Positions 1 to 64,000 of a stretch of DNA of 64,000 bases are shown here, piece by piece. The stretch's first letter is position 1. Each line of letters opens with the position of its first letter. Under the pieces are notes generated by a model. It was not told where the DNA came from. It made no database searches and was given only the letters and a program-made list of their open reading frames with translations. This DNA comes from Natrinema amylolyticum. GTDB taxonomy: Archaea; Halobacteriota; Halobacteria; Halobacteriales; Natrialbaceae. The position numbers were made by a program, and so were the translations under genes. The stretch spans positions 186,001 through 250,000 of the forward strand of contig NZ_JAIWPJ010000003.1 of assembly GCF_020515625.1 (NCBI RefSeq), given 5' to 3'.

Positions 1-350
1 TCGAAGCGGGCGAGCGATGGGTCGAGACCAAAGCCGATCCCGACTCCCTGAACGGTGCGACCTGCAACGAAATCGTCACCTGTCCGGCACCTCACGACGG
101 ATTCGTCACGAAAGGCGACGCCAATCCCGGCTACGACCAACTGCCGCGCTCGGGCGCGGACACGACGATCGTCAGTCCGGACTGGATCACCGGGAAGGCG
201 ATGCTTCGGGTTCCGTGGATCGGAGAGTTCCGGCTGGCGGTCGGGTCGGCGGGTGCAGCGACCGGGTTGGGACCGACGGCTACCTTCGTCGCGACGGGCG
301 TGATCGCGCTCGTCTTGTTCGGGATGGCCGGCGGGGAACGCGAGTCGTGA
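1..350 (+). CDS. Signal peptidase I (S26, archaeal/ER type), C-terminal part
   Basis: The reading frame is open from base 3 and stops at 350; the start lies before the window. The visible 115 residues align residue by residue with the C-terminal half of the next gene: a WVETKAD segment, the paired-cysteine stretch (TCNEIVTCPAPHDGF), the FVTKGDANPGYDQ motif that carries the conserved aspartate region of archaeal signal peptidases, WITGKAM, and a final hydrophobic segment (about 20 residues) before the stop. It would cleave Sec signal peptides at the membrane. The catalytic serine is outside the window, so activity cannot be judged. It looks like a tandem paralogue of the following gene. Confidence 0.85.
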   Translation, partial: EAGERWVETKADPDSLNGATCNEIVTCPAPHDGFVTKGDANPGYDQLPRSGADTTIVSPDWITGKAMLRVPWIGEFRLAVGSAGAATGLGPTATFVATGVIALVLFGMAGGERES

Positions 351-414
351 GGCGACGGGCGAACGATCCCCGCGAACGGAAAGTTGATTGGGCGGCCCGG
401 CAAAACCAGTGACG

Positions 415-1392
415 ATGAGCGGTTCTAGTGCCGGGAACCCCCCGGACGATTCCGGCGACGACGATCGCGCGCAGGATCGAAGCGCCGGCAGTTCGCAAAC
501 GCCGCCCGCACCCGAGAAACCGTCCCGGAGTGCCGCCGACTCCGACTCCAATGCCGACGGCGTGACGATCGACGACGACGGGATCCTCCGCTGGTTCCTC
601 AAGACCGACGACGAGACCGTCATGGTGGCGCGGGATCTCTTGAGTAGCATCGCCATCGTCGCCGTCGTCGGCCTCCTCCTATTCGGCGTCAGCGGCATCT
701 GGCCCCCGCTCGTCGCCGTCGAGAGCGGCAGCATGGAGCCCAACATGCACAGGGGCGATCTCATCTTCGTCGCGGACGAGGGCCGATTCGCCGGTGACGC
801 TTCCGTCGCCGGAACCGGCGTCGTCACCCTCGAGAACGGCCAGGAGAGCGGCCACGACAAGTTCGGCAATCCCGGCGACGTGATTATCTTCCGACCCAAC
901 GGCAATGCGGCCGAAACGCCGGTGATCCACCGCGCCCACTTCTGGGTCGAAGAAGGGGAACACTGGGTCGATACCAAGGCCAGCGAGGAGATCGTCGGCG
1001 ATGCGACCTGTGAGGAAGTCGTGACCTGTCCCGCCGATCACGCCGGCTTCGTTACGAAAGGTGACAACAACGGCGGCTACGATCAGCTGAGAGGATCCGG
1101 TGCCAGAACCGATATCGTCAAATCCGAATGGGTCACCGGGAAAGCCATGTTCCGGATCCCGTGGCTCGGCCACGTGCGCCTGACCTTCGACAAGGTCCTC
1201 GGTGGGATGCTTGCTCCGACGTCGCCCTCGAGCGCGACGCTACATGGACCGACACCGGCGATGACGCCGACGCTCGCCGGTCCGGACACTGCTGGTACTG
1301 GCCCCGGACTGGACGGTGAACTCGCCGGCGTCGCCGCCATTGCCAGTACCGGAGCCGGGGCCACGATCGCGATCGGCCGATACCGTAACTGA
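415..1392 (+). CDS. Signal peptidase I (S26, archaeal/ER type)
   Basis: This 325-residue protein removes signal peptides from exported proteins at the outer face of the membrane. It has an acidic, Ser/Asp/Pro-rich cytoplasmic N-terminus of about 70 residues, one membrane segment around residues 75-98, then the catalytic motif ESGSMEPNM with Ser106, a VIHRAH motif with His172, and KGDNNGGYDQ. The Ser/His pairing instead of Ser/Lys is the archaeal and eukaryotic (Sec11) arrangement. The frame is also open upstream from a TTG at 388, but the ATG at 415 is preferred because the nine extra residues are not conserved-looking. A Pro/Ala/Gly-rich tail of about 60 residues follows the conserved core. 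It lies 64 bp after the paralogous partial gene. Confidence 0.9.
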   Translation: MSGSSAGNPPDDSGDDDRAQDRSAGSSQTPPAPEKPSRSAADSDSNADGVTIDDDGILRWFLKTDDETVMVARDLLSSIAIVAVVGLLLFGVSGIWPPLVAVESGSMEPNMHRGDLIFVADEGRFAGDASVAGTGVVTLENGQESGHDKFGNPGDVIIFRPNGNAAETPVIHRAHFWVEEGEHWVDTKASEEIVGDATCEEVVTCPADHAGFVTKGDNNGGYDQLRGSGARTDIVKSEWVTGKAMFRIPWLGHVRLTFDKVLGGMLAPTSPSSATLHGPTPAMTPTLAGPDTAGTGPGLDGELAGVAAIASTGAGATIAIGRYRN

Positions 1393-1497
1393 GCCCGGAA
1401 TCGACCGCTCAGTTCTTCACCTCTCTCCTCGAAGCTCCGTCGCAACTCGAGATGCAGACGTGTCGAGTCTCGAGAGTTTTTCGCGGTCCATGAGGAG

Positions 1498-1520
1498 GCT
1501 CGAGTCGAAATAGGGGGGTC
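1498..1520 (+). promoter_or_regulatory. ORB-like element downstream of orc1
   Basis: The stretch CTCGAGTCGAAATAGGGGGG matches the ORB-like site at 4287-4306 in nearly every position. It sits in the 257-bp gap between the signal peptidase and the end of orc1, so orc1 is bracketed by ORB-like sites. This is a sequence match only. It is weaker than the best ORB at 4363-4390 because it lacks the TCCACT half. Confidence 0.45.
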
Positions 1521-1649
1521 CGAACGCGACGCTGGGAAGTCGACCTGTCTAATCGGACGAACGGTACCGGCGAATGGTTTCGGAAGGCGAGACTGAGGGG
1601 TGTGCAGCCGAAGTCCAGAGAAGTCGAGGGAGCGGACGTGAGCCGACAG

Positions 1650-3440
1650 TCAGTTCTCGAACCGCGCCTGAACGAACGGCTGGACGTCGTCGATATCGCT
1701 CAGTCGGGAGTCGCTCAGTAACACGGCCTCCGTCTCTTCGAGTGGAACGGAGAGACTGATCTCCTTGGTCCGGCCGTACCGTCCCTTCGAGACGACGACG
1801 GCGTTGACGATCCCGAGCATGTCGAGTTCGCTGATGAGATCCGTCACGCGCCGCTGGGTCAACACGTCCGCGTCGATCTCCTCGCAGAGGCGCTTGTAGA
1901 TGTTGAACACCTCGCCCGTGTTGATGCTATGAACGCCGTTTTTCTCGAGCAGGATGATCGCGAAGAGGACGAGTTTGCTCTGGGTGGGCAGCGTGCGGAC
2001 GACCTCGACGACGCGATCGAGTTCGATCTTGTCCTGGGCCTGTCGCACGTGTTCCTCGACGATCGTCTCGGCCTGGGACCGTTCGGCCAGTTCGCCCGCG
2101 GTCCGCAGGAGATCCAGCGCGCGCCGCGCGTCACCGTGTTCCTGTGCGGCGAACGCCGCACACAGCGGGATCACGTCGTCGGAGAGTGCGTTCCCCTTGA
2201 ACGCGACCTCCGAGCGGTGTTTGAGGATGTCCCGGAGCTGATTCGCGTCGTAGGGCGGGAAGACGATCTCCTCTTCGCCCAGCGAGGACTTGACCCGCGG
2301 ATCGAGGAAATCGGTGAACTTCAGGTCGTTCGAGATGCCGATGATCGACACTCGCGAGTTCTCGAGTTCGGAGTTCATCCGCGAGAGGTTGTAGAGCGTG
2401 TCGTCGCCGCTCTTCTCGACGAGCTTGTCGATCTCGTCTAACATGATGACGACGACCCGCTCGTCGTAATCGACGGCGTCGAAGAAGACGCTGTAGACCC
2501 GATCCGTCGGCCAACCCGTCATCGGGACCTCCTCGAACGAGTCCTTGTCGTCCTCGAGAGCCGTGATCCGGTCGTCGACCTCGGCCCGGGTCTCGAAGGG
2601 CGTCGACTCGAGGGGGTGGTCCGGCGGGAGCGCGGTCGAATCGGTCGCGGCGTCGTCGCGACCGGCTCCGGTGTCGTCGACGTTCGCCGGCCCGTTTTCC
2701 GCTCCGGACGACCGCGAGTCGGCGGGATCCGCCGATCCGTCTGAAGACCCCCCTGCTTCGAGTGGAGAATCGCCCGACATGGCGTCGGTATCGGTTCCAG
2801 TCGAAATGTCTGTGTCCGACTCCGTCTCCTCGCTCGAGACGAAATCGAAGGGGTCCGTTGCCGTCTGATCGTTCGCGCCATCGCCCGACTCAGTCACGTC
2901 GGCGCTGTGACGCGCAGCATCGGCATCGTACTCGTCGAGGTCGTCCAGCAGCGACTCGAGTTCCGCGACGCGGTCGTCGATCCTCGCTTTGTTTTTTTCG
3001 ATGAACTTATTCGCGAGCTGTGCGAGCACGCGGTACTGGGTGTCGGTGACCTCGCAGTTGATGTACTCGACGTCGCACGGGACGGAGTACTTCTGGGAGG
3101 TGCTCTCGAGTTCCTTGCTGACGAACTTGGCGCTCGCGGTCTTGCCGGTCCCGGTTTTCCCGTAGATGAGAATGTTCGACGGCGTTTCGCCGCGGAGCGC
3201 GGCGACGAGGATCGTCGCCATCTTATTGATCTGATCGCTCCGATGGGGAAGTTCGTGTGGCGTATAGGACGGGCGGAGGACCTCCTTGTTCTCGAAGATC
3301 GGTTCGCCACTGAGCAAGTCGTCGAACAGTCCCTGATTCGACTCGTCGTCGCCGAGGTCGGCGTTCTCGAAATCCGTCGAGAATCCGCTCGTTCCCTCGA
3401 CCTCGTCCGAACCAGTGATCTCTGAGTTATCGTCTGACAT
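1650..3440 (-). CDS. orc1: Orc1/Cdc6 replication initiator
   Basis: This AAA+ origin-binding ATPase recognises ORBs and starts replication. It is 596 residues long, well above the 400 or so of minimal archaeal Orc1/Cdc6. Visible parts are an acidic N-terminus, Walker A GKTGTGKT at residues 94-101, Walker B MLDEID near 335-340, a sensor-1-like IGISND, and a C-terminal winged-helix region (residues about 500-590). The extra length is an acidic Ser/Asp/Thr-rich insert of roughly 120 residues (about 170-290) between Walker A and Walker B. The ATG at 3440 lies only 13 bp from an ORB-like site, which overlaps the place where the TATA box should be. The gene reads away from the origin and opposite to oapABC. 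Confidence 0.95.
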   Translation of the reverse strand: MSDDNSEITGSDEVEGTSGFSTDFENADLGDDESNQGLFDDLLSGEPIFENKEVLRPSYTPHELPHRSDQINKMATILVAALRGETPSNILIYGKTGTGKTASAKFVSKELESTSQKYSVPCDVEYINCEVTDTQYRVLAQLANKFIEKNKARIDDRVAELESLLDDLDEYDADAARHSADVTESGDGANDQTATDPFDFVSSEETESDTDISTGTDTDAMSGDSPLEAGGSSDGSADPADSRSSGAENGPANVDDTGAGRDDAATDSTALPPDHPLESTPFETRAEVDDRITALEDDKDSFEEVPMTGWPTDRVYSVFFDAVDYDERVVVIMLDEIDKLVEKSGDDTLYNLSRMNSELENSRVSIIGISNDLKFTDFLDPRVKSSLGEEEIVFPPYDANQLRDILKHRSEVAFKGNALSDDVIPLCAAFAAQEHGDARRALDLLRTAGELAERSQAETIVEEHVRQAQDKIELDRVVEVVRTLPTQSKLVLFAIILLEKNGVHSINTGEVFNIYKRLCEEIDADVLTQRRVTDLISELDMLGIVNAVVVSKGRYGRTKEISLSVPLEETEAVLLSDSRLSDIDDVQPFVQARFEN

Positions 3441-3453
3441 CCGTCGTACAGCA

Positions 3454-3474
3454 CCCCCTTATTTCGAGTGGAAC
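3454..3474 (-). promoter_or_regulatory. ORB overlapping the orc1 promoter
   Basis: On the minus strand this reads GTTCCACTCGAAATAAGGGG plus one more G. That matches the TCCACTCGAAA core and G-run of the ORB at 4363-4390. It ends 13 bp before the orc1 start codon, and its AAATAA part is where a leaderless transcript would need its TATA box. Binding of Orc1 here would therefore compete with TBP/TFB. Confidence 0.7.
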
Positions 3475-3606
3475 GTCGAACCAGGGAGCGGAAATACAGC
3501 GGTATGGTGGCCTCCGTAGAGGGATCCACCGTTCCAGATACCCGATTCGAGTCCAGTTGATGCAAACGAAACAGAGGAAAACCACGATAATAAATCCTTC
3601 CCTTCC

Positions 3607-3627
3607 CCCCTCGTCTTGGAACGGAAA
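3607..3627 (-). promoter_or_regulatory. Degenerate ORB-like element
   Basis: The minus strand reads TTTCCGTTCCAAGACGAGGG followed by G. It keeps the TTTCC start and the GA-GGGG end of the ORB but differs in the middle. It has the same orientation as the other ORBs on the orc1 side. This is a weak call. Confidence 0.35.
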
Positions 3628-4028
3628 CGGCGTTCAGTGTGGAGTCAGTTGTCTTTCCTCGATCGGGTTCCGATCTCTCCGATGGAGACGTAGAGACTGT
3701 GCGCGTGTGACATACGCGTGCGTAATAGCGGAACGGATGCGACATGCGCGTATATAGTGACGTAAATGGTGTCTGTAAGTATCGTATCAGCGAACGGATC
3801 GCAGTGTCTCACTTCTGCAGGACCATGGTAACAGATCGGAGATAAAGCAGGACGAATTTCCCCTCGATGTTCCCGTGGTCTCTCCGTAACTGATGATCGA
3901 GACGAGTCAGTCGAGACGAGTCAGTGGACGTGTGCCGTCACAGTCCCGAGACGATGAGGAGACAGGCTCGAGGATCGATTACAGTGTGATATATAATGTC
4001 GTAATAGGAGGCGGCGATGCCCCCCCCA

Positions 4029-4049
4029 CCCCTTCGTTTCGGGTGGAAC
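4029..4049 (-). promoter_or_regulatory. Origin recognition box, left arm, with long G-run
   Basis: The minus strand reads GTTCCACCCGAAACGAAGGG plus G and then continues into TGGGGGGGG. It agrees with the ORB at 4363-4390 through CGAAACGAAGGGGTGGGG. The extended G-run is the halophile-specific G-string known from haloarchaeal ORBs. It is inverted relative to the right-arm ORBs. Confidence 0.85.
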
Positions 4050-4132
4050 GAGCGAAAAGGGTGGGTGGGGGTTCGACGGCGATTTATCACGAGAAGATTT
4101 ATCTGGATGGAGTAGAAACAATAACCGTAGAA

Positions 4133-4239
4133 CTAGCAGAACAGCTAGTCTTACTAGAGCTAGGATAACCTTTACTAGTACCTACTAGAATTAGTCCTTG
4201 GAGGCATCTATCTTACTAGATAGGATTCTGAGTTACTAG
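4133..4239. repeat. Cluster of eight CTAG sites in the AT-rich unwinding element
   Basis: CTAG occurs at 4133, 4145, 4154, 4160, 4175, 4185, 4216 and 4236. Three of these are in the identical octamer TTACTAGA (4151, 4213, 4233), and others are close variants. CTAG is otherwise rare in the window: by eye about a dozen occurrences in the remaining 63 kb. The cluster lies between the left-arm ORB (4029) and right-arm ORB (4287), exactly where unwinding is expected. Confidence 0.9.
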
Positions 4240-4286
4240 AAATATCGTTATCGGCGAATTCTCCATCGCAATCGGCCTGAGATGCG

Positions 4287-4306
4287 TCTCGAGTCGAAAT
4301 GAGGGG
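4287..4306 (+). promoter_or_regulatory. ORB-like element, right arm (variant)
   Basis: The sequence TCTCGAGTCGAAATGAGGGG shares the TCGAAA core and G-run of the ORB, with CTCGAG in place of TCCACT. The same variant is found at 1498. It faces away from the AT-rich segment. Confidence 0.6.
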
Positions 4307-4362
4307 CCGATTCTCTCCTCACATCGGTTCGCCAGTTCGTGTTCCCACCCGCGCCCGCAACG

Positions 4363-4390
4363 ATCTCCACTCGAAACGAAGGGGTGGGGG
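4363..4390 (+). promoter_or_regulatory. Origin recognition box, right arm, with G-run
   Basis: This is the best ORB in the window: TCTCCACTCGAAACGAAGGG then GTGGGGG. It mirrors the inverted ORB at 4029-4049, so the AT-rich CTAG-rich segment is flanked by two strong ORBs pointing outward. Confidence 0.88.
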
Positions 4391-4734
4391 TCTCAGGATC
4401 GCTCGATTCGCCTTCCAGAAATTAATATGGTATATATAGTCATTCAGTTGGATGCTAACACACATCGTACCTAACACGCGGCCGGAATATACGTAGAACA
4501 CTGATATATTCCTCCTGTCTCTCACTTCTCCCTCTCGGATCTAGACCCGTAGTTACCCTTCGACCACGTAGTTGCTCTTTTAACCAGGGTTTCTCTCGGT
4601 ATTCGTTGAGAACACGTCTCGATCTCGATTACAGTTCCGTCTCATAATAACTCTCTTCCGTCGAATTGTCTACACGTCTGACGTAGGCTTAAGTGAGTTC
4701 AGTTTGTAGTACGCGCAGATGCACCCCGCGGTGC

Positions 4735-4741
4735 TGGAGGC
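4735..4741 (+). promoter_or_regulatory. Ribosome binding site of oapA
   Basis: A GGAGG core at 4736-4740 lies nine bases before the ATG at 4750. This supports that start over the in-frame upstream codon at 4693 and shows a leadered transcript, unlike most genes here. Confidence 0.65.
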
Positions 4742-4749
4742 CTCTACAG

Positions 4750-5388
4750 ATGGGACTGTTCACAGAACTCAAAGATAGTATCTCCCGGGCTACGGACCGC
4801 CTGTTTTCGGCACAGGAGCCCAAACGAATCGGTATTTACGGTCCGCCGAATGCCGGCAAAACGACGCTCGCGAACCGTATCGCGCGTGACTGGACTGGTG
4901 ACGCGGTCGGTGCGGAGAGCCACGTCCCGCACGAGACACGTCGCGCACGTAGGAAAGAAAACGTCGAGATCGAACGCGACGGCAAAACGGTGACCATCGA
5001 CATCGTCGACACGCCGGGTGTGACGACGAAGGTCGACTACGAGGAGTTCACCGACGAGATGGACGAAGAGGACGCGATTCGCCGCTCCCGCGAGGCGACC
5101 GAAGGCGTCGCCGAAGCGATGCACTGGCTGCGAGAGGACGTCGACGGCGTCATCTACGTTCTGGATAGCGCAGAGGATCCGATCACGCAGGTCAACACGA
5201 TGCTGATCGGTATCGTCGAGTCGCGCGATCTCCCCGTTCTGATCTTCGCGAACAAAACTGACCTCGAGGAGTCGAGCGTCAAGCGGATCGAGGACGCCTT
5301 CCCGCAACATAAGACCATTCCCCTGTCCGCGAAGGAGGGCGACAACATGGACGAAGTGTACGACAACATCGCAGAGTACTTCGGGTGA
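4750..5388 (+). CDS. oapA: Origin-associated GTP-binding protein OapA
   Basis: This is an Era/Der-like small GTPase of 212 residues, encoded next to the origin in haloarchaea. G1 GPPNAGKTT lies at residues 31-39, G3 is DTPGV, G4 is NKTD in FANKTDLEE, and G5 is the SAKEG near the C-terminus. All nucleotide-binding motifs are intact. The start at 4750 is chosen because a GGAGG precedes it and because the 19 upstream codons are rich in Cys/Arg and not haloarchaeal in composition. It heads the row oapA-oapB-oapC, six bases before oapB. Family knowledge links the three genes to the main origin; the molecular role is not established. Confidence 0.92.
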   Translation: MGLFTELKDSISRATDRLFSAQEPKRIGIYGPPNAGKTTLANRIARDWTGDAVGAESHVPHETRRARRKENVEIERDGKTVTIDIVDTPGVTTKVDYEEFTDEMDEEDAIRRSREATEGVAEAMHWLREDVDGVIYVLDSAEDPITQVNTMLIGIVESRDLPVLIFANKTDLEESSVKRIEDAFPQHKTIPLSAKEGDNMDEVYDNIAEYFG

Positions 5389-5394
5389 TTACCG

Positions 5395-5796
5395 ATGCCA
5401 AAAGCAACTAACGCGGACGACTCGGACGCACCCGACGGCGTGCAGATCGACCTGATCAGCGGCGAACGCATGGACGGCATGGCGACGATGGAGAAGATCA
5501 GGATGATCTTGGACGGCGTCCACGACGGCAACATCGTCATCCTGGAGGAGGGACTGACGCCCGACGAGGAGAGCCGGCTCATCGAGGTGACGATGGCTGA
5601 GATCAGTCCCGACGAGTTCAACGGGATCGAGATCGAGACCTATCCCAAGTCCGAGACCCGCGACTCGTCGTTGCTCGGTCGCATCATGGGAGGTGACGAG
5701 ACGGAAGCGAAGCTGACGGTGATCGGACCGGCGAACCAGATCGAGACGCTCCACAAGGACGAAACGCTCATCAGCGCGCTCGTGTCCCGTAACTAA
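5395..5796 (+). CDS. oapB: Origin-associated protein OapB (DUF2073)
   Basis: This 133-residue protein of the DUF2073 family lies between oapA and oapC. It has no membrane segment and no cysteine. Conserved-looking blocks are GVQIDLISGERMDGM, a central ILEEGLTPDEESRLIE, and a C-terminal AKLTVIGPANQIETLHKD. The stop codon overlaps the ATG of oapC by one base (TAATG), so translation is coupled. Its role is not known in detail; its position in the origin cluster is conserved across haloarchaea. Confidence 0.92.
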   Translation: MPKATNADDSDAPDGVQIDLISGERMDGMATMEKIRMILDGVHDGNIVILEEGLTPDEESRLIEVTMAEISPDEFNGIEIETYPKSETRDSSLLGRIMGGDETEAKLTVIGPANQIETLHKDETLISALVSRN

Positions 5797-6800
5797 TGCC
5801 ACATCAGTGTACGAACTGTGGCCGAACGTTCGCTGACGGCTCCAAAGAGATGCTGTCGGGGTGTCCGGACTGCGGCGGGAACAAGTTCCAGTTCGCACCG
5901 ACCACGACGGCCGCAGCCGAATCGTCCGGCGGAACCGAGACGGACGGCTCGAGGGGGGCCGATACGGCGAGCGCCTCGGCGGACGCTTCCTCGCCCGAAT
6001 CGGACAGCGTCGCGACGCGCGCTGCGGAAACGGTTCGCGGCTGGGTGTCCGCTGGGTCCGCCAACGAACCGGATGCGGAGTCCGCTGAGCGGCCGGCGTC
6101 GAACGGATCGACGGCAGCCACGGGATCGGACGGCTCCTGGCCCTCGAGTGACGATACCGGCAGTAGCGATTCGAACCCGCCGTCGGACGGCGAGTTCGAC
6201 GAGTGGCCCGAGACGGCACGTCGGCCCGAGGACCGGTCCGGATCGCCAGCCGAGGCGGCCGACGGGTCGTCGACGGAGACGGCCACTGACGAGCGGACTT
6301 CATCTCGGGACCCGTCGGATCGACCATCGAGCAGCCCGTCGACGACCGCTACGATGGCGGACGACGAAAATTCGGCGCAGGCCGACGCCCGCAGCGAAGT
6401 CGTCCCCTCGGCCGATCTCCCGTCACACTCCGAGAGTCCGGACGGAGACGGCTCGAGGCCCGACAGCGATGCAGGCAATGTCGTCGGTCCGCAGGGCGAA
6501 GCTGAGACCGGGGCCGGATCAGAAACGGATGTTGGAGTCGGCTCTGACGCCGATGACCAGCCTCCGGAACACGGTCGCGTCGTCAGCGAGCCCAGCGGGG
6601 AACGCCCGTCGATCGAGGATCTCCGGGCGGAGCTCAACGAACAGTTCGAGAGCATCAAGATCGTCCGACCGGGACAGTACGAACTCAACCTGATGGAGCT
6701 CTACAACCGGGACGAGTACATCATCTCCCTGCAGGAAGACGGACGGTACGTCATCGACGTGCCGGACTCGTGGCACGACGGCGATGAGGACGACGACTGA
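5796..6800 (+). CDS. oapC: Origin-associated protein OapC (zinc ribbon)
   Basis: The protein has 334 residues in three parts. The N-terminal zinc ribbon (residues 1-35) has CTNCG and CPDCGG pairs. A long Ser/Asp/Glu-rich low-complexity region (about 45-265) is probably disordered. The C-terminal block (about 268-328) contains RPSIEDLRAELNEQFESI and VRPGQYELNLMELYNRDE, which is the conserved domain. The gene overlaps oapB by one base. Zinc ribbon plus conserved C-terminus fits the OapC family. DNA or nucleoprotein binding is an inference from the ribbon and the location. Confidence 0.9.
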   Translation: MPHQCTNCGRTFADGSKEMLSGCPDCGGNKFQFAPTTTAAAESSGGTETDGSRGADTASASADASSPESDSVATRAAETVRGWVSAGSANEPDAESAERPASNGSTAATGSDGSWPSSDDTGSSDSNPPSDGEFDEWPETARRPEDRSGSPAEAADGSSTETATDERTSSRDPSDRPSSSPSTTATMADDENSAQADARSEVVPSADLPSHSESPDGDGSRPDSDAGNVVGPQGEAETGAGSETDVGVGSDADDQPPEHGRVVSEPSGERPSIEDLRAELNEQFESIKIVRPGQYELNLMELYNRDEYIISLQEDGRYVIDVPDSWHDGDEDDD

Positions 6801-7015
6801 GGCTCGCCCGTCGATACCTCTTTTCCGCCTCCCAGCACAGTGTCGTTTCGACTGCAGAATCCTAGCCATTGGGAAGATCTTACCTTCCCTGTCCGATCCT
6901 CGTTCCACGGGAAATAACCCGTCTCGATACGCCCGAAAGAGCGCGCCCGGAAATGGCTGGAAGAGCCCGACCAGAGACAGATGGATTTAAGCGACGCGGA
7001 TACGACCCACCGCAC

Positions 7016-7105
7016 ATGAGCACCGCAACCAAGGTCGTTCTCACCACGGTCGCCGTATCGGCGCTGCTGTCGATCCTGCTCGTCTTCCAGAACGCGTTCG
7101 CCTGA
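7016..7105 (+). CDS. 29-residue single-span membrane peptide
   Basis: The ATG at 7016 opens a 29-codon frame consisting almost wholly of one hydrophobic helix (VVLTTVAVSALLSILLVF) after a short polar start. It ends in TGA overlapping the ATG of the next gene by one base (TGATG), so the two are translationally coupled. A TATA-like ATTTAAG lies at 6984-6990, about 27 nt upstream, as expected for a leaderless haloarchaeal transcript. The function is unknown. Confidence 0.65.
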   Translation: MSTATKVVLTTVAVSALLSILLVFQNAFA

Positions 7106-7887
7106 TGTTCGAGGCTCGTGCGCTCTCGGATCGGGTCGAGGCCGTCCGCGAGGCTCACGCGCCTGACGCGCAGGTCCTCGACTGCGACCGCGACTTCGAG
7201 ACGCTGAACCCGGCAGTCGCCGAGGACCTCGGCCTGATCGTCAACGCGCTCGAGCCCGCGAGCTATCCCGCAGCCTGGCTGCCGGAGAACGCGCCGACCT
7301 TGCTCGCCCGCTACGCGAGTTCGGATCTCACGATCGGGATGCCAGGCGACGGCAGCGTCGCCTGGACCTGCCAGACCGACCCGCCGATCGTCCTCGTCAA
7401 ACCGCGCGTCGAGGGGTCTCCGGACTCCTTCGTCGACTTCTTGATCGCCGAAGCGCTCGTTCAGGTCGATCTCGAGGTTCCCGAACACTTCATCGGCTTC
7501 TTCGAGGAGACGTATCACGACCTCGACGAGGCGGTCGCGCTCGACCCCACCGACACCTATCAGATCGCCGCGGCGCTGTACGACGGCTGGGTCGGTCTGC
7601 AGACGCGCGAGGTCTTCGCGGACTGGCACGACGACCATCCGGAACTAGCCGACGCCTGGCAGGACGCCGGGACGCGACTCGAGGACCGCGTTGCCGGACT
7701 CCCACGTGCGGTCGCGCGCGGTGACACTGACTTCGCGGACGCGACGGAGCTGGCGTGTGCCGCGATCAAACACGCGATCGAGTTGCCGGCTCCCTTCGCC
7801 GCGCTCGATACCGAGGCGTATCTGGACCACGGACCGGAGTACGCGATCCAGTGGGCCGAGAAAACGTTCGACTCGCTCGAGGACTAG
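7105..7887 (+). CDS. Conserved haloarchaeal protein of unknown function
   Basis: This soluble acidic protein of 260 residues has no signal peptide or membrane segment. It is largely alpha-helical in appearance, with repeated short helices in the C-terminal half (residues about 145-255). I recognise no catalytic motif. It is coupled to the 29-residue membrane peptide before it (one-base overlap), and it lies just downstream of oapABC, where haloarchaeal genomes keep a group of conserved unknown genes. Confidence 0.85.
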   Translation: MFEARALSDRVEAVREAHAPDAQVLDCDRDFETLNPAVAEDLGLIVNALEPASYPAAWLPENAPTLLARYASSDLTIGMPGDGSVAWTCQTDPPIVLVKPRVEGSPDSFVDFLIAEALVQVDLEVPEHFIGFFEETYHDLDEAVALDPTDTYQIAAALYDGWVGLQTREVFADWHDDHPELADAWQDAGTRLEDRVAGLPRAVARGDTDFADATELACAAIKHAIELPAPFAALDTEAYLDHGPEYAIQWAEKTFDSLED

Positions 7888-8062
7888 ACGCGTTTCGTTC
7901 GGGTTCAGTTGTCCCTGGTCGACAGTATGCTCTCAGTTGGGAATCGTACTCGAGACCGTCCGATACGCTGTGCACTGCCGACTGTGTCGACTAGTAGCGA
8001 GCGACCTGCTCACGCCTCCGTTCCGTAGTGCTGTTACAATCGACTACTGCGCTTCTGTTCTG

Positions 8063-8641
8063 TCAGAACTCGGCGTCGACGCTGCCGTCCTCGTCGAGGT
8101 CGATGATCCCGTCGAACAGCCCGCGGAACTCGTCGACGAGTGCCTCGTCGTGGGGCTCCTCCGAGAGGTGGAAGAGGCCGACGGCGTCGTGTTCCTCGAG
8201 CAACTCGAGGATTCGTTCGACCGCCTCGAGTGCCTGGTCGTCGCCGGCGTAGTAGGCGAGTTCGGTGACGGAGTCGAAGCTGATGCGGAGTTTGCCGTCG
8301 TGGTCGTCGAGGAAGCCGTCGATATGCTCGACGATGCCGTCGACGTCATCGGGGGCGGCGACGTAGTGGACCGTATCTGACGAACGCCGCGAGTAGCCGC
8401 GTTCGATGCTGAGCGTATCCAGAATTTCGGCGCGCTCCTCGTCGACATCGTAGTACTCGAGTTTCTGCCTGACTTCGCGAGCGGTGGTTCGCGTGGAGAT
8501 GACGAGGAAGTTGTCGGTGTCGATTTTGAGGAAATCGGTGTCGATGCGGTCGGTTTCGCCGGTACTCGGATGCAAGAGGAGCACGCCGGTCCCACCCGGT
8601 ACCGTTTCCGGTGTCCCGTCTATTTCAAGCGCGTAATCCAT
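8063..8641 (-). CDS. Conserved haloarchaeal protein, degenerate RecA/KaiC-like fold
   Basis: The 192-residue protein resembles a KaiC/RecA-type domain without a working P-loop. The N-terminal GGTGVLLLHPSTGETDRI sits where Walker A would be but lacks GKT. It is followed by NFLVISTRTTAREVRQKLE, and a central LRISFDSVTELAYYAGDDQALEAVERILELLEEHD that mirrors the Walker B and DSLTEL region of KaiC-like proteins. The degeneration points to a regulatory or scaffold role; this is inference. A TATA-like CTTAAG at 8670-8677 lies about 30 nt before the start codon. Confidence 0.8.
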   Translation of the reverse strand: MDYALEIDGTPETVPGGTGVLLLHPSTGETDRIDTDFLKIDTDNFLVISTRTTAREVRQKLEYYDVDEERAEILDTLSIERGYSRRSSDTVHYVAAPDDVDGIVEHIDGFLDDHDGKLRISFDSVTELAYYAGDDQALEAVERILELLEEHDAVGLFHLSEEPHDEALVDEFRGLFDGIIDLDEDGSVDAEF

Positions 8642-8820
8642 ATTGCCGTGAACAACTTTGGGAACTCCCTTAAGCGTGCGGATGTATCTTTGAGGGAGTC
8701 AGTGTCGGAAACGGAGGAAGGGCCTGAAAAACTGGCGAGGCTGGGACAGTGTCACTCACCGAGCGTCGAAATCCGGATGCCCACGGATTTCGGTCACTGA
8801 CGACCCTTCACTCCATATGT

Positions 8821-8836
8821 TTTAGGCCAGCCTAAA
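8821..8836. promoter_or_regulatory. DtxR/SirR-type operator-like palindrome
   Basis: The sequence TTTAGGCCAGCCTAAA has perfect 7-bp arms around CA. This is the TTAGG-n-CCTAA pattern bound by DtxR-family metal regulators (DtxR, SirR, Idr). It lies between divergent genes, about 110 bp before the methyltransferase start. Which gene it controls is unclear. Confidence 0.55.
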
Positions 8837-8849
8837 GTATCTATCGGTG

Positions 8850-8869
8850 GTTCTCATCACCGTGAGAAC
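8850..8869. repeat. Short hairpin GTTCTCA-N6-TGAGAAC
   Basis: A perfect 7-bp stem with a 6-nt loop lies 13 bp after the DtxR-like palindrome. It could be a second operator or an RNA hairpin. There is no further evidence. Confidence 0.5.
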
Positions 8870-8946
8870 GGTCGGGGCGAGTCGGTCTCGGAAGACGCTG
8901 CACCGATGCGAACGCGTTTAGGCCCGCGGACCGCAGCGTCTCGTAT

Positions 8947-9627
8947 ATGAGCATCCGCGAGGAGTTCGACGACTGGGCGGCGAGCGGTCGGGACAAGGGA
9001 ATGGAGGAGCGCCACTGGCACACCGCGAAGCACGCGCTCGCGCGGATGCCGATCGAAGCCGGTGACGTCGTCCTCGATCTCGGCTGCGGGAGCGGCTACG
9101 CCGGTCGCGCGCTCCGCGATACCAAAGACGCCGGCCGGGTCTACGGGCTCGACGGCTCTCCTGAAATGGCACGCAACGCGGCGACGTACACCGACGATCC
9201 GGCCGTCGGCTATCTCGTCGGTGACTTCGATGAACTCCCCTTCGCCGACGATTCGATCGACCATATCTGGAGCATGGAGGCGTTCTATTACGCGGCCGAT
9301 CCCCACCACACGCTCGCGGAGATCGCTCGCGTCCTCCGGCCCGGTGGCACCTTCTACTGTGCCGTCAACTACTACGAGGAGAACGTCCACTCCCACGAGT
9401 GGCAGGAGTTCATCGCCATCGAGATGACCCGCTGGGACCGCCAGCAGTACCGCGAGGCCTTCCGCGACGCGGGACTCGCCGTCGCCGAGCAGGACACCAT
9501 CCCCGATCGCGAGATAGCCATCCCCGACGAGGTCGAGTTCCCCACGGAGGACTGGGAGAGCCGCGAGGACATGGTCGAACGCTACCGCGAATTTGGCACC
9601 CTACTCACCGTCGGCGTCGCTCCCTAA
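8947..9627 (+). CDS. Class I SAM-dependent methyltransferase
   Basis: This 226-residue soluble methyltransferase has the Methyltransf_11 fold: motif I VVLDLGCGSGYAGRAL (residues about 41-56), an acidic motif II in GLDGSPEMA, DELPFADDSIDHIWS around residues 95-110, and LRPGGTFYCAVNYYEEN near 133-148. It transfers a methyl group from S-adenosylmethionine; the substrate cannot be read from the sequence. A TATA-like GTTTAGG about 29 nt upstream supports the ATG at 8947. Confidence 0.88.
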   Translation: MSIREEFDDWAASGRDKGMEERHWHTAKHALARMPIEAGDVVLDLGCGSGYAGRALRDTKDAGRVYGLDGSPEMARNAATYTDDPAVGYLVGDFDELPFADDSIDHIWSMEAFYYAADPHHTLAEIARVLRPGGTFYCAVNYYEENVHSHEWQEFIAIEMTRWDRQQYREAFRDAGLAVAEQDTIPDREIAIPDEVEFPTEDWESREDMVERYREFGTLLTVGVAP

Positions 9628-9866
9628 CTCCGCCGTATCCGTCCGCTGCTAAGGAACCTGTCAGCGAAAACCCCCCGGTTTCCACTCGAGACCGTTACTC
9701 CCGTCACACAGGCCGTCACGACGCCGATAACTCGAGTCGAAACGCACCTCTCTGACGGACCGCCGATCGTCACCCACCCGATCGACTCGAGGAAACGTTC
9801 GACCAGCGGGACTGTCACACTCTCGCGTGCGTTCCACCGGCCGGGACGACCGATCCGAGCGACGTC

Positions 9867-9913
9867 CTCGTCTCGCTCGCCGGCCGGACTACTCGTCCCG
9901 CTCGCCGGCCGGA
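9867..9913. repeat. 25-bp tandem duplication across a stop codon
   Basis: Two 22-bp copies with one mismatch (9867-9888 and 9892-9913), each containing CGCTCGCCGGCCGGA, are separated by three bases that are the stop codon of the DUF1684 gene. The duplicated segment encodes its last residues, PAGERDE, and a second copy in frame after the stop. Confidence 0.85.
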
Positions 9914-10464
9914 ATCGCCACCTCGAGCCAGTTCTCCTCCGGGGGCAGCGGACAGTCGAAGGTCTCGCTGTAGGCACAGAACGGCGAGTACGCGATGTTG
10001 AAGTCCACGACGAGCTCGTCGCCGTCCTCGAGGTCTCGATCCGGCTCGAGTTCCATGTACCGACCGCCCTCGTAGGTCTGCTGGCCCGTCGTCTTGTCGC
10101 GAAACGGCACGAACAGTGGCTGCTCGTTCGGGCTCTCCTGTTTATACGCCGCGAGTTCGAACGTCCCGTCCTGCAGGTCCTCGTCCTCGCGGTCGAGTTC
10201 GAACTCGAGGGTCGCGACGCGGAGATAGCGCATCTCCCGGCCCGCGGTGGTGTCCATCAGGACGACCTCGGGGTCGTCGTGGACCGCGGCGGTCGCGGTC
10301 ACCCGATAGTCCGGATCGGGGTCGAAGTAGTCGAGGCCCTCGAAGTCCTCCCGCGCTTCCGGCGGGATCGGCGACTGGGGATGGTCGGCGAAGAACTCGT
10401 CTTTCTCAGCGCGTTTCGACTCGAGTTCGTCGCGCCAGCGCTCGACGTCGATCGAATCGCTCAT
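9889..10464 (-). CDS. DUF1684 family protein
   Basis: This 191-residue protein begins at the ATG at 10464 (MSDSIDVERWRDELES), preferred over the longer frame upstream, which is Arg/Ser-rich and unlike the rest. The DUF1684 hallmarks are visible: an N-terminal WRDELESKRAEKDEFFADHPQSP, a central PLFVPFRDKTTGQQTYEGGRYMEL, and a C-terminal FNIAYSPFCAYSETFDCPLPP ending in LEVAIPAGE. Members occur in bacteria and haloarchaea; no biochemical function is established. The last codons are duplicated in tandem just beyond the stop. Confidence 0.9.
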   Translation of the reverse strand: MSDSIDVERWRDELESKRAEKDEFFADHPQSPIPPEAREDFEGLDYFDPDPDYRVTATAAVHDDPEVVLMDTTAGREMRYLRVATLEFELDREDEDLQDGTFELAAYKQESPNEQPLFVPFRDKTTGQQTYEGGRYMELEPDRDLEDGDELVVDFNIAYSPFCAYSETFDCPLPPEENWLEVAIPAGERDE

Positions 10465-10606
10465 AGCCGGAGTAGTCGGCGGATCGGGGAAGGCGTTGCG
10501 CTTCGGTCCCGTTTCGAAACGCCGGTCCGCTCGGTCGCCGGTCGAAATCCGCAAAACAGCGGTGCAATCGATGGCTCGTCCTCGCCGCAGTCGTTCGTAT
10601 CGGTCG

Positions 10607-10843
10607 CTACTCTTCGATCGTGAGCACGCCGTTTCGCGCGGAGACGTCGCTCGCCTCCGGCGGAAGCTCAAACTCGAACTGCTCGCCGTCCGCCACGATG
10701 ATCGCGGTCGAGCCGACGATATCGACCGAGATGTCTGCGGCCGAGCTACCGAAATCGACCGCGATAACGCTACCGTCGCCGTACTCGAACGTACGAATGA
10801 CCGCGTCCTGGTCGACGTTCTCGAGGGATTGGGGAACCTTCAC
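10607..10843 (-). CDS. Small Hsp20-like conserved protein
   Basis: The 78-residue protein looks like a reduced alpha-crystallin/Hsp20 beta-sandwich: repeated beta strands (AADISVDIVGSTAIIVADGEQFEFELPP) and a C-terminal ASDVSARNGVLTIEE that mimics the GVLTI motif of small heat-shock proteins. At 78 residues it lacks the flanking arms needed for large oligomers. It could be a small chaperone or an unrelated haloarchaeal family with the same fold; this is a family-level inference. Confidence 0.78.
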   Translation of the reverse strand: MKVPQSLENVDQDAVIRTFEYGDGSVIAVDFGSSAADISVDIVGSTAIIVADGEQFEFELPPEASDVSARNGVLTIEE

Positions 10844-11019
10844 AGGCGACCGTAGGGACTCAGGTGGTTAAAGGGTCACGCTGGCAGCAACCTGCGGGGT
10901 GGCGGTCGGTGCGAACGCGCGATCATCGTCTCGAGTCGCTTGGGCGGGTCCGGATCCTCCCGACATTTATCCCGCATGGCGCGGCCAATCCAGTCCGTCA
11001 ACGCTATGGACGACCGACG

Positions 11020-13410
11020 ATGAGTACGGGAAGAATGACGAATTGGCGGACGGTGTTCGGCCACACCCAGCCCTACGAGCCGCAGGTCGACGGTATCGAG
11101 ACGGCCATCGACACCGGACGGGAGGGCGGCTACACCGTCATCGAAGGGGCCTGTGGTACCGGGAAGACGATGATCGCGCTCACCGCGGGGATCGACCTCG
11201 TGCGCGATCCGGACACCGATTACGAGCGCGTGCTCGTCCTCACGAGCGTCAAACAGCAACTGCGCCAGTTCGAAGCCGACCTCGAGACGATCAACGAGAA
11301 CCTGCCGACCGACTGGGACCCGATTTCGGGACTCACGCTGGTCGGGAAGGCCGACGTCTGTCCGTACAACCGCGAGAACGCGGCGGGGATCGACGACGGC
11401 AACGTCTACGACCGGTGTGAGACCCTGCGGGATCGCACTCGCGACCTCACCGGCGAGGGCGGCGACACGACCGCACAGAATCTGGCCGCCCGCGCCCGAA
11501 GCCAGCAGATCGGACTGGCCGACAGCGGCAGCCGGTCGAAGAACACGTTCCTCGAGACCGCAGGCGAACCGACGCCCTATCCGCCCGATCTCCCCGAGTA
11601 CGGCGAGGGCGGTCCCGTGGGGGCCGAGACCGAGTACTGTCCGTTCTACGCGCAGTACCTGGAGGACCTGCCGGACGACGAGGAGAACGGTTCGGCCGCG
11701 GAGGCGGTTCCCTACGACTTCACCGACGCCGGAATGGTCACGCCGGAGGAGCTGGTCGCCCGCTCGGTGACACACGGTACCTGTCCCCACTCCGTGATGG
11801 GGGCCGCCCTCGGCGAGGTCGAGGTCGTGATGGGGAACTACTACCACGCCTTCGACCCCCGGACGGTCGGTTCCTTCACCGGCGCGCTGCTGGACGAGTC
11901 GACGTTCGTCGTCTGCGACGAGGCCCACATGTTAGAGCCGCGCGTCCGCGACCTGGTCAGCGAGGGCGTCGCCGACAGCACGCTCCGGGACGCCGAGACC
12001 GAACTCTCGCGAGTCATCCAGCCGATCAAATTCGAACGCGAGGGCCGGCAGGCCGAGGGCGGCTCCAAGACCGCCGACGCGGACCTCGTCCGCGGGGAAC
12101 TCGAGGACAGCGACGTCTCGTTCGAGGAGCTCAATCGGACCCTCGAGTTCGTACAGGATCTCCGCGAAGAACTCGATCGCCGGGTCACGGCCCACCTCGA
12201 CCGGAACTATCGGGGATGGCAGTCGAACCTGAACGATCTCCGCGACGAGGAGATCCCGCTGCGCGAGCCGGGTGAGCCCACCGAGGACGAACTCTCGGAG
12301 TGGGCGAAAGAAGCGGGACACGGCGACGCGGAGTGGGTCCGCGCCGAGGCCGTCGGCGCGGTCGTCGAACGAGTGCTGAACGAGGCCGAAGACGAGGACC
12401 GGACCCGCGCCGCGCCCGCTGTCGGCCGCGTGCTCGGTGAGTGGTACCGCCGCGGTCACACCGATTACTTCCGCGAGATCGAACTCGAGCGAACCTGGGA
12501 CGATACCGAGCCGCCGGAGTCGTGGCGGCGGGCCTACAATGCACGCCTCTCACTGCACAACTGCGTGCCGAGCGACGCCATCGGCGACCGACTCGGCAAC
12601 TTCGGCGGCGGGATCCTGATGAGCGCGACCCTCGAGCCGATGGACGCCTTCACCGAGGTGACGGGACTCCAGTACCTCGCGCGCGAGGAGGACCGACCGG
12701 TCGTCGAGCGCCGGTACGGCCTGCACTTCCCCGCGGAGAACCGCGAGAGCTTCGCGGTCGCCGCGCCGAAGTACACCTACGACAATCGCGGCAGCCCGGG
12801 AGCGGACAATCCGACGCGCCGATCCTACGCCGACGCGATCGGGAAGGTCGCCCGCCTCCCCGGCAACGTCCTCGTGGGGATGCCCAGTTACGCCGAGGCC
12901 GAGTGGGCCGCCGGCACCCTCGAGGACCGGGTCGACAAGCCGATCCTGCTCGACGCGGCGAGCGACGACGAGACCACCCAGTCGCTCAAAGACGAGTTCT
13001 TCGCGGGCGAGGGGAAGGTGCTCGTCACCAGCCTCCGAGGCACGCTGACCGAGGGCGTCGACTACAGCGGCGACCGGCTGGCCGCGGCCGTCGTCTGCGG
13101 CGTTCCGATCGTCAACACCTCGAGCCCCCGGACGAAGGCCGTCCGCCGGGCCTACGACGACGAGTTCGGCGACGGCTTCACGTACGCACTGACCATTCCC
13201 GCGGTCCGCAAGGCTCGGCAGGCGATCGGCCGCGTCATCCGCAGTCCCGAGGACGTCGGCGTTCGGGTCCTGCTCGACGAGCGCTACGCCCGCGATAGCT
13301 GGGACTCGGTCAGATCATACCTGCCCGACAATGGCGAGTTCCAACCCGTCAGCCCCGACATGCTCGACGTAGGCCTCGAGCGGTTCCGATCGCGGTTGTC
13401 CTCGCAGTAA
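11020..13410 (+). CDS. ATP-dependent helicase, XPD/DinG superfamily, with Fe-S cysteines
   Basis: This superfamily 2 helicase has 796 residues. Walker A GACGTGKTM lies at residues 43-51, and the DEAH box at VVCDEAHML (about residue 305). Between them four cysteines (KADVCPYN, YDRCET, EYCPFYA, GTCPHSV) are arranged as in the 4Fe-4S domain of XPD and DinG. The C-terminal half carries LMSATLEPM, VLVTSLRGTLTEGVDY and the arginine-finger motif QAIGRVIRSPED. The ATG at 11020 is used because the 52 upstream codons do not resemble protein. It probably acts in DNA repair or R-loop removal, inferred from the family. Confidence 0.9.
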   Translation: MSTGRMTNWRTVFGHTQPYEPQVDGIETAIDTGREGGYTVIEGACGTGKTMIALTAGIDLVRDPDTDYERVLVLTSVKQQLRQFEADLETINENLPTDWDPISGLTLVGKADVCPYNRENAAGIDDGNVYDRCETLRDRTRDLTGEGGDTTAQNLAARARSQQIGLADSGSRSKNTFLETAGEPTPYPPDLPEYGEGGPVGAETEYCPFYAQYLEDLPDDEENGSAAEAVPYDFTDAGMVTPEELVARSVTHGTCPHSVMGAALGEVEVVMGNYYHAFDPRTVGSFTGALLDESTFVVCDEAHMLEPRVRDLVSEGVADSTLRDAETELSRVIQPIKFEREGRQAEGGSKTADADLVRGELEDSDVSFEELNRTLEFVQDLREELDRRVTAHLDRNYRGWQSNLNDLRDEEIPLREPGEPTEDELSEWAKEAGHGDAEWVRAEAVGAVVERVLNEAEDEDRTRAAPAVGRVLGEWYRRGHTDYFREIELERTWDDTEPPESWRRAYNARLSLHNCVPSDAIGDRLGNFGGGILMSATLEPMDAFTEVTGLQYLAREEDRPVVERRYGLHFPAENRESFAVAAPKYTYDNRGSPGADNPTRRSYADAIGKVARLPGNVLVGMPSYAEAEWAAGTLEDRVDKPILLDAASDDETTQSLKDEFFAGEGKVLVTSLRGTLTEGVDYSGDRLAAAVVCGVPIVNTSSPRTKAVRRAYDDEFGDGFTYALTIPAVRKARQAIGRVIRSPEDVGVRVLLDERYARDSWDSVRSYLPDNGEFQPVSPDMLDVGLERFRSRLSSQ

Positions 13411-13423
13411 CGGCGGCGCTCTC

Positions 13424-13921
13424 TCAGTCGTCGGCATCGGCCGCTCGCTCGACGGGCGATCGCGGTCCATCCCTATTCCGTTCGGCGAGCACCCGTGCGA
13501 CGATGTCGCTGCTCGAATATAGTTCGTCGCCGGTCGGCTCGAGCCCGCTCGCCCGTTCGACGCGACAGTCGATCCCCCACGCCGCGAGCATCCCCTCGAC
13601 CTCGCTCTCGTCGTGGTGCTGGTCGTGACCGAGGATGAGCACGTCAGGATCGATCTCGCAGATCGGAATCGAGAAGTCCTCGGGGTGACCGAGCCGAGCG
13701 CGATCGACCGCCTCGAGCGCGGCGACGGCGTCGCGGCGCTGCTCGTCCGGGAGGACGGGAGCGGGCTTGTGAGCGATGCTCGCCGCGCGAGCGACGATGA
13801 CGTGCAGTTCCTCGCCCAGCGCGGCCGCTTCCTCGAGGTAGTGGACGTGGCCGGGATGGAGCAGGTCGAAGGTCCCCTGTGCGACGACGCGCGTCGGCCG
13901 CTCGGTCGGTCCGTCAGTCAT
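13424..13921 (-). CDS. ribL: FAD synthase (FMN adenylyltransferase) RibL
   Basis: This archaeal cytidylyltransferase-like enzyme transfers AMP from ATP to FMN to make FAD. The nucleotidyltransferase signature is intact: [21 protein letters not shown] with the HxGH motif near residues 22-25, and a later [11 protein letters not shown] that replaces the ISSTxI motif. At 165 residues it is slightly longer than Methanocaldococcus RibL because of an acidic tail. The start codon overlaps the previous gene's stop by four bases (ATGA), so it is coupled to the small membrane protein upstream. Confidence 0.9.
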
Positions 13922-14226
13922 AGTGAGATCTCCGTGGTAACAGTGATATCGGTCGTTTCGGCGTACAGCGAGTACAGCAGGAGTCCGAACCCGAGCGCGG
14001 TGATCGCGCTCTGGAGGGCGACGCCGAGTCCGACCGCACCACCGACGAGGTGCACGCCGCCGCCGAGCACCGAGCCGGCGACGATGACGCCGAAGCCGGC
14101 CGCGACTGCTCGCAGCGCCGCGGCACCGGTCCGTCGGAACGCGCGGTAGGCGAGCGCTGCGACTGCGCCCCCCGTCAGCATCGTCGCCGTGTTCGCAATC
14201 GCGATAACGAGCGCGTAGTCGTTCAT
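13918..14226 (-). CDS. Small membrane protein, DUF7521-like
   Basis: The 102-residue protein has three hydrophobic segments (about residues 4-25, 40-62 and 68-88) and short acidic ends. The ATG at 14226 ([17 protein letters not shown]) starts directly at the first membrane segment; the frame is open further upstream but is not protein-like there. It overlaps ribL by four bases. The family is a haloarchaeal conserved membrane protein of unknown function. Confidence 0.8.
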
Positions 14227-14601
14227 GGGTCGTCTCCGGTCAGTATCGGCCGTTCGGTTGGTCGCATGCGGGTCGATCGTGTGCTCCTCGCTCGCGATCG
14301 CAGTGGGCCGTGCGAATCTAGCCCGACTGCAGTGGATCCCCCGACTCGAGCGGCGGACGCCGTCATACGCATTCGTGGTCGGGACGCTCACTTGAGTATC
14401 CCGTCCGGTTCCCGCGCCAAAGGAACTCGTCCGAAGATGTTCACGAGTCGGGACGCCGACGGTCCGCGAACTGCTCGTCCCCGAGGCCCGCGAGGGGATC
14501 GAACGCGCCGCCGAGCGGCGACGCGATGCGGGGCCGGGTCGCCGACTCGTATCGAATCGGGGCCTTCAAGCGGGACGGTCCGAATATCCGTACTGTCAAC
14601 T
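14227..14601. other. 375-bp divergent intergenic region
   Basis: The region lies between the DUF7521-like gene and the SLC13 transporter. It is GC-rich and I see no repeat, RNA or strong promoter motif. One plus-strand frame near 14464-14570 has protein-like composition (ELLVPEAREGIERAAERR) but no start codon, so it is at most a gene remnant. Confidence 0.4.
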
Positions 14602-16551
14602 GTGTCCGGACGTCTCCTCTCAGATATCGGGGCCACGCCGCTGGCCGCCGAGTCCGGTGGACTCGTCGTGACTCCCCAGATGCTGGTCGTGTTCGGAATC
14701 ATCGCTATCGCGCTCGTCCTGTTCATCACCGAATGGCTGCCAATCGACGTGACGGCCATCCTGATCATGGTGTTATTGATGGTACTGGGGGCCGACGGCG
14801 TGGTGAACTTCACCGAAATATCGACCGCGGAAGGGACGTCCGGCTTCTCCAATTCGGCGACCATCACCGTCCTGGCGATGCTCATTCTCAGTTCGGGGAT
14901 CAGCCAGACGGGGGTCGTCCAGATCATCGGTCGCAAGATGTCCGCGTTCGCCGGCGACGACCTCGACAAACAGTTGCTCGCGACGATCGGCGTCAGCGGC
15001 CCGATCTCCGGGTTTATCAACAATACGCCGGTCGTCGCCATCCTCGTTCCCGTCATCTCGGACATCGCCCACAAGGGGAAGACCTCCCCGTCGAAGCTCC
15101 TGATCCCGCTCTCCTACGCCTCCATGTTTGGGGGGATGCTCACGCTCATCGGGACCTCGACGAACATCCTCGCGAGTGACGTCTCCGCACGCCTGCTCGA
15201 CCACCCGTTCTCGATGTTCGAGTTCACCAAACTCGGGATCGTCGTCCTCCTCGTCGGTAGTCTCTATCTCATGACTATCGGCCACCGACTGCTGCCCGAG
15301 CGCGTTCCCGTCGAGGAGGACTACGTCCAGGAGTACGCGATCGAGGAGTATCTGACCGAAGTCATCGTCAACGAGGACTCGCCGATCGTCGGCACGACCG
15401 TCGCCGAGGCCATCGACCACGTCGAGTTCGACGCCGACATCCTCCAGGTCGTCCGCGACGACGAGGAGTTCATCGAACCGATCAGTCAGAAAACGATTCG
15501 AGAGGGTGACCTGCTGCGGCTGCGCGCCGATCGCGACACCGTCCAGCAGTTCGTCGATCGGGGAACACTCACGCTCGCGGGCAACCCACAGACGGTCGAG
15601 GACTTAGAGCCCGACGAGGTCCCCGAACGGACCCTCGTCGAGATCGTCGTCCCGCGGGGCTCGTTCCTCGTCGGCGAATCGCTCGAGACGTCGACGTTCC
15701 GCCAGCGCTACGACGCGACCGTGCTGGCGTTCCGGAGCCGCGGCGAGACGGTCCGGGATCACATGGACGAGCGTCGGATCCGCGTCGGTGACACGCTGCT
15801 GGTCCAAGCGGCTCCGGACAGCATCGACCGGCTCTCGCAGAACGACGACTTCATTGTCGCACACGAGCCCGAGGAGCCGGACTACCGAACCGAGAAGATT
15901 CCTCACGCGGCGGCGATCATGGCGGGCGTCGTCGGATTCGTCGCTGTGCCATGGGACGCGGTCGGCTCCGCCCTCGCCGGCGTGACGGGCGTCGGGGCGT
16001 TCGAGGCCATGTCGGCGCTCTCCCTGCCCATCCTCGTGACCGCGTTGGCGGGCGTCGTCGCGATGGTCGCGACGGGCGTCCTCAAGCCGACGGAGATCTA
16101 CGACGCCGTCGAGTGGGACGTGATCTTCCTGCTCGCCGGCATCATCCCGCTGGGAATCGCCTTAGAACAGACCGGCGGGGCGGATCTCCTGGGGACCCTC
16201 GTCGCCTCGACCGGTGCCTATCTCCCCGTCATCGGCGTGTTGTGGGTGTTCTACCTCGCGACGGGGCTGATCACGGGCGTGATTTCGAACAACGCCAGCG
16301 TCGTGTTGATGCTCCCGGTGGCCGTCGAGACCGCCACGCAGATCGGTGCGAACCCCTTCGCGTTCGTGCTCGCGGTGACGTTCGCGGCCTCGACCGCGTT
16401 CCTCACGCCCGTCGGCTACCAGACGAACCTGTTCGTCTACGGCCCCGGCGGCTACAAGTTCATGGACTTCGTCCGGGTCGGCGCACCGCTCCAGTTGCTC
16501 CTCTCCGTCGTGACCGTCTTCGGCATCGCGTTCTTCTGGGGCGTTACGTAA
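14602..16551 (+). CDS. SLC13/DASS-type anion permease with TrkA-C domains
   Basis: This 649-residue membrane transporter combines two blocks of about five to six hydrophobic segments (residues 25-230 and 435-645) with a soluble middle (about 240-425) holding two TrkA-C (RCK_C) modules, visible as LTEVIVNEDSPIVGTTVAEA and LVEIVVPRGSFLVGESLE. The SNT-like signatures FINNTPVVAILVPV and VISNNASVVLMLPVAV are the paired substrate and sodium sites of the DASS/SLC13 fold. It probably carries sulfate or dicarboxylate with sodium. The GTG at 14602 is a tentative start; the ATG at 14680 is an alternative just before the first membrane helix. Confidence 0.85.
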   Translation: MSGRLLSDIGATPLAAESGGLVVTPQMLVVFGIIAIALVLFITEWLPIDVTAILIMVLLMVLGADGVVNFTEISTAEGTSGFSNSATITVLAMLILSSGISQTGVVQIIGRKMSAFAGDDLDKQLLATIGVSGPISGFINNTPVVAILVPVISDIAHKGKTSPSKLLIPLSYASMFGGMLTLIGTSTNILASDVSARLLDHPFSMFEFTKLGIVVLLVGSLYLMTIGHRLLPERVPVEEDYVQEYAIEEYLTEVIVNEDSPIVGTTVAEAIDHVEFDADILQVVRDDEEFIEPISQKTIREGDLLRLRADRDTVQQFVDRGTLTLAGNPQTVEDLEPDEVPERTLVEIVVPRGSFLVGESLETSTFRQRYDATVLAFRSRGETVRDHMDERRIRVGDTLLVQAAPDSIDRLSQNDDFIVAHEPEEPDYRTEKIPHAAAIMAGVVGFVAVPWDAVGSALAGVTGVGAFEAMSALSLPILVTALAGVVAMVATGVLKPTEIYDAVEWDVIFLLAGIIPLGIALEQTGGADLLGTLVASTGAYLPVIGVLWVFYLATGLITGVISNNASVVLMLPVAVETATQIGANPFAFVLAVTFAASTAFLTPVGYQTNLFVYGPGGYKFMDFVRVGAPLQLLLSVVTVFGIAFFWGVT

Positions 16552-16557
16552 CGACTT

Positions 16558-16746
16558 CTACTCCTCCGTCGCGCCTTCTTCGTCCCGCTCGTCTCCGTCG
16601 GAGTCGGCTTCCGCCTCATCCGTCTCCTCGTCGAGCGCCGGTTCGTCCTCGTCGTCTCGCTCGAGCGCCTCCGAGACCTCTCGTTTCCGCTGGCGCTCCT
16701 CCTCGTCGTCGGCCTGCTTGTCTCGACTGTCTTTGGAGTCTGCCAT
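16558..16746 (-). CDS. Small acidic conserved protein
   Basis: This 62-residue protein, nearly all charged (MADSKDSRDKQADDEEERQ at the start, then a Glu/Asp-rich tail), has the start typical of a family of short, probably disordered haloarchaeal proteins. It ends seven bases from the stop of the convergent transporter gene. No function can be assigned. Confidence 0.65.
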   Translation of the reverse strand: MADSKDSRDKQADDEEERQRKREVSEALERDDEDEPALDEETDEAEADSDGDERDEEGATEE

Positions 16747-16830
16747 GCTATCGGAGACGGGAGCTAGCGGGATAACGCTGTGGTAGGCGATTACACCCTC
16801 GGCCTCGAGAGCGACCCCGTCGACGTAGCT

Positions 16831-17142
16831 CTATCGCGATCTCGTGGGGCGATACGGACGGAGCGCGGTCGCGTTCGGGACGACGCGAACGAGCGCCGAC
16901 GCCGGCTCGTACGCGACGCGCTCGCTCGGCGATTTCGCCGCCGTGAGCTTCCAGAATCCGGGCGAGTCGAACCGCAGTCGACACAGGCCGCGCTCGTCCG
17001 TCCGAGCCGACTTCGTTTCGGTCGTGACGACGGCTCCCTCGACGGGTTGCCGTCGATTGTCGCGGACGCGAACGGTGATCGCGGTCCCGGCCGCGAGCTC
17101 CCTGCGCTCGACGTCGATCCGGAGCTTTCGAGTGACTCTCAT
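16831..17142 (-). CDS. Ig-like/carboxypeptidase-regulatory-like small protein
   Basis: The 103-residue protein contains AGTAITVRVRDNRRQPVEGAV and TDERGLCRLRFDSPGFWKL, the pattern of a transthyretin-like or CarboxypepD_reg beta-sandwich domain. There is no signal peptide, so it appears cytoplasmic. The ATG at 17142 is chosen; a GTG five codons upstream is possible. It lies 75 bp downstream of thiQ on the same strand, but no functional link is evident. Confidence 0.75.
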   Translation of the reverse strand: MRVTRKLRIDVERRELAAGTAITVRVRDNRRQPVEGAVVTTETKSARTDERGLCRLRFDSPGFWKLTAAKSPSERVAYEPASALVRVVPNATALRPYRPTRSR

Positions 17143-17217
17143 GCCATATTTTACCACACCGATGGTGAAAGAGGGACACTTGCAGGTTCCGGGACCCTCG
17201 AGACGACCGGCGATAGC

Positions 17218-18282
17218 TCACTCCCGAGCGACGACGTGTGCGTCGTCGGGCGCGAACCCGACCGTCAGCTCGTCGCTCTCGGGAACGACCGGTAGCTGGA
17301 GCACGATTCTATTGTCGTTCCACCGGCCGTTGACCCGGACGGTTTCGCCGAGGAACTCGCTGGTCTCGACGCTCACCGTCAGCCGGTTCGCAGCGGCCGA
17401 TCGCCCGTCCGCGACCGCTTGCGAAAGCGCGCCCGGTCGCACGCAGAAGGTCACGCGATCGCTTCCGTCGGGGAGCGCCAGCCTGAACGTCTCGTCCCCG
17501 ACGGCGACCGTCGCGTACTCGCCCTCGCGGCTTCGAACCTCGCCGTCGAAGACGTTGTTGTCCCCGACGAACTCCGCGACGAACCGCGTCGCGGGCTCGC
17601 GATAGATCTCCTGTGGTCGGCCGACCTGTTCGACCTGCCCTCCGTTCATGACCGCGAGCCGATCCGAGATCGCCAGCGCCTCCGACTGATCGTGGGTGAC
17701 GTAGACGGTGGTGATCTCGAGTTCCGACTGAATCCGTTTGACTTGCCGACGCAGCGACTCCCGAAGCTGTGCGTCGAGCGCGCTCATCGGCTCGTCGAGC
17801 AAGAGCAGGTCTGGCGCCGGCGCGAGCGCGCGAGCCAGCGCCACCCGCTGTCGCTGGCCGCCCGACAGCTGTTCCGGATCTCGGTCGCCCATCCCCTCGA
17901 GATCGACCAGCTCGAGCAGTTCGGCGACGCGTTCGTCCACCGTCCCGCCGTCCGGCGGTTCCCGAAACCGGAGGCCGTAGCCGACGTTCTCGGCGACGCT
18001 CATGTGGGGAAACAGCGCGTAGCTCTGGAAGACGACGCCGACGTCCCGCCGTTCGGGCGGCACGCCGGTCATCGCCCGGCCGTCGAAGGAGACGGTGCCG
18101 TCGGTCGGCTCCTCGAACCCGGCGATCGTCCGCAGCGTCGTCGTCTTCCCGCAGCCGGAGGGGCCGACGAGGGTGAAGAACTCCCCGTCGCGGACGGTGA
18201 GGTCGACACCCTCGAGCGCGACGGTGCCGGTGTCGTCCGCACCGTAGACCTTCGAGACGCCCTCGAGGCGCAGTTCGGTCAT
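17218..18282 (-). CDS. thiQ: Thiamine ABC transporter, ATP-binding protein
   Basis: This ABC ATPase of 354 residues has Walker A GPSGCGKT at residues 40-47, signature LSGGQ at 139-143, Walker B LLLLDEP near 163, and a switch histidine in VYVTHDQ. A C-terminal TOBE-like beta domain follows (about 240-354), longer than in E. coli ThiQ. It overlaps the permease gene by four bases (ATGA). The transport assignment rests on the binding protein of the same operon; alone the ATPase would also fit spermidine or iron systems. Confidence 0.85.
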   Translation of the reverse strand: MTELRLEGVSKVYGADDTGTVALEGVDLTVRDGEFFTLVGPSGCGKTTTLRTIAGFEEPTDGTVSFDGRAMTGVPPERRDVGVVFQSYALFPHMSVAENVGYGLRFREPPDGGTVDERVAELLELVDLEGMGDRDPEQLSGGQRQRVALARALAPAPDLLLLDEPMSALDAQLRESLRRQVKRIQSELEITTVYVTHDQSEALAISDRLAVMNGGQVEQVGRPQEIYREPATRFVAEFVGDNNVFDGEVRSREGEYATVAVGDETFRLALPDGSDRVTFCVRPGALSQAVADGRSAAANRLTVSVETSEFLGETVRVNGRWNDNRIVLQLPVVPESDELTVGFAPDDAHVVARE

Positions 18283-20192
18283 CGCTCGAACCTCCCGCCG
18301 ACGCGGTCGACGACGACGAAACTCGCGGCCGTGACGACTAACAGTACAGTCCCCATGGCGATCGCTGGCCCGGAGCGGCGGCCGAGATAGCGCTCGACGG
18401 CGACGGGCATGGTGTAGGTCTGGCTCCCGCTGGCCAAAATCACCGTCGAAGAGAACTCGCCGATCGAGATGGCGAAGGCGAAGGCGGCCCCGGCGACGAC
18501 GCCGCTGGCCACGAGCGGCAGTTCCACGTCCCGGAGCGCGCGGTACCGGGAGGCCCCGAGCGCTCGAGCGGACTCGACCATCGCCGGATCCAGGTTCGAC
18601 AGGAGCGGCGAGACGTTGCGCGTGACGAAGGGGTAGGCCGCGACGGCGTGGGCGGCGACGATCGCGACCGCGCCGGTCACCTGAAACCGCCAGCCGCCGG
18701 GCAGCGAAATGCCGAAGACCAGTCCCTGCAACAGGCCGATCCCGAACACGACCCCGCTGACCGCCAGCGGGAGCATCGCCAGCGTGTCGACGATCGTCCC
18801 ACCGCGACCGGCCCGGACCGTCACGACTGAGACGACCACGCCCATCGGGACGGCGACGGCCAGCGTCGCGACCCCGAAGACGAGCGAGTTCCGGATCGCG
18901 ACCCACGGCAGCGTCTGATAGTCGGCCCCCTCGAGCTGGCGCTCGAGCAGGAACGCGTAATGGCGCAGCGTGAACCCGCCTCCGTCGGTCACGCTCCCGA
19001 CGACGAGACTCGCCATCGGACCGACGAAGACGACGAGGGTGATGAGCCCGTAGCCGACGATCGCCAGCCTGCGCGGTGAGAGCGCCGTTCGCAGGTCGGG
19101 AAAGAGCGGTTTTCGGGAGGGCGCGGCGGCCGCTCGAGCCAGCCCGGACTGGGCGGACTCGTACCGGAGGTAGGCGTACGTGAGCCCGAGCGAGAGGATG
19201 GTCTCGAGGACGGCCAGCGTCGCGGCCTCGGAGTACGCAAGCTGGCGGACCCGATCGTAGATCCAGACTTCGACCGTCGCGAGCTGCAGGCCGCCCAACG
19301 CGAGCACGATGGGGAAGGTCATGAAGGTGAAGATGAAGGTCAGCAACGCGCCCGTCAGGACGGCCGGCAGGAGCTGCGGAACGACCACGTCGCGGAACGC
19401 GCGACGGGGACTCGCCCCGAGGCTACGTGCGGTTTCGACGCTCCGGACGTCGACGGACTCCCAGGCGGCGACGGTCACGCGGGCGACCAGCGGCGCGTTG
19501 TAGAACGCGTGGGCGACGATCACGATCGCGAGCGGGTTCCACTCGATGAACGGGTACGGCCCCAGTCCGGCGACGCCGAGTAACTGGTTGAGCGTTCCCG
19601 CCTGCCCGAACATCGCGTAGAAGCCCACGGCGACCATGATCCCCGGCAGCACGAACGGGAGGATCGTCAGCGAGCGCAGCGTTCGCCGGCCCCGAAACTC
19701 GTAGTTCGCGAGGACGGAGGCGGCGGGCAGCCCCAGCGCGACGCTCGCGATCGTCGACAGCACGGCCTGATAGGCCGTAAAGCCGAACAGTCCCTTCCGG
19801 ACCGCCGGTACCTCGAGACTCGGCCACGGTATCGGCAGCGAAACGCCGGGAATCGGGTATTCGAGCGACACGGAAATCGAGATCGCCGCGAGCCAGCCGA
19901 CCAGCGACTCAAGGTGGCTGCGAACCGCCAGCGGCTCGGCGAAGACGTCCGCGAGCGCGCCGACATAGAACGGGTCGGTGAGGACCTCGCGGAAGAACGC
20001 GAGCGTCGCTCCGCCGTCGTCGAACGCGGCGTTGACGAAGACGACGCCGACCGGCAGGTAGAGCATGACGGCGAGGACGCCGGCCGTCGCCACCGCCGTC
20101 AGAGCGAGCGCGTGGCGCTCGAGCCAGCGGCGAGCGCCGGCGGATCGCTTCCGGAGCCGGACGAAACGATCCGATTCTCGCGGTCGAGACAC
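18279..20192 (-). CDS. thiP: Thiamine ABC transporter, fused permease
   Basis: The 637-residue protein carries two binding-protein-dependent permease domains in one chain, as in ThiP and FbpB. There are about twelve hydrophobic segments, with the two EAA-type cytoplasmic loops visible as ETARSLGASPRRAFRDVVVPQLLPA (first half) and ESARALGASRYRALRDVELP (second half). The N-terminus is basic and cytoplasmic. The gene follows thiB after only four bases and overlaps thiQ by four, so the three form one operon. Confidence 0.88.
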   Translation of the reverse strand: MSRPRESDRFVRLRKRSAGARRWLERHALALTAVATAGVLAVMLYLPVGVVFVNAAFDDGGATLAFFREVLTDPFYVGALADVFAEPLAVRSHLESLVGWLAAISISVSLEYPIPGVSLPIPWPSLEVPAVRKGLFGFTAYQAVLSTIASVALGLPAASVLANYEFRGRRTLRSLTILPFVLPGIMVAVGFYAMFGQAGTLNQLLGVAGLGPYPFIEWNPLAIVIVAHAFYNAPLVARVTVAAWESVDVRSVETARSLGASPRRAFRDVVVPQLLPAVLTGALLTFIFTFMTFPIVLALGGLQLATVEVWIYDRVRQLAYSEAATLAVLETILSLGLTYAYLRYESAQSGLARAAAAPSRKPLFPDLRTALSPRRLAIVGYGLITLVVFVGPMASLVVGSVTDGGGFTLRHYAFLLERQLEGADYQTLPWVAIRNSLVFGVATLAVAVPMGVVVSVVTVRAGRGGTIVDTLAMLPLAVSGVVFGIGLLQGLVFGISLPGGWRFQVTGAVAIVAAHAVAAYPFVTRNVSPLLSNLDPAMVESARALGASRYRALRDVELPLVASGVVAGAAFAFAISIGEFSSTVILASGSQTYTMPVAVERYLGRRSGPAIAMGTVLLVVTAASFVVVDRVGGRFER

Positions 20193-20196
20193 GGGC

Positions 20197-21348
20197 CTAC
20201 CGGCCGGCGAACTCGCGCGCCCAGTCCTCGACCCAGCCGTCGAGATTGCCTCGGAGCTCGTCGTAGCCGATCGTCACCGCCTCCGGCGGAACGTGTGCGT
20301 ACTGATCGAACTCCTCGTCGAGGTCGACGTGCTCTTCGGCGACGGCCGGGAACTGGACGTTGCGCTGGGCGATGACGGCCTGGGCCTCGCTCGAGAGGGC
20401 GAAGTTGAGGAATTCGTATGCGAGATCGAGTTCGGACGCGCCCTCGAAGATCCCCATCCCCTCGGGGTTGGCGTACCCCTGATCGTTCGGGAACGCGACC
20501 TGATGGCGGCTCATATCGTAGTCGTACTCGTTGGCGAACACCTGATCGGTCGAGTAGGAGACGACCATCGGCCGTTCTTCGTTCATATAGGCGCTGGTAT
20601 AGGACTCGTCCCAGCTGTCGAGGACACGAACGCCGTTCTCGTCGAGAGCGCGCCAGTAGTCGAGATAGCCGTCCTCGCCGTAGGCGTCGATCGTCCACAG
20701 CAGGAAGGCCTGTCCCGAGTCCGAACTCTGGGCGTTCTGGGCGAGCAGCGCGTCCTCGTAGGCCGGTTCGGTCAGGTCGTCGAGCGTCTCGGGTTCGTCG
20801 ACGACGGTCTCGTCGTAGACTAGACAGATATAGCCCGTGTCGTAGGGGAGGACGCGCCCGTGAGGGTCGCCCATGTCGAGCCCGTCGCGGATCCGCTCGG
20901 CGTTGTCGATCCGATCGACGTTGAGCTCGCGGAGGAGGCCGCCGTCGTCGAGGGTGTCGTCGATCCGGACGAGGTCGTCGACGTTCGTGCCGAGATAGAC
21001 GTCAGCGTCGATATCGGCGTTTTGCCGTTCGCGATCGATGTAGTCGTTGATGGCGTTGTTCGGAACGGTCCACGTCAGTTCGGCGTCGGGGTATTCCGCC
21101 TCGAAGGCCTCCTTGAGCCACGGGCCGGCCGCACCCTCGCCGTCGACCATCGTCTCGTAGGTCGCGACCTGAAGCTCCCCCTCGAGATCGGGGGTCTCCG
21201 GTTCGGGATCGATCTCGTCGGTCCCGTTCCCCTGATCGCCGGTCCCGTTCCCCTGATCGTCATTCTCGCCCCCTTCCCGAGTCAGACAGCCAGCGACGCC
21301 GGCGACCGCGCTTCCACCGACTGCGCCCACGAACGTTCGTCGTTTCAT
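20197..21348 (-). CDS. thiB: Thiamine-binding lipoprotein of ABC transporter
   Basis: The 383-residue substrate-binding protein is exported by the Tat pathway (MKRRTFVGAVGG) and lipid-anchored at a cysteine (GVAGC, about residue 21), followed by an acidic linker. Its body matches the ThiB family: QVATYETMVDG, LPYDTGYICLVYDE, the aromatic thiamine-site stretch DSWDESYTSAYMNEE, VVSYSTDQV, and a C-terminal WVEDWAREF. This is the best evidence that the operon imports thiamine or a derivative. The start at 21348 gives a complete twin-arginine signal. A TATA-like CTTAAG lies at 21373-21378 and a palindrome sits between it and the ATG. Confidence 0.88.
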   Translation of the reverse strand: MKRRTFVGAVGGSAVAGVAGCLTREGGENDDQGNGTGDQGNGTDEIDPEPETPDLEGELQVATYETMVDGEGAAGPWLKEAFEAEYPDAELTWTVPNNAINDYIDRERQNADIDADVYLGTNVDDLVRIDDTLDDGGLLRELNVDRIDNAERIRDGLDMGDPHGRVLPYDTGYICLVYDETVVDEPETLDDLTEPAYEDALLAQNAQSSDSGQAFLLWTIDAYGEDGYLDYWRALDENGVRVLDSWDESYTSAYMNEERPMVVSYSTDQVFANEYDYDMSRHQVAFPNDQGYANPEGMGIFEGASELDLAYEFLNFALSSEAQAVIAQRNVQFPAVAEEHVDLDEEFDQYAHVPPEAVTIGYDELRGNLDGWVEDWAREFAGR

Positions 21349-21370
21349 TACCCGGTGGTTGCACTGGGTA
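21349..21370. promoter_or_regulatory. Palindromic operator candidate of the thi operon
   Basis: The arms TACCCGGTG and CACTGGGTA (one mismatch) face each other across GTTG. The palindrome abuts the thiB start codon and fills the space between TATA box and ATG, so a bound repressor would block transcription. A thiamine regulator such as ThiR is the natural candidate; this is inference. Confidence 0.6.
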
Positions 21371-21372
21371 GT

Positions 21373-21378
21373 CTTAAG
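21373..21378 (-). promoter_or_regulatory. TATA-like element of thiBPQ
   Basis: The element CTTAAG lies 25-30 nt before the thiB start, the spacing of a leaderless haloarchaeal promoter. Confidence 0.6.
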
Positions 21379-21427
21379 GCCCGTGATCGAGTCATTTCGT
21401 TCCCGCACCGCTCTCAGAGCCGAAAGA

Positions 21428-21434
21428 CTTTATT
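21428..21434 (+). promoter_or_regulatory. TATA box of the AI-2E-type permease gene
   Basis: CTTTATT lies 22-28 nt before the GTG at 21456. This supports that GTG as a leaderless start. Confidence 0.6.
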
Positions 21435-21455
21435 CTCCGGCTGATACTCACCGAT

Positions 21456-22577
21456 GTGACACGATCATCGAGCGGGACGGCGAGTTCGAACGGGCGGCGG
21501 CGATACGTCCTCGCGGTGATCGTCGTCGCGCTCGGCGTCCTCACGGCTGGCATCCTGCTCGATGTGCTCGGAACGATTCTCTTCGCGCTCACCGTCGCCT
21601 ACGTCCTCATGCCCGTTCAGGGTTGGCTCGTCAGGCGCGGCCTCACCGAGTGGACGGGGACGCTCGCCGCGACCGTCATCGGCTTCGTGACCGCGGTCGC
21701 GGTCTTTTCGCCGATCGTCGTTGCGCTTTACTTCCGCATCGAGCAGGTCGAAGACGCCGTCCAACGGCTCCCGCGGGAGCTCTCCGTGACGGTGCTCGAG
21801 GCGACGCACACCGTCGAAGCCGGGGAGGTACAGGCGCTCGCGGTCGGCTATCTCAGCGACGCCGCGACCTCGTTCGCGCTGGCGCTGCCGGTGCTCGCGA
21901 TCAAGTTCGCGCTGTTTATCGTCCTGATGTTCGGCCTCCTGCTCAAGGGTGAGGAAGCGGGTCGAGCCGCCGTCGCGCCGATCCCACATGGCTATCGGGA
22001 CATCGTCTACGCGCTCGCCCAGCGGGCCCGCGAGACGCTGTACGCGATCTACGTCCTGCAGGTTGCGACCTCGATCGCGACGCTCGCCATCGCGTACCCG
22101 CTGTTCCGGATTCTCGGCTACGAGGCCGCGCTGACGCTCTCGATCGTTGCCGCCGTCCTGCAGTTCGTCCCCATCATCGGGCCGAGCATGCTCATCGCTC
22201 CGATCTCGCTCTATCACGTCGCCGCCGGCGACCTCGTCGCGGCGACCCTGATCGGCGTCCTCGGACTCGTCCTCGTGGCGTGGCTCCCCGATATCGCCGT
22301 CAGACCGCGACTCTCCCGCCGGTCGGCCGGTCTGCCCGGCAGCCTCTACTTCGTCGGCTTCACCGGCGGACTCTTTACGCTCGGCCCGATCGGCGTCGTC
22401 GTCGGCCCGCTGATCGTCGCGGTCTTCGTCGAAGCCGTCGACCTGCTCGCCGACGAGGTCAACGGCGACGCCACGTTCGCGGAACTCATCGAGTCCGACC
22501 TCGAGGAGCCGCCCGCCGAGTCTGCCGACACAGAGACGACCTTCGAGGAGTCGAGTTCGCGGGCCGCCAACGACTGA
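21456..22577 (+). CDS. AI-2E family permease (UPF0118)
   Basis: This 373-residue membrane protein has about seven to eight hydrophobic segments and the family's conserved C-terminal half: LYAIYVLQVATSIATL, LQFVPIIGPSMLIAPI and GFTGGLFTLGPIGVVVGPLI. The N-terminal 15 and C-terminal 40 residues are polar and acidic. The family includes exporters of AI-2 and sodium/proton antiporters, so the substrate cannot be named. The start is a GTG supported by a TATA box 22-28 nt upstream. It is divergent from thiB across 107 bp. Confidence 0.85.
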   Translation: MTRSSSGTASSNGRRRYVLAVIVVALGVLTAGILLDVLGTILFALTVAYVLMPVQGWLVRRGLTEWTGTLAATVIGFVTAVAVFSPIVVALYFRIEQVEDAVQRLPRELSVTVLEATHTVEAGEVQALAVGYLSDAATSFALALPVLAIKFALFIVLMFGLLLKGEEAGRAAVAPIPHGYRDIVYALAQRARETLYAIYVLQVATSIATLAIAYPLFRILGYEAALTLSIVAAVLQFVPIIGPSMLIAPISLYHVAAGDLVAATLIGVLGLVLVAWLPDIAVRPRLSRRSAGLPGSLYFVGFTGGLFTLGPIGVVVGPLIVAVFVEAVDLLADEVNGDATFAELIESDLEEPPAESADTETTFEESSSRAAND

Positions 22578-22664
22578 CCGCGTCGACGTCTCTCCCGCGA
22601 CACGGCGCGCAGTCAGACACCACGAACCACCGACACTTTTCACCGCGCCCGCCGTTCGTCGAGT

Positions 22665-23264
22665 ATGGTCCGGACCCGAACGCTCATCAACGCGGTCATC
22701 GGTGCCGTCATCGGCGTCGCCCTCTCGTTTATCCCCGGCTCGACCGTTCTCGGGGGAGCCGTCGCGGGCTTTCTTGAGGGGCCCGACGAACGGACGGGGA
22801 CGATCGCGGGCGCGATCGCCGGGCTCATTACGTTCCTCCCGATCGCGGCCGGCGGAGCCCTGATCTTCGGCTTCCTCGGGCTGGGACTCGTCGGCGGCGC
22901 TCCGGGCGGTGGCATCGCCTTCATCTCGATTCTCATCGTCGGTGCCCTCCTGCTCGTTCTCGCCTACACCGTCGGGCTATCGGCGCTGGGCGGCTATCTG
23001 GGTGCCTACCTCGCACACGAGTATCCCGATAAACGACGGCGGACGCGGGAGACGGTCGGATTCTCGACGGCGGATCGGCCGTCTCACGCCACCGACGTGC
23101 CGTCGTCCCGGGATCGCGACGTCGACTCGACGTCGACTCGAGACCGCGATACCGAGACGGTGCCGAGCCGAGATCGTGACAGTCAGGCGGATCGATTCCC
23201 GTCGGACGGGCTCGAGGGGGATCGCTACGGGGACCGGGACCGAGATCGCGAGTCCGACCGATGA
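22665..23264 (+). CDS. DUF5518 family membrane protein
   Basis: This 199-residue protein has about four hydrophobic, glycine-rich segments in the first 120 residues (e.g. NAVIGAVIGVALSFIPGS, GTIAGAIAGLITFLPIAAGG) and a cytoplasmic tail made of Arg/Asp/Ser repeats (RDRD blocks, about residues 130-199). The membrane part is typical of the haloarchaeal DUF5518 family; the charged repeat tail is an extension. The function is unknown. Confidence 0.8.
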   Translation: MVRTRTLINAVIGAVIGVALSFIPGSTVLGGAVAGFLEGPDERTGTIAGAIAGLITFLPIAAGGALIFGFLGLGLVGGAPGGGIAFISILIVGALLLVLAYTVGLSALGGYLGAYLAHEYPDKRRRTRETVGFSTADRPSHATDVPSSRDRDVDSTSTRDRDTETVPSRDRDSQADRFPSDGLEGDRYGDRDRDRESDR

Positions 23265-23303
23265 TCGCGACTGCGAGCGATACCGACCGATCCGGCGGTC
23301 GCG

Positions 23304-24617
23304 TCACTCGTACCTGAGCGCATCGATCGGATCCGTTCGCGCGGCCCGCCAGGCCGGATACAGCCCGGCGAGGATCCCGACGAGAATCCCGACGGCGATC
23401 GCGAGCGCGACGTACTCGAGGGGGTAGACCAGCGGCAGGTCGACGTACTGCGCACCGAGATAGCCGCCGAGGAGTCCCAGCCCCGTTCCCAGGATCGCGC
23501 CGATGACGCCGAGGATCACCGCCTCGGTCAGGAACAGGCCGAGCACGTCGCGGTTCTGTGCGCCGACGGCTTTCATGATGCCGATCTCGCGGGTCCGCTC
23601 GGTGACGCTGACGAGCATGATGTTCGCGATGCCGATCGAGCCGACCAGCAGGGAGATGGCCGCGATGCCCACGATGAAGTTCCGGAGGAGATCCAGTACG
23701 TCCTGGAGCTGCTGGAGCAGTTCCGTGCTCGTCTGGAAGGTGATCTCGAGGTCGTCACCCAGCAGGTCGCTCGCGTCGGACTGGTCGCTCTCGAGGTAGG
23801 CGGTCGCGCTCTCGCGGGCGGCGTCGATATCGGACTGGTCGGTCGATTCGGCTTCGATGATGATCGCCAGGAAGCGGGCGTCATCGCCGTCGTTCTCGTT
23901 TCCACCGCCGCTCTCGGTATCGCTCTCGCCGCTCCCGTTACCACCACCGCCGATCCCCAGTCCGGCCGCCTGCTCCGCGTAGTAGGGATCCGTCGGCACG
24001 TAGATGCGCGGCGAGGATTCGAAGCCCTCGAACGGGCTCTGTCCCTCGCTGGTGTCGGTGATGCCGACCACCTCGAGTGTCGTTCGCTCGCCGCCGAGGA
24101 TCGTCACCGCGAGTTCGTCGCCGACGGTGACGTTTTCTTCGAACTGATTCGCCGCTGCGGGGTTTATCACTGCCTCGCGTTCGCCCCGCTCGAATTGCCT
24201 GCCCTCGGCCAGCCTGTCCTCGCGGATGTACGACGGTCCCGACGCGATCAGTCCGTTCCCCTGTGCGACCGTCTCGTTCCCGTTCGAGATCGCCTGGGTC
24301 TGAATCGTCGCGTAGCCGTAGGCCGCCTCGACGTCCTCGAGGTCCTCGACTGCCTCGAGGTCGTCCGGCGTGAAGACTGGTTGAGCGCCCGCTAGCGGGC
24401 CGCCTTCGGTGTCGGGGTCGGCGGCCCACCCGTAGACGTTGCGCTGGTCGTCCGGGCTGATGTCGCCGATGATCCCTGCCTGCAGACTGGCACCCAGCGT
24501 GACGAACGCGATCACCGCCGCGATGCCGATCACGATTCCCAGCGTCGTCAGCGCCGACCGGAGCTTGTGACCGCGAATGGAACGCCAGGACAGCCGCAGG
24601 CTCTCGAGGGGGTTCAT
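23304..24617 (-). CDS. ABC transporter permease, MacB/FtsX type
   Basis: The 437-residue protein has the MacB layout: an N-terminal membrane helix (SWRSIRGHKLRSALTTLGIVIG), a large extracellular MacB_PCD domain (about 50-300), then three C-terminal helices with the FtsX motif RTREIGIMKAVGA and LTEAVILGVIGA. An acidic Gly/Asn/Asp linker (about 225-245) interrupts the outer domain. Such permeases are mechanotransmitters or lipid/protein exporters rather than importers. Its start overlaps the ATPase gene by four bases, so they form one export unit. Confidence 0.9.
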   Translation of the reverse strand: MNPLESLRLSWRSIRGHKLRSALTTLGIVIGIAAVIAFVTLGASLQAGIIGDISPDDQRNVYGWAADPDTEGGPLAGAQPVFTPDDLEAVEDLEDVEAAYGYATIQTQAISNGNETVAQGNGLIASGPSYIREDRLAEGRQFERGEREAVINPAAANQFEENVTVGDELAVTILGGERTTLEVVGITDTSEGQSPFEGFESSPRIYVPTDPYYAEQAAGLGIGGGGNGSGESDTESGGGNENDGDDARFLAIIIEAESTDQSDIDAARESATAYLESDQSDASDLLGDDLEITFQTSTELLQQLQDVLDLLRNFIVGIAAISLLVGSIGIANIMLVSVTERTREIGIMKAVGAQNRDVLGLFLTEAVILGVIGAILGTGLGLLGGYLGAQYVDLPLVYPLEYVALAIAVGILVGILAGLYPAWRAARTDPIDALRYE

Positions 24618-25381
24618 TCGGAATCGACCCCCTGGCCCCCCGACTCCGCTCCCGCTCCCGAATCCGTCGTCGTCACGCCGCCATCACTGGATCCGTCGAG
24701 CGCCTCGATCCGCTCGATCTTCCCGTCGAGCAGGTGGACGATCCGGTCGGCTCGCTCGGCGACGTGGCGCTCGTGAGTGACGACGAGCATCGTCGTCCCG
24801 GCCGCGTGAAACTCGTCGAAGAGGTCCAGAATGTCCGCCTCAGTGTCGGTGTCGAGGTTTCCCGACGGCTCGTCGGCCAGCACGATCGCCGGATCGTTGA
24901 CCAGCGCCCGCGCGAGCGCGACCCGCTGGCGCTGGCCGCCCGACAGCTCGTTCGGCAGGTGGTCCGCCCGGTCGGCGAGGCCGACCCGCTCGAGCAGGTC
25001 CCGGGCCCGCTCTCGGCGCTCCGTCCGATCGATGCCCTGGAACAGCTGCGGCAGGGCCACGTTCTCGAGGGCCCGCAGCCGCGGCATCAGGTTGAACGTC
25101 TGGAAGACGAACCCGACCTCCGTCCCCCGGAGTCGGGTCCGCTCGCGGTCCCCGAGATCGCCGACCGTCCGCCCGCCGACGACGACCTCGCCAGCCGTCG
25201 GCGTGTCCAGACAGCCCACGAGGTTCATCAGGGTCGACTTGCCGGAGCCGCTCGGTCCCATGATCGCAGTGTAGGATCCCCGCGGCACCGCGAGGGAGAC
25301 GCCGTCGAGCGCGTGGACGGGTTCGCCGATTCGATAGGTCTTGCGGACGTTCTCGAGGGATACTGCCGTCTCCCGTGCCAT
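24614..25381 (-). CDS. ABC transporter ATP-binding protein, LolD/MacB type
   Basis: The 255-residue ATPase has Walker A GPSGSGKST at residues 42-50, Q-loop FQTFNLMPRL, signature LSGGQRQR, Walker B IVLADEP, and an H-loop in LVVTHERHVA. The motif layout is that of LolD/MacB ATPases. A Gly/Ser/Asp-rich tail of about 25 residues follows the core. It is the upstream partner of the FtsX-type permease (four-base overlap). Confidence 0.92.
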   Translation of the reverse strand: MARETAVSLENVRKTYRIGEPVHALDGVSLAVPRGSYTAIMGPSGSGKSTLMNLVGCLDTPTAGEVVVGGRTVGDLGDRERTRLRGTEVGFVFQTFNLMPRLRALENVALPQLFQGIDRTERRERARDLLERVGLADRADHLPNELSGGQRQRVALARALVNDPAIVLADEPSGNLDTDTEADILDLFDEFHAAGTTMLVVTHERHVAERADRIVHLLDGKIERIEALDGSSDGGVTTTDSGAGAESGGQGVDSE

Positions 25382-25502
25382 GAAGGGTCGTCCACGGACG
25401 GTTCAAAAAAAGTTCGGCGCAACAGTGTGGTTCGCGGGCGAAGCGGAGTTCGAACCCGTCCAACCCTCGTCGCGGACCGATCGGCGTCGATCGGATCGGC
25501 GG

Positions 25503-25814
25503 CTACCAGTCGCCGCCGGCGGTTCCCTCCTGCATCGGTTCCGCTGCCGTCTCGTCGCCGCGAACGATTATATACGCGATCAGGACGATGATTCCGATCG
25601 GGAACACGAGGAACAGCGACGCCGCGACGCCGATTCCCCACAGGAGTTCGTTGTCCTCGCGCTTCGAGGCGTCCTTGTACACCCAGTAGCCGGCACCGGC
25701 CGCGATCAGCACGCCGACGATGAACCCGATCACCATCCCGATGAGGACCACCGTGGGATCGACTTCGGCCGCTTCGCCGCCGGCTTGCAGCGGAAGGAGG
25801 GCGAGTTGCAACAT
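25503..25814 (-). CDS. Small two-helix membrane protein
   Basis: This 103-residue protein has two hydrophobic helices (about residues 23-46 and 62-86) separated by YWVYKDASKREDNELLWG, a loop typical of small conserved haloarchaeal membrane proteins of unknown function. The ATG is the last codon overlap of the preceding 32-residue frame (TAATG), suggesting coupled translation. Confidence 0.78.
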   Translation of the reverse strand: MLQLALLPLQAGGEAAEVDPTVVLIGMVIGFIVGVLIAAGAGYWVYKDASKREDNELLWGIGVAASLFLVFPIGIIVLIAYIIVRGDETAAEPMQEGTAGGDW

Positions 25815-25912
25815 TACGCCACCTCGCTCGAGCCGCCACTCGATCGAACGCCGGGCCGTCGGTATCGATCGATATCGCTCCGATCGACGGGCTGCGACGT
25901 GAATTCGCTCAT
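25814..25912 (-). CDS. 32-residue upstream frame, coupled to the membrane protein
   Basis: An ATG at 25912 opens a 32-codon frame beginning MSEFTSQPVDRSDID and ending GGSSEVA; its TAA overlaps the next ATG by one base. A good TATA box (ATATAAAATC on the minus strand, 25943-25952) places the transcript start just before it, so it would be the first frame on the message. It has no recognisable domain. It could be a real small protein or a leader frame controlling the next gene. Confidence 0.45.
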   Translation of the reverse strand: MSEFTSQPVDRSDIDRYRRPGVRSSGGSSEVA

Positions 25913-25942
25913 GGTTTCGTTCACAAGTGATAGTAATCGAAC

Positions 25943-25952
25943 AGATTTTATA
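25943..25952 (-). promoter_or_regulatory. TATA box of the small-ORF/membrane-protein unit
   Basis: ATATAAAATC on the minus strand lies 31-40 nt before the ATG at 25912 and about 130 nt before the ATG at 25814. This favours expression of both frames from one short-leader message. Confidence 0.6.
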
Positions 25953-26097
25953 TTTCTTTCCCTCGAGTTCTATCAGTGATATTCTAGGATGCCGCGAGAC
26001 AGCGACTAATCGACCGATAGAAACACTGAAACCCCTCTCTCGGCGCTCGACGATCGGCCGCGTCCCGTCGGTGAATCATCGATTCGTTCGAACGCCG

Positions 26098-26116
26098 CTT
26101 GGCATGCAATACCAAG
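26098..26116. promoter_or_regulatory. Inverted repeat just upstream of a TATA box
   Basis: CTTGG and CCAAG are separated by nine bases (26098-26102 and 26112-26116). They end about eight bases before the TATA box at 26124, in the place of the TFB-binding element, where an activator or repressor would act. Confidence 0.4.
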
Positions 26117-26123
26117 CAAACTA

Positions 26124-26131
26124 TTTATATA
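26124..26131 (+). promoter_or_regulatory. TATA box of the ABC-2 operon
   Basis: TTTATATA lies 28-35 nt before the GTG at 26159 and defines it as the start of a leaderless transcript. Confidence 0.7.
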
Positions 26132-26158
26132 CTAACCGTAACTACTTAGATAATTAAC

Positions 26159-27097
26159 GTGACGACCATTGATATCTCCGGCGTGACGAAACGGTACGGC
26201 AGCGAACTGGCGCTCGACGGGCTAGATCTCACGGTCGAGAGCGGGGAAATATACGGCTTCCTCGGCCCCAACGGCGCGGGTAAGTCCACGACGATCAACC
26301 TCGTGCTCGATTTCATCCGCCCGACTCGAGGCGAGGTCCGCGTCTTCGATCTGGACGCCCAGTCGGACAGCCTCGCGATCCGTAATCGGACCGGCATCCT
26401 TCCGGAGGGCGCTGAACTGTACGACCGACTGACCGGTCGCCAGCACGTCGAGTTCGCGATCGAGTCGAAGGACGCCGACGACGACCCCGACGAGCTCTTG
26501 GAGCGGGTCGGGATCGGTGACGCCGCCGAGAAGAAAGCCGGCGGCTACTCGAAGGGGATGGCCCAGCGGCTCATGCTCGCGACGGCGCTGGTCGGCGAGC
26601 CCGATCTGTTGATCCTCGACGAACCGTCGACCGGGCTCGATCCCAACGGGGCCCGCGAGATGCGGGAAATCATCCGCGAGGAGAACGCCCGCGGCGCGAC
26701 GATCTTCTTCTCCTCGCACGTCCTCGGCCAGGTCGAGGCGGTCTGCGATCGCGTCGGCATCCTGCGCGACGGCCACCTGATCGCGGAGGACACCGTCGAC
26801 GGCCTCCGCGACTCCATGCCGTCCCAGACCCGGCTCCGCGTGACGCTCGATCGCGTCCCCGACGACTCCGCGGCCGCGCTCGAGGCCCTCGAGTCGATCG
26901 ACGGCGTCTCGTCGGTGACGCCGGAGGGGAGAACCCTCGTCGTCGCCTGCGACGACCGCGCGAAGACGACCGTGCTGCGACGGATCGAGGACTACGACGT
27001 GTCCGTCGAGGACTTCGAAACCGACGAGTCCTCGCTCGAGGACCTGTTCGTGGCCTACACCTCGGACTCGGTCGGCAGTACGGGGGTGGTACAATGA
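26159..27097 (+). CDS. ABC transporter ATP-binding protein (ABC-2 type)
   Basis: This 312-residue ATPase starts at a GTG. Walker A GPNGAGKS lies at residues 36-43, the signature is YSKGMAQRL (a GGYSKGM variant common in NosF/CcmA-type ATPases), Walker B LLILDEP, and the H-loop IFFSSHVLGQ. The C-terminal 80 residues form the extra domain of DRA-type ATPases (LFVAYTSD at the end). The partner permease starts within its last codons (four-base overlap). Confidence 0.9.
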   Translation: MTTIDISGVTKRYGSELALDGLDLTVESGEIYGFLGPNGAGKSTTINLVLDFIRPTRGEVRVFDLDAQSDSLAIRNRTGILPEGAELYDRLTGRQHVEFAIESKDADDDPDELLERVGIGDAAEKKAGGYSKGMAQRLMLATALVGEPDLLILDEPSTGLDPNGAREMREIIREENARGATIFFSSHVLGQVEAVCDRVGILRDGHLIAEDTVDGLRDSMPSQTRLRVTLDRVPDDSAAALEALESIDGVSSVTPEGRTLVVACDDRAKTTVLRRIEDYDVSVEDFETDESSLEDLFVAYTSDSVGSTGVVQ

Positions 27098-27930
27098 GTG
27101 CGATCACCGTCGCGAAGAAGGACTTCCGGGACGCCGTTCGCTCGCGCGTGTTGATCGCACTGACCGTGCTGTTCGCCCTGTTCACCGTCGGCGGCGCGGC
27201 CCTCGCGTCGTGGATCTCGGAGCTGTTCGAGGAGGGCGGCGCGGAGTCGACGATCGATCTGATCTTCGCGCTTCAGGCCCCCGCGAGCTTTCTCGTGCCC
27301 GTCATCGCGCTGGTCGTCGGCTACGGCGCGATCGCCGGCGAGCGAGAGAGCGGGAGCCTGAAGTTCCTGCTCGGATTGCCCCACACGCGTCAGGATGTCG
27401 TTCTCGGCAAGGTGATCGGCCGGACGGGCGTCGTGGCCGTGTCGATCCTCATCGGTTTCGCCGTCGGCCTGTTGGGTCTCATCGCGTTCGTCGGCTCGGT
27501 CTCGATCGGCCACTACATCGCCTTTACTCTGGTGACGATCCTGTTCGGGTTCGTCTACGTCTGTATCGGCGTCGGTCTCTCCTCGATGACGCGCTCGACG
27601 ACCAGAGCGGCGATTGGCGCGTTCGGGCTGATCGTCTTCTTCTGGATCGTCTGGGGAATCATCGGCCAGGTCCTGCTCTTCACGACCACGGATTTCACCG
27701 CTCTCGAATCCTTCCCCGACTGGTATCACGTCTACAGTGCCGTGCCGCCGGACAACGCCTACGGCTCCGCGATCCAGGCCGTTATCGGCCAGACGCAGCC
27801 GACGATGGGCACCGACGCGGCGGACCTACCGTTCGTCGCCAAGCCGTGGTTCGGATTCGTTATTCTCGCCATCTGGGCGCTCGTCCCGCTCTCGCTCGGC
27901 CGCTGGCGGTTCGAGCGCGTCGACCTCTGA
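27094..27930 (+). CDS. ABC-2 type transporter permease
   Basis: The 278-residue membrane protein has six hydrophobic segments. It begins MSAITVAKKDFRDAVRSRVLIALTVLFAL, as is typical of ABC-2 permeases, and has the cytoplasmic motif GERESGSLKFLLGLPHTRQDVVLGK between helices two and three. It belongs to the NosY-like group seen in many haloarchaea. With the overlapping ATPase it forms an exporter; the substrate is unknown. Confidence 0.88.
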   Translation: MSAITVAKKDFRDAVRSRVLIALTVLFALFTVGGAALASWISELFEEGGAESTIDLIFALQAPASFLVPVIALVVGYGAIAGERESGSLKFLLGLPHTRQDVVLGKVIGRTGVVAVSILIGFAVGLLGLIAFVGSVSIGHYIAFTLVTILFGFVYVCIGVGLSSMTRSTTRAAIGAFGLIVFFWIVWGIIGQVLLFTTTDFTALESFPDWYHVYSAVPPDNAYGSAIQAVIGQTQPTMGTDAADLPFVAKPWFGFVILAIWALVPLSLGRWRFERVDL

Positions 27931-27980
27931 CCGCGCCGCGAGATGTAACGTTTTTCCCGTCGCCGCTCGCTTGACGAACC

Positions 27981-28688
27981 ATGAAGACGGAGGGCGGCTC
28001 CACCGCAGCGAAGCGCCGCGCCGGCGACCGCGCGGCCGAGGACGTCGAGGACGGGTTCGTCGTCGGACTCGGAACCGGGTCGACGACCGCCCACGCGATC
28101 CGTGCGATCGGCCGAGCCGTCGACGACGGCCTCGACGTCCGGGGTATTCCGACCTCGTTTCAATCTCGACAGCTGGCGCTGGAGGTCGGGATTCCCCTGA
28201 CCGATCTCGACGCCGTCGACGGCGTCGACCTCGCGATCGACGGTGCCGATCGGGTCGTCGACGATCCGGACGCCACCGCTCACGGGGCGCTCATCAAGGG
28301 CGGCGGCGCGGCCCACGCGCGCGAGAAACTCGTCGACACCGCGGCCGACCGCTTCGTCGTCGTCGCCGACCCCTCGAAGCTGACCGACCGCCTCGAGCGC
28401 TCGGTTCCAGTGGAAGTGCTCCCCGACGCACACACCGTCGTGGCCGATCGGCTCGCAGAGCTGGGCGGCGAACCGACGCTCAGAGACGCCGAGCGAAAGG
28501 ACGGGCCGGTCGTGACCGACAACGGCAATCTGGTGCTCGACTGCGAGTTCGGGCCGATCGACGACCCCGACGGGCTGGCGACGCGACTCTCTCGAATTCC
28601 TGGCGTAGTGGAACACGGCCTGTTCGTCGGGGTGACCGACGCGACGTACGTCGGCACCGACGACGGTGTCGACGTTCGCCGGTACTGA
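27981..28688 (+). CDS. rpiA: Ribose-5-phosphate isomerase A
   Basis: The enzyme interconverts ribose-5-phosphate and ribulose-5-phosphate in pentose metabolism. The 235-residue protein shows all family motifs: VGLGTGSTTAHAI (residues 29-41), IPTSFQSRQLA, DLAIDGADRVVDD with the catalytic aspartate region, LIKGGGAAHAREK with the catalytic glutamate/lysine region, and DNGNLVLDCEF. The length is normal. It has no obvious operon partner; the gene follows the ABC permease by 50 bp. Confidence 0.95.
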   Translation: MKTEGGSTAAKRRAGDRAAEDVEDGFVVGLGTGSTTAHAIRAIGRAVDDGLDVRGIPTSFQSRQLALEVGIPLTDLDAVDGVDLAIDGADRVVDDPDATAHGALIKGGGAAHAREKLVDTAADRFVVVADPSKLTDRLERSVPVEVLPDAHTVVADRLAELGGEPTLRDAERKDGPVVTDNGNLVLDCEFGPIDDPDGLATRLSRIPGVVEHGLFVGVTDATYVGTDDGVDVRRY

Positions 28689-28707
28689 GCCGCCTGCATC
28701 CCGTTCC

Positions 28708-29151
28708 CTACTCCGACCGGTCGGTCGCTTCCGCTCCGCCGCGTCGGGCCGCGTCCGAGTCCGTCGGCGCATCGACCGGCGTCGCGACCAGGCCGGCGAG
28801 CAGGTAGACCGCCCCCAGCAGGCGGGTCAGCGGGATCACCCATCGTTTCACCTCGAGTTCGTCCGCGTTCTCGTAGGCCAGGCGAAGGTTCGTCTCGACG
28901 ATCGTTCGCGGGACCAGCGCCATGACGAGCCCGGCGGCCGCGAGGACGGCCTCACTGCCGGCCGGCAGACCCTCCTTACGACCGACCAGCCAGACGAACG
29001 CGATCCCCTCGAGCCGAGCGATCGGGATCGTCCGGGACCGCAGCCGTCCGGCGTCGGGGTTCGCGAACGCGAGCCGCTCGCCGAACCGGATGACCCGTTT
29101 CGGGGCGAGTAGTTCGACGAGGCCGACGCCGACGATCAGTGCTCGTCGCAT
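28708..29151 (-). CDS. Conserved membrane protein, tandem paralogue A
   Basis: The 147-residue protein begins MRRALIVGVGLVELLAPK. The pattern that follows (RLEGIAFVWLVGRKEG, then LVMALVPRTIVE and PLTRLLGAVYLLAGL) is shared step by step with the gene just upstream on the same strand. Two to three membrane-associated segments are visible. The ATG at 29151 is used because the 137 upstream codons of the open frame are antisense to the neighbour. The function is unknown. Confidence 0.78.
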   Translation of the reverse strand: MRRALIVGVGLVELLAPKRVIRFGERLAFANPDAGRLRSRTIPIARLEGIAFVWLVGRKEGLPAGSEAVLAAAGLVMALVPRTIVETNLRLAYENADELEVKRWVIPLTRLLGAVYLLAGLVATPVDAPTDSDAARRGGAEATDRSE

Positions 29152-29162
29152 CTCAGGGCTCG

Positions 29163-29630
29163 TCACCGCGAGCGGAGCGGGAGTCGGCTCGACGACTGCG
29201 CCGAGTCGTCCGCGCTCTCGGCCGCTCCGCCGTCGCCCGCCGATTCGTCGCCCGTACTCCGCGAGAGCAGGGTTACGGTCAGGTAGAGCACGCCCAGCAG
29301 CCGCGCCGCGGGCACCACCCACGGCTGTAACTCGAGTCGATCGGTGTCGGCGTAGACCAGGTGCTGGCTGAGTTCGATGATCGGTCGGGGAACGAGGACG
29401 AGCGTCAGACCGGCGATCCCCAGCAGGGCGGAGACGAGCGTCGATCCCTGGCGGCCGCGGACGAGTAGCCAGACGAAGACGAGTCCCTCGAGCCGCGCAC
29501 CCGTCAACGCCAGCGGCCGTCGCTCGGTCTCGCCGGGGTTTCGTAGCCCGATCCGTTCGCACAGTCCGATGATCGGCTCCGGTTTGAGGATCTCGACGAT
29601 CCCGAAGCCGATCAGGAGCTTGCGCAACAT
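29163..29630 (-). CDS. Conserved membrane protein, tandem paralogue B
   Basis: The 155-residue protein begins MLRKLLIGFGIVEILKPE and shares the plan of paralogue A: RLEGLVFVWLLVRGRQG, LVLVPRPIIELSQHLVYAD and PAARLLGVLYLTVTLL. The tail is acidic and Ser-rich. Only 11 bp separate the two genes, so they are probably cotranscribed. Tandem duplication followed by divergence is the simplest explanation. No enzymatic motif is visible. Confidence 0.78.
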   Translation of the reverse strand: MLRKLLIGFGIVEILKPEPIIGLCERIGLRNPGETERRPLALTGARLEGLVFVWLLVRGRQGSTLVSALLGIAGLTLVLVPRPIIELSQHLVYADTDRLELQPWVVPAARLLGVLYLTVTLLSRSTGDESAGDGGAAESADDSAQSSSRLPLRSR

Positions 29631-29881
29631 GTGTCCCACACCTCCCACGGCGAAGGGCAAAAAACTCGAGCCGGCAACCGGCCGTCCGACGGGGGACTGG
29701 ACGGTCGAGCGGACAACGGGCCGGTGAGCGGGCAGCCGGCGGGAGACTGGTCGGTGAGCGGGCAGCCGGTCAGATTGCGAGGGGAGCCGCGCCGCTACCG
29801 AAGCTCGATATCGGGTCGTCACGGGGCCGGTCGCACCGCTATGTACCGTAGCGTCCGAAAAAATCGCGTTACAGTCGTGCC

Positions 29882-30049
29882 TTACAGGTCGCGGGGCTGG
29901 ACCGTCTTCCGGTCGTTGGCCTCTGCGCGTCGGGCGGCGTCCTCGAGGAGCTCGTCGACTTCCTCGTCGAGTGCGTCGTAGAAGTCCGAGGCGACGTTTT
30001 TGTCATCGAGCGCTTCCTTGACGGCGGCTTTGACGATAAGATCTGCCAT
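29882..30049 (-). CDS. DUF1931 histone-fold protein (55 residues)
   Basis: The 55-codon frame begins MADLIVKAAVKEALDDKNV and ends RKTVQPRDL. The helix-strand-helix spacing (AAVKEALDDKNVASDFYDALDEEV, then LLEDAARRAEANDRKTV) is that of a single histone fold as in the DUF1931 family, where the KTVQPRDL end matches the KTVxPxDL tail of archaeal histones. It is acidic, so strong DNA binding is doubtful. A TATA-like TTATATGA on the minus strand at 30076-30082 lies 27-33 nt before the ATG. Confidence 0.82.
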   Translation of the reverse strand: MADLIVKAAVKEALDDKNVASDFYDALDEEVDELLEDAARRAEANDRKTVQPRDL

Positions 30050-30075
30050 ACGATCTACTCGTTTCGCGTTACCTC

Positions 30076-30082
30076 ATATAAC
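30076..30082 (-). promoter_or_regulatory. TATA box of the histone-fold gene
   Basis: Minus-strand TTATATGA at this place has the correct distance (27-33 nt) to the ATG at 30049 for a leaderless transcript. Confidence 0.55.
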
Positions 30083-30325
30083 GGTTTTGGTTAGTCGTGG
30101 AAATACGGGGGTTGCAGCGGTTCATTCGCCCGTTTCGACGCCCCACCCCACCGGAAAGTATATGTTTGATGAGTGGCGATCCGAGATTTCGCGGCTCTCG
30201 AAGCCCGGCATTCGGCTCGCGCGCGGGCCTCCGGGGCTCGCGCGCACGTTCAGCGATTGGGGATTCGTCTCATTCCCGCCGTGCCGGGTCGACGGATTCG
30301 AGTATCTCGGTCGCCGAGTGCGAGT

Positions 30326-31084
30326 ATGCGCGAACTCCTCGAGGCCGTCGCCGACGGCTCGCTGTCGCCGACAGAGGCCGAAGCCGAACTCAGGGGATAC
30401 GTGACCGGCGAGGCGGGCCGGTTCGATGCGGCCCGCGACCAGCGCCGCGGGATTCCGGAGGCCATTTTCGCGGAGGGGAAGTCGGCCGAACAGGTCGTTG
30501 CACTCGCCGAGACCGCCCTCGAGACCACGGGCCGGGCACTGGCGACCCGCGTCTCCGACTCGCAGGTCGCGGCGCTCGAGACGCACCTCGCTGAGACGGC
30601 TCCCGACGCCGCGATCGAGCGCCGGAGTACGACGGTCCGCGTGACGACGGCCGACTACGAGCAGCCGTCGCTCGACGCGACGGTGGGCATCGCCACCGGC
30701 GGGACGGTCGACGGACCGGTCGCCGACGAGGCGGCGGCCGTCTGTCTGGACGCGGGCGCGACGGTCGATCGGGTCGACGACATCGGCGTCGCGGCGCTGG
30801 ACCGAACACTCGACCAGCTCGATCGGCTCCGCGACGCGGACGTCTTGATCGTCGCCGCCGGTCGCGAGGGCGCCCTGCCGACCGTCGTCGCGGGCCTCGT
30901 CGACACGCCGGTTATCGGCGTCCCCGTCTCGAGCGGGTACGGGCACGGCGGCGACGGGGAGGCGGCGCTGGCCGGGATGCTCCAGTCCTGTACCGTCCTC
31001 TCCGTCGTCAACGTCGATGCGGGGTTCGTCGCCGGGGGACAGGCGACATTGATCGCCCGAGCGATCGACGCCGCTCGTTCCTGA
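30326..31084 (+). CDS. larB: Nickel-pincer cofactor biosynthesis protein LarB
   Basis: LarB carboxylates and hydrolyses nicotinic acid adenine dinucleotide in the route to the nickel-pincer nucleotide of lactate racemase. This 252-residue protein has the helical N-terminus (LLEAVADGSLSPTEAE, then RRGIPEAIFAEGKSAEQV) and the C-terminal PurE-like AIR-carboxylase domain (about 115-250) with VGIATGGTVDGPVADEAA, ADVLIVAAGREGALPTVV and VSSGYGHGGDGEAAL. LarC and LarE are not in the window. The ATG at 30326 begins at the conserved helix. Confidence 0.88.
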   Translation: MRELLEAVADGSLSPTEAEAELRGYVTGEAGRFDAARDQRRGIPEAIFAEGKSAEQVVALAETALETTGRALATRVSDSQVAALETHLAETAPDAAIERRSTTVRVTTADYEQPSLDATVGIATGGTVDGPVADEAAAVCLDAGATVDRVDDIGVAALDRTLDQLDRLRDADVLIVAAGREGALPTVVAGLVDTPVIGVPVSSGYGHGGDGEAALAGMLQSCTVLSVVNVDAGFVAGGQATLIARAIDAARS

Positions 31085-31202
31085 TTCGGGCGGTTATTTT
31101 CTCAAAAACTCTTTACGAAAGCCAAAAGCCAAACAGTGTTTGGAGAAGGTTATTTACATGCACACCCAGTATATCCGGGTACCGGCTCTGGCCGGTGTGA
31201 CC

Positions 31203-31352
31203 ATGCCCAAGTGTGACCACTGCGGCGCGCACGTCTCCGAACGGTTCGCACGCGTTTTCGCCGACGAACACGGCGAAATCCACGCGTGTGTCAGCTGTTC
31301 GGCCAACGCTGGAATCGCTGAAGCCGCGAAAGAGCGCGCTCGCGGCACCTGA
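31203..31352 (+). CDS. Small zinc-finger protein (two CxxC pairs)
   Basis: The 49-residue protein has one zinc finger: [19 protein letters not shown] with CxxC at residues 4-7, then HACVSCSA with a second CxxC. Very short CxxC proteins of this form (DUF7563-like) are common in haloarchaea. The ATG at 31203 is preferred to the upstream in-frame starts because the conserved part begins there. A TATA-like TTATTTACA lies about 50 nt upstream. The partner is unknown. Confidence 0.78.
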
Positions 31353-31431
31353 TATCGGACCGCTACGGACCAACAACCACGCGCCCCCACGGACGAGACG
31401 CTTTTTACGGTCCCGCACCTGGCCACGAGCG

Positions 31432-31680
31432 ATGGCCGATCACGTCGTCTACGTCCTCGAGTGCGCCGACGGGTCGCTGTACACCGGCTACACGACCGAT
31501 CTCGAGCGACGCGTTGCCGAACACGACGCCGGCGAGGGAGCGAAGTACACGCGCGGGCGAACGCCGGTCGAACTCCGCTATCACGAGGCGTTCGACTCGA
31601 AATCGGCCGCCATGTCTCGCGAGTACGAGATCAAACAGCTGAGTCGCACCGAAAAGGAGCGACTCATCAGCCTCGAATGA
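31432..31680 (+). CDS. GIY-YIG domain protein (UPF0213)
   Basis: This 82-residue protein is a single GIY-YIG nuclease-fold domain: [27 protein letters not shown] with the paired tyrosines (VYV and YTGYTT), the arginine of LERRV, and the later [14 protein letters not shown] plus [18 protein letters not shown], which is the YhbQ/UPF0213 ending. Members are thought to act on DNA; the biological role is poorly known. The catalytic residues appear present. Confidence 0.9.
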
Positions 31681-31747
31681 GCGATCGGTCGCCCGACGAG
31701 TCCTCCGCCCGTCGACTATTATCCCGTCACCGACGTCCGAAAAATAG

Positions 31748-32764
31748 ATGCATATCGAGCGTGACAGTCGTCTCGAGATGCAACTCGACGTCGTCGACGA
31801 TCTGAAACAGCCCGAGTACACCGGTGAGAACCGATGTGAGCCCTGTACCGTGTTGAACCTCCTCATCGCGGCGGTGGTCGGCTCCGTCATCGCGCGGAAG
31901 TCCCGCCTCGGCGGCGCGCTCGCCGTGGGGGCGTCGATCGCGCTGATCTATCTCCGCGGCTATCTCGTTCCCGGCACGCCGACGCTGACTAAGCGATACC
32001 TCCCGCCGGCAGTGCTGCGCTGGTTCGGGAAGGAGCCCGACCCGGCGATCGCGAGCGGCCTCGGCGCTGTCGACTCGACCGACCGCTCAGCGTCCGGTCA
32101 CGAGACCACCTTCGACGAGGCCGATGCCGTCGAGAGCGACGCCGCCGCTGGAGGCGACGCTGACGCCGGTACCGCCGCTGCGGCCAACGTCGACGACGAT
32201 CCCGCCGGCGACGAGTCGACCGCCACCGGCGATGAGCCCGCGACGGTCGACCTCGAGGCGTTCTTCCTCGAGCACGACGTCCTCGAGCCCTGCGCGGATC
32301 GAGACGACCTCTGTCTCACTAACGCGTTCGAGGCCGCCTGGTTCGACGAGATCGACCCGCTCTCCGAGTCGGGCGTCGACGTCGCCGCGGCCGTCGACGC
32401 CTTCGGCTTCGAGGCCGATCCCGACGAGTTCGAACTCGAGACGCGGGGCGAAGGGCGCGCCCTGCTGTCACGCGGTGGCGGCGCCGGTCGCTGGCCCTCT
32501 CGGGCCGCCCTGATCGCGGACGTCGCTGCAAGCCGGGCCCTCGAGACGTGGGTCGACGACTGGGACGCCTTCGACCCCGAGACGAAAGGCGAGGTGCTCA
32601 ACGGCCTCCGGATGTTCCTCGAGACGTGTCCGTCCGGCGGCGACGTTCAGATGGGCGAGGAGGTCGTCGAGTCCTGCTGTACCTCCCACGAGGTCGTCGC
32701 CGTCACCTGCGAGGAGACGGGCGAACGGCTCTTCGAACAGCGTCTCAGCAACGTCGATACCTGA
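31748..32764 (+). CDS. Conserved haloarchaeal membrane-anchored protein
   Basis: The protein has 338 residues. The N-terminus carries a CEPCTVLN motif and a hydrophobic stretch (LLIAAVVGSVIARK, then GGALAVGASIALIYLRGYLV). An acidic Ala/Asp/Gly linker follows (about 120-165). The C-terminal domain (about 170-335) contains DDLCLTNAFEAAWFDE, ETKGEVLNGLRMFLETCPSG and VESCCTSHEVVAVTCEETG, the last with three close cysteines. I do not recognise a named family. Cysteines at both ends suggest metal or disulfide roles, which is inference. Confidence 0.75.
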   Translation: MHIERDSRLEMQLDVVDDLKQPEYTGENRCEPCTVLNLLIAAVVGSVIARKSRLGGALAVGASIALIYLRGYLVPGTPTLTKRYLPPAVLRWFGKEPDPAIASGLGAVDSTDRSASGHETTFDEADAVESDAAAGGDADAGTAAAANVDDDPAGDESTATGDEPATVDLEAFFLEHDVLEPCADRDDLCLTNAFEAAWFDEIDPLSESGVDVAAAVDAFGFEADPDEFELETRGEGRALLSRGGGAGRWPSRAALIADVAASRALETWVDDWDAFDPETKGEVLNGLRMFLETCPSGGDVQMGEEVVESCCTSHEVVAVTCEETGERLFEQRLSNVDT

Positions 32765-32810
32765 GTGAGTCGTCGGCCCTCGTGCCGGCCGACCGCCGAC
32801 TCGAGTCGCC

Positions 32811-33404
32811 TCAGTCGTCGGCCGCCGCGGATCGAGACGACGTGACGCTGGGATCGATGAACGCGTACTCGGTGATCATCCGGCCGAGTTTCTCGACGCG
32901 CTCCCGGAGGGCGGGATCGCGGAACCGGCGGCCGTCGATCGCATCGGGATCGGCCTCGAACTTCTCGGACGCGTTCCGGAGTCCGACCTGATGGGGGAGG
33001 ACCCAGCCGTGGACGCCGCGAACGGTGATCCGCAGGTGATCGAGCGTCGACCCGTAGCTCCCCCCGCCGGCGGTCGCCAGCAGACCGACGGTCGTCTCTT
33101 CGTACTCGTCGAAGCCGCAGTAGTCGTGGAAGTTCTTCAGCGCGCCCGAGTACGAGCCGTGATAGACCGGCGTCCCGAGGACGACAGCGTCGGCCTCGCG
33201 AACGAGGCGCGTTACAGTCTCGGCATCTCCCTGCCCGTCGACGTCGGGATCGTAGACGGGGAGGTCGTACTTGCGGAGGTCGAGCATCGTCGTCTCGGCA
33301 CCGGCCTCGTCGGCCGCTCGGAGGACGTACTGCAGGGCCGTGCGAGTGTAACTCTTCTCACGGAGGCTACCGCTGACGGCGACGACGGAGGGTGCGGGGG
33401 TCAT
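32811..33404 (-). CDS. NADPH-dependent FMN reductase family flavoprotein
   Basis: The 197-residue protein has the flavodoxin-like fold of the FMN_red family: VVAVSGSLREKSYTRTALQYVL at the N-terminus with the phosphate-binding SGSLRxxSxT loop, DAVVLGTPVYHGSYSGALKNFHDY around residues 73-96, and VGLLATAGGGSYGSTLDHLR. It would reduce FMN or quinones with NAD(P)H. The C-terminal 60 residues are polar. No operon partner; it is divergent from the phosphomutase across 137 bp. Confidence 0.9.
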   Translation of the reverse strand: MTPAPSVVAVSGSLREKSYTRTALQYVLRAADEAGAETTMLDLRKYDLPVYDPDVDGQGDAETVTRLVREADAVVLGTPVYHGSYSGALKNFHDYCGFDEYEETTVGLLATAGGGSYGSTLDHLRITVRGVHGWVLPHQVGLRNASEKFEADPDAIDGRRFRDPALRERVEKLGRMITEYAFIDPSVTSSRSAAADD

Positions 33405-33541
33405 ACCCGCCGTACGCGGTCGATTCTGAAAATGTTATCGCCCGCACAAGATGCGTCGCATCGATGGATCCCTCGCGTCGCCGCCCCTTCTGCGCCGTCC
33501 GTCAGCGTCGCTTTTTTCGCGGCCGGCGATGACCACCGCGT

Positions 33542-34936
33542 ATGGAGACGATCAGCTTCGGTACCGACGGCTGGCGGGCGACGCTCGAGGAGTTTACCGT
33601 CCCCCGCGTTCGGATGGTCGGGCAGGCGGTCGCGACGTATCTCGCGGACCAAGGGCTCGAGGGACCGGTCGCGGTGGGGTACGACGCCCGCGAGAGTTCG
33701 CGCGGGTTCGCCGAGGAACTGGCGCGAGTGCTGTGTTCGAACGGTGTCGACGTGTTGCTCTCCGATCGGGACCGGCCGACGCCGCTGATCGCCCACGCGA
33801 TCGTCGAGCGCGACCTCGCCGGCGGCCTCGTCATCACCGCCTCCCACAACCCGCCGGAGTACAACGGCGTGAAGTTCATCCCCGAGGACGGCGCGCCGGC
33901 CCTGCCGGCCGTCACCGACGCCATCGCGGATCGCCTCGCCGAACCCGACCCGCTCCCCGAGAGCGAGCACGGGACCGCTCGCGAGGTCGACTTCGCCGCC
34001 CCGCACGCCGACGCCGCCCTCGAACTGGCCGAGTCGATAACCGGAAGCACCGATCTCTCCAGTCTGACCGTCGCCTACGACGCCATGCACGGCAGCGGTC
34101 GCGACACGACCGACGCGCTCCTCGAGCACGCCGGTGCCGGCCTCGAGCGCTATCGCTGCGAGCGGGACCCCGAGTTCGGCGGCGGCTCGCCCGAACCCGC
34201 CGCCGAGAACCTCGCGGCCCTCATCGAGACCGTCACGGACGACGGGAGCGACGTCGATCTCGGGATCGCCAACGACGGCGACGCCGACCGGATCGCGATC
34301 GTCACGCCCGAACGCGGCTATCTCGACGAAAACCTGTTCTTCGCCGCACTGTACGATTTCCTGCTCGAGGACGCGTCGGGCGCGGCGGTCCGGACCGTCT
34401 CCACGACGTACCTGATCGACCGGGTCGCCGAGGCCCACGGCGAGACCGTCCGCGAGGTTCCGGTCGGCTTCAAGTGGGTCGCCGAGGCGATGGCCGAGGG
34501 CGACGCGCTGGTCGGCGGCGAGGAGTCGGGCGGCTTCACCGTCCGGGGCCACGTCCGGGAGAAGGACGGCGTTCTGATGGCGCTGCTCGCGGCCCTGATG
34601 CACGCCGAAGCGCCGCTCGACGAGCGGGTCGATCGACTGCTCGACGAACACGGCACCGTCGTGCAGGACAAGATCAGCGTCGACTGCCCCGACAGCGAGA
34701 AATCGCGGGTGCTCGCGGACCTCGAGGACGTGATCCCCGAGACCGTCGCCGGAACGGCGGTCGAGGACGTCAACACCGCCGACGGGTTCAAACTGCTGCT
34801 GGCCGACGGCTCGTGGCTGCTGGTTCGACCGAGCGGAACTGAGCCCGTGCTACGGATCTACGCCGAAGCGTCGGACGAGGAGCGGGTTGGGGAGTTGCTC
34901 GAGGCAGGGCGGGAACTTGTCGAACCGCTCGTGTGA
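33542..34936 (+). CDS. Phosphoglucomutase/phosphomannomutase family enzyme
   Basis: This 464-residue enzyme belongs to the alpha-D-phosphohexomutase superfamily. The start motif is ISFGTDGWRATLEEF. The phosphoserine loop LVITASHNPPEYNGVKF lies near residues 96-112, the metal loop is GIANDGDADRIAI, the sugar-binding loop is GGEESGGFTVRGH, and the phosphate-binding loop RPSGTEPVLRIYAEA lies near the end. All four active-site loops are intact and the length is normal. Glucose-, mannose- or glucosamine-phosphate specificity cannot be decided by eye. Confidence 0.93.
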   Translation: METISFGTDGWRATLEEFTVPRVRMVGQAVATYLADQGLEGPVAVGYDARESSRGFAEELARVLCSNGVDVLLSDRDRPTPLIAHAIVERDLAGGLVITASHNPPEYNGVKFIPEDGAPALPAVTDAIADRLAEPDPLPESEHGTAREVDFAAPHADAALELAESITGSTDLSSLTVAYDAMHGSGRDTTDALLEHAGAGLERYRCERDPEFGGGSPEPAAENLAALIETVTDDGSDVDLGIANDGDADRIAIVTPERGYLDENLFFAALYDFLLEDASGAAVRTVSTTYLIDRVAEAHGETVREVPVGFKWVAEAMAEGDALVGGEESGGFTVRGHVREKDGVLMALLAALMHAEAPLDERVDRLLDEHGTVVQDKISVDCPDSEKSRVLADLEDVIPETVAGTAVEDVNTADGFKLLLADGSWLLVRPSGTEPVLRIYAEASDEERVGELLEAGRELVEPLV

Positions 34937-35172
34937 GTGACCGGCCGCTCGCGTCACGGTCAGTCCGTGACCGGAACCGTCAGAATCGATCGGCGATCGG
35001 TCTGTCAGTAGACGCCATATCGACCGACGAGACGTGGAGCACCGAAACTCACCGGGTAGCGACAGCGCGCGCTACCATTCGGTGAGTACTCGGTCTCGAG
35101 CGATCCGTAGTACTGAGCGTCCAATGAAACACTTCGAGAGGTGGCGAACTGCGGTTCCGACTGTCTTCTCGA

Positions 35173-35688
35173 TCAGTCGACTCGCTCTGCGGGCACGCCG
35201 ACGACGGTCGCGCCCGGTTCGACGTCGCTCGTGACGACCGAGCCAGCACCGACGGCCGCGTCCGCGCCGATCGTGATATCGCCCAACAGCGTCGCGTTCG
35301 CGCCGAGTTGTGCGCCCGTCTCGACCGTGGGATGGCGCTTGACCGGTTCGTTCGTATCGCCGCCGAGCGTGACGCCGTGGTACATGTGGACGTCGTCGCC
35401 TATCTCGGCCGTCTCGCCGATGACGACGCCCATGCCGTGGTCGATCGTCACCCGGCGACCGAGTTCGGCGGCCGGATGGATCTCGACGCCGGTCAGCCAG
35501 CGGACGACGTGGGAGAACAGCCGCGCGAGCAGGCGACAGCCAGCTCCGCGGGACCAGCAGCAGTGGGCGAGCCGATGCGCCCAGATCGCGTGGAGGCCCG
35601 GGTAGCACAGCAGGACCTCGAGCCACCCCGTCGCGGCGGGGTCGCGCTCTCGCATCGCCCGGACGTCCTCACGCACGCGTCCGAACAT
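35173..35688 (-). CDS. cysE: Serine O-acetyltransferase
   Basis: The enzyme acetylates serine as the first step to cysteine. This is the short form, 171 residues: an N-terminal helical part ([20 protein letters not shown]), then left-handed beta-helix hexapeptide repeats with the catalytic-region motifs [38 protein letters not shown] and KRHPTVE. It ends right after the fold, without the C-terminal tail that docks on cysteine synthase in bacteria. Confidence 0.92.
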
Positions 35689-35886
35689 CGCTCTCCGTCG
35701 TGGTCCTCGCGGGAACGGTCGCAGATCGACGCCGGCCTCGAGTCGACGGACGAGTCGCCGAGCGACAACACCGGCCCGCGGCGTGCCGAGGATAGTTCCG
35801 GACGGTACACGCGGTGGAGCCGGTGAATACCATGCCCGAACGTAGCAGCGGGGTGAGTGTAAAAAGGTTCGTTTCGGGCGTCGGCG

Positions 35887-36555
35887 TCACTGCCCGCGAG
35901 CGAGCCGCGTGCCGATGCGTTTCGGGAGTCCAGCGTCCTCGACCGCGTTCCGGACGGCGTCGATATCGTACTCGACGCGGTGGGTGTCGACCGTCAGCGC
36001 GTCGAGATCGAGGACCGCGTAGCCCGCTCGCGGATCTCCGTCTCGCGGCTGGCCGACGCTGCCGGGGTTGACGACGATCCCCTCCGCGAACTGCCGCGCG
36101 CCCTGATCGTGGGTGTGGCCGAGCACCAGCACGTCCTCATCGTCCAGCATCCGGGGCGAGAACTCCTCGGGATACGTGTACCGGGTGTACCGGTCCGGAT
36201 CGTCCGGATGCCCGTGGACCAGCTTGACGCGGCCGTCGCACTCGAGTCGCTCTCCCGGGAGGTCGGCGAGCCACTCGAGTTGCTCGTCCGAGAGCTGCCG
36301 TTTGGCGTGGTCGACGCCCGCTTTGGCCATCCCGTTGAACCGGAAGGGAGCGTCCTCGACGACGGCGGCGTCGTGGTTTCCCATCACCGTCGGCACGTCC
36401 CGCGCTCGCAACTCGTCGACGCAGTCGCCGGGCCAGGGGTTGTAGCCGACGACATCCCCCGCACAGAGGATCTCGTCGACCGGCGGCATGTCCTCGAGGA
36501 CGGCCTCGAGAGCGACCCGGTTCCCGTGGATGTCAGAAACGAGTCCGACCTTCAT
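35887..36555 (-). CDS. Metallophosphoesterase, YfcE/MJ0936 family
   Basis: The 222-residue protein has all metal-binding motifs of the calcineurin-like fold: VSDIHGNRVALEAVL (residues 5-19), CAGDVVGYNPWPGDCVDEL, MGNHDAAV, LVHGHPDD and VLGHTHDQ with NPGSVGQPRDGDPRAGY. It would hydrolyse phosphodiesters with two metal ions; the natural substrate is not predictable. The ATG at 36555 begins directly at the first beta strand. Confidence 0.93.
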   Translation of the reverse strand: MKVGLVSDIHGNRVALEAVLEDMPPVDEILCAGDVVGYNPWPGDCVDELRARDVPTVMGNHDAAVVEDAPFRFNGMAKAGVDHAKRQLSDEQLEWLADLPGERLECDGRVKLVHGHPDDPDRYTRYTYPEEFSPRMLDDEDVLVLGHTHDQGARQFAEGIVVNPGSVGQPRDGDPRAGYAVLDLDALTVDTHRVEYDIDAVRNAVEDAGLPKRIGTRLARGQ

Positions 36556-36602
36556 ACCTGACAGTAACAGTCGCGGGGGTTTGTAGGTTGTCCGACCCGA
36601 CG

Positions 36603-37004
36603 TCACGCGTCACGCGCCACGTGCGAGTGCCCCGCTCTGACGACGATGACCGCGACGACGCCGAGCATCCCGCCGAGCCCGAAGCTGCTCACTCGTGCGG
36701 CCGAGACGCCCAGCAGCGGGACGGCGCCCCAGATCCCGACCGCGAAGCCGGCGATGACGAGCGCTCGACCGGTGTATCCGACCTCTCGGAACCGCGCGCC
36801 GACTCGAGTCCCGACCGACGAGGCGGCGATCGGCCCCGAGGCGATCGCGAAGGCGACGAAGCCGGCGGCCGTCGCGCCCCACGTGGCTGTCTCGATGGTG
36901 GCGAGGTTCCAGATCGCCCACGTCGCGACTACTATCGAGAGTGCGAGATGCCATCGGTCCGGCGAGCCCTCGGGCGACCAGCGCGAGGACGTGTCCGCGG
37001 CCAT
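36603..37004 (-). CDS. Small four-helix membrane protein
   Basis: The 133-residue protein has four hydrophobic segments (about residues 18-36, 41-60, 77-98 and 106-124) after a polar start. No signature motif is recognised. It lies between PurO and the phosphoesterase on the same strand, 48 bp from the latter. It is probably a conserved haloarchaeal membrane protein of unknown function. Confidence 0.75.
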   Translation of the reverse strand: MAADTSSRWSPEGSPDRWHLALSIVVATWAIWNLATIETATWGATAAGFVAFAIASGPIAASSVGTRVGARFREVGYTGRALVIAGFAVGIWGAVPLLGVSAARVSSFGLGGMLGVVAVIVVRAGHSHVARDA

Positions 37005-37115
37005 GGTCGAACACTGTCGGCCGAGTGAATAAATATTCGCGTCGTCCGACGCGTCATCGCATCGATCGGGGAAGATTCAGACGGCATCGTCCGGTGACCC
37101 CCTCGGCTGCCGTCC

Positions 37116-37706
37116 TCAGTCTCCGTTTTCGATCGCCGTCTCGAACCCGTCGTCGGTCCGCGCCACGCCGGCCGCACAGACCGCGTGTTCGAACTCGAGG
37201 TCGTAGACCTCCCCCGCGGCCGCTTCGGCGCTGTCGGCCGCGAGATCGATCGCTTCGGGCGAGTCCTTCTCGTAGGTCGCGACCAGCGTCGGCTCGTCGA
37301 CGGTCTCGACGAGCAGGGCGTCCTTGCGCACCGTCCCGATCAGGGCCTCGCCGTCCCCGCCGATCGTCGCCGCGATCCGCGGCGTGTCGTAGTCGTCTTT
37401 CTCGTAGTCCAGCGCCAGCAGACTCTCCGCCAGCGCGTCGCGGGCCGGATAGCCGAGCTCGAGTTTCTCCGCGATCGGATCGACGTGCGAGCCGTTGCCG
37501 AAGGCGGCCGTCTCGCCCGTCGGCGTCTCGACGACCCGCAGGCAGTTGTAGGAGACGTAGGGGTTGTCCGTTTCCGGGGCGTCCTCGGTGGGACCCACCG
37601 TGAGCGCCTCGTCTCGAGCGGTGATCTCTCGGTTCGGGAACGATCGCGAGGAGACGCGGTACGCTCCGACTTCGGGGCCGACGACGACGAATCGTCCGAC
37701 GTACAT
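37116..37706 (-). CDS. purO: IMP cyclohydrolase, archaeal type
   Basis: PurO closes the last ring in purine synthesis, turning FAICAR into IMP; it replaces the bacterial PurH domain in archaea. The 196-residue protein starts [20 protein letters not shown] and carries [30 protein letters not shown]-like [25 protein letters not shown] and DALLVETV, all typical of the family. The ATG at 37706 is chosen as the start of the conserved first strand; the frame is open for 76 more codons that overlap the next gene's promoter. Confidence 0.93.
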
Positions 37707-37785
37707 ACTCAGGGGTGTGCGAGAGAACGGAAAAGGGGTATCGGTTCGCGCTCGAGCGGCGGTATTCGCCGCCATCGCCCGAGCG

Positions 37786-37792
37786 TTTATAT
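37786..37792 (+). promoter_or_regulatory. TATA box of the HNH nuclease gene
   Basis: TTTATAT lies 24-30 nt before the GTG at 37816. It decides the start among several in-frame choices. Confidence 0.7.
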
Positions 37793-37815
37793 CGGATCGC
37801 GCGGCGAACGGCGGT

Positions 37816-38373
37816 GTGGCTACGGAGGACGATTGTCTCGAGGCGCTGCGAGCGGCCGCCGAGCGACTCGGCGAGTCGCCGACGAAGGCACAGTACGAGG
37901 AGTTGGGGCTGACGCCCGCCTCTGCGACGATCATTCGGACGTGTGGCGGGTGGAACGACGCGAAGGAGAAGGCGGGACTCGAGATATCGTACTCGAGGGG
38001 GTCTCGAGTCGGGCCGAAACCGGATGATGTCGAACTGCCCGAGGGGACATCCTGGGGGGAGCTTTCCGTCGACCAGCGGTGGCACTATAAAAATGCTGAT
38101 TGGAATACCGAGCGCTCGCTCGAACGACGGGAATCACACAGAGCCTGGGCGAACGAACTTCAGCGAGCGCGTGGCGGCTGTGATCGCTGTAGCGAGATGA
38201 ATCCTGTCTGCCTCGACTTCCACCATGTCAACGAAGACGAAAAAGAGATGGCTGTCGGGAAGATGATCGCCTTCGGATATGCGAAGGACCGGATTCGAAA
38301 CGAGATCGAGAAGTGTATCGTTCTCTGTGCAAACTGCCATCGGAAGGAACACTATGACCCACTATCACCCTAA
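37816..38373 (+). CDS. HNH endonuclease with homing-endonuclease-associated repeat
   Basis: The 185-residue protein has an N-terminal repeat of the kind found beside homing endonucleases ([26 protein letters not shown], then [17 protein letters not shown], residues 7-55), and a C-terminal HNH domain with [22 protein letters not shown] and [13 protein letters not shown]. The two CxxC pairs, the HH pair and the final asparagine/histidine are all present, so the nuclease may be active. The GTG start is fixed by a TATA box 24-30 nt upstream. It lies before a tRNA gene; no recombinase is nearby. Confidence 0.85.
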
Positions 38374-38505
38374 TTACGGATGTATCCGGATCCGCTACTC
38401 GAATTCGTCTACCGGTTTCGAATCGCGACCGAGTTCGTAACACTCTAATACGGAACCCAACTATGGTGTAGTACACCGTCGGAAGCGGGACCGACGAAAC
38501 ATGTC

Positions 38506-38578
38506 AGTCCATTGGGGTAGCGGCCAATCCTGAAGCCTTCTGGGGGCTTCGACCCTGGTTCGAATCCAGGATGGACTA
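38506..38578 (+). tRNA. tRNA-Gln (anticodon CUG)
   Basis: The 73-nt sequence folds into a cloverleaf. Acceptor arms AGTCCAT (38506-38512) and ATGGACT (38571-38577) pair, followed by discriminator A. The anticodon stem GAAGCC/GGCTTC encloses the loop TTCTGGG, giving anticodon CTG and glutamine. The T arm is CCTGG-TTCGAAT-CCAGG. CCA is not encoded. There is no intron. Confidence 0.93.
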
Positions 38579-38623
38579 CTTCTCTTCCGTTTCGACTCGA
38601 GTATTTCCCTAACCCCGTCTCTC

Positions 38624-38654
38624 GGTTTCCAGTTGAAACGAAGGGGTCTTGGGG
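38624..38654 (+). promoter_or_regulatory. Isolated ORB-like element
   Basis: TTTCCAGTTGAAACGAAGGG plus GTCTTGGGG agrees with the best origin ORB at 4363-4390 in the GAAACGAAGGGGT core and in the TTTCCA start. It stands alone 34 kb from the origin, between tRNA-Gln and a rhodanese gene, with no AT-rich unwinding element. The gene that follows starts 53 bp downstream. Confidence 0.6.
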
Positions 38655-38706
38655 CGACGGTCACATCACCAGAAGCCATATCTCTCTGTCCTCGTTAGCT
38701 ATTCGT

Positions 38707-39468
38707 ATGAACCGACGGAGATTCCTCGCTGTTGGGGGAACGGCGGCACTCGGTGGGGTCGCCGGGTGTCTCGGTGGCAATAGCGGGACGCCAGCGAACG
38801 AGTACGGGTACGAGACGACGACGACCGACGGGACTGAGGTTCCGCTCGCCCCAGTCGACGATGTCTTCGGGTGGTACGAGAACGACGAGGCGCACTTTGC
38901 CGACGCACGCAAACAGGATCAGTACGACCAACTTCGAATTGCAGGTGCCGTCTTTTCGCCTGCGCCGGACGGGACCGAGAACGATCCCATCGAGGAGTTG
39001 TCGACGGATACGCAGATCGTCACCTACTGTCGATGTCCGCATCACCTGTCTTCGATGCGTGCCGCGGCGCTGATCGACGCGGGGTACGAACATACGTACG
39101 CAATCGACGAGGGGCTCGGCGGCTGGGCTTCCCGCGGCTATCCGCTGGCGGGCTCGGCAGTTGAGTCCCAATCCGACGGGAGCGACGGGAACGCCAGCAA
39201 CGAGTCGGACGCGAACTCGAGCGTCAATGCCGACTTCCGTCACTACGAGATCCAGGGTACGAGCAGTCCGGACTACGCCAATCAAATGGTCATGCTCGAG
39301 CAACTCGATGCAGACCGCGCCGAAGCCGCACCGATTGCCAACGACGGCTCGTACACGTTGCAGCTCCACTACGCGGGCTCGATCGACTCTCGGTTCAGAG
39401 TCGAAGCTCCTGATTACACGGTCGAGGGAACGCTCGAGGAACTGACGAGCGACACTCTCACGGCCTGA
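38707..39468 (+). CDS. Rhodanese-domain lipoprotein, Tat-exported
   Basis: The 253-residue protein has a Tat signal (MNRRRFLAVGGTAALGG) and a lipobox (VAGC, cysteine about residue 21), so it sits on the outer face of the membrane. A rhodanese-like domain follows (about 50-150) with the active-loop TYCRCPHHLSSMRAA and GLGGWASRGYPLAG. The loop cysteine of CxCPHH could carry a persulfide. A Ser/Asn/Asp linker leads to a second beta domain (about 180-253). Its role in extracytoplasmic sulfur transfer is inferred. Confidence 0.88.
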   Translation: MNRRRFLAVGGTAALGGVAGCLGGNSGTPANEYGYETTTTDGTEVPLAPVDDVFGWYENDEAHFADARKQDQYDQLRIAGAVFSPAPDGTENDPIEELSTDTQIVTYCRCPHHLSSMRAAALIDAGYEHTYAIDEGLGGWASRGYPLAGSAVESQSDGSDGNASNESDANSSVNADFRHYEIQGTSSPDYANQMVMLEQLDADRAEAAPIANDGSYTLQLHYAGSIDSRFRVEAPDYTVEGTLEELTSDTLTA

Positions 39469-39469
39469 A

Positions 39470-40840
39470 TCACTCGCTCTCGGGTCGTTCGTAGGCACCC
39501 CTCCGATCGAGTTCGCCCCGCTTTCGAAGTACGTCCGGCGTCCGGCAGATCCCCGGCGCACCCGTCACCTGCGGTACCGTACAGTTGTTGCAACTCTCGC
39601 AGAGGACCTGCGGGTTTTCGTCTCCGGACTTGGTCTCGAGCAGCCGCGCTCCCAACCGCGGTTCGGCGTAGAATGGCCGGGCCATGCCGACCATGTCGCA
39701 GGCTGGCTCGGCGGCGCTCGGACCGTCGCGCTCCCCGCTCGAGTCGCCGAGCAGTCGGTCCATCTCGTCTCGCCCGCGGATTCCGCCCTCCCCGAGGACG
39801 GGGATCGATACCTGTTCGCGTACGCGGCGGCAGAAGTCCGCGTTCCACGCGGGTTCGAAGTCGTACTGCAGCGACTGGAGTCGGTTCGCTGCAGCGACGA
39901 ACTGCCTGCGCGTCGCGCCGCCGAACGCCGCGTCGTACTCATCGCGCAGGGCCTCGTTGCTCCACGCCCGCTCGGGGTACTCCCCGCGGACGATGCTCAT
40001 GTCCCAGACGACCGACGTCTGGACGGGGACGACCGCGTCGTACCCGATTCGCTCGAGCCGGCGGGCGATCTCGACCCCGTCACTGAGCGAGAGTTTTCGG
40101 CGAACGACGGGCGACGGTGGCGCTGGCGTCTCGGCCGGTACCTTGGTCATGAGGGGCACGTCGCCGACCCGCTCGCGGATCTCGTCGCGGACGACCGCGA
40201 GAAAGTGCAGGCGGGCCTCGGGCGAGCCGCCGAACTCGTCGTCCCGGCGGTTGTAGAAGGGCGAGAGGAACTGCTGGACGATCCCCATGTTCGCGCCGGC
40301 GAGGTGGATTCCGTCGTAGCCCGCCTCGGTGGCTCGGGCCGCCGCGCGGCCGAAATCCGCAGCGAGGTCGTACACCTCCGCCGTGGTGAGGACGTGCGGG
40401 TCGTACTCGAGGAAACCCAGTCGATCGAGCAGTCGCAACTGCCAGGGTGGCTCCGAGACGGCGAGTTGCTCGAGGGCCGGGTTCGACTCGCGGTACTCGG
40501 CGTGCCAGGTCTCCATGCTCCGGAGCCCGCCGTGCTCGAGTTGGACGACGATCCGGCTCCCGTGATCGTGGATCCGGTCGGTCAGCCGGGAGAGTCGAGA
40601 CACGAAGTCGGGGTCGTGGACCCGTGTCATCCCCGGGGCGGCACAGCCCCCCTCGCCGCGGACGATCGTCGCGCCCTGACAGAGGAGTCCGACACCCGAC
40701 GCGGCTGCGGGCTCGAGATCGTCGATCAGCGCGTCGACCGCGTTGGGGCCGTTGCCTGCACACTCGAGCAGCGGTGCGCGGTAGAGCCGGTTCGGGATCG
40801 TGACGCCGCCGATATCGATGGGGTCCTCGAGGGTGACCAT
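39470..40840 (-). CDS. OYE-family NADH:flavin oxidoreductase
   Basis: This 456-residue FMN enzyme has an Old-Yellow-Enzyme TIM barrel: IGGVTIPNRLYRAPLLECAGNG at the start, RIVVQLEHGGL with the substrate-side residues, AGYDGIHLAGANMGIVQQFLSPFYNRRDDEFGGS, and VLGEGGIRGRDEMDRLL. The C-terminus has a four-cysteine cluster (CESCNNC and GICR) like the 4Fe-4S site of 2,4-dienoyl-CoA reductase and trimethylamine dehydrogenase, but without their following flavin/NAD domain. The ATG at 40840 is at the start of the barrel. It lies downstream of the alcohol dehydrogenase on the same strand. Confidence 0.88.
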   Translation of the reverse strand: MVTLEDPIDIGGVTIPNRLYRAPLLECAGNGPNAVDALIDDLEPAAASGVGLLCQGATIVRGEGGCAAPGMTRVHDPDFVSRLSRLTDRIHDHGSRIVVQLEHGGLRSMETWHAEYRESNPALEQLAVSEPPWQLRLLDRLGFLEYDPHVLTTAEVYDLAADFGRAAARATEAGYDGIHLAGANMGIVQQFLSPFYNRRDDEFGGSPEARLHFLAVVRDEIRERVGDVPLMTKVPAETPAPPSPVVRRKLSLSDGVEIARRLERIGYDAVVPVQTSVVWDMSIVRGEYPERAWSNEALRDEYDAAFGGATRRQFVAAANRLQSLQYDFEPAWNADFCRRVREQVSIPVLGEGGIRGRDEMDRLLGDSSGERDGPSAAEPACDMVGMARPFYAEPRLGARLLETKSGDENPQVLCESCNNCTVPQVTGAPGICRTPDVLRKRGELDRRGAYERPESE

Positions 40841-41117
40841 GCAGGGACTATCGTGTGACTCCACAAGAGCGTAGTGCTGGTGCGGACCCGACCGGACCTG
40901 CCACAGGTACTGCAGACGATCGGACCACGACACCATTGTGCTACCGCTGGCAACTGGGATCCACACCCACCCCAACCGATTCGCTCGCTCCGGGAGTCGC
41001 TCACTCATCCCTCGCGCGAATTGAAACGGCAGTTCGCTGTCCGCTCACTGCCGTTCGGCACGCGCCACCGCGATGGCCGATCCGGAGGGGACCGAAGAAC
41101 CACTGCGAGCGGTCGCG

Positions 41118-42161
41118 TCAGGGCGGCAGGACGACCGCCCGCCCCTCGATCTCGTTGTGCTCGAGCCGTTCGGCGACCGTGTTGATCTCGTCTAAGTCGT
41201 GGCGTTCGGTGCGCAGTTCGACCTCGCCGCGGTCGACGAGCGCGACGAGTTCCTGGAGTTCGGCGTACTTGCCGACCAGAGTCCCCCGGAACGAGAACTC
41301 GCCGTTGACCAGTGCCTGGCTGGGTTCGTGGACGTGGCCGCCGTAGCCGACGACGTGGTGGTCGCCGCCGGCGGCGACGATCTCGGGTGCCAGTCCGGTC
41401 GTCTCGTCGGCCCCGACGAAGTCGACGACCTGCTGGGCTCCCTCGCCGTCGGTCAGGTCCCCGATCACGTCGGGGAGGTCCTCTTCGGTGGAGTTGACGG
41501 TGTGGCGAGCGCCGAGATCCTCGGCCAACTCGAGCGCCTCGTCCTTGATGTCGACGGCGACGATGTCTGCGGCGCTCATCGCCTCGAGGCACTGCAGTCC
41601 GATGTGGCCGAGCCCGCCGACGCCGATGACGACGGTAGTGTCGCCGGGATTGAGTTCGTCGACCGCCTTCTTGACGGCGTGGTAGGCCGTGATCCCCGCG
41701 TCGGCATGGGGTGCGATCTCGGTCGGATCGACACCGTCGGGCAGCGGAATCACTGCCCGCTCGTTCGTCTGGAGGTACTCGGCGAAGCCGCCGTCGGTGG
41801 TGAGCCCGTTGAACGCGCTGTTCTCGCAGTACATGTCCTCGCCGAGCCGGCAGGGCCGACAGATGCCGCAGGTCTGGACGGGATGGCAGATCACCGGATC
41901 GCCCTCCTCGACCAGCGTCACCTCCTCGCCGGTCTCGGCAACGATGCCCGCGTTCTCGTGGCCCAGCGTCATCGGCAGGTCCTGTGGCGCGTACTCCGCC
42001 CACATCCCCTCGATGATGTGATTGTCGGTCTGACACCATCCCGCTCCCTCGACTTCGACCAGTACCTGATCGGACCGCTCGAGGGCGGGTCGGTCGACGT
42101 CCTCGATTCGCAGCGCGTCGCTCATCTCCTCGGTGTACTCGTGGAGTCTGGCCGCTTGCAT
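41118..42161 (-). CDS. Zinc-dependent alcohol dehydrogenase
   Basis: This 347-residue medium-chain dehydrogenase has its catalytic zinc site in GAGWCQTDNHIIEG and LGHENAGIV, its structural zinc site in CGICRPCRLGEDMYC (four cysteines), and the NAD-binding motif GVGGLGHIGLQCLEA near residue 175. All zinc ligands are present. It oxidises an alcohol with NAD(P). The gene is divergent from the amidohydrolase with 186 bp between starts, an arrangement that recalls the accessory genes of propane monooxygenase operons. Confidence 0.93.
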   Translation of the reverse strand: MQAARLHEYTEEMSDALRIEDVDRPALERSDQVLVEVEGAGWCQTDNHIIEGMWAEYAPQDLPMTLGHENAGIVAETGEEVTLVEEGDPVICHPVQTCGICRPCRLGEDMYCENSAFNGLTTDGGFAEYLQTNERAVIPLPDGVDPTEIAPHADAGITAYHAVKKAVDELNPGDTTVVIGVGGLGHIGLQCLEAMSAADIVAVDIKDEALELAEDLGARHTVNSTEEDLPDVIGDLTDGEGAQQVVDFVGADETTGLAPEIVAAGGDHHVVGYGGHVHEPSQALVNGEFSFRGTLVGKYAELQELVALVDRGEVELRTERHDLDEINTVAERLEHNEIEGRAVVLPP

Positions 42162-42347
42162 GGGACTGCGTCACAGTTCACCGGCATCCGTGATAACGTT
42201 CCCCTCGAGTATCGCCCTGCGCGAATATTTGAATATTGATACTAATACGCTGAAACGCTAATTTTGAGCGGAGAGAGTCACGCCGTTGGGATAGTCAAAC
42301 GTGTCTGAAAAAGAGTAATGTGGTGTGGTATCGATGTGCACTGTGCG

Positions 42348-43412
42348 ATGTATCAGCACAACGGAGAGGAAATCTTCGTCATCGACGGTCACGTGCACCT
42401 CTGGGACGCGACGGAGGAGAACATCAAACACGAGGGGGGTGAGGAGTTCATCCAATGTTTCTACGACTATCACACGACGTTCACCCCGGAGGACCGGCAG
42501 TGGGATATGGACGAGTACCGCGAGTACGGCGCCGACCGGATGGTCGAGGACCTGTTCGGTAACGCCGCCGCGGACATGGCCGTCTTCCAGCCGACGTACC
42601 TCACGGATTTCTACGAGGACGGCTTCAACACGGCCGAACAGAACGCCGAACTCGCGGAGAAACATCCCGAACGGTTCGTCCTCAACGGCACCTTCGACCC
42701 CCGCGACGGCGAGGAGGGCCTCGAGTACCTCGAGGAACTCCACGAGCGATACGACATCCCCGGGGTCAAACTCTACACCGCCGAGTGGCGCGGCGACTCG
42801 AAGGGGTGGCGACTCGACGACGAGGACGCCTTCGAGTTCCTCGAGAAGTGTTCCGAACTCGGCATCGAGAACATCCACGCGCACAAGGGGCCGACGATCC
42901 GGCCGCTCAATCGGGACGCGTTCGACGTCGCGGACGTCGACGACGCGGCCTCGTCGTTCCCGGACCTCAACTTCGTCGTCGAACACGTCGGACTACCCCG
43001 CCTCGACGACTTCTGCTGGATCGCCGCCCAGGAGAACAACGTCTACGGCGGGCTGGCGGTCGCCGCGCCGTTCGCCCAGAACCGGCCCGGCAAGTTCTCG
43101 GAGATCATGTCCGAACTCCTCTGGTGGCTCGGCGAGGACCGAGTCATCTTCGGCTCGGACTACGCGCTGTGGAACCCTGACTGGCTCGTCGAGGAAGTCA
43201 TCGAGGCCGAACTCACCCAGGAACACCGCATGGAGTACGGCGTCGAGTGGGACCTCGAGACCAAGAAGAAGGTGATGGGCGAGAACATCGCCGAACTCTA
43301 CGACATCGATATCGAGGCGAAGAGACGGGCCTTCCGGGACGACGAGATCAGCCAACAGTTCGACCTCGAGGATCACTACGCTGGCGAGGAACCCGCGCCG
43401 GCGGACGACTGA
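42348..43412 (+). CDS. Amidohydrolase-2 family protein (propane-cluster type)
   Basis: The 354-residue metal-dependent hydrolase-fold protein starts MYQHNGEEIFVIDGHVHLWD; the DGHVHLW motif holds the first metal ligands. Further motifs are VFQPTYLTDFY, DPRDGEEGLEYLEELHERY, GVKLYTAEWRG, IHAHKGPTIRPLNRDAFDV, VEHVGLPRL and FGSDYALWNPDW with the last metal aspartate. This pattern is the one I associate with the amidohydrolase encoded in bacterial propane monooxygenase (SDIMO) operons. The ATG at 42348 is chosen over the one at 42318. It overlaps the DUF59 gene by one base. Confidence 0.88.
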   Translation: MYQHNGEEIFVIDGHVHLWDATEENIKHEGGEEFIQCFYDYHTTFTPEDRQWDMDEYREYGADRMVEDLFGNAAADMAVFQPTYLTDFYEDGFNTAEQNAELAEKHPERFVLNGTFDPRDGEEGLEYLEELHERYDIPGVKLYTAEWRGDSKGWRLDDEDAFEFLEKCSELGIENIHAHKGPTIRPLNRDAFDVADVDDAASSFPDLNFVVEHVGLPRLDDFCWIAAQENNVYGGLAVAAPFAQNRPGKFSEIMSELLWWLGEDRVIFGSDYALWNPDWLVEEVIEAELTQEHRMEYGVEWDLETKKKVMGENIAELYDIDIEAKRRAFRDDEISQQFDLEDHYAGEEPAPADD

Positions 43413-44206
43413 TGAGCGGACAGATGCCCGATGGCCCCGCTCCCACCCGAGCAGCCGTCCGCGACCGACTGGATCGGGTCACCGATCCGGAACTCGATCG
43501 CTCGATCGTCGAACTCGACTACGTCGATCGGATCGAGATCGACGGCGGCCGCGTCGGCGTCGACCTCACGCTCCCGACGGCGTGGTGCTCGCCGGCGTTC
43601 GCCTGGATGATGGCCGTCGACGCCCGCGACGAGGTCGAATCCCTGCCCGCCGTCGAGAACGCTCACATCACGCTCCGCGAGCACATGCACGAGGCGGAGA
43701 TTAATCGCGGCGTCAACGAGCGACTCTCCTTCGCCGAGGCGTTTCCGGACGCCGACGGCGACGTCGACGCGGTCCGCGCGGAACTCGACGACAAGGCCCG
43801 CGTCGCCCGACAGTACGATGCGGTCGAAACGCTGCTAAACGCGGGTCTCGACGCCGAGGCGATCGTCGAACTCCGACGACGAGATCTCGAGACCGACGAT
43901 TCCGAATCTGACGACGAGCCGGCCGAGACGATCGCCGTCTACGTCCGCGACCGGTCCTTCGCAGTCAGCGTTCCGGCGGCACCGATCGAACGATACCTCG
44001 AGAAGGCCCGCGAGATCGACCTCGTCTCGAATCCGGACGATACCCTGTTTCGAACGCCGGAGGGCGAGCCGATCGACGTCGAATCGTTCGACCTCGTCCA
44101 TCAACGAGGCCGCCTCGCACAGGTCAATATGTCGAGCCAGGGCGGCATCTGTGACGGCCTTCGAGAAGTGAGGGAAGGACGGCTCGAGGAGGCTGCGGAC
44201 GACTGA
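43412..44206 (+). CDS. DUF59/MIP18-family Fe-S assembly-like protein
   Basis: The 264-residue protein begins with a DUF59 (PaaD/MIP18) domain: AAVRDRLDRVTDPELDRSIVELDYV and the cysteine-containing VDLTLPTAWCSPAFAWMMAVDA, residues about 10-75. It continues beyond the usual 100-residue family length with a helical part (NERLSFAEAFPDADGD, then KARVARQYDAVETLLNAGL) and a C-terminal half of unknown fold. It is coupled to the amidohydrolase (TGATG). Family members help insert Fe-S or metal centres; its client here is unknown. Confidence 0.85.
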   Translation: MSGQMPDGPAPTRAAVRDRLDRVTDPELDRSIVELDYVDRIEIDGGRVGVDLTLPTAWCSPAFAWMMAVDARDEVESLPAVENAHITLREHMHEAEINRGVNERLSFAEAFPDADGDVDAVRAELDDKARVARQYDAVETLLNAGLDAEAIVELRRRDLETDDSESDDEPAETIAVYVRDRSFAVSVPAAPIERYLEKAREIDLVSNPDDTLFRTPEGEPIDVESFDLVHQRGRLAQVNMSSQGGICDGLREVREGRLEEAADD

Positions 44207-44436
44207 CGGCGCGAATAGATCCGCGGCGGTCTTCTCGTCTGCTCCGTGCCGCTCAGCCGGCGAGCGCCCGAAGCGGATCGTCGTCGGACACGTTCGCGTT
44301 CGTGTCCGCGTCGCCCGCCCACCGCTCGGGTTCGGTGGGCTCGAGTGTCCCACTGTTGTTTCAAAAGTCGCATCGTCGGGCGGGCCGCTAGAGCAATGGC
44401 TCGAACGGCGCGACCCGAATACGACCGCGAAATCCG

Positions 44437-44943
44437 CTACTTCTCGACCTCGAGCAGCGCGACCCGCTCGCGAACCAGCGCCGATAGCGGCGCGTCGGTA
44501 GCCCCCAACTCGGTGTCGGTGATCTCGAAAAATTCACGGAGCGTCTCGGTGTCCCGCGTTTCGAGCGTCGGCTCCCGTTCGGCGAATGCGTTCAGCGCCT
44601 CGAGTTCCTCGAGCGCGGCCGCTTCGTCCCCGTCGCTCTCGCCGTCGACGAGCACCACCGCTCGGGTCTCGCCCTCGCCGACGCCCATCTCGAGGGCGCG
44701 GTCGATCTGCCGGCGACCGGCGGCATACAGCAGGATCTCGACGGCGCGATCCCGGGCGACGTTCTCGCCGCGGTCGATCGCTCGGTCGGCGAACTCGACG
44801 GCCCGCTCGAGGTGGCGACGGTCGGCGACGTACCGCGAATCGAACGCCTGAATCGTCACGTCGTGACGGTCGCCGATCTCACCGAGATCGGCCACGAACG
44901 CGTCCAGATCGTCGATCTCGAGGCGGCAGTTCAGTAACTCCAT
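44437..44943 (-). CDS. cgi121: KEOPS complex subunit Cgi121
   Basis: Cgi121 is the tRNA-recruiting subunit of KEOPS, which makes the t6A modification at position 37. The 168-residue protein has the family's beginning ([20 protein letters not shown]), the central VARDRAVEILLYAAGRRQIDRALEMGV and the C-terminal EFFEITDTELGATDAPLSALVRERVALLEV. It is coupled to the helicase gene upstream by a one-base overlap (TGATG). The pairing with Hel308 is common in haloarchaea. Confidence 0.9.
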   Translation of the reverse strand: MELLNCRLEIDDLDAFVADLGEIGDRHDVTIQAFDSRYVADRRHLERAVEFADRAIDRGENVARDRAVEILLYAAGRRQIDRALEMGVGEGETRAVVLVDGESDGDEAAALEELEALNAFAEREPTLETRDTETLREFFEITDTELGATDAPLSALVRERVALLEVEK

Positions 44944-47324
44944 CAGAAGTCACCCAGGCTCGCCTGACTGTCGTCTGCGTCCCCCGTCTCCGTCGCGTCC
45001 GTCGCCGGCCCGTCACCGTCCGCGTCGTCGCTCGCGTTCGCCGCGGTTCCGCTCCCGTCGCTCGATCCCGCAGATTTCGGCTCGACGCCGTCCATCGAGG
45101 AATCCTCGCGGCCCGCGTTCTCGAGGATGTTTTCCGCCGTCTTCGTCCCTTTGAGCACGTCGAGAACGACTCTCTTGTCCGCGGTCCGCAGGTCGGCGGG
45201 CTCCTCGATCCCGGCGTCGTAGAGCCGGCGGGCGCGCTTGCGGCCCACGCCGCCGACGGAGACGAGTTCGAGGAGTTCCTCGCCGACGCCGTGTTCGACA
45301 CGAGCGCGGGCCTCCCGGACGGCGACGGTCCACTCGCTGTCGATTTCGGCGGCCAGCGACTCGGCCGCGCCGAGCAGCCACTCCGCGGTGTCGACCTTTC
45401 CGCGGAGGTCGCCCGGCCCGATCTTGTATCGGTCGGTCAACTGCTCCTCGTCGGTCTCCGTCGCCCAGTCCTCGAGCAGCTTGCCCGTCTTGAGCGCCGA
45501 GAGCCAGTCCTCGAAGCGCTCCTCCTCGAACTCGCTGGGAGCGTTCCCCAGCAACTCGGCCTCGCGCTCGTAGAAGAGTTCGCCGAACTTCTCGTCCTCG
45601 CCCGATCGAAGGTAGAGTTCGTACATGTCGGGCGTCCGCGAGACGAGCTGGTAGAGGCCGAGCGCGGTCGGGCGCTCGTCGGCGTCCTCGAGCCCGTGGA
45701 CGATCTCGGCGGCGCTCATCGGATCCAGATAGAGCCGCGAGACGGTGTGACCGAGGCTGGTCGCCTCGAGAGTCTCGTCTCGACCGCTCTCCTCGGCGAG
45801 GTCGGCTGCGGAGGTAAACGCACCCGCGGCATCTGCATCGTTTCCGTCGTCCGTATTGCCACTGTCTCGTTCGATAAAGTCGTTCGACTCGAGGTACTCG
45901 AGTACCGTGTCGGTCACCGTCTCGAGTCGGCCCGGTTCGCTCGACTGGCTGGCGTAGAGGGTGGCCTCGAGGAACTCGAGCAGTCCCTCTCGCGTGCGAG
46001 CGAAGCCGGAGGCGATGGTCGCGAGCACGTGGGTCCGGAGGGCGGGTTCGGCCGCCAGCTTCGAGCGCACCGGCTCGGGATCGGCCCAGATATAGCGGTC
46101 GAACAGCTCCTCGCTCTCGTCGTGGCTCTTGGCGAGCAGGACGGCCTCGCCGTAGGGATCGAGGCCCGGGCGGCCGGCCCGCCCCATCATCTGGTGGACC
46201 TCGAGCACATCCAAGGGCGCCATGCCGCCGGCGCTCGGATCGAAGCGCCGCCAGTCGCGGACGATCACCCGCCGAGCCGGGGTGTTGACCCCCGCCGCGA
46301 GCGTCGGCGTCGCCGAAATCACCTTCAGGAGCCGATCGCGGAAGGCGTCCTCGACGATGGATCGCTGGGTGCTCGAGAGGCCCGCGTGGTGGAAGGCCGA
46401 GCCGTGTTCGACGGCGTCCGCGAGGTCTCTGCTCGTCTCGGTGTCGCTGTCGTCTCGAATCTCGTCGGCCAGGTCGGCCAGGTCGGTTCGCTCCTCGGCC
46501 GTCAGTTCGTTTTTCGAGACGCTGCCCAACCGTCTCGCGGCGGCCTCGGCGTTCCGGCGGGAGTTGACGAACACGAGGGAGGATCCGCCCTCCTGCAATA
46601 TATCGCGGACGAGCGCGGCCTCCTGCTTCTCGCTGCCTTCGACGGGCACCTCTCGCGTCGAGCCGTCGTCGAAGTTCAGGGCGTTCCCGTAGTGGACCCC
46701 CATCTGCAGGTCGATCGGTCGCCAGTCGGTATCGACGAGCGCGGCGTCGAGCCAGTCGGCGATCTCGTCGGCGTTGCCGACCGTCGCCGAGAGCGCGACC
46801 ACCTGCATGCGCGGGTTGAGCTTCCGGAGTTTCGCGAGGGTGACCTCGAGCGTCGGGCCCCGGTTCCGGTCGTCGATCAGGTGGACCTCGTCCGAGACGA
46901 CGCAGGTCAGATCGGAAAGCCAGTCGGCCCCGTTGCGGACGAGCGAGTCGACCTTTTCGCTGGTGGCGACGACGATGTCCTTCGTCGCGAGCCAGTCGCT
47001 GGTGCTCTCGTAGTTGCCGGTCGTCACACCGACCGTGACGCCAAACCGTTCGTAGGCCTCGAACTCTTCCTTTTTCTCGCTGGCGAGGGCTCGCAGGGGG
47101 ACGATGTAGAGCGCCTTCCCGCCGCGCTGGATCGCCGACAGCATCGAGAGGGCGGCGATCATCGTCTTCCCGCTGGCTGTCGGGACGGCGGCGACGAGGT
47201 TCTCCCCGTCGGTCGCGCCGGCCTCGACCGCCTCGGCCTGGGGCGGGTAGAGCTCCTCGATGCCCTCGCCCCGGAAGTGGTCGATGGCACCGGGCGGGAG
47301 CCCCGACAACTCCTCGATATTCAT
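44943..47324 (-). CDS. hel308: ATP-dependent DNA helicase Hel308
   Basis: This Ski2-like 3'-5' helicase acts at stalled replication forks. The 793-residue protein shows the Q-motif region [13 protein letters not shown], Walker [12 protein letters not shown] (residues 45-55), [11 protein letters not shown] (DEVH box), [16 protein letters not shown], and the motif V/VI stretch [18 protein letters not shown] and [12 protein letters not shown]. The C-terminal part has a helix-hairpin-helix ([19 protein letters not shown]) and an acidic tail ending QASLGDF, a possible PCNA or RPA contact. The ATG at 47324 precedes the conserved [10 protein letters not shown]. Confidence 0.95.
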
Positions 47325-47443
47325 TACCCGTCCTTGGCGCGTCCCGTGGTTTAAACTGTCGTCTCGAACCCCGTCCCCGCGGGAGTCGACGCGAAACGGT
47401 GAGGCCGTCGCTCCTGCGCGACTCGGCGCTCGGTACCATAATC

Positions 47444-47450
47444 GTTTAGA
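47444..47450 (+). promoter_or_regulatory. TATA-like box of mgtE
   Basis: GTTTAGA lies 23-29 nt before the ATG at 47473, a spacing consistent with a leaderless transcript. Confidence 0.5.
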
Positions 47451-47472
47451 TGCACGCACGACCGTACGGTGT

Positions 47473-48720
47473 ATGGCCGAACAGCTATCGGATATTCAGC
47501 AGGCGATCGCGACGTCGTCGGCTCCGGCAGCGGAGTTCGAACGGCTGTCGCGGAGCCGGCAGCGGGAGGTGTTCTTCCTCCTTCCGGAGACGATCCGGGA
47601 GTCGCTCGTCGCGGACATGGACCGCGAGCAGTTGCGGGAGTTCGTCCGCCGGCTGGATCCCGACGAAGTCGCGGATATCCTCGGATTCGCGGACGAAGAG
47701 ACGCGGACGGACGTGCTCCGCCGACTCGACGAGGACCGCCGAGAGAAGGTCGAATACCTGCTCGAGTTCAGTGCCGAGAGCGCCGCCGGGCTGATGCACC
47801 TCGACTACGTCACCGTCGACGTCGATCGGGGCCTCGAGGCCATCGCGGACCGCGTCCAGCGCCACGAGGCCCGGACCGGCCGGATTCCGACCATCTTCGT
47901 CACCGAGAACGGGGAACTCCTCGGCGAACTCCCCGGACAGGTGCTGGCGATGAGCGACGACGGCCCGGTGGAGCTCCGCGAGCACGTCCACGAGACGCCC
48001 GCGGTCGCGTACGACGCGCCCGACGAGGACGTCATCGACGTGTTCCGGCAGAACCCCGAGAGTTCGGTGGCCGTCCTCGACGACGACGGCTCCGTTATGG
48101 GGGTCATCTACGCCGAGGACCTCCTCCGCGTCATCGAGGAGGAAGCGACCGAGACGCTCTACGAGTTCACGGGCGTCCAGGAGGAGGAGAGCATTCTCGA
48201 CGGCCCGCTCTCGAAGGTGCGATACCGGTACAAGTGGCTGATCATCAATCTCGGGACGGCGTTCCTGGCGGCCGGCGCGGTCGGCTTCTTCGAGGACACC
48301 ATCGCGGCGTTCACGCTCCTGGCAGTGTACATGCCGGTCGTCGCCGGGATGGGCGGCAACGCGGGTACGCAGTCGATGGCCGTCACCGTCCGCGGCATCG
48401 CACTCGACCAGATATCGCTGTCGACCGGCGGTCGCGCCGTCGTCAACGAGATCATCGCGGGCGCCGCGAACGGGCTCATCACGGGCGTCCTCGTCGCGCT
48501 CATCGCGTCCGTGTTCAACCAGAGCCCGATGCTGGGGCTCGTGCTCGGCGTGTCGATGGTGTTGAACCTCGTCATCGCTGGCTTCTTCGGGACGATCATC
48601 CCGCTGCTGCTGGACAAGATCGGGAAGGATCCGGCGACGTCGGCGACGATCTTCATCACCACGATGACCGACGTCCTCGGCTTCTTCATCTTCCTCGGAC
48701 TGGCGAAGTCCGTCCTCTAA
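47473..48720 (+). CDS. mgtE: Magnesium transporter MgtE
   Basis: This 415-residue Mg2+ channel has the cytoplasmic MgtE N domain (residues about 20-115: [34 protein letters not shown]), a CBS pair (about 120-250: [28 protein letters not shown]), the connecting helix, and five membrane segments with the selectivity stretch [21 protein letters not shown]. Length and order match the family. The start at 47473 follows a TATA-like box. Confidence 0.93.
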
Positions 48721-48914
48721 GGCGGCGTTTTCGCCCCGTCTCGGCGTCCTTCTTCTCGAATTCGCCGAGCCGATTCGACCGACGGCGAGTCACTCGAGGC
48801 GGTGACCGACCGCCGATCGCGGATCGGCTGAGCGGACGTAACGTCGTCTACGTCGGAGAGGAGCGACCGGCTGCCGGCGATAGACCGATGGCCGTGGCGA
48901 CCGAACCCCCGCGT

Positions 48915-49349
48915 ATGGTCGATCCCGACCGCGTCCTCGTCCCGACGCTCGGCCGTCCGCGGGAGGACGAGGCCCTCTCCTATGCCCTCGAGACGTTTCC
49001 AGACGCCGAAATCACCCTGCTCGCGGTCGTGACGCCGCTGGATGCCCCGCTCAGCGAGGGCGGGATCCTGGAGCGAGACGAGGAACGGACGGAACAGGCG
49101 CGGACCAGCGCGACCGAGTTGCTCGAATCGGTCGCCGGTTCGACGGTGGTGGACCGCGTCAGGATCGAGACGGTCGAGGGACGACCCGGAAACGTCGTCC
49201 CCAAATACGCCGCCGACGAGGGGACGGATCACGTCGTCATGTACGGATCTCGAACGGGATCGACGGGTTTCTTCAGACGCTTTCTCGGTCGCGGCATCGC
49301 CGCCACGGTGGTCGAACGCACCGCCGAGCCGGTGACGGTGCTCGACTGA
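48915..49349 (+). CDS. Universal stress protein (UspA) family
   Basis: The 144-residue protein has the Usp alpha/beta fold: DRVLVPTLGRPREDEALSYALETF at the start, ITLLAVVTPLD, and the nucleotide-loop region VMYGSRTGSTGFFRRFLGRGIAATVVERTAEPVTVL. The canonical G-2x-G-9x-G(S/T) pattern is recognisable (GSRTGSTGFFRRFLGRG). An in-frame ATG at 48888 would add nine residues; 48915 is preferred because the first beta strand begins there. Confidence 0.88.
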   Translation: MVDPDRVLVPTLGRPREDEALSYALETFPDAEITLLAVVTPLDAPLSEGGILERDEERTEQARTSATELLESVAGSTVVDRVRIETVEGRPGNVVPKYAADEGTDHVVMYGSRTGSTGFFRRFLGRGIAATVVERTAEPVTVLD

Positions 49350-49381
49350 GGCCGCGCGAGCGCCGCGCTCCCTCGACGAGT

Positions 49382-50590
49382 TCATCCGCCGATGACCGTC
49401 GCGAACAGTCGGTACAGGCCGTAGCTGACGACGACCGAACTCGAGAGCGTCACCAGCCAGAAGGTGATCGTGACGCCGATCTTGCGCCGGGAGACGCCCG
49501 CCGAACCGCCGGCCAGCCCGCCGCCGATGACCCCCGAGAGGATGATGTTGTTCAGCGAGATCGGGATTCCGAGCGCGATGGCCAGCTGGGCGATGATGAA
49601 GCCCGGGACCAGCGCCGCGATCGACCGCCGGACGCCGAGCTGGGCGTACTCCCGGGAGGTCGCCTGCAACAGCCGCGGCGCGCCCATCCAGGCGCCAGCG
49701 AGGATGCCGGTCGCACCGATCGCGAGCAGGAGGATTCCCGGCAGGCCGAGTTCGACGCGAAAGAGGTTCTCGAGCGGGCCGGTCGCGAGGCCGACCTGCG
49801 AGCCGCCCGAGGAGAAGGCGACGATGCCGCCGAGGACGAGCAGGAACGAGCGGATCCCCTTCTCGACGGAGACGCGAACGCGCTCGCGGACCCAGTGGAA
49901 CGCGAGGACGCCGGCCGCGACGGTCACGAGAACGGTTCCGAGATCGACGCCGGCGGCCAGCGTCGGACCGCCGCCGATCAGCCGGGACCCGAAGCCGGCC
50001 AGGGTGCCCTGCTCGGCGGTCGGATCGGGGATCACGCCGAGGCGGACGTTGGCGACGATCGCGCCGACGACGCCGGCCAGCAGCGGAACGCCGACCGTCT
50101 CGGGGACGTCGTCGCGTCGCAGAACCGTGGCCGTCGCGTACGCCAGCCCGCCGGACATGATCGGGACCAGTAGCCAGAAGATCCCGAGCCGTCGGTAGGT
50201 GGCTATCGCCGGATCGCCGCCCAGCGAGAGGCCGACGCCGACCATCGCGCCCGTCGTCGCGAACGCCGCGGGGATCGGATACCGCGTGTAGATGCCGATC
50301 GCCATGAACCCCGCCGCCGTTAGCAGGCCCGCGGTGGCCGCAAGCGGCGTGATCGTGACCCCGTTGATCAGATCCGCACCGACGGTCTCGGAGATGCTGC
50401 CGCCCTGCATGAGCGCTCCCAGGGCCGCGAGCAGCCCGATGACGAACGCCGCCTGCATCGTCGAGATGGCGTTCGCGCCGATCGCGGGGGCAAAGGGCGG
50501 CGAGTTGCTGTTCGCCCCGAGCACCCACGCCATGAACAGACAGGTCAGGATGGCGGCTCCGACGAGGATCCCGAAGGAGAGTGCGACCAT
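49382..50590 (-). CDS. Inorganic phosphate transporter, PiT family
   Basis: This 402-residue membrane protein has about ten to eleven hydrophobic segments and the two inverted PiT repeats: LGANSNSPPFAPAIGANAISTMQAAF near the N-terminus and FSSGGSQVGLATGPLENLF in the second half, variants of the GANDVAN signature. It would carry phosphate with a cation. The second motif departs from the canonical form, so another anion is possible. The gene converges with the universal stress protein gene. Confidence 0.87.
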   Translation of the reverse strand: MVALSFGILVGAAILTCLFMAWVLGANSNSPPFAPAIGANAISTMQAAFVIGLLAALGALMQGGSISETVGADLINGVTITPLAATAGLLTAAGFMAIGIYTRYPIPAAFATTGAMVGVGLSLGGDPAIATYRRLGIFWLLVPIMSGGLAYATATVLRRDDVPETVGVPLLAGVVGAIVANVRLGVIPDPTAEQGTLAGFGSRLIGGGPTLAAGVDLGTVLVTVAAGVLAFHWVRERVRVSVEKGIRSFLLVLGGIVAFSSGGSQVGLATGPLENLFRVELGLPGILLLAIGATGILAGAWMGAPRLLQATSREYAQLGVRRSIAALVPGFIIAQLAIALGIPISLNNIILSGVIGGGLAGGSAGVSRRKIGVTITFWLVTLSSSVVVSYGLYRLFATVIGG

Positions 50591-50669
50591 TCCGTCTCGT
50601 ACGCCGTCGTTCCACGACCCCGTGGAAAAGCGTTGGCTCGGCGGACGGTCCGGAGAGCGGGGCCCCGCG

Positions 50670-51674
50670 CTACCCGACCGTAGCGCTGTCGCCTTCGCTC
50701 TCCCGCTTTTCCAGGACCGCCCTGTAATGGGCCGTCCCGTCGGTTCGGCGGACGTCGCAGACGGACCACGGCGTCGAGTTCGTCGCCTCGCGGAGCCGTG
50801 CGGGCGAACACAGCAGGAACTGTAGCGTTCGCCCGACCTCGCGGTATCGCTCGCCCTCGTCCGTCTCGCGTTCGAACTCGAGGTGGAAACACCGGTGGGC
50901 GATCCCCTCGCGCGGATCGGGTCGGTAACCGAAGAGGTCCCCGTCCAGCCGCGTCGGGTCGTTGTTGTCGACGACGGTGACGCCCCCGTCGGCGGTGACG
51001 CGAGCGAATTCGGCGAGCAACGCGCGGATCCCGGCCAGCGAGCGGCCGAGCCCGATCTGCGTCCCGACGGCGTGGACGGCTCCGACCGACCCCGTTTCGA
51101 TCGGCAGGTCGAACATGTCGCCGACGAGGACGCCCTCGAGGCCGCGCTCCGCGGCTTCGCCGTCTTCTCGCGAGCTGGGGGACGGCGAAGCCGTCGTCTC
51201 ACGGGCTTTGCCCGTTCGACTGCTCGCGGAGCTTCGCTCCGCGCCCGTCCCGTTCGAGGCGGCATCGCCGCCTCGTAGCCCGCTCGAACGGTACGTGGAG
51301 CGTTGCTCCACGCAACTCCGTCTCGAGGTCCTGCGGACCTCGCACCGCTCGCGGGCCGTCAGGACGGCGTTCGGACTCACGTCGACGCCGACGGCGTCGA
51401 CCCCGCGCTCGGCCCACCACAGGAGGTGTTTCCCCGCTCCGCAGCCGACGTCGAGGATCGGTTCGTGATCGCACAGTCGATCGAGCGCCTCGATCGTTTC
51501 CGACGCCCACGACTCGGGGCTCGAGAAGTAGAACTCGGAAACGTTCCCGTCCTGCACGTCCGCGCCGTCGCGATAGGTCAGACGACCCGCGGTGTCGCGG
51601 TGGTGAGTGAGCATCGCGCGTCCCAACGGGTCCGCCGGTCGCGGTTCGGCTGCTCCCGAGTCGGCACGTCCCAT
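50670..51674 (-). CDS. SAM-dependent methyltransferase interrupted by a hairpin-encoded insert
   Basis: The 334-residue methyltransferase shows motif I EPILDVGCGAGKHLLWWAERG (about residues 70-90), GVDVSPNAVLTARERC, then about 70 residues of low-complexity Arg/Ser/Gly/Glu sequence (about 111-180), and then the fold resumes with GVLVGDMFDLPIETGSVGAVHAVG and ADGGVTVVDNNDPT. The insert lies between beta strands two and three. It is encoded exactly by the array of seven short hairpins at 51141-51342, and the frame stays open. Without the insert the protein would have a normal length of about 260. The substrate is unknown. Confidence 0.85.
   Translation of the reverse strand: MGRADSGAAEPRPADPLGRAMLTHHRDTAGRLTYRDGADVQDGNVSEFYFSSPESWASETIEALDRLCDHEPILDVGCGAGKHLLWWAERGVDAVGVDVSPNAVLTARERCEVRRTSRRSCVEQRSTYRSSGLRGGDAASNGTGAERSSASSRTGKARETTASPSPSSREDGEAAERGLEGVLVGDMFDLPIETGSVGAVHAVGTQIGLGRSLAGIRALLAEFARVTADGGVTVVDNNDPTRLDGDLFGYRPDPREGIAHRCFHLEFERETDEGERYREVGRTLQFLLCSPARLREATNSTPWSVCDVRRTDGTAHYRAVLEKRESEGDSATVG
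51141..51342. repeat. Array of seven short GC-rich hairpins inside a coding sequence
   Basis: Perfect inverted repeats with three-base loops lie at 51141-51155, 51181-51195, 51201-51215, 51226-51242, 51255-51275, 51294-51312 and 51324-51342. Stems are 6, 6, 6, 7, 9, 8 and 8 bp and differ from one another. Examples are CGTGGAGC-GTT-GCTCCACG and CGAGGTCC-TGC-GGACCTCG. Larger inverted repeats are nested (51154-51164 with 51181-51191; 51251-51258 with 51283-51290). Confidence 0.92.
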
Positions 51675-51800
51675 GCTCGAGACGACGAGTCGCCGGATAA
51701 TAAAACCAATCCGAAATTTGTTATAGTGTAACACATCACAAGCAGCGACCGACGTTCGCGTACATCGATGCCGACGCCGGCCGCAATCGACGTCGTCAGT

Positions 51801-51807
51801 GCTTTAC
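51801..51807 (+). promoter_or_regulatory. TATA box of the ferredoxin gene
   Basis: GCTTTAC lies 24-30 nt before the ATG at 51831 and supports this start over the upstream in-frame codon at 51768. Confidence 0.55.
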
Positions 51808-51830
51808 GCCGGCCAAGCGAACCGTCGTCC

Positions 51831-52076
51831 ATGAAGGTCGAATTCGACGAGGACACCTGTATCGGGATGTTCCAGTGCGTCGCGGAGTGGGACGCGTTCG
51901 AGAAAGACAAATCGAAAGGGAAGGCAATCCTCAAGGACAGCGAAGAGGTTGAGGATGGCATCTTCGTCCGCGAGATTCCAGAGGACGCGGAACTCGACGC
52001 GAAGTTCGCTGCTCGAACCTGTCCTGTCGACGCGATCGTGATTTACGACGACGACGGCGAGCAGTTGATTCCCTGA
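51831..52076 (+). CDS. Small ferredoxin, single cluster
   Basis: The 81-residue acidic protein MKVEFDEDTCIGMFQCVAEW has a CxxxxxC pair at residues 10 and 16, and a C-terminal AARTCPVDAIVIYDDDG with the CP motif. The three cysteines, with a non-cysteine at the usual second position, fit a 3Fe-4S or an atypical 4Fe-4S ferredoxin. It lies 928 bp before the P450 gene on the same strand, and in many organisms such single-cluster ferredoxins feed P450s; here that is only a suggestion. Confidence 0.88.
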   Translation: MKVEFDEDTCIGMFQCVAEWDAFEKDKSKGKAILKDSEEVEDGIFVREIPEDAELDAKFAARTCPVDAIVIYDDDGEQLIP

Positions 52077-52157
52077 ACGTCCCTGTCGCTCCGTTCTCCG
52101 TCGGCCTCTCTTACCTCCTCTTCTACCCTCCGTATCCGCTCCCCTCCCCTCTCTCTC

Positions 52158-52820
52158 TCAGCGGCCCCGGCCCAGCGCCGCGTCGACTAACGCCGATTCC
52201 ACCGTTCGGAGCAGCGTCGACGCTGCGCTCTCCGAGCACTCGAGCGCCGCCGCGACCTCGGCCAGCGACCCCGTCCGCGGCACGTCGTAGTAGCCCAGTT
52301 CGCGCGCCGTTTCCATGGCCTCGAACTGGCGGGCGGTCAGTCTGCCGGCCAGCGTCTCGGCCCTGTGTCGGTGGTCGCTGACTCGTTCCACGTCGATCTC
52401 GACGCCGTCGGGGAACGCCTCGAGCAGGCCCGCCAGCGCGTCGGGCTCGCCGAGGACGGTCACGTGGACCGTTTCCGAACTGGTGTAGACGATCGGCGGG
52501 ACGATCACCAGCCCCGGCTCGTCGAACGCTCCCATCAGGCTCGCGTCGGCGGCGCGGACGTCCATCACGGCGTAGGCGTAGAACGCGTCCTCGTCGATCG
52601 GCGTGATATCGAACCGGTGGACCGCGTCCAGCTCCGTCGCGACCGCTCGAGCGGCCTCGCGGTCGCCGGCGATCACCGAGAGGAATCGCACGCGCTCCGT
52701 CTCGGGATCGACGTGCCACGAGAGCACCTCCTCGCGGTGTATCTCGAGGCCGTCCCGGGATCGGGGAACCGGGAGTTCCATCCACTCGGGCAGGCAGAGC
52801 GTCAGATCGGTCGACTGCAT
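52158..52820 (-). CDS. Bat-like transcription regulator (HTH_10)
   Basis: The 220-residue protein has a C-terminal HTH_10 domain of the bacterio-opsin activator type (LTARQFEAMETARELGYYDVPRTGSLAEVAAAL, then CSESAASTLLRTVESALV). The N-terminal 140 residues form a separate domain without a PAS or GAF signature that I recognise. A TATA box (TTCTTTATAC on the minus strand, 52841-52850) supports the ATG at 52820. The gene is divergent from the P450 gene with 81 bp between starts, so it may regulate it. Confidence 0.88.
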   Translation of the reverse strand: MQSTDLTLCLPEWMELPVPRSRDGLEIHREEVLSWHVDPETERVRFLSVIAGDREAARAVATELDAVHRFDITPIDEDAFYAYAVMDVRAADASLMGAFDEPGLVIVPPIVYTSSETVHVTVLGEPDALAGLLEAFPDGVEIDVERVSDHRHRAETLAGRLTARQFEAMETARELGYYDVPRTGSLAEVAAALECSESAASTLLRTVESALVDAALGRGR

Positions 52821-52840
52821 ACCGGAGCCATCGCAGGCTG

Positions 52841-52850
52841 GTATAAAGAA
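52841..52850 (-). promoter_or_regulatory. TATA box of the Bat-like regulator gene
   Basis: TTCTTTATAC on the minus strand lies 21-30 nt before the ATG at 52820. It sits within the 81-bp region shared with the divergent P450 gene. Confidence 0.65.
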
Positions 52851-52901
52851 GTTCACAGCTTCGGGCGAACGCCGATTTTCGTTCTCGCACTACGATCGCA
52901 T

Positions 52902-54353
52902 ATGTCCGAGACCCATTCGCGACGGTCCGATGGGGCTGCGTCGGAGACCGAACACTTGAGCAATGACCAGCCCCCGGGACCGCGGGGTCTTCCGTTTCTC
53001 GGAAGCACGCTGTCCGTCGCCCGCGATCCGCTCGGGTTCGTCGAGTCGGCCCGGGAGTACGGCGATGTCGTCGCCTACGAGGCCTTCGGTACCGAGTTCG
53101 CGGCCGTCTTCGATCCCGCGATCGTCGAGACGATCCTCGTCTCGAGCGCCGACGAGTTTCGAAAGGGGGAGTTCGAGACCGGCTTCGGCGAACTCATCGC
53201 CCCCGACGGCGTGGCGTTCACCGAGGGCGAGCGCTGGCGTCGCCAGCGACAGTTGCTGCAGTCGTCGTTCACGCCAGACCGCATCCGATCGTACGCCGAC
53301 GACATGGCTGCGGAGGCGTCGGCGCTCGCCGATCAGTGGGACGACGGCGAGACGGTCGCCCTCGGAGACGACCTGTCGCGCTACACGCTCCGTGTGCTCA
53401 CGCGGACGCTGTTCGATCTTGAACTCGACGAGGGCCGCGCCGCGACCGTCAGGCGAGCGACCCGGGCGCTGTCAACGTACGCCGCTCCCCAGCAGTTCGC
53501 CGTCCAGTCCGTACTGCCCTCGTGGCTCTCGACGCCCACCGAACGCGAGTACGAGGCCGCGATGGCCGACCTCGAGTCCCTCGTCACCGAACTGGTCGCG
53601 GCCCGCCGCGGGGGAGCGGGGGCGGCGGACGCGGCGGGTGACGATCTCCTATCCGTACTGGCTCGCGCGGAGTATTCGGACGGGTCCCGGCTCTCCTCCG
53701 AGGAAGTCCGGGACCAGCTCGTCACGTTCCTGTTCGCCGGCCACGAGACGACCGCGACGGCGCTAACGGTCACCTGCTGGCTGCTCGCCGGCGAACCCGA
53801 CGTTCGGAACGATCTCGAGCGCGAACTCGCGACCGTCCTCGGGGACCGGGATCCGCAGTTCGCCGACCTCCCCGACCTCGCGTACACCGAGGCCGTCGTC
53901 AGGGAGGCGATGCGCCTCTACCCGCCGGTGGTCGCACTCTACCGCGAGCCGCTCGAGGCGACGATGCTGGGCGGCTATCGCGTCCCCGCTGGGACGACGC
54001 TACAGCTCTCGACCTACGGAATCCATCGCGACGACCGGTGGTGGGCCGACCCGGGGGCGTTCCGACCCGAGCGCTGGCTCGCGGACGAGAGCGAGAACGG
54101 GAACGAGGACGGCGGCCGGACGATCGCGTCCGATACCGACCGACCCGAGTACGCCTACTTCCCGTTCGGCGGCGGTCCGCGTCACTGTCTCGGGATGCGA
54201 TTTGCGATGATGGAACTCAAACTCGCACTCGCGACTATCGCTCGGGGCGTCGAATTCGAACGGGTAACCGAACGCCTCGAGCCGTCCGTCGAAATCACGC
54301 TTGATCCCGGGGACGTCGACGTCCGCGTCCGAAAACGGTCGGCCGGACTCTGA
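52902..54353 (+). CDS. Cytochrome P450
   Basis: This 483-residue heme monooxygenase has all signature motifs: the proline-rich start PPGPRGLPFLGS, GERWRRQRQLLQSSF (helix C), the oxygen-binding AGHETTATAL (helix I), EAMRLYPP with the ExxR pair, FRPERWL and the heme loop FPFGGGPRHCLGMRFA with ligand Cys429. There is no membrane anchor, so it is a soluble enzyme. The sequence type is like the CYP102/CYP4 side of the family. A ferredoxin gene lies 0.8 kb before it; no reductase is nearby. The ATG at 52902 precedes the proline-rich region. Confidence 0.95.
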   Translation: MSETHSRRSDGAASETEHLSNDQPPGPRGLPFLGSTLSVARDPLGFVESAREYGDVVAYEAFGTEFAAVFDPAIVETILVSSADEFRKGEFETGFGELIAPDGVAFTEGERWRRQRQLLQSSFTPDRIRSYADDMAAEASALADQWDDGETVALGDDLSRYTLRVLTRTLFDLELDEGRAATVRRATRALSTYAAPQQFAVQSVLPSWLSTPTEREYEAAMADLESLVTELVAARRGGAGAADAAGDDLLSVLARAEYSDGSRLSSEEVRDQLVTFLFAGHETTATALTVTCWLLAGEPDVRNDLERELATVLGDRDPQFADLPDLAYTEAVVREAMRLYPPVVALYREPLEATMLGGYRVPAGTTLQLSTYGIHRDDRWWADPGAFRPERWLADESENGNEDGGRTIASDTDRPEYAYFPFGGGPRHCLGMRFAMMELKLALATIARGVEFERVTERLEPSVEITLDPGDVDVRVRKRSAGL

Positions 54354-54423
54354 AGACGTCCTCGAGCGCCAAACCTACCGTTCTGCGTTTGATCGCGAAA
54401 AAAACCGGACGGGCGAGCGCCGC

Positions 54424-55338
54424 CTACGAGATCTCGTCGTACTGCTCGGAGAGCTTCTCGGCGGCCTCGCCGAGCTGGTTGCGCTCGTACTCGGTCAGAT
54501 CCCACTCGACGACCTCCTCGACGCCGTCGGAGCCGAGCTTCGCCGGCACACCGAAGGCAGTGTCCTCGTGGCCGAACTCGCCCTCGAGCGCGACGCTGCA
54601 GGGCAGCACCTCCCCGGTATCCCGGAGGATGGCTTCGACCGTGTGACCGACGCCGGTCGCCGGCCCCCACTCGGTCGCCCCCTTCTTCTCGATGACGTTC
54701 ATCGCCGAGGTCTGGAGCTCCTCTAAGAGGTCTTCCTTCTCGTCCTCGTCGAACTCGGGGTCCCGTCCGTCGACTCGCACCTTGGAGAAGACGGGGACCT
54801 GTGCGTCGCCGTGCTCGCCGAGGATGGTCGCCTCGACGTTCTGTACGGGCGCATCGAACCGCTGGGAGATGACGTACCGGAACCGAGCGGAGTCGAGCCG
54901 CCCGCCGAAGCCGATCACCTTCTCCCGGGCGCGGTCGCCCGTCTCGTAGAGGTGGCGGTTCAGCAGATCGACGGGGTTCGACGTGGTGACGGTGATGAAG
55001 TCGTCGTTGTGCTCGGCCAGCGAGGAGCCGATGTCCTCCATGATCGGTGCGTTGTCGCCCGCCAGATCGATCCGGGTCTGACCCGGCTGGCGCGGGATGC
55101 CCGCCGTGATCACGATGACGTCCGATCCCGCGGTGTCCTCGTAGCCGCCCTGCCGGATCGTCGTGTTCGAGTCGTAGGCTACCCCGTGGTTGGTGTCGGC
55201 GGCCTGTCCGATCGTGTCGTCTTCCTTGTCCGGAATATCGACGAAGACGAGTTCGTCTGCGATGTCCCGAAGCGCGATGTTGTAGCCTGCGGCGGCCCCG
55301 ACGGTCCCGGCCGCGCCGACCACGCTCACTTTCGTCAT
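54424..55338 (-). CDS. mdh: Malate dehydrogenase
   Basis: The enzyme interconverts malate and oxaloacetate with NAD in the citric acid cycle. The 304-residue, lactate-dehydrogenase-like protein has the NAD loop [17 protein letters not shown] (residues 6-22), the substrate arginine in [28 protein letters not shown], and the catalytic pair in [19 protein letters not shown]. It is highly acidic, like the characterised Haloarcula enzyme. A TATA box TTTAACG on the minus strand at 55366-55372 lies 28-34 nt before the ATG. Confidence 0.95.
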
Positions 55339-55365
55339 ACCACGTAATGCTTCCCCATCACACAC

Positions 55366-55372
55366 GTTAAAT
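55366..55372 (-). promoter_or_regulatory. TATA box of mdh
   Basis: TTTAACG on the minus strand lies 28-34 nt before the mdh ATG; leaderless spacing. Confidence 0.6.
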
Positions 55373-55581
55373 CCGTCGAAACCTCTGAGTTCGAACCAGT
55401 TCGGCGTGAAATATTTCGACGACTGTCGTATCGGGTACCGCTCTCGGCGGACCGAAGCGCTGACTCGACCGCTCGGTTCGACTCGAGCCCGTCGATCCTC
55501 GAGAGCGGTTGACGGCTTCCTCTCGACCCGCCGCGACTCGAGACCGAACCGATCATGACCGGCGCTCACACCTACCCGTGT

Positions 55582-56046
55582 ATGCGCGTCAGCGTCATCG
55601 GTGGCGGAACGATTACGGACGAACAGGCGGCCCGCGCGAAAGCGGTGGGACGCGAACTCGCCGCACGCGGCCACGTGGTCGTCTGCGGCGGTCGCGGCGG
55701 GACGATGGAAGCGGTCTGTCGTGGCGCGAAATCCGAGGGCGGAACCACGATCGGCATCCTCCCCGGCGAGCGCCGCGAGGCCGCGAACGACTCCGTCGAT
55801 ATCCCCATCGCGACCGGTCTCGGCCACGCCAGAAACGCGCTCGTCCCGCTGAACGGCGACGCGGTCATCGCGCTGGCCGGCAGCGTCGGGACCCTCTCCG
55901 AAATCGGCTTTGCCGGGATCTACGACCGGCCCGTCGTCGGCCTCGAAACCCACGACGTCTCCGGTCTGGGGATCGATCTCGAGACCGTCGACACCCCCGC
56001 TGAGGCCGTCGACGCCGTCGAAGCCGCGCTCGAGCGCACCTCGTAA
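55582..56046 (+). CDS. TIGR00725-type Rossmann-fold protein (LOG-like)
   Basis: This 154-residue protein begins [19 protein letters not shown], followed by [25 protein letters not shown] and [19 protein letters not shown]. The GGRGGTMEA and GSVGTLSEI stretches correspond to the PGGxGTxxE loop of LOG/TIGR00725 nucleotide-binding proteins, but the canonical lysine-decarboxylase-like motif is not exact. Its function is uncertain. The ATG at 55582 precedes the first strand. Confidence 0.88.
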
Positions 56047-56135
56047 CTCGAGAGCGGCTCCGCCCGGCCGGCGTCGTCCGTTCGGGCGTCCGTTCCTTCG
56101 CAGCTTTTTCGACGGTCCGCCGCCTCTAGACGAAT

Positions 56136-56885
56136 ATGAGCGACTTCGACAAGGAAGCCGAGCGCGAGAAGCTTCGAGAGAAGTACGAACAGGACAAAGA
56201 AGAGCGCGAGGCGACCCAGCGGATGAGCGACCTGCTGCTCAAGGGCGCGACGATGACCAACGCCCACTGCGGGACCTGCGGCGACCCCCTCTTTCAAGAG
56301 AACGGGACGACCTTCTGTCCCAGCTGCCACGGCAACCCCGACGCCGTTCAGGGAACCGATCTCGAGGCCCAGTCGGCCGCGGCGGACCCGGCCGACGGTG
56401 ACGCCACCAGCGGGAACGCCGACCGAACTGACGCCGCTGACGCGTCCACGCCCGACACCGGTGACGACGCCACCACATCGCCCGAAGCGGCTCCCGATAC
56501 CGATGCGACGCCGGCGACCGACCAGCGCGGCACCGAACGCGGCCGGGAGCCGAACGCGTCGACCGCGGACCGGCGACCGCAGTCGTCGACATCGTCATCC
56601 CGAGACGACCACTCGTTGCCGTCCCGCTCCGAGTCACCGTCCGCCGATCGCACCCCCTCGAGTTCGCGCGCCGACGACCGTCCGTCCGGATCCGACCGCA
56701 GTCGACCGCTCCCCGCGACGGGGTCGGCCGCGGCCGACGGCGACCTCGAGGCCGCCCGCGACGCGCTCGCCCGAACCCTCGAGAAATTCGCCGAAGCGGC
56801 CGCTGCCACGGACGATCCCCGCTACGCGAAGGACTGCCTCGAGGCGGCTCGCGAGGCCAGCGAGGCGTTGGCGACGCTGCGCTGA
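56136..56885 (+). CDS. SSSCA1 (autoantigen 1)-type zinc-ribbon protein
   Basis: The 249-residue protein has an N-terminal part of the Sjogren/scleroderma autoantigen 1 family: helical charged start ([20 protein letters not shown]), [25 protein letters not shown] and TTFCPSCHG, with two CxxC pairs forming a zinc ribbon (about residues 45-66). A disordered Asp/Thr/Ser-rich linker (about 75-195) and a C-terminal helix pair ([25 protein letters not shown], then [16 protein letters not shown]) complete it. A TATA-like CTTTTTC lies about 30 nt upstream of the ATG. The function is unknown. Confidence 0.87.
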
Positions 56886-57194
56886 CGAGGTTCGACGCTC
56901 GCGCACGGAACGGTAGCGTTGTCCGTTGCCGTCGTCTCTTCCCGCGGTGTTCTCCGACCCTGATCGCATTGCATATCAGTAGATATAAATTAAATGGGAT
57001 TTTACCTACGGATAGGAATTCGCTGCGCTGGGTCGTCACGGAACGCGTTTCCGGTGATCGGGCACGTTCGGTGACGCTCAGACCGAAGCCAGTCCGACCG
57101 TCCGGCACGATTCACCGCCCTCCCTCGTGCCGGATGCTCGTCGGCCCGCGGCCCGCGATCGCTTGCCATCCCCGACCACGGAGGAGAGCTACCG
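56886..57194. other. 309-bp region with long leader of the PAP2 gene
   Basis: The region holds a strong TATA element (AGATATAAATTAAAT, 56981-56995), a leader of nearly 170 nt, a perfect hairpin at 57101-57134 and a GGAGG at 57180-57184 before the ATG at 57195. I see no gene in it. Confidence 0.6.
57101..57134 (+). promoter_or_regulatory. Perfect 10-bp hairpin in the PAP2 gene leader
   Basis: TCCGGCACGA (57101-57110) and TCGTGCCGGA (57125-57134) form a perfect 10-bp stem with a 14-nt loop, about 50 nt before the ribosome binding site. Long, structured leaders are unusual in haloarchaea, where leaderless messages dominate. Confidence 0.6.
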
Positions 57195-58052
57195 ATGTCG
57201 TTAGGATACGTCACGCTCATCACGATCGCAGTCGTCTGCATCGGTGTTACAGCCACCTGTGCGTTCTGTGTCCGCTCTTCGACGCTCCCGCGAACGGTCG
57301 CCGAACTCGAGCGTCGAGGCCGGAGTATCGCGCCCTATCTCGGCGCCACGATGCTGATTTTGCTGGCGAAACGATGGACACATCACCGCAGACTGGAACT
57401 CTCGTACGCGCTCGACTGGGACATCACCGCGGAGATCTACGCCGTCGAAGGGTCGTTCGTCGCCGTCCTCCAGAATATCGTCCCCGACGCGCTGATCGGA
57501 TTCTTCTCCGCGATGTACATGTTCGGGTTTCCGTACCTGCTGGTGACTGCCCTCGCCCTCTACTTCCTCTCGCCGACCCAGCGCCGCTTCAACGAACTGC
57601 TCGTCGCGTACGCGCTCAACACGCTGGTCGGATCGTTGTTCTATACGCTGTTTATCGCCTACGGACCGCGCAATCACCTGTCGACCGTCAGCGGGCTGAT
57701 GTACGAGTTCTATCCCCAGACCCAGGAACTCACGGCAGAGGTTTCGGCGAACACGAACGTCTTTCCGTCGCTCCACACGTCGCTGGCGGTCATCGTCGCG
57801 TTGTTCGCCTGGCGGTCGCGCCGAGAGTACCCCAGATGGTTCTCGATTGCGTCGGTCGTCGCTACCCTCGTCGTCTTCTCGACGATGTATCTCGGCATTC
57901 ACTGGTTGATCGACGTCGTCGCGGGCGTCGCACTCGGGGTCTGGTGTGTCCTCACCGCCGAGCGACTCGTCGCTCGCGCAGAGGGTGAGACCGATCGCGT
58001 TTCGGTTTCGGACGACCGCGAGACGGGCATCGCGTCGGAGACGAACGACTGA
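57195..58052 (+). CDS. PAP2-superfamily membrane phosphatase
   Basis: The 285-residue protein has about six membrane segments and the PAP2 / inositol-phosphorylceramide-synthase-like motifs: FPSLHTSLAV (domain 2; active-site histidine) and MYLGIHWLIDVVAGVALGV (domain 3). The domain-1 KxxxxxxRP motif is not obvious, as in the inositol phosphorylceramide synthase branch. It would dephosphorylate or transfer headgroups of membrane lipids. The start follows a GGAGG; the message has a long leader with a hairpin. Confidence 0.87.
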   Translation: MSLGYVTLITIAVVCIGVTATCAFCVRSSTLPRTVAELERRGRSIAPYLGATMLILLAKRWTHHRRLELSYALDWDITAEIYAVEGSFVAVLQNIVPDALIGFFSAMYMFGFPYLLVTALALYFLSPTQRRFNELLVAYALNTLVGSLFYTLFIAYGPRNHLSTVSGLMYEFYPQTQELTAEVSANTNVFPSLHTSLAVIVALFAWRSRREYPRWFSIASVVATLVVFSTMYLGIHWLIDVVAGVALGVWCVLTAERLVARAEGETDRVSVSDDRETGIASETND

Positions 58053-58081
58053 GCGACTCGTCCGTTCGATCGCCCGACGGA

Positions 58082-60535
58082 TCAGCCCGCGTAGTCGCTC
58101 CCGACGACCTCCCGAATCCGCTCGGCGGTCACCTTCCCGACGCCGTCCGCTTCCTGTAACTCGTCTTCCGTCGCGATCATCACCGCCTCGACGGTGCCGA
58201 ACTCCTCGAGCAGCGACCGGGCCGTGACGGGGCCGATTTCGGCGATCGAGGAGACCACGTACTCCTGTTGTTCGCTCAGGGTCTTGGCCCCTTTTTCGCC
58301 GTGGACCGACACCTCCCGGTCGGCGGTCTCCTGTTCCCGACCGGCGATTACCGCGAGCAGGTCCGTCGTATCGTCCTCGCCGTCGGTCCGCAGGACGCTC
58401 GCACCGAAGTCGACGGCGAGACTCGAGAGCGCGCCCCGGACCGCGTTCGGGTGGACGTCCCGCTGTTCGTACAGCCCCTCGCCCTCGACGATTACGATCG
58501 GCCGCGAGTAGTGGCGGGCCATCGCGCCGACCTGCTCGAAGACCGAGCGGTCGCCGCCGACCAGCGAGTCGACGAAGTCCGCGACGGACTTCCGTTCGAC
58601 GACGACCCGGTCCGACAGGACGTAGTCGCCGACGTCGAGCGTCTCGAGGGAGACCTCGTAGGCCTCCCGTCGCGAGAGTTCGCGGGCGATGTTCGCGTCC
58701 ATCTCCCGCTGGTCGGCGACGACCGCGACGGCGTCGCCCTCGGCGTGGGGCTCGTGGGTTTCGACGTCCTCGTCGATCTCGTCCGTCCCCTCTCGCTCGT
58801 CACTACCCGTTTCCGAGTTCTTTTCGTCGAATTCCTGCAGTCCCGGGCTCGCTGTGACCCCTTCGCTTCCGCTGGAAGAATCGCCGACAGCGTCGGCTTC
58901 ACTGCCGTCCTCGTCTACTTTCACTCCACTCTCGCCTGCCCCTCCGAAATCGGTCAGCGACTGCTGTGAATCGTCGAGTTCCTCGGCGATTTCGGGGGCC
59001 AGTCCTTTCAGCTCACGCAGTTCGTTTTCCATCTCCTTCTCCCGGCGCTGCGAGATCCAGAAGTAGGCCTCGTCGCGGGTGTCCTCGGCCATGAGGACGA
59101 CGACGCGGCCCTCGGACTGGCGACCGGTTCGGCCCTTCCGCTGGATCGACCGGATCGCCGTCGGCACGGGCTCGTAGAAGAGCACGAGGTCGACCTCCGG
59201 GACGTCCAGCCCCTCCTCGGCGACCGACGTCGAGACGAGCACCTCGAACTCGCCGGCACGGAACTCGTCTAACACCTCCTGCTGTTGGTTCTGGGTCATC
59301 CCGTCGGACCCCTCGCGGTCGCCCTGTCCGACGAATCGCTTCGCGTCGAAGCTCTCCGAGAGGAAGTCAGTCAGCGCCTCCGCCGTGTCGCGGGACTCGG
59401 TGAAGACGATCACTCGTTCGCCGCCCTCGAGGCCCAGCGTCTCGGCGAGCAGCATCCGAGCCTTGCTGTACTTGGGGTGGATCTCGTCGAAACTCTCGGC
59501 TTTCCGCATGGCCTCGCGCACCCGCGGATCGGAGACCATCCGCTGGCTCGCCTTCGACGCCCCCGACGAGCGGGCCTGATTGCGCTGGCGCTCGAAGTAG
59601 CGACGCAGCGCCTCGACGCTCTGGGTCTCGACCAGCGTGACGGCCTGCCGGAGCTTCATCACTTCCGCATGAATGGACATCCCCTCGAACCCCTCGGACT
59701 GGTCGTTGTTGATCAGCTCCTGGAGTTCGGCCCGCATCCGATTCAGATCCTTCTGGGACTGGTCGGGCTGGGTCGAACTCGCGACGCCGAGTTCTTTGAG
59801 CTTCTCGAGGCGCTCTTTGATGACCTCGTTCAGCGCGTCCCGGATCTCGAGGACCTCGTCGGGGAGGTCGATGCGCTCCCACTCGACGTCGGTGTCGTGG
59901 GTGAACTCGTCGACGTCGGCGTCCTCTTCGGTCATCACCTCGACCTCGTCCAGCCCGAGGTTTTCACAGACCTCGAGGATGGCCTCCTCGTCGCCGCCGG
60001 GCGAGGCCGACATCCCGGTGACGAGCGGCCGTTCGGCGTCGGCGTGGTAGCGCTCGGCGATGTAGTTGTAGGCGTAGTCGCCGGTCGCACGGTGACACTC
60101 GTCGAAGGTGATGTGTGTCACGTCGGAAAGCGAGATCCGGCTCCCGACGAGGTCGTTCTCGATCACCTGCGGGGTCGCCATCACGACCGTCGCCGACTCC
60201 CACATCTCGGCGCGGTCCTCGGGACTCACGTCGCCCGTGAAGACGACGATCTCCTCGTCGGGAATCCGGAGCGCTTCGCGGTAGAAATCCGCGTGCTGCT
60301 GGACGAGGGGTTTCGTCGGTGCGAGCATCAGCGACTTCCCGCCGACCTCGTCGAGGCGACGCGCTGTGACGAGCAGACTCACCGTCGTCTTCCCCAGCCC
60401 GGTCGGGAGGCAGACGAGCGTGTGGTGGTTCGCGGCCGTCCCCGCGAGCTTCAGCTGGTAGAGTCGCCGTTCTAAGAAGTCGGGCTCGAGGAGCGGATGC
60501 TCGATAGAAGCGATTTCCTCGTCCGTCGTAGCCAT
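58082..60535 (-). CDS. hef: Hef (FANCM-like) helicase-nuclease
   Basis: This 817-residue fork-remodelling enzyme has all three parts of the archaeal Hef. The helicase (residues 1-510) has LVCLPTGLGKTTVSLLV (Walker A, about 44-51), FDECHRATGDYAY (DECH box), and RKGRTGRQSEGRV. A low-complexity acidic linker (about 520-600) follows. The XPF/ERCC4 nuclease has VADQREMDANI, and the active-site stretch VLSDRVVVERKSVADF. The C-terminal helix-hairpin-helix reads IGPVTARSLLEEFGTVEAVM, then LQEADGVGKVTAERIREVV. Helicase and nuclease residues look intact. Confidence 0.94.
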   Translation of the reverse strand: MATTDEEIASIEHPLLEPDFLERRLYQLKLAGTAANHHTLVCLPTGLGKTTVSLLVTARRLDEVGGKSLMLAPTKPLVQQHADFYREALRIPDEEIVVFTGDVSPEDRAEMWESATVVMATPQVIENDLVGSRISLSDVTHITFDECHRATGDYAYNYIAERYHADAERPLVTGMSASPGGDEEAILEVCENLGLDEVEVMTEEDADVDEFTHDTDVEWERIDLPDEVLEIRDALNEVIKERLEKLKELGVASSTQPDQSQKDLNRMRAELQELINNDQSEGFEGMSIHAEVMKLRQAVTLVETQSVEALRRYFERQRNQARSSGASKASQRMVSDPRVREAMRKAESFDEIHPKYSKARMLLAETLGLEGGERVIVFTESRDTAEALTDFLSESFDAKRFVGQGDREGSDGMTQNQQQEVLDEFRAGEFEVLVSTSVAEEGLDVPEVDLVLFYEPVPTAIRSIQRKGRTGRQSEGRVVVLMAEDTRDEAYFWISQRREKEMENELRELKGLAPEIAEELDDSQQSLTDFGGAGESGVKVDEDGSEADAVGDSSSGSEGVTASPGLQEFDEKNSETGSDEREGTDEIDEDVETHEPHAEGDAVAVVADQREMDANIARELSRREAYEVSLETLDVGDYVLSDRVVVERKSVADFVDSLVGGDRSVFEQVGAMARHYSRPIVIVEGEGLYEQRDVHPNAVRGALSSLAVDFGASVLRTDGEDDTTDLLAVIAGREQETADREVSVHGEKGAKTLSEQQEYVVSSIAEIGPVTARSLLEEFGTVEAVMIATEDELQEADGVGKVTAERIREVVGSDYAG

Positions 60536-60598
60536 TACCTGCCGTTCATCGCCGCCGCGAATAAGGGTTCCCGTACCGCGGTGAAAGTGAAACGCGGC

Positions 60599-61819
60599 TC
60601 ACTGCTCCGACAGCGGCGGCAGCCACCACGTTATCGCCACCGCGACGGCGACGAACCCGGCAAGTAGCAGATACGCCTCGTCGAAGTAGCCCCGGTCGGC
60701 GAGCGCGCCGAACAGGACCGGACTCAACGCGCCGATGGTCATGTAAACGGTCCGCAGGAAGCCCAGGCCGGTTCCCTGCATGTCCGCCGGGAACGCCGCG
60801 GTCATGTACGGCAGCGTGATCGTGCCGTAGCCGAGGATGCTCGAGAGGAAGACGGTCCCGACGACGACGGGCCAGAACCCCTCGAGGAAGGGGAGCGCGA
60901 CTAACGAGAGGACGACGATGCCGAGGACGGGCGGCAGCGATTTCCGGATACCGAACCGGTCGTACAGCCGTCCCGTCAGCGGTTGGACGACGATTCCGGC
61001 CGCGAAGAACGCGCTGAAGAGACCGGTCGCGACCCCCTCGGAGAACCCCTTGATCTGGATCAGATAGGTCGGATAGAAGCCCGTAAACGCCTGCCAGACG
61101 CAGTAGGTCAGGATCTGGATCGCCGCCACGGTGACGATTTCGGGCCGGCGCAGTTCCGACAGGACGTAGCGAGCCGTCTCGAGGGAGACGCTGTCGACGG
61201 CGCTCTCCGCGCTCGAGGTGCGCGCGGGGACGACGAGCCGGAGCCCGATCGCGACGAGGGCGAACGCGGGGACCGCGAGGCCGAAGCCGTACTGCCAGGC
61301 GAACGCAGACGCGATTCCGCCGGCCGCGAGCGGCAGGAGGGTGTTGCCGGCCTGACCGGCGGCCATCGTCACGCCGATCGCGGTACCGTCGTTGTCGGGA
61401 TAGATGTCGGACAGCGTCGTAAATCGGGCGACGCCGTACAGCGCCGTCCCGAAGCCGAACGCGGCCGTGGCGAGGTAAACCACCGGCGCGGAGCCGGCGA
61501 CGGCGACGAGCCCGAGCGTCACCGCGGAGATAACCGTGCTCGCGACGAGGACGTTCCCCTCGCCGAATCGGTCGGCGAGCAGTCCGCCCGGGAGCTGTCC
61601 CAGCGCGTAGCAGAGCCAGAGGGCGGTCAACAGGAAGCCGGCCGTCGTCAGATCGAGGCCGTAGGCCCGTCGGAGGTACGGCAGTAAGACGGGATAGGCG
61701 AGTCGGACGCCGATCGAGAGAAACCAGCCGGCGGCGACCGCGAGCAGGATTTCGCCGCGGCCGTCCGTCAGGAAGGCCCGCACGGTCGACAGTCGACGCC
61801 TCGTTCCGAACAGGGACAC
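60599..61819 (-). CDS. Major facilitator superfamily transporter
   Basis: The 406-residue protein has twelve hydrophobic segments, and the MFS loop motif GQLPGGLLADRFGEGNVLV between helices two and three, with a weaker copy (QPLTGRLYDRFGIRKSL) between helices eight and nine. It is probably a proton-coupled exporter or importer; the substrate is not predictable. The start MSLFGTRRRLS follows a typical haloarchaeal pattern. It is divergent from none: both neighbours read the same way. Confidence 0.9.
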   Translation of the reverse strand: MSLFGTRRRLSTVRAFLTDGRGEILLAVAAGWFLSIGVRLAYPVLLPYLRRAYGLDLTTAGFLLTALWLCYALGQLPGGLLADRFGEGNVLVASTVISAVTLGLVAVAGSAPVVYLATAAFGFGTALYGVARFTTLSDIYPDNDGTAIGVTMAAGQAGNTLLPLAAGGIASAFAWQYGFGLAVPAFALVAIGLRLVVPARTSSAESAVDSVSLETARYVLSELRRPEIVTVAAIQILTYCVWQAFTGFYPTYLIQIKGFSEGVATGLFSAFFAAGIVVQPLTGRLYDRFGIRKSLPPVLGIVVLSLVALPFLEGFWPVVVGTVFLSSILGYGTITLPYMTAAFPADMQGTGLGFLRTVYMTIGALSPVLFGALADRGYFDEAYLLLAGFVAVAVAITWWLPPLSEQ

Positions 61820-61953
61820 GGATGGATTCCCACTTCGCCGGCGACGGTCTTGAGCGGTCCAGAACGGTACGGCCTTGCCGATATCGGAACCCGGCGACGT
61901 CTCGACGCGTCACCGGCCGGCCGGGCGACCAGTCGCGGGCCGTCCGCCCGTTC

Positions 61954-62547
61954 CTACAGCGATACCGGCGTGAACTCGAGGACGAGGAAGGCCAGACAGG
62001 CGGCGTAGATCGGGATCGTCAGGTTGTCGTCGATGATGTAGGTGCGGATCTCGAGGGTCACGCCGTCGGCGAGCGTCGCTCCGATCGCGGCGACCAGCGC
62101 CGCCGTGATCGGCAGAAACGGAATCGCGATGATCGTCGAGACGAGAAACATCGTCCCGAGCACTTTCGGCGGCTTGACCCGCTGGAGGGTGTTGTCCGAT
62201 ACCATCCCGCTGATCGGATCTCCGAGTGCGAGCATCAACATCGCGGGCAGGGCGATATCCGGCTCGAAGACCACCACGACGGCGGCCATGCTGAGCAGGT
62301 ACAGTGCGTAGGCGGCGGGATTGTCCTGCTCGTACTCGCGGGTGAGCACGTCGTAGAGCCGCCAGTCGAGCCCGATCTGGAGCCGCAGGAACTCGAGGAC
62401 GAGCGCGCCGGCCGCGAGGACGACCATGAGGACCTGAAATCGGGTCCAGGTAAGCCCGAGTTCGAGATAGTTGGCGAGCAGATAGAGGGCGACTAGCCCC
62501 GAGCCGCTGGCGTGGACGAGTCGCCGCTTCAGTTCGTCGGCCATCAT
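61954..62547 (-). CDS. Dolichol kinase-like membrane protein
   Basis: This 197-residue protein has about six hydrophobic segments and resembles the CDP-dependent dolichol/phytol kinase family: MADELKRRLVHASGSGLVALY (start with the ELKRKxxH pattern), LMLALGDPISGMVSDNTL (the cytidylyltransferase-type GDxxA region) and LADGVTLEIRTYIIDDNLTIPI (conserved C-terminal DDNLxIP). It probably phosphorylates a polyprenol in lipid or glycan synthesis. An ATG one codon downstream is equally possible. Confidence 0.85.
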   Translation of the reverse strand: MMADELKRRLVHASGSGLVALYLLANYLELGLTWTRFQVLMVVLAAGALVLEFLRLQIGLDWRLYDVLTREYEQDNPAAYALYLLSMAAVVVVFEPDIALPAMLMLALGDPISGMVSDNTLQRVKPPKVLGTMFLVSTIIAIPFLPITAALVAAIGATLADGVTLEIRTYIIDDNLTIPIYAACLAFLVLEFTPVSL

Positions 62548-62678
62548 ATCCTGCCTCGAGAGAGGTGACCTTCAGTCCGTCGGTTAGTTCTCCCCAGTAC
62601 TATATACTATATAAATGGCTCCCGCGCCCGAACGACAGCAACCGATAGTGCGCAGTGCCGTCACCCGCCCGGTGTCGC

Positions 62679-64000
62679 TTACTCCTCGAGTTCGTCGAAC
62701 GCGAGGTCGCCGGCGCGAATCGCCGCCAGCGTCTCGGCGAGGTCGTCGACCGGCAGCCGCTTCTGGTCGGTCGTGTCCCGCTCGCGGACCGTGGCGGTCG
62801 TCTCCTCGTTCTCGATGGTCTCGTAGTCGACGGTCACGCAGAACGGCGTGCCGACCTCGTCCTGACGGCGGTAGCGCCGACCGATGTTGCCTGAATCGTC
62901 GTAGGTCACGGAGAGGCCGGCCGCGCGCAGGTCGTCGACGATCTCGTTCGCCTGCGCCTCGAGTTCGTCGTCGTTCTGCAGCGGGAAGACGCCGACGAAG
63001 GTCGGCGCGACCTCGGGCTCGAGGTCGAGGAAGGTCCGCTCCTCGCCGGCGACCTCGTCCTCGCGGTATGCGTGGTGGAGCACGGTGTAGACCGTCCGGT
63101 CCACGCCGAAGGAGGGTTCGACGACGTGGGGCGTGACGTGCTCGCCGGACTCCGTCTGCTCCTCGACCGCGAAACCGGTCTTTTCGACGGGGATCTCGTG
63201 GGTCTCGCCCTCGAGCTCGATCTCGACCGCGTCGCCGTCGAACGCGGAGCGATCGCGGGCCGCGAGGTCCTCGAGCTTCCCGACCACTGCCTGTGCGTCG
63301 CCGCCGAACTCCGGCCCCAGATAGCTCATGTCGGGGTCGACGGTGGCGCGCTCGACGGTCTTCGGTTCGTCGTACTGCTTGAAGACCGTGAACCGATCGC
63401 CGGAGTGTTCGGCGTGCTTCGAGAGGTCGTAGTTTCCGCGGTGGGCGAAGCCAGCCATCTCGATCCAGTTGCCGTCGATCTCGCTTTCGGCGTCCCAGCA
63501 GTCGCTGGCGTAGTGGGCCCGCTCGCCCGAGAGGTGCTGGCGGTAGCGGAATCGATCCATGTCGACGCCGACCGATTCGTACCACGGTTTCGCGACGCCG
63601 AGGAAGTAGGCCACCCACGGGTCCGTGATGATGCCCTCCTCGACCGCCTCGCCGATCGTCGTCTCGACGGCCTCGCCGTCCTCGGCGTTCTGTTCGCTGG
63701 CCGGGTACAGCGTGACATCGACGTCTTCGACGCCGGAGAGGTCCGGCTCGTCGGCCTCCGGATCGATGAAGTACTCGAGTTCGGCCTGGGTGAACTCGCG
63801 CGTGCGGATGATCGAGCGGCGGGGGCTGATCTCGTTGCGATAGGCCCGGCCGATCTGGGTCACGCCGAAGGGGAGCTGATTGCGCGCGTACTCCTTGAGT
63901 CGCGGGAACTCGACGAAGATGCCCTGTGCCGTCTCGGGGCGCAGGTAGCCGGGATCGGAGTCGCCGGGGCCGATGTTCGTCGCGAACATGAGGTTGAACG
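62679..64000 (-). CDS. glyS: Glycyl-tRNA synthetase, C-terminal part
   Basis: The frame continues past the right edge; 440 residues are visible. It contains the class II core LRPETAQGIFVEFPRL, motif 2 GRAYRNEISPRRSIIRTREFTQ, the glycine-site stretch FRYRQHLSGERAHYASDCWDAE, EMAGFAHRGNYDLSKH, motif 3 EPSFGVDRTVYTVLHHAY, and the anticodon-binding domain at the C-terminus (QANEIVDDLRAAGLSVTYDDS, then GRRYRRQDEVGTPFCVTVDY). This is the archaeal/eukaryotic alpha2 type. The missing part is the N-terminal region. Confidence 0.95.
   Translation of the reverse strand, partial: FNLMFATNIGPGDSDPGYLRPETAQGIFVEFPRLKEYARNQLPFGVTQIGRAYRNEISPRRSIIRTREFTQAELEYFIDPEADEPDLSGVEDVDVTLYPASEQNAEDGEAVETTIGEAVEEGIITDPWVAYFLGVAKPWYESVGVDMDRFRYRQHLSGERAHYASDCWDAESEIDGNWIEMAGFAHRGNYDLSKHAEHSGDRFTVFKQYDEPKTVERATVDPDMSYLGPEFGGDAQAVVGKLEDLAARDRSAFDGDAVEIELEGETHEIPVEKTGFAVEEQTESGEHVTPHVVEPSFGVDRTVYTVLHHAYREDEVAGEERTFLDLEPEVAPTFVGVFPLQNDDELEAQANEIVDDLRAAGLSVTYDDSGNIGRRYRRQDEVGTPFCVTVDYETIENEETTATVRERDTTDQKRLPVDDLAETLAAIRAGDLAFDELEE

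Follow-up and report, generated by a model that had tools for sequence, protein, structure and literature searches.

A helically phased CTAG array in the predicted oriC1 of Natrinema amylolyticum is conserved in most Natrialbaceae, with a possible link to orphan m4C methylation

Introduction

Clusters of CTAG have been described in haloarchaea before. Blow et al. (2016) reported such clusters at orc1/cdc6 genes together with an orphan m4C methyltransferase, and proposed a role in replication (PMC4752239, Fig 6D; what we say of this paper refers to the accessible portions of its text). The idea of a CTAG cluster at the replication origin, which an earlier note on the DNA studied here had put forward, is therefore a rediscovery. 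The locus described here resembles those of Blow et al. in motif, class, gene neighbourhood and enzyme family; the accessible portions of their paper give density in 500-bp windows, and contain no ORB position, TTACTAGA repeats, phasing or family arrangements (PMC4752239). In Haloferax volcanii, Ouellette et al. (2018) found CTAG enrichment only at oriC2, and a deletion strain had no growth defect (PMC5867850). The function of the widespread CTAG methylation in haloarchaea has been stated to be unknown (PMC6606915). The oriC1 of Haloarcula hispanica, which is likewise adjacent to orc1, AT-rich between inverted ORBs and provided with inner G-rich repeats, has been dissected with respect to its ORBs and G-rich repeats, and CTAG is unmentioned in that study (PMC3936714).

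Two origins from outside the haloarchaea offer further comparisons. In the Dam/SeqA system of Escherichia coli, as here, the palindromic target of an orphan methyltransferase is concentrated in the origin. In vitro, SeqA requires its paired GATC sites to be in phase, two to three 10.4-bp turns apart, a spacing close to that in Natrialbaceae, although the GATC sites of E. coli oriC themselves are not phased by integral turns (PMC5145175). The two cases differ in that the modification is m6A at GATC in E. coli but m4C at CTAG here, and in that GATC is common whereas CTAG is rare genome-wide. We know of no SeqA counterpart or reader protein for CTAG. In Sulfolobus, the unwinding element has a conserved motif, ucm, which is distinct from the ORBs and is bound by UBP; this is a single 11-bp motif of other sequence, and reports of ubp are confined to Sulfolobales and Desulfurococcales (PMC12141716).

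Results

The window that we analysed is a stretch of 64,000 nucleotides from Natrinema amylolyticum (contig NZ_JAIWPJ010000003.1, positions 186,001 to 250,000), and its left end carries, in this order, orc1, a 1.3-kb intergenic region, and oapA, oapB and oapC. The orc1/cdc6 initiator gene (1650-3440, minus strand, 596 aa) matches NCBIfam NF001625, ORC1-type DNA replication protein, with 652 bits against a cut-off of 501. On the plus strand, oapA (4750-5388), named by its position ahead of oapB and oapC, encodes the Era-like GTPase adjoining oriC1 (TIGR00231 small_GTP, PF01926), and is followed by oapB (5395-5796; PF09846, Origin-associated protein OapB, E 9e-43) and oapC (5796-6800; PF09845, Origin-associated protein OapC, E 3e-29). 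Together, orc1 and oapABC are the usual neighbourhood of haloarchaeal oriC1 (PMC3528665). An outer ORB-like element adjoins the orc1 start (3454-3474, minus strand; 3 mismatches to the haloarchaeal ORB), and two inner ORBs follow, the left one at 4029-4049 (minus strand; 1 mismatch, G-string directed outward) and the right one, inverted with respect to it, at 4364-4384 (plus strand; 2 mismatches). With orc1/cdc6 adjacent to oapABC, and with inverted ORBs bearing G-strings around AT-rich, unstable DNA, the locus is, as judged from its sequence, oriC1, the predicted main replication origin of N. amylolyticum. The GTPase is 100% identical in the nearest named relatives, N. gari and N. altunense; the N. 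amylolyticum genome (G000) comprises 4.71 Mb. In many Halorubrum-like genomes (g27; loci L131-L150 and L244-L277), orc1 and the ORB pair lie several to ∼13 kb from oapA.

Between the inner ORBs, eight CTAG sites occupy 107 bp of the DNA unwinding element (4133-4239). Six of these sites are referred to below as phased, and are found at 4133-4136 (site 0), 4154-4157 (+21, in TTACTAGA), 4175-4178 (+42, in TTACTAGT), 4185-4188 (+52, in CTACTAGA), 4216-4219 (+83, in TTACTAGA) and 4236-4239 (+103, in TTACTAGA). Of the two extra, off-phase sites, the one at 4145-4148 is not conserved and the one at 4160-4163 is rare in relatives. The earlier note had counted these eight sites exactly, and the identical octamer TTACTAGA does occur three times in the block (at 4151, 4213 and 4233), although it has only 12 copies in the 4.71 Mb of the genome. 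Likewise, the placement that the note had given to the block, between the strongest ORBs and in the unwinding element, is borne out, as the inner ORBs are the best ORBs on either side and no other 107-bp stretch in the region is as unstable as the block.

The density of CTAG in the block is exceptional both for the region and for the genome. The general avoidance of CTAG that had been noted is evident in the window, which holds 23 sites compared to 90.4 +/- 7.5 in dinucleotide shuffles; 15 of these lie outside the block, close to the estimate by eye of about a dozen. When the intergenic region was shuffled 5000 times, its densest 107 bp had a mean of 2.0 and a maximum of 5 CTAGs, compared to the observed 8. 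In pattern searches of the whole genome, CTAG runs within 72 bp reach eight sites only at oriC1 and four or fewer at all other places, and no equally dense cluster is thus present elsewhere. Three of the 10 CTAG cluster loci (oriC1 on C3, C4:269691 and C5:36241) precede an orc/cdc6 gene; Blow et al. likewise found clusters at several orc genes within a single genome (PMC4752239). The four-site runs at G000:C4:269691-269710 (L096, L239) and G000:C5:36241-36264 (L098, L234) are upstream of two other orc/cdc6 paralogues, by ∼310-400 and 640 bp, and have no helical phasing. Another four-site run (G000:C7:121942-121978, L003) is upstream of a sugar-nucleotide epimerase-like gene, with no orc gene near.

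We compared this origin with 80 named loci and ∼140 oriC1 loci out of a class sample of 242 genomes, whose family codes we take to stand for Natrialbaceae (f1), Haloarculaceae-like (f3) and Haloferacaceae-like (f4) genomes, with g27 as a Halorubrum-like genus. The enrichment at the oriC1 of relatives, which the earlier note had proposed to look for, is present at the orthologous place in several families. The mean number of CTAGs between the inner ORBs is 6.2 in Natrialbaceae (2.0 in shuffles), 5.0 in f3 (1.5 in shuffles) and 2.6 in other named genera (0.9 in shuffles), but in f4 it is 1.3 for genomes with the methyltransferase described below (0.7 in shuffles) and 0.39 for genomes without it (0.56 in shuffles). 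The gap has ∼3 times the expected number of sites in most enzyme-positive families, and 0.7 times that number in genomes that lack the enzyme. When all 256 tetramers are ranked by over-representation between the ORBs, CTAG comes first in Natrialbaceae, f3, f2 and the other named genera, and 171st, and thus not enriched, in methyltransferase-less genomes; because homologous sites are not independent, this ranking characterizes families and does not amount to 160 separate tests.

If the sites had no function, CTAGs would simply be tolerated in non-coding, AT-rich DNA and preserved by shared ancestry. Indeed, CTAG is less scarce in non-coding DNA, and the sites are homologous within families. However, the density in Natrialbaceae is 21/kb between the ORBs, but falls to 1.3/kb over the remainder of that intergenic region (and to 0.30/kb beyond it), the counts in the gap are ∼3-fold above shuffles in several families, and the cores have been retained while the spacers strongly diverged. 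We therefore consider the lack of any function to be the least probable of the explanations that we weighed. It is also very unlikely that the array is a purely structural unwinding motif, in which CTAG kinks or melts easily with no part for methylation or a specific protein. The block is less stable than any other DNA in the region, as such a motif would be, but CTAG alone is enriched: TTAG, CTAA, TTAA and GTAC show no enrichment in the gap between the ORBs, and have 0.25-0.44 of their expectation in Natrialbaceae (a deficit that in part follows arithmetically from the excess of CTAG). The alternative raised in the earlier note, an unwinding motif dependent on CTAG steps, is thus weakened, since TTAG, CTAA and TTAA share the same TA step and many haloarchaeal oriC1s are nearly CTAG-free; in the Haloferacaceae-like genomes, the gap is equally rich in AT and has ∼0-2 CTAGs. 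Nor is there an excess of GATC between the ORBs of Natrialbaceae (82 observed versus 74 expected). A swap to GATC and Dam in genomes that lack the CTAG enzyme was considered and rejected, as their oriC1s have 22 GATC sites compared to 21 expected.

The flanks and the arrangement of the CTAG sites are specific to families, with phased TTACTAGA in Natrialbaceae, TTTTCTAGTGTCTAG-N6-CTAGCTAG in genus g30 and CTAGTTCTAG in genus g26. Because the families differ in this manner, the feature that they share is the methyltransferase target itself. The arrangement in g30 (L281-L291) is conserved and is located in the right half of the unwinding element.

Beside the array is an element of much wider distribution, TTTAT-N13-AAACAATAACCGTA (4098-4129, plus strand), which is promoter-like. 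In 145 of 163 origins, whether or not the methyltransferase is present, TTTAT and AACANTANCCGTA are located ∼66 bp from the left ORB, and this class-wide element probably represents the older portion of the unwinding element. It may be promoter-like in function or an archaeal unwinding-element motif, and it is apparently undescribed; comparison by eye with the published oligonucleotide gave no clear resemblance to Sulfolobus ucm. Because this TATA-like element adjoins the array, a promoter role for the region is possible, in which TTTAT/AACANTANCCGTA would fire through the unwinding element and methylation would tune transcription that activates the origin or competes with it. In agreement with this idea, the BRE/TATA-like element keeps its distance from the left ORB throughout the class, CTAGs recur around it (∼32 bp before and 14-17 bp after the element in enzyme-positive families), and CTAG is enriched within the 75 bp that precede transcription starts in Haloferax lucertense (PMC11001535). 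Nevertheless, we think a methylation-sensitive promoter improbable: the element is followed by no ORF, the region has no match to a known RNA in Rfam, and most of the CTAGs are downstream of the predicted start and spread over 100 bp.

In Natrialbaceae, the sites are spaced by near-integral turns of the helix. Counted from a conserved CTAGCA anchor, they are at 0, 20/21, 42, 52, 83 and 103/104 bp, and the successive spacings equal 1.97, 2.07, 0.96, 2.98 and 1.97 turns of 10.4 bp (∼2, 2, 1, 3 and 2). The phasing fit is 0.97 at 10.35 bp and was equalled by 3 of 20 000 random six-site sets, in a test that left the period free between 9.8 and 11.2 bp, is post hoc and concerns one lineage event. 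Site 0 is conserved in the family, and among 39 anchored Natrialbaceae origins site +21 is present in 39, +42 in 38, +52 in 39, +83 in 35 and +103 in 17. Site +52 is always 10 bp past the previous site (38 of 38 origins), and +83 follows at 31 bp in 34 of 35. This spacing is kept even though identity between species is 0.36 in the spacers, compared to 0.93 in the 8-bp core; the right ORB lies at a variable distance of 116 to 170 bp from site +83. Of the 61 Natrialbaceae genomes, 44 have the exact triple +42/+52/+83, in nearly every case as one copy located at oriC1; of 181 genomes outside the family, 4 have it, two of them also at oriC1. The array, with its conserved cores and spacing, is therefore a property of most Natrialbaceae.

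As a rule for the whole class, phasing had to be rejected, since other families keep the density with conserved but different, unphased arrangements, and some Natronococcus also have a conserved but different arrangement without phasing. Spacing by integral turns, as for SeqA in vitro, is thus found in most Natrialbaceae and not in other families. We found no description of CTAG phasing at oriC1 in the literature that we searched, and the position between the ORBs, the regular spacing of 1-3 turns and the family-specific arrangements look new, as apparent additions to published work. In four Natrialbaceae genomes (G058, G083, G084 and G212), the phased triple is 40-370 kb from oapA, which suggests a displaced oriC1. 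In the oriC1 of Natrinema limicola (L025), several array sites have TTAG in place of CTAG; the methyltransferase is present across the genus.

The main rival to a role in methylation is an iteron-like array, in which the TTACTAGA repeats bind a sequence-specific origin protein that bends or opens the unwinding element and methylation is incidental; the binder might be a paralogue of Orc1, a nucleoid protein comparable to UBP of Sulfolobus, or another factor. The six phased sites are mostly direct repeats of TTACTAGA in most Natrialbaceae, and several of them share TTACTAG(A), a single orientation and one helical phase, as expected for iterons. Moreover, the TTA before and the A after CTAG are conserved at ∼0.9 or more at several sites, the spacing is kept despite the divergence of the spacers, and the Sulfolobus unwinding element holds one short, essential, protein-bound motif (PMC12141716). 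On the other hand, a single recognition motif would not account for the density of CTAG with other flanks and spacings in other families, and the repeats are absent in methyltransferase-less genomes despite a conserved oriC1. We regard iteron-like binding as possible, but as less likely than methylation-sensitive use of the sites.

The presence of an orphan CTAG-type methyltransferase gene, proposed earlier, holds for this genome, which encodes a 351-aa PF01555 protein of the m4C type with a TSPPY motif; no restriction gene was found beside it. We infer that this protein is specific for CTAG from its distribution and from the Natrinema methylomes, in which 97-98.7% of CTAG is m4C-modified in N. 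versiforme and N. pallidum (PMC6696651). Both of these species have the array. Orthologues occur in 206 of the 242 genomes, similar to the published frequencies of the CTAG orphan enzyme (78% in PMC4752239; 174/217 in PMC6471742). Three features of the clusters of Blow et al. are found here: enrichment in non-coding DNA at orc1/cdc6, an orphan enzyme gene and conservation in relatives.

The distribution of the enzyme is difficult to separate from descent. All 36 genomes without it (20 listed as lacking it and 16 deduced by elimination) belong to f4; losses fall within this one family only, in which dense arrays are never seen. We saw no dense array in any lineage without the enzyme. The enzyme is not sufficient for a cluster, as six enzyme-positive Halorubrum-like (g27) genomes have 0, 0, 0, 1, 0 and 0 sites; other enzyme-positive Haloferacaceae-like genomes have a mean of 1-2. 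After phylogenetic correction there was no association of enzyme and cluster (contrasts, r = -0.12), in a comparison that has four independent pairs and no power. The link between enzyme and cluster is confounded with phylogeny.

Discussion

We tentatively favour, with somewhat less than even confidence, the view that the array is a selected set of targets of the haloarchaeal orphan CTAG m4C methyltransferase (zim/HVO_0794 type), which would act as a methylation-sensitive platform read on one face of the helix. In this model, the CTAG sites in the unwinding element would be methylated, and those of the array would become transiently hemimethylated after the departure of the fork. A protein that senses this state, or the methyltransferase itself, might then bind neighbouring sites on one helix face, and such binding would delay or license melting and the loading of Orc1 and MCM. 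Two observations from Haloferax speak against this model. H. volcanii grows normally without its RM genes (PMC5867850), although this species is also viable without origins, and in H. lucertense low-GC regions tend to remain unmethylated (PMC11001535).

The proposed mechanism follows the same logic by which Dam and SeqA act at the E. coli origin, but its components are unrelated to theirs. By this analogy, the phased m4C array of Natrialbaceae oriC1 and a putative hemimethylation sensor could be an independently evolved archaeal counterpart of Dam/SeqA, which we think unlikely on present grounds but worth stating.

The phased array, conserved and located in the unwinding element of the universal haloarchaeal origin, offers specific bases as targets for mutation, in a genus that has origin-based vectors and for which methylomes have been published. 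Of equal use is the caution that the published correlation of enzyme and cluster is not independent of phylogeny. If the origin is gated by methylation, the array would bear on how archaea prevent or time the re-initiation of their origins.
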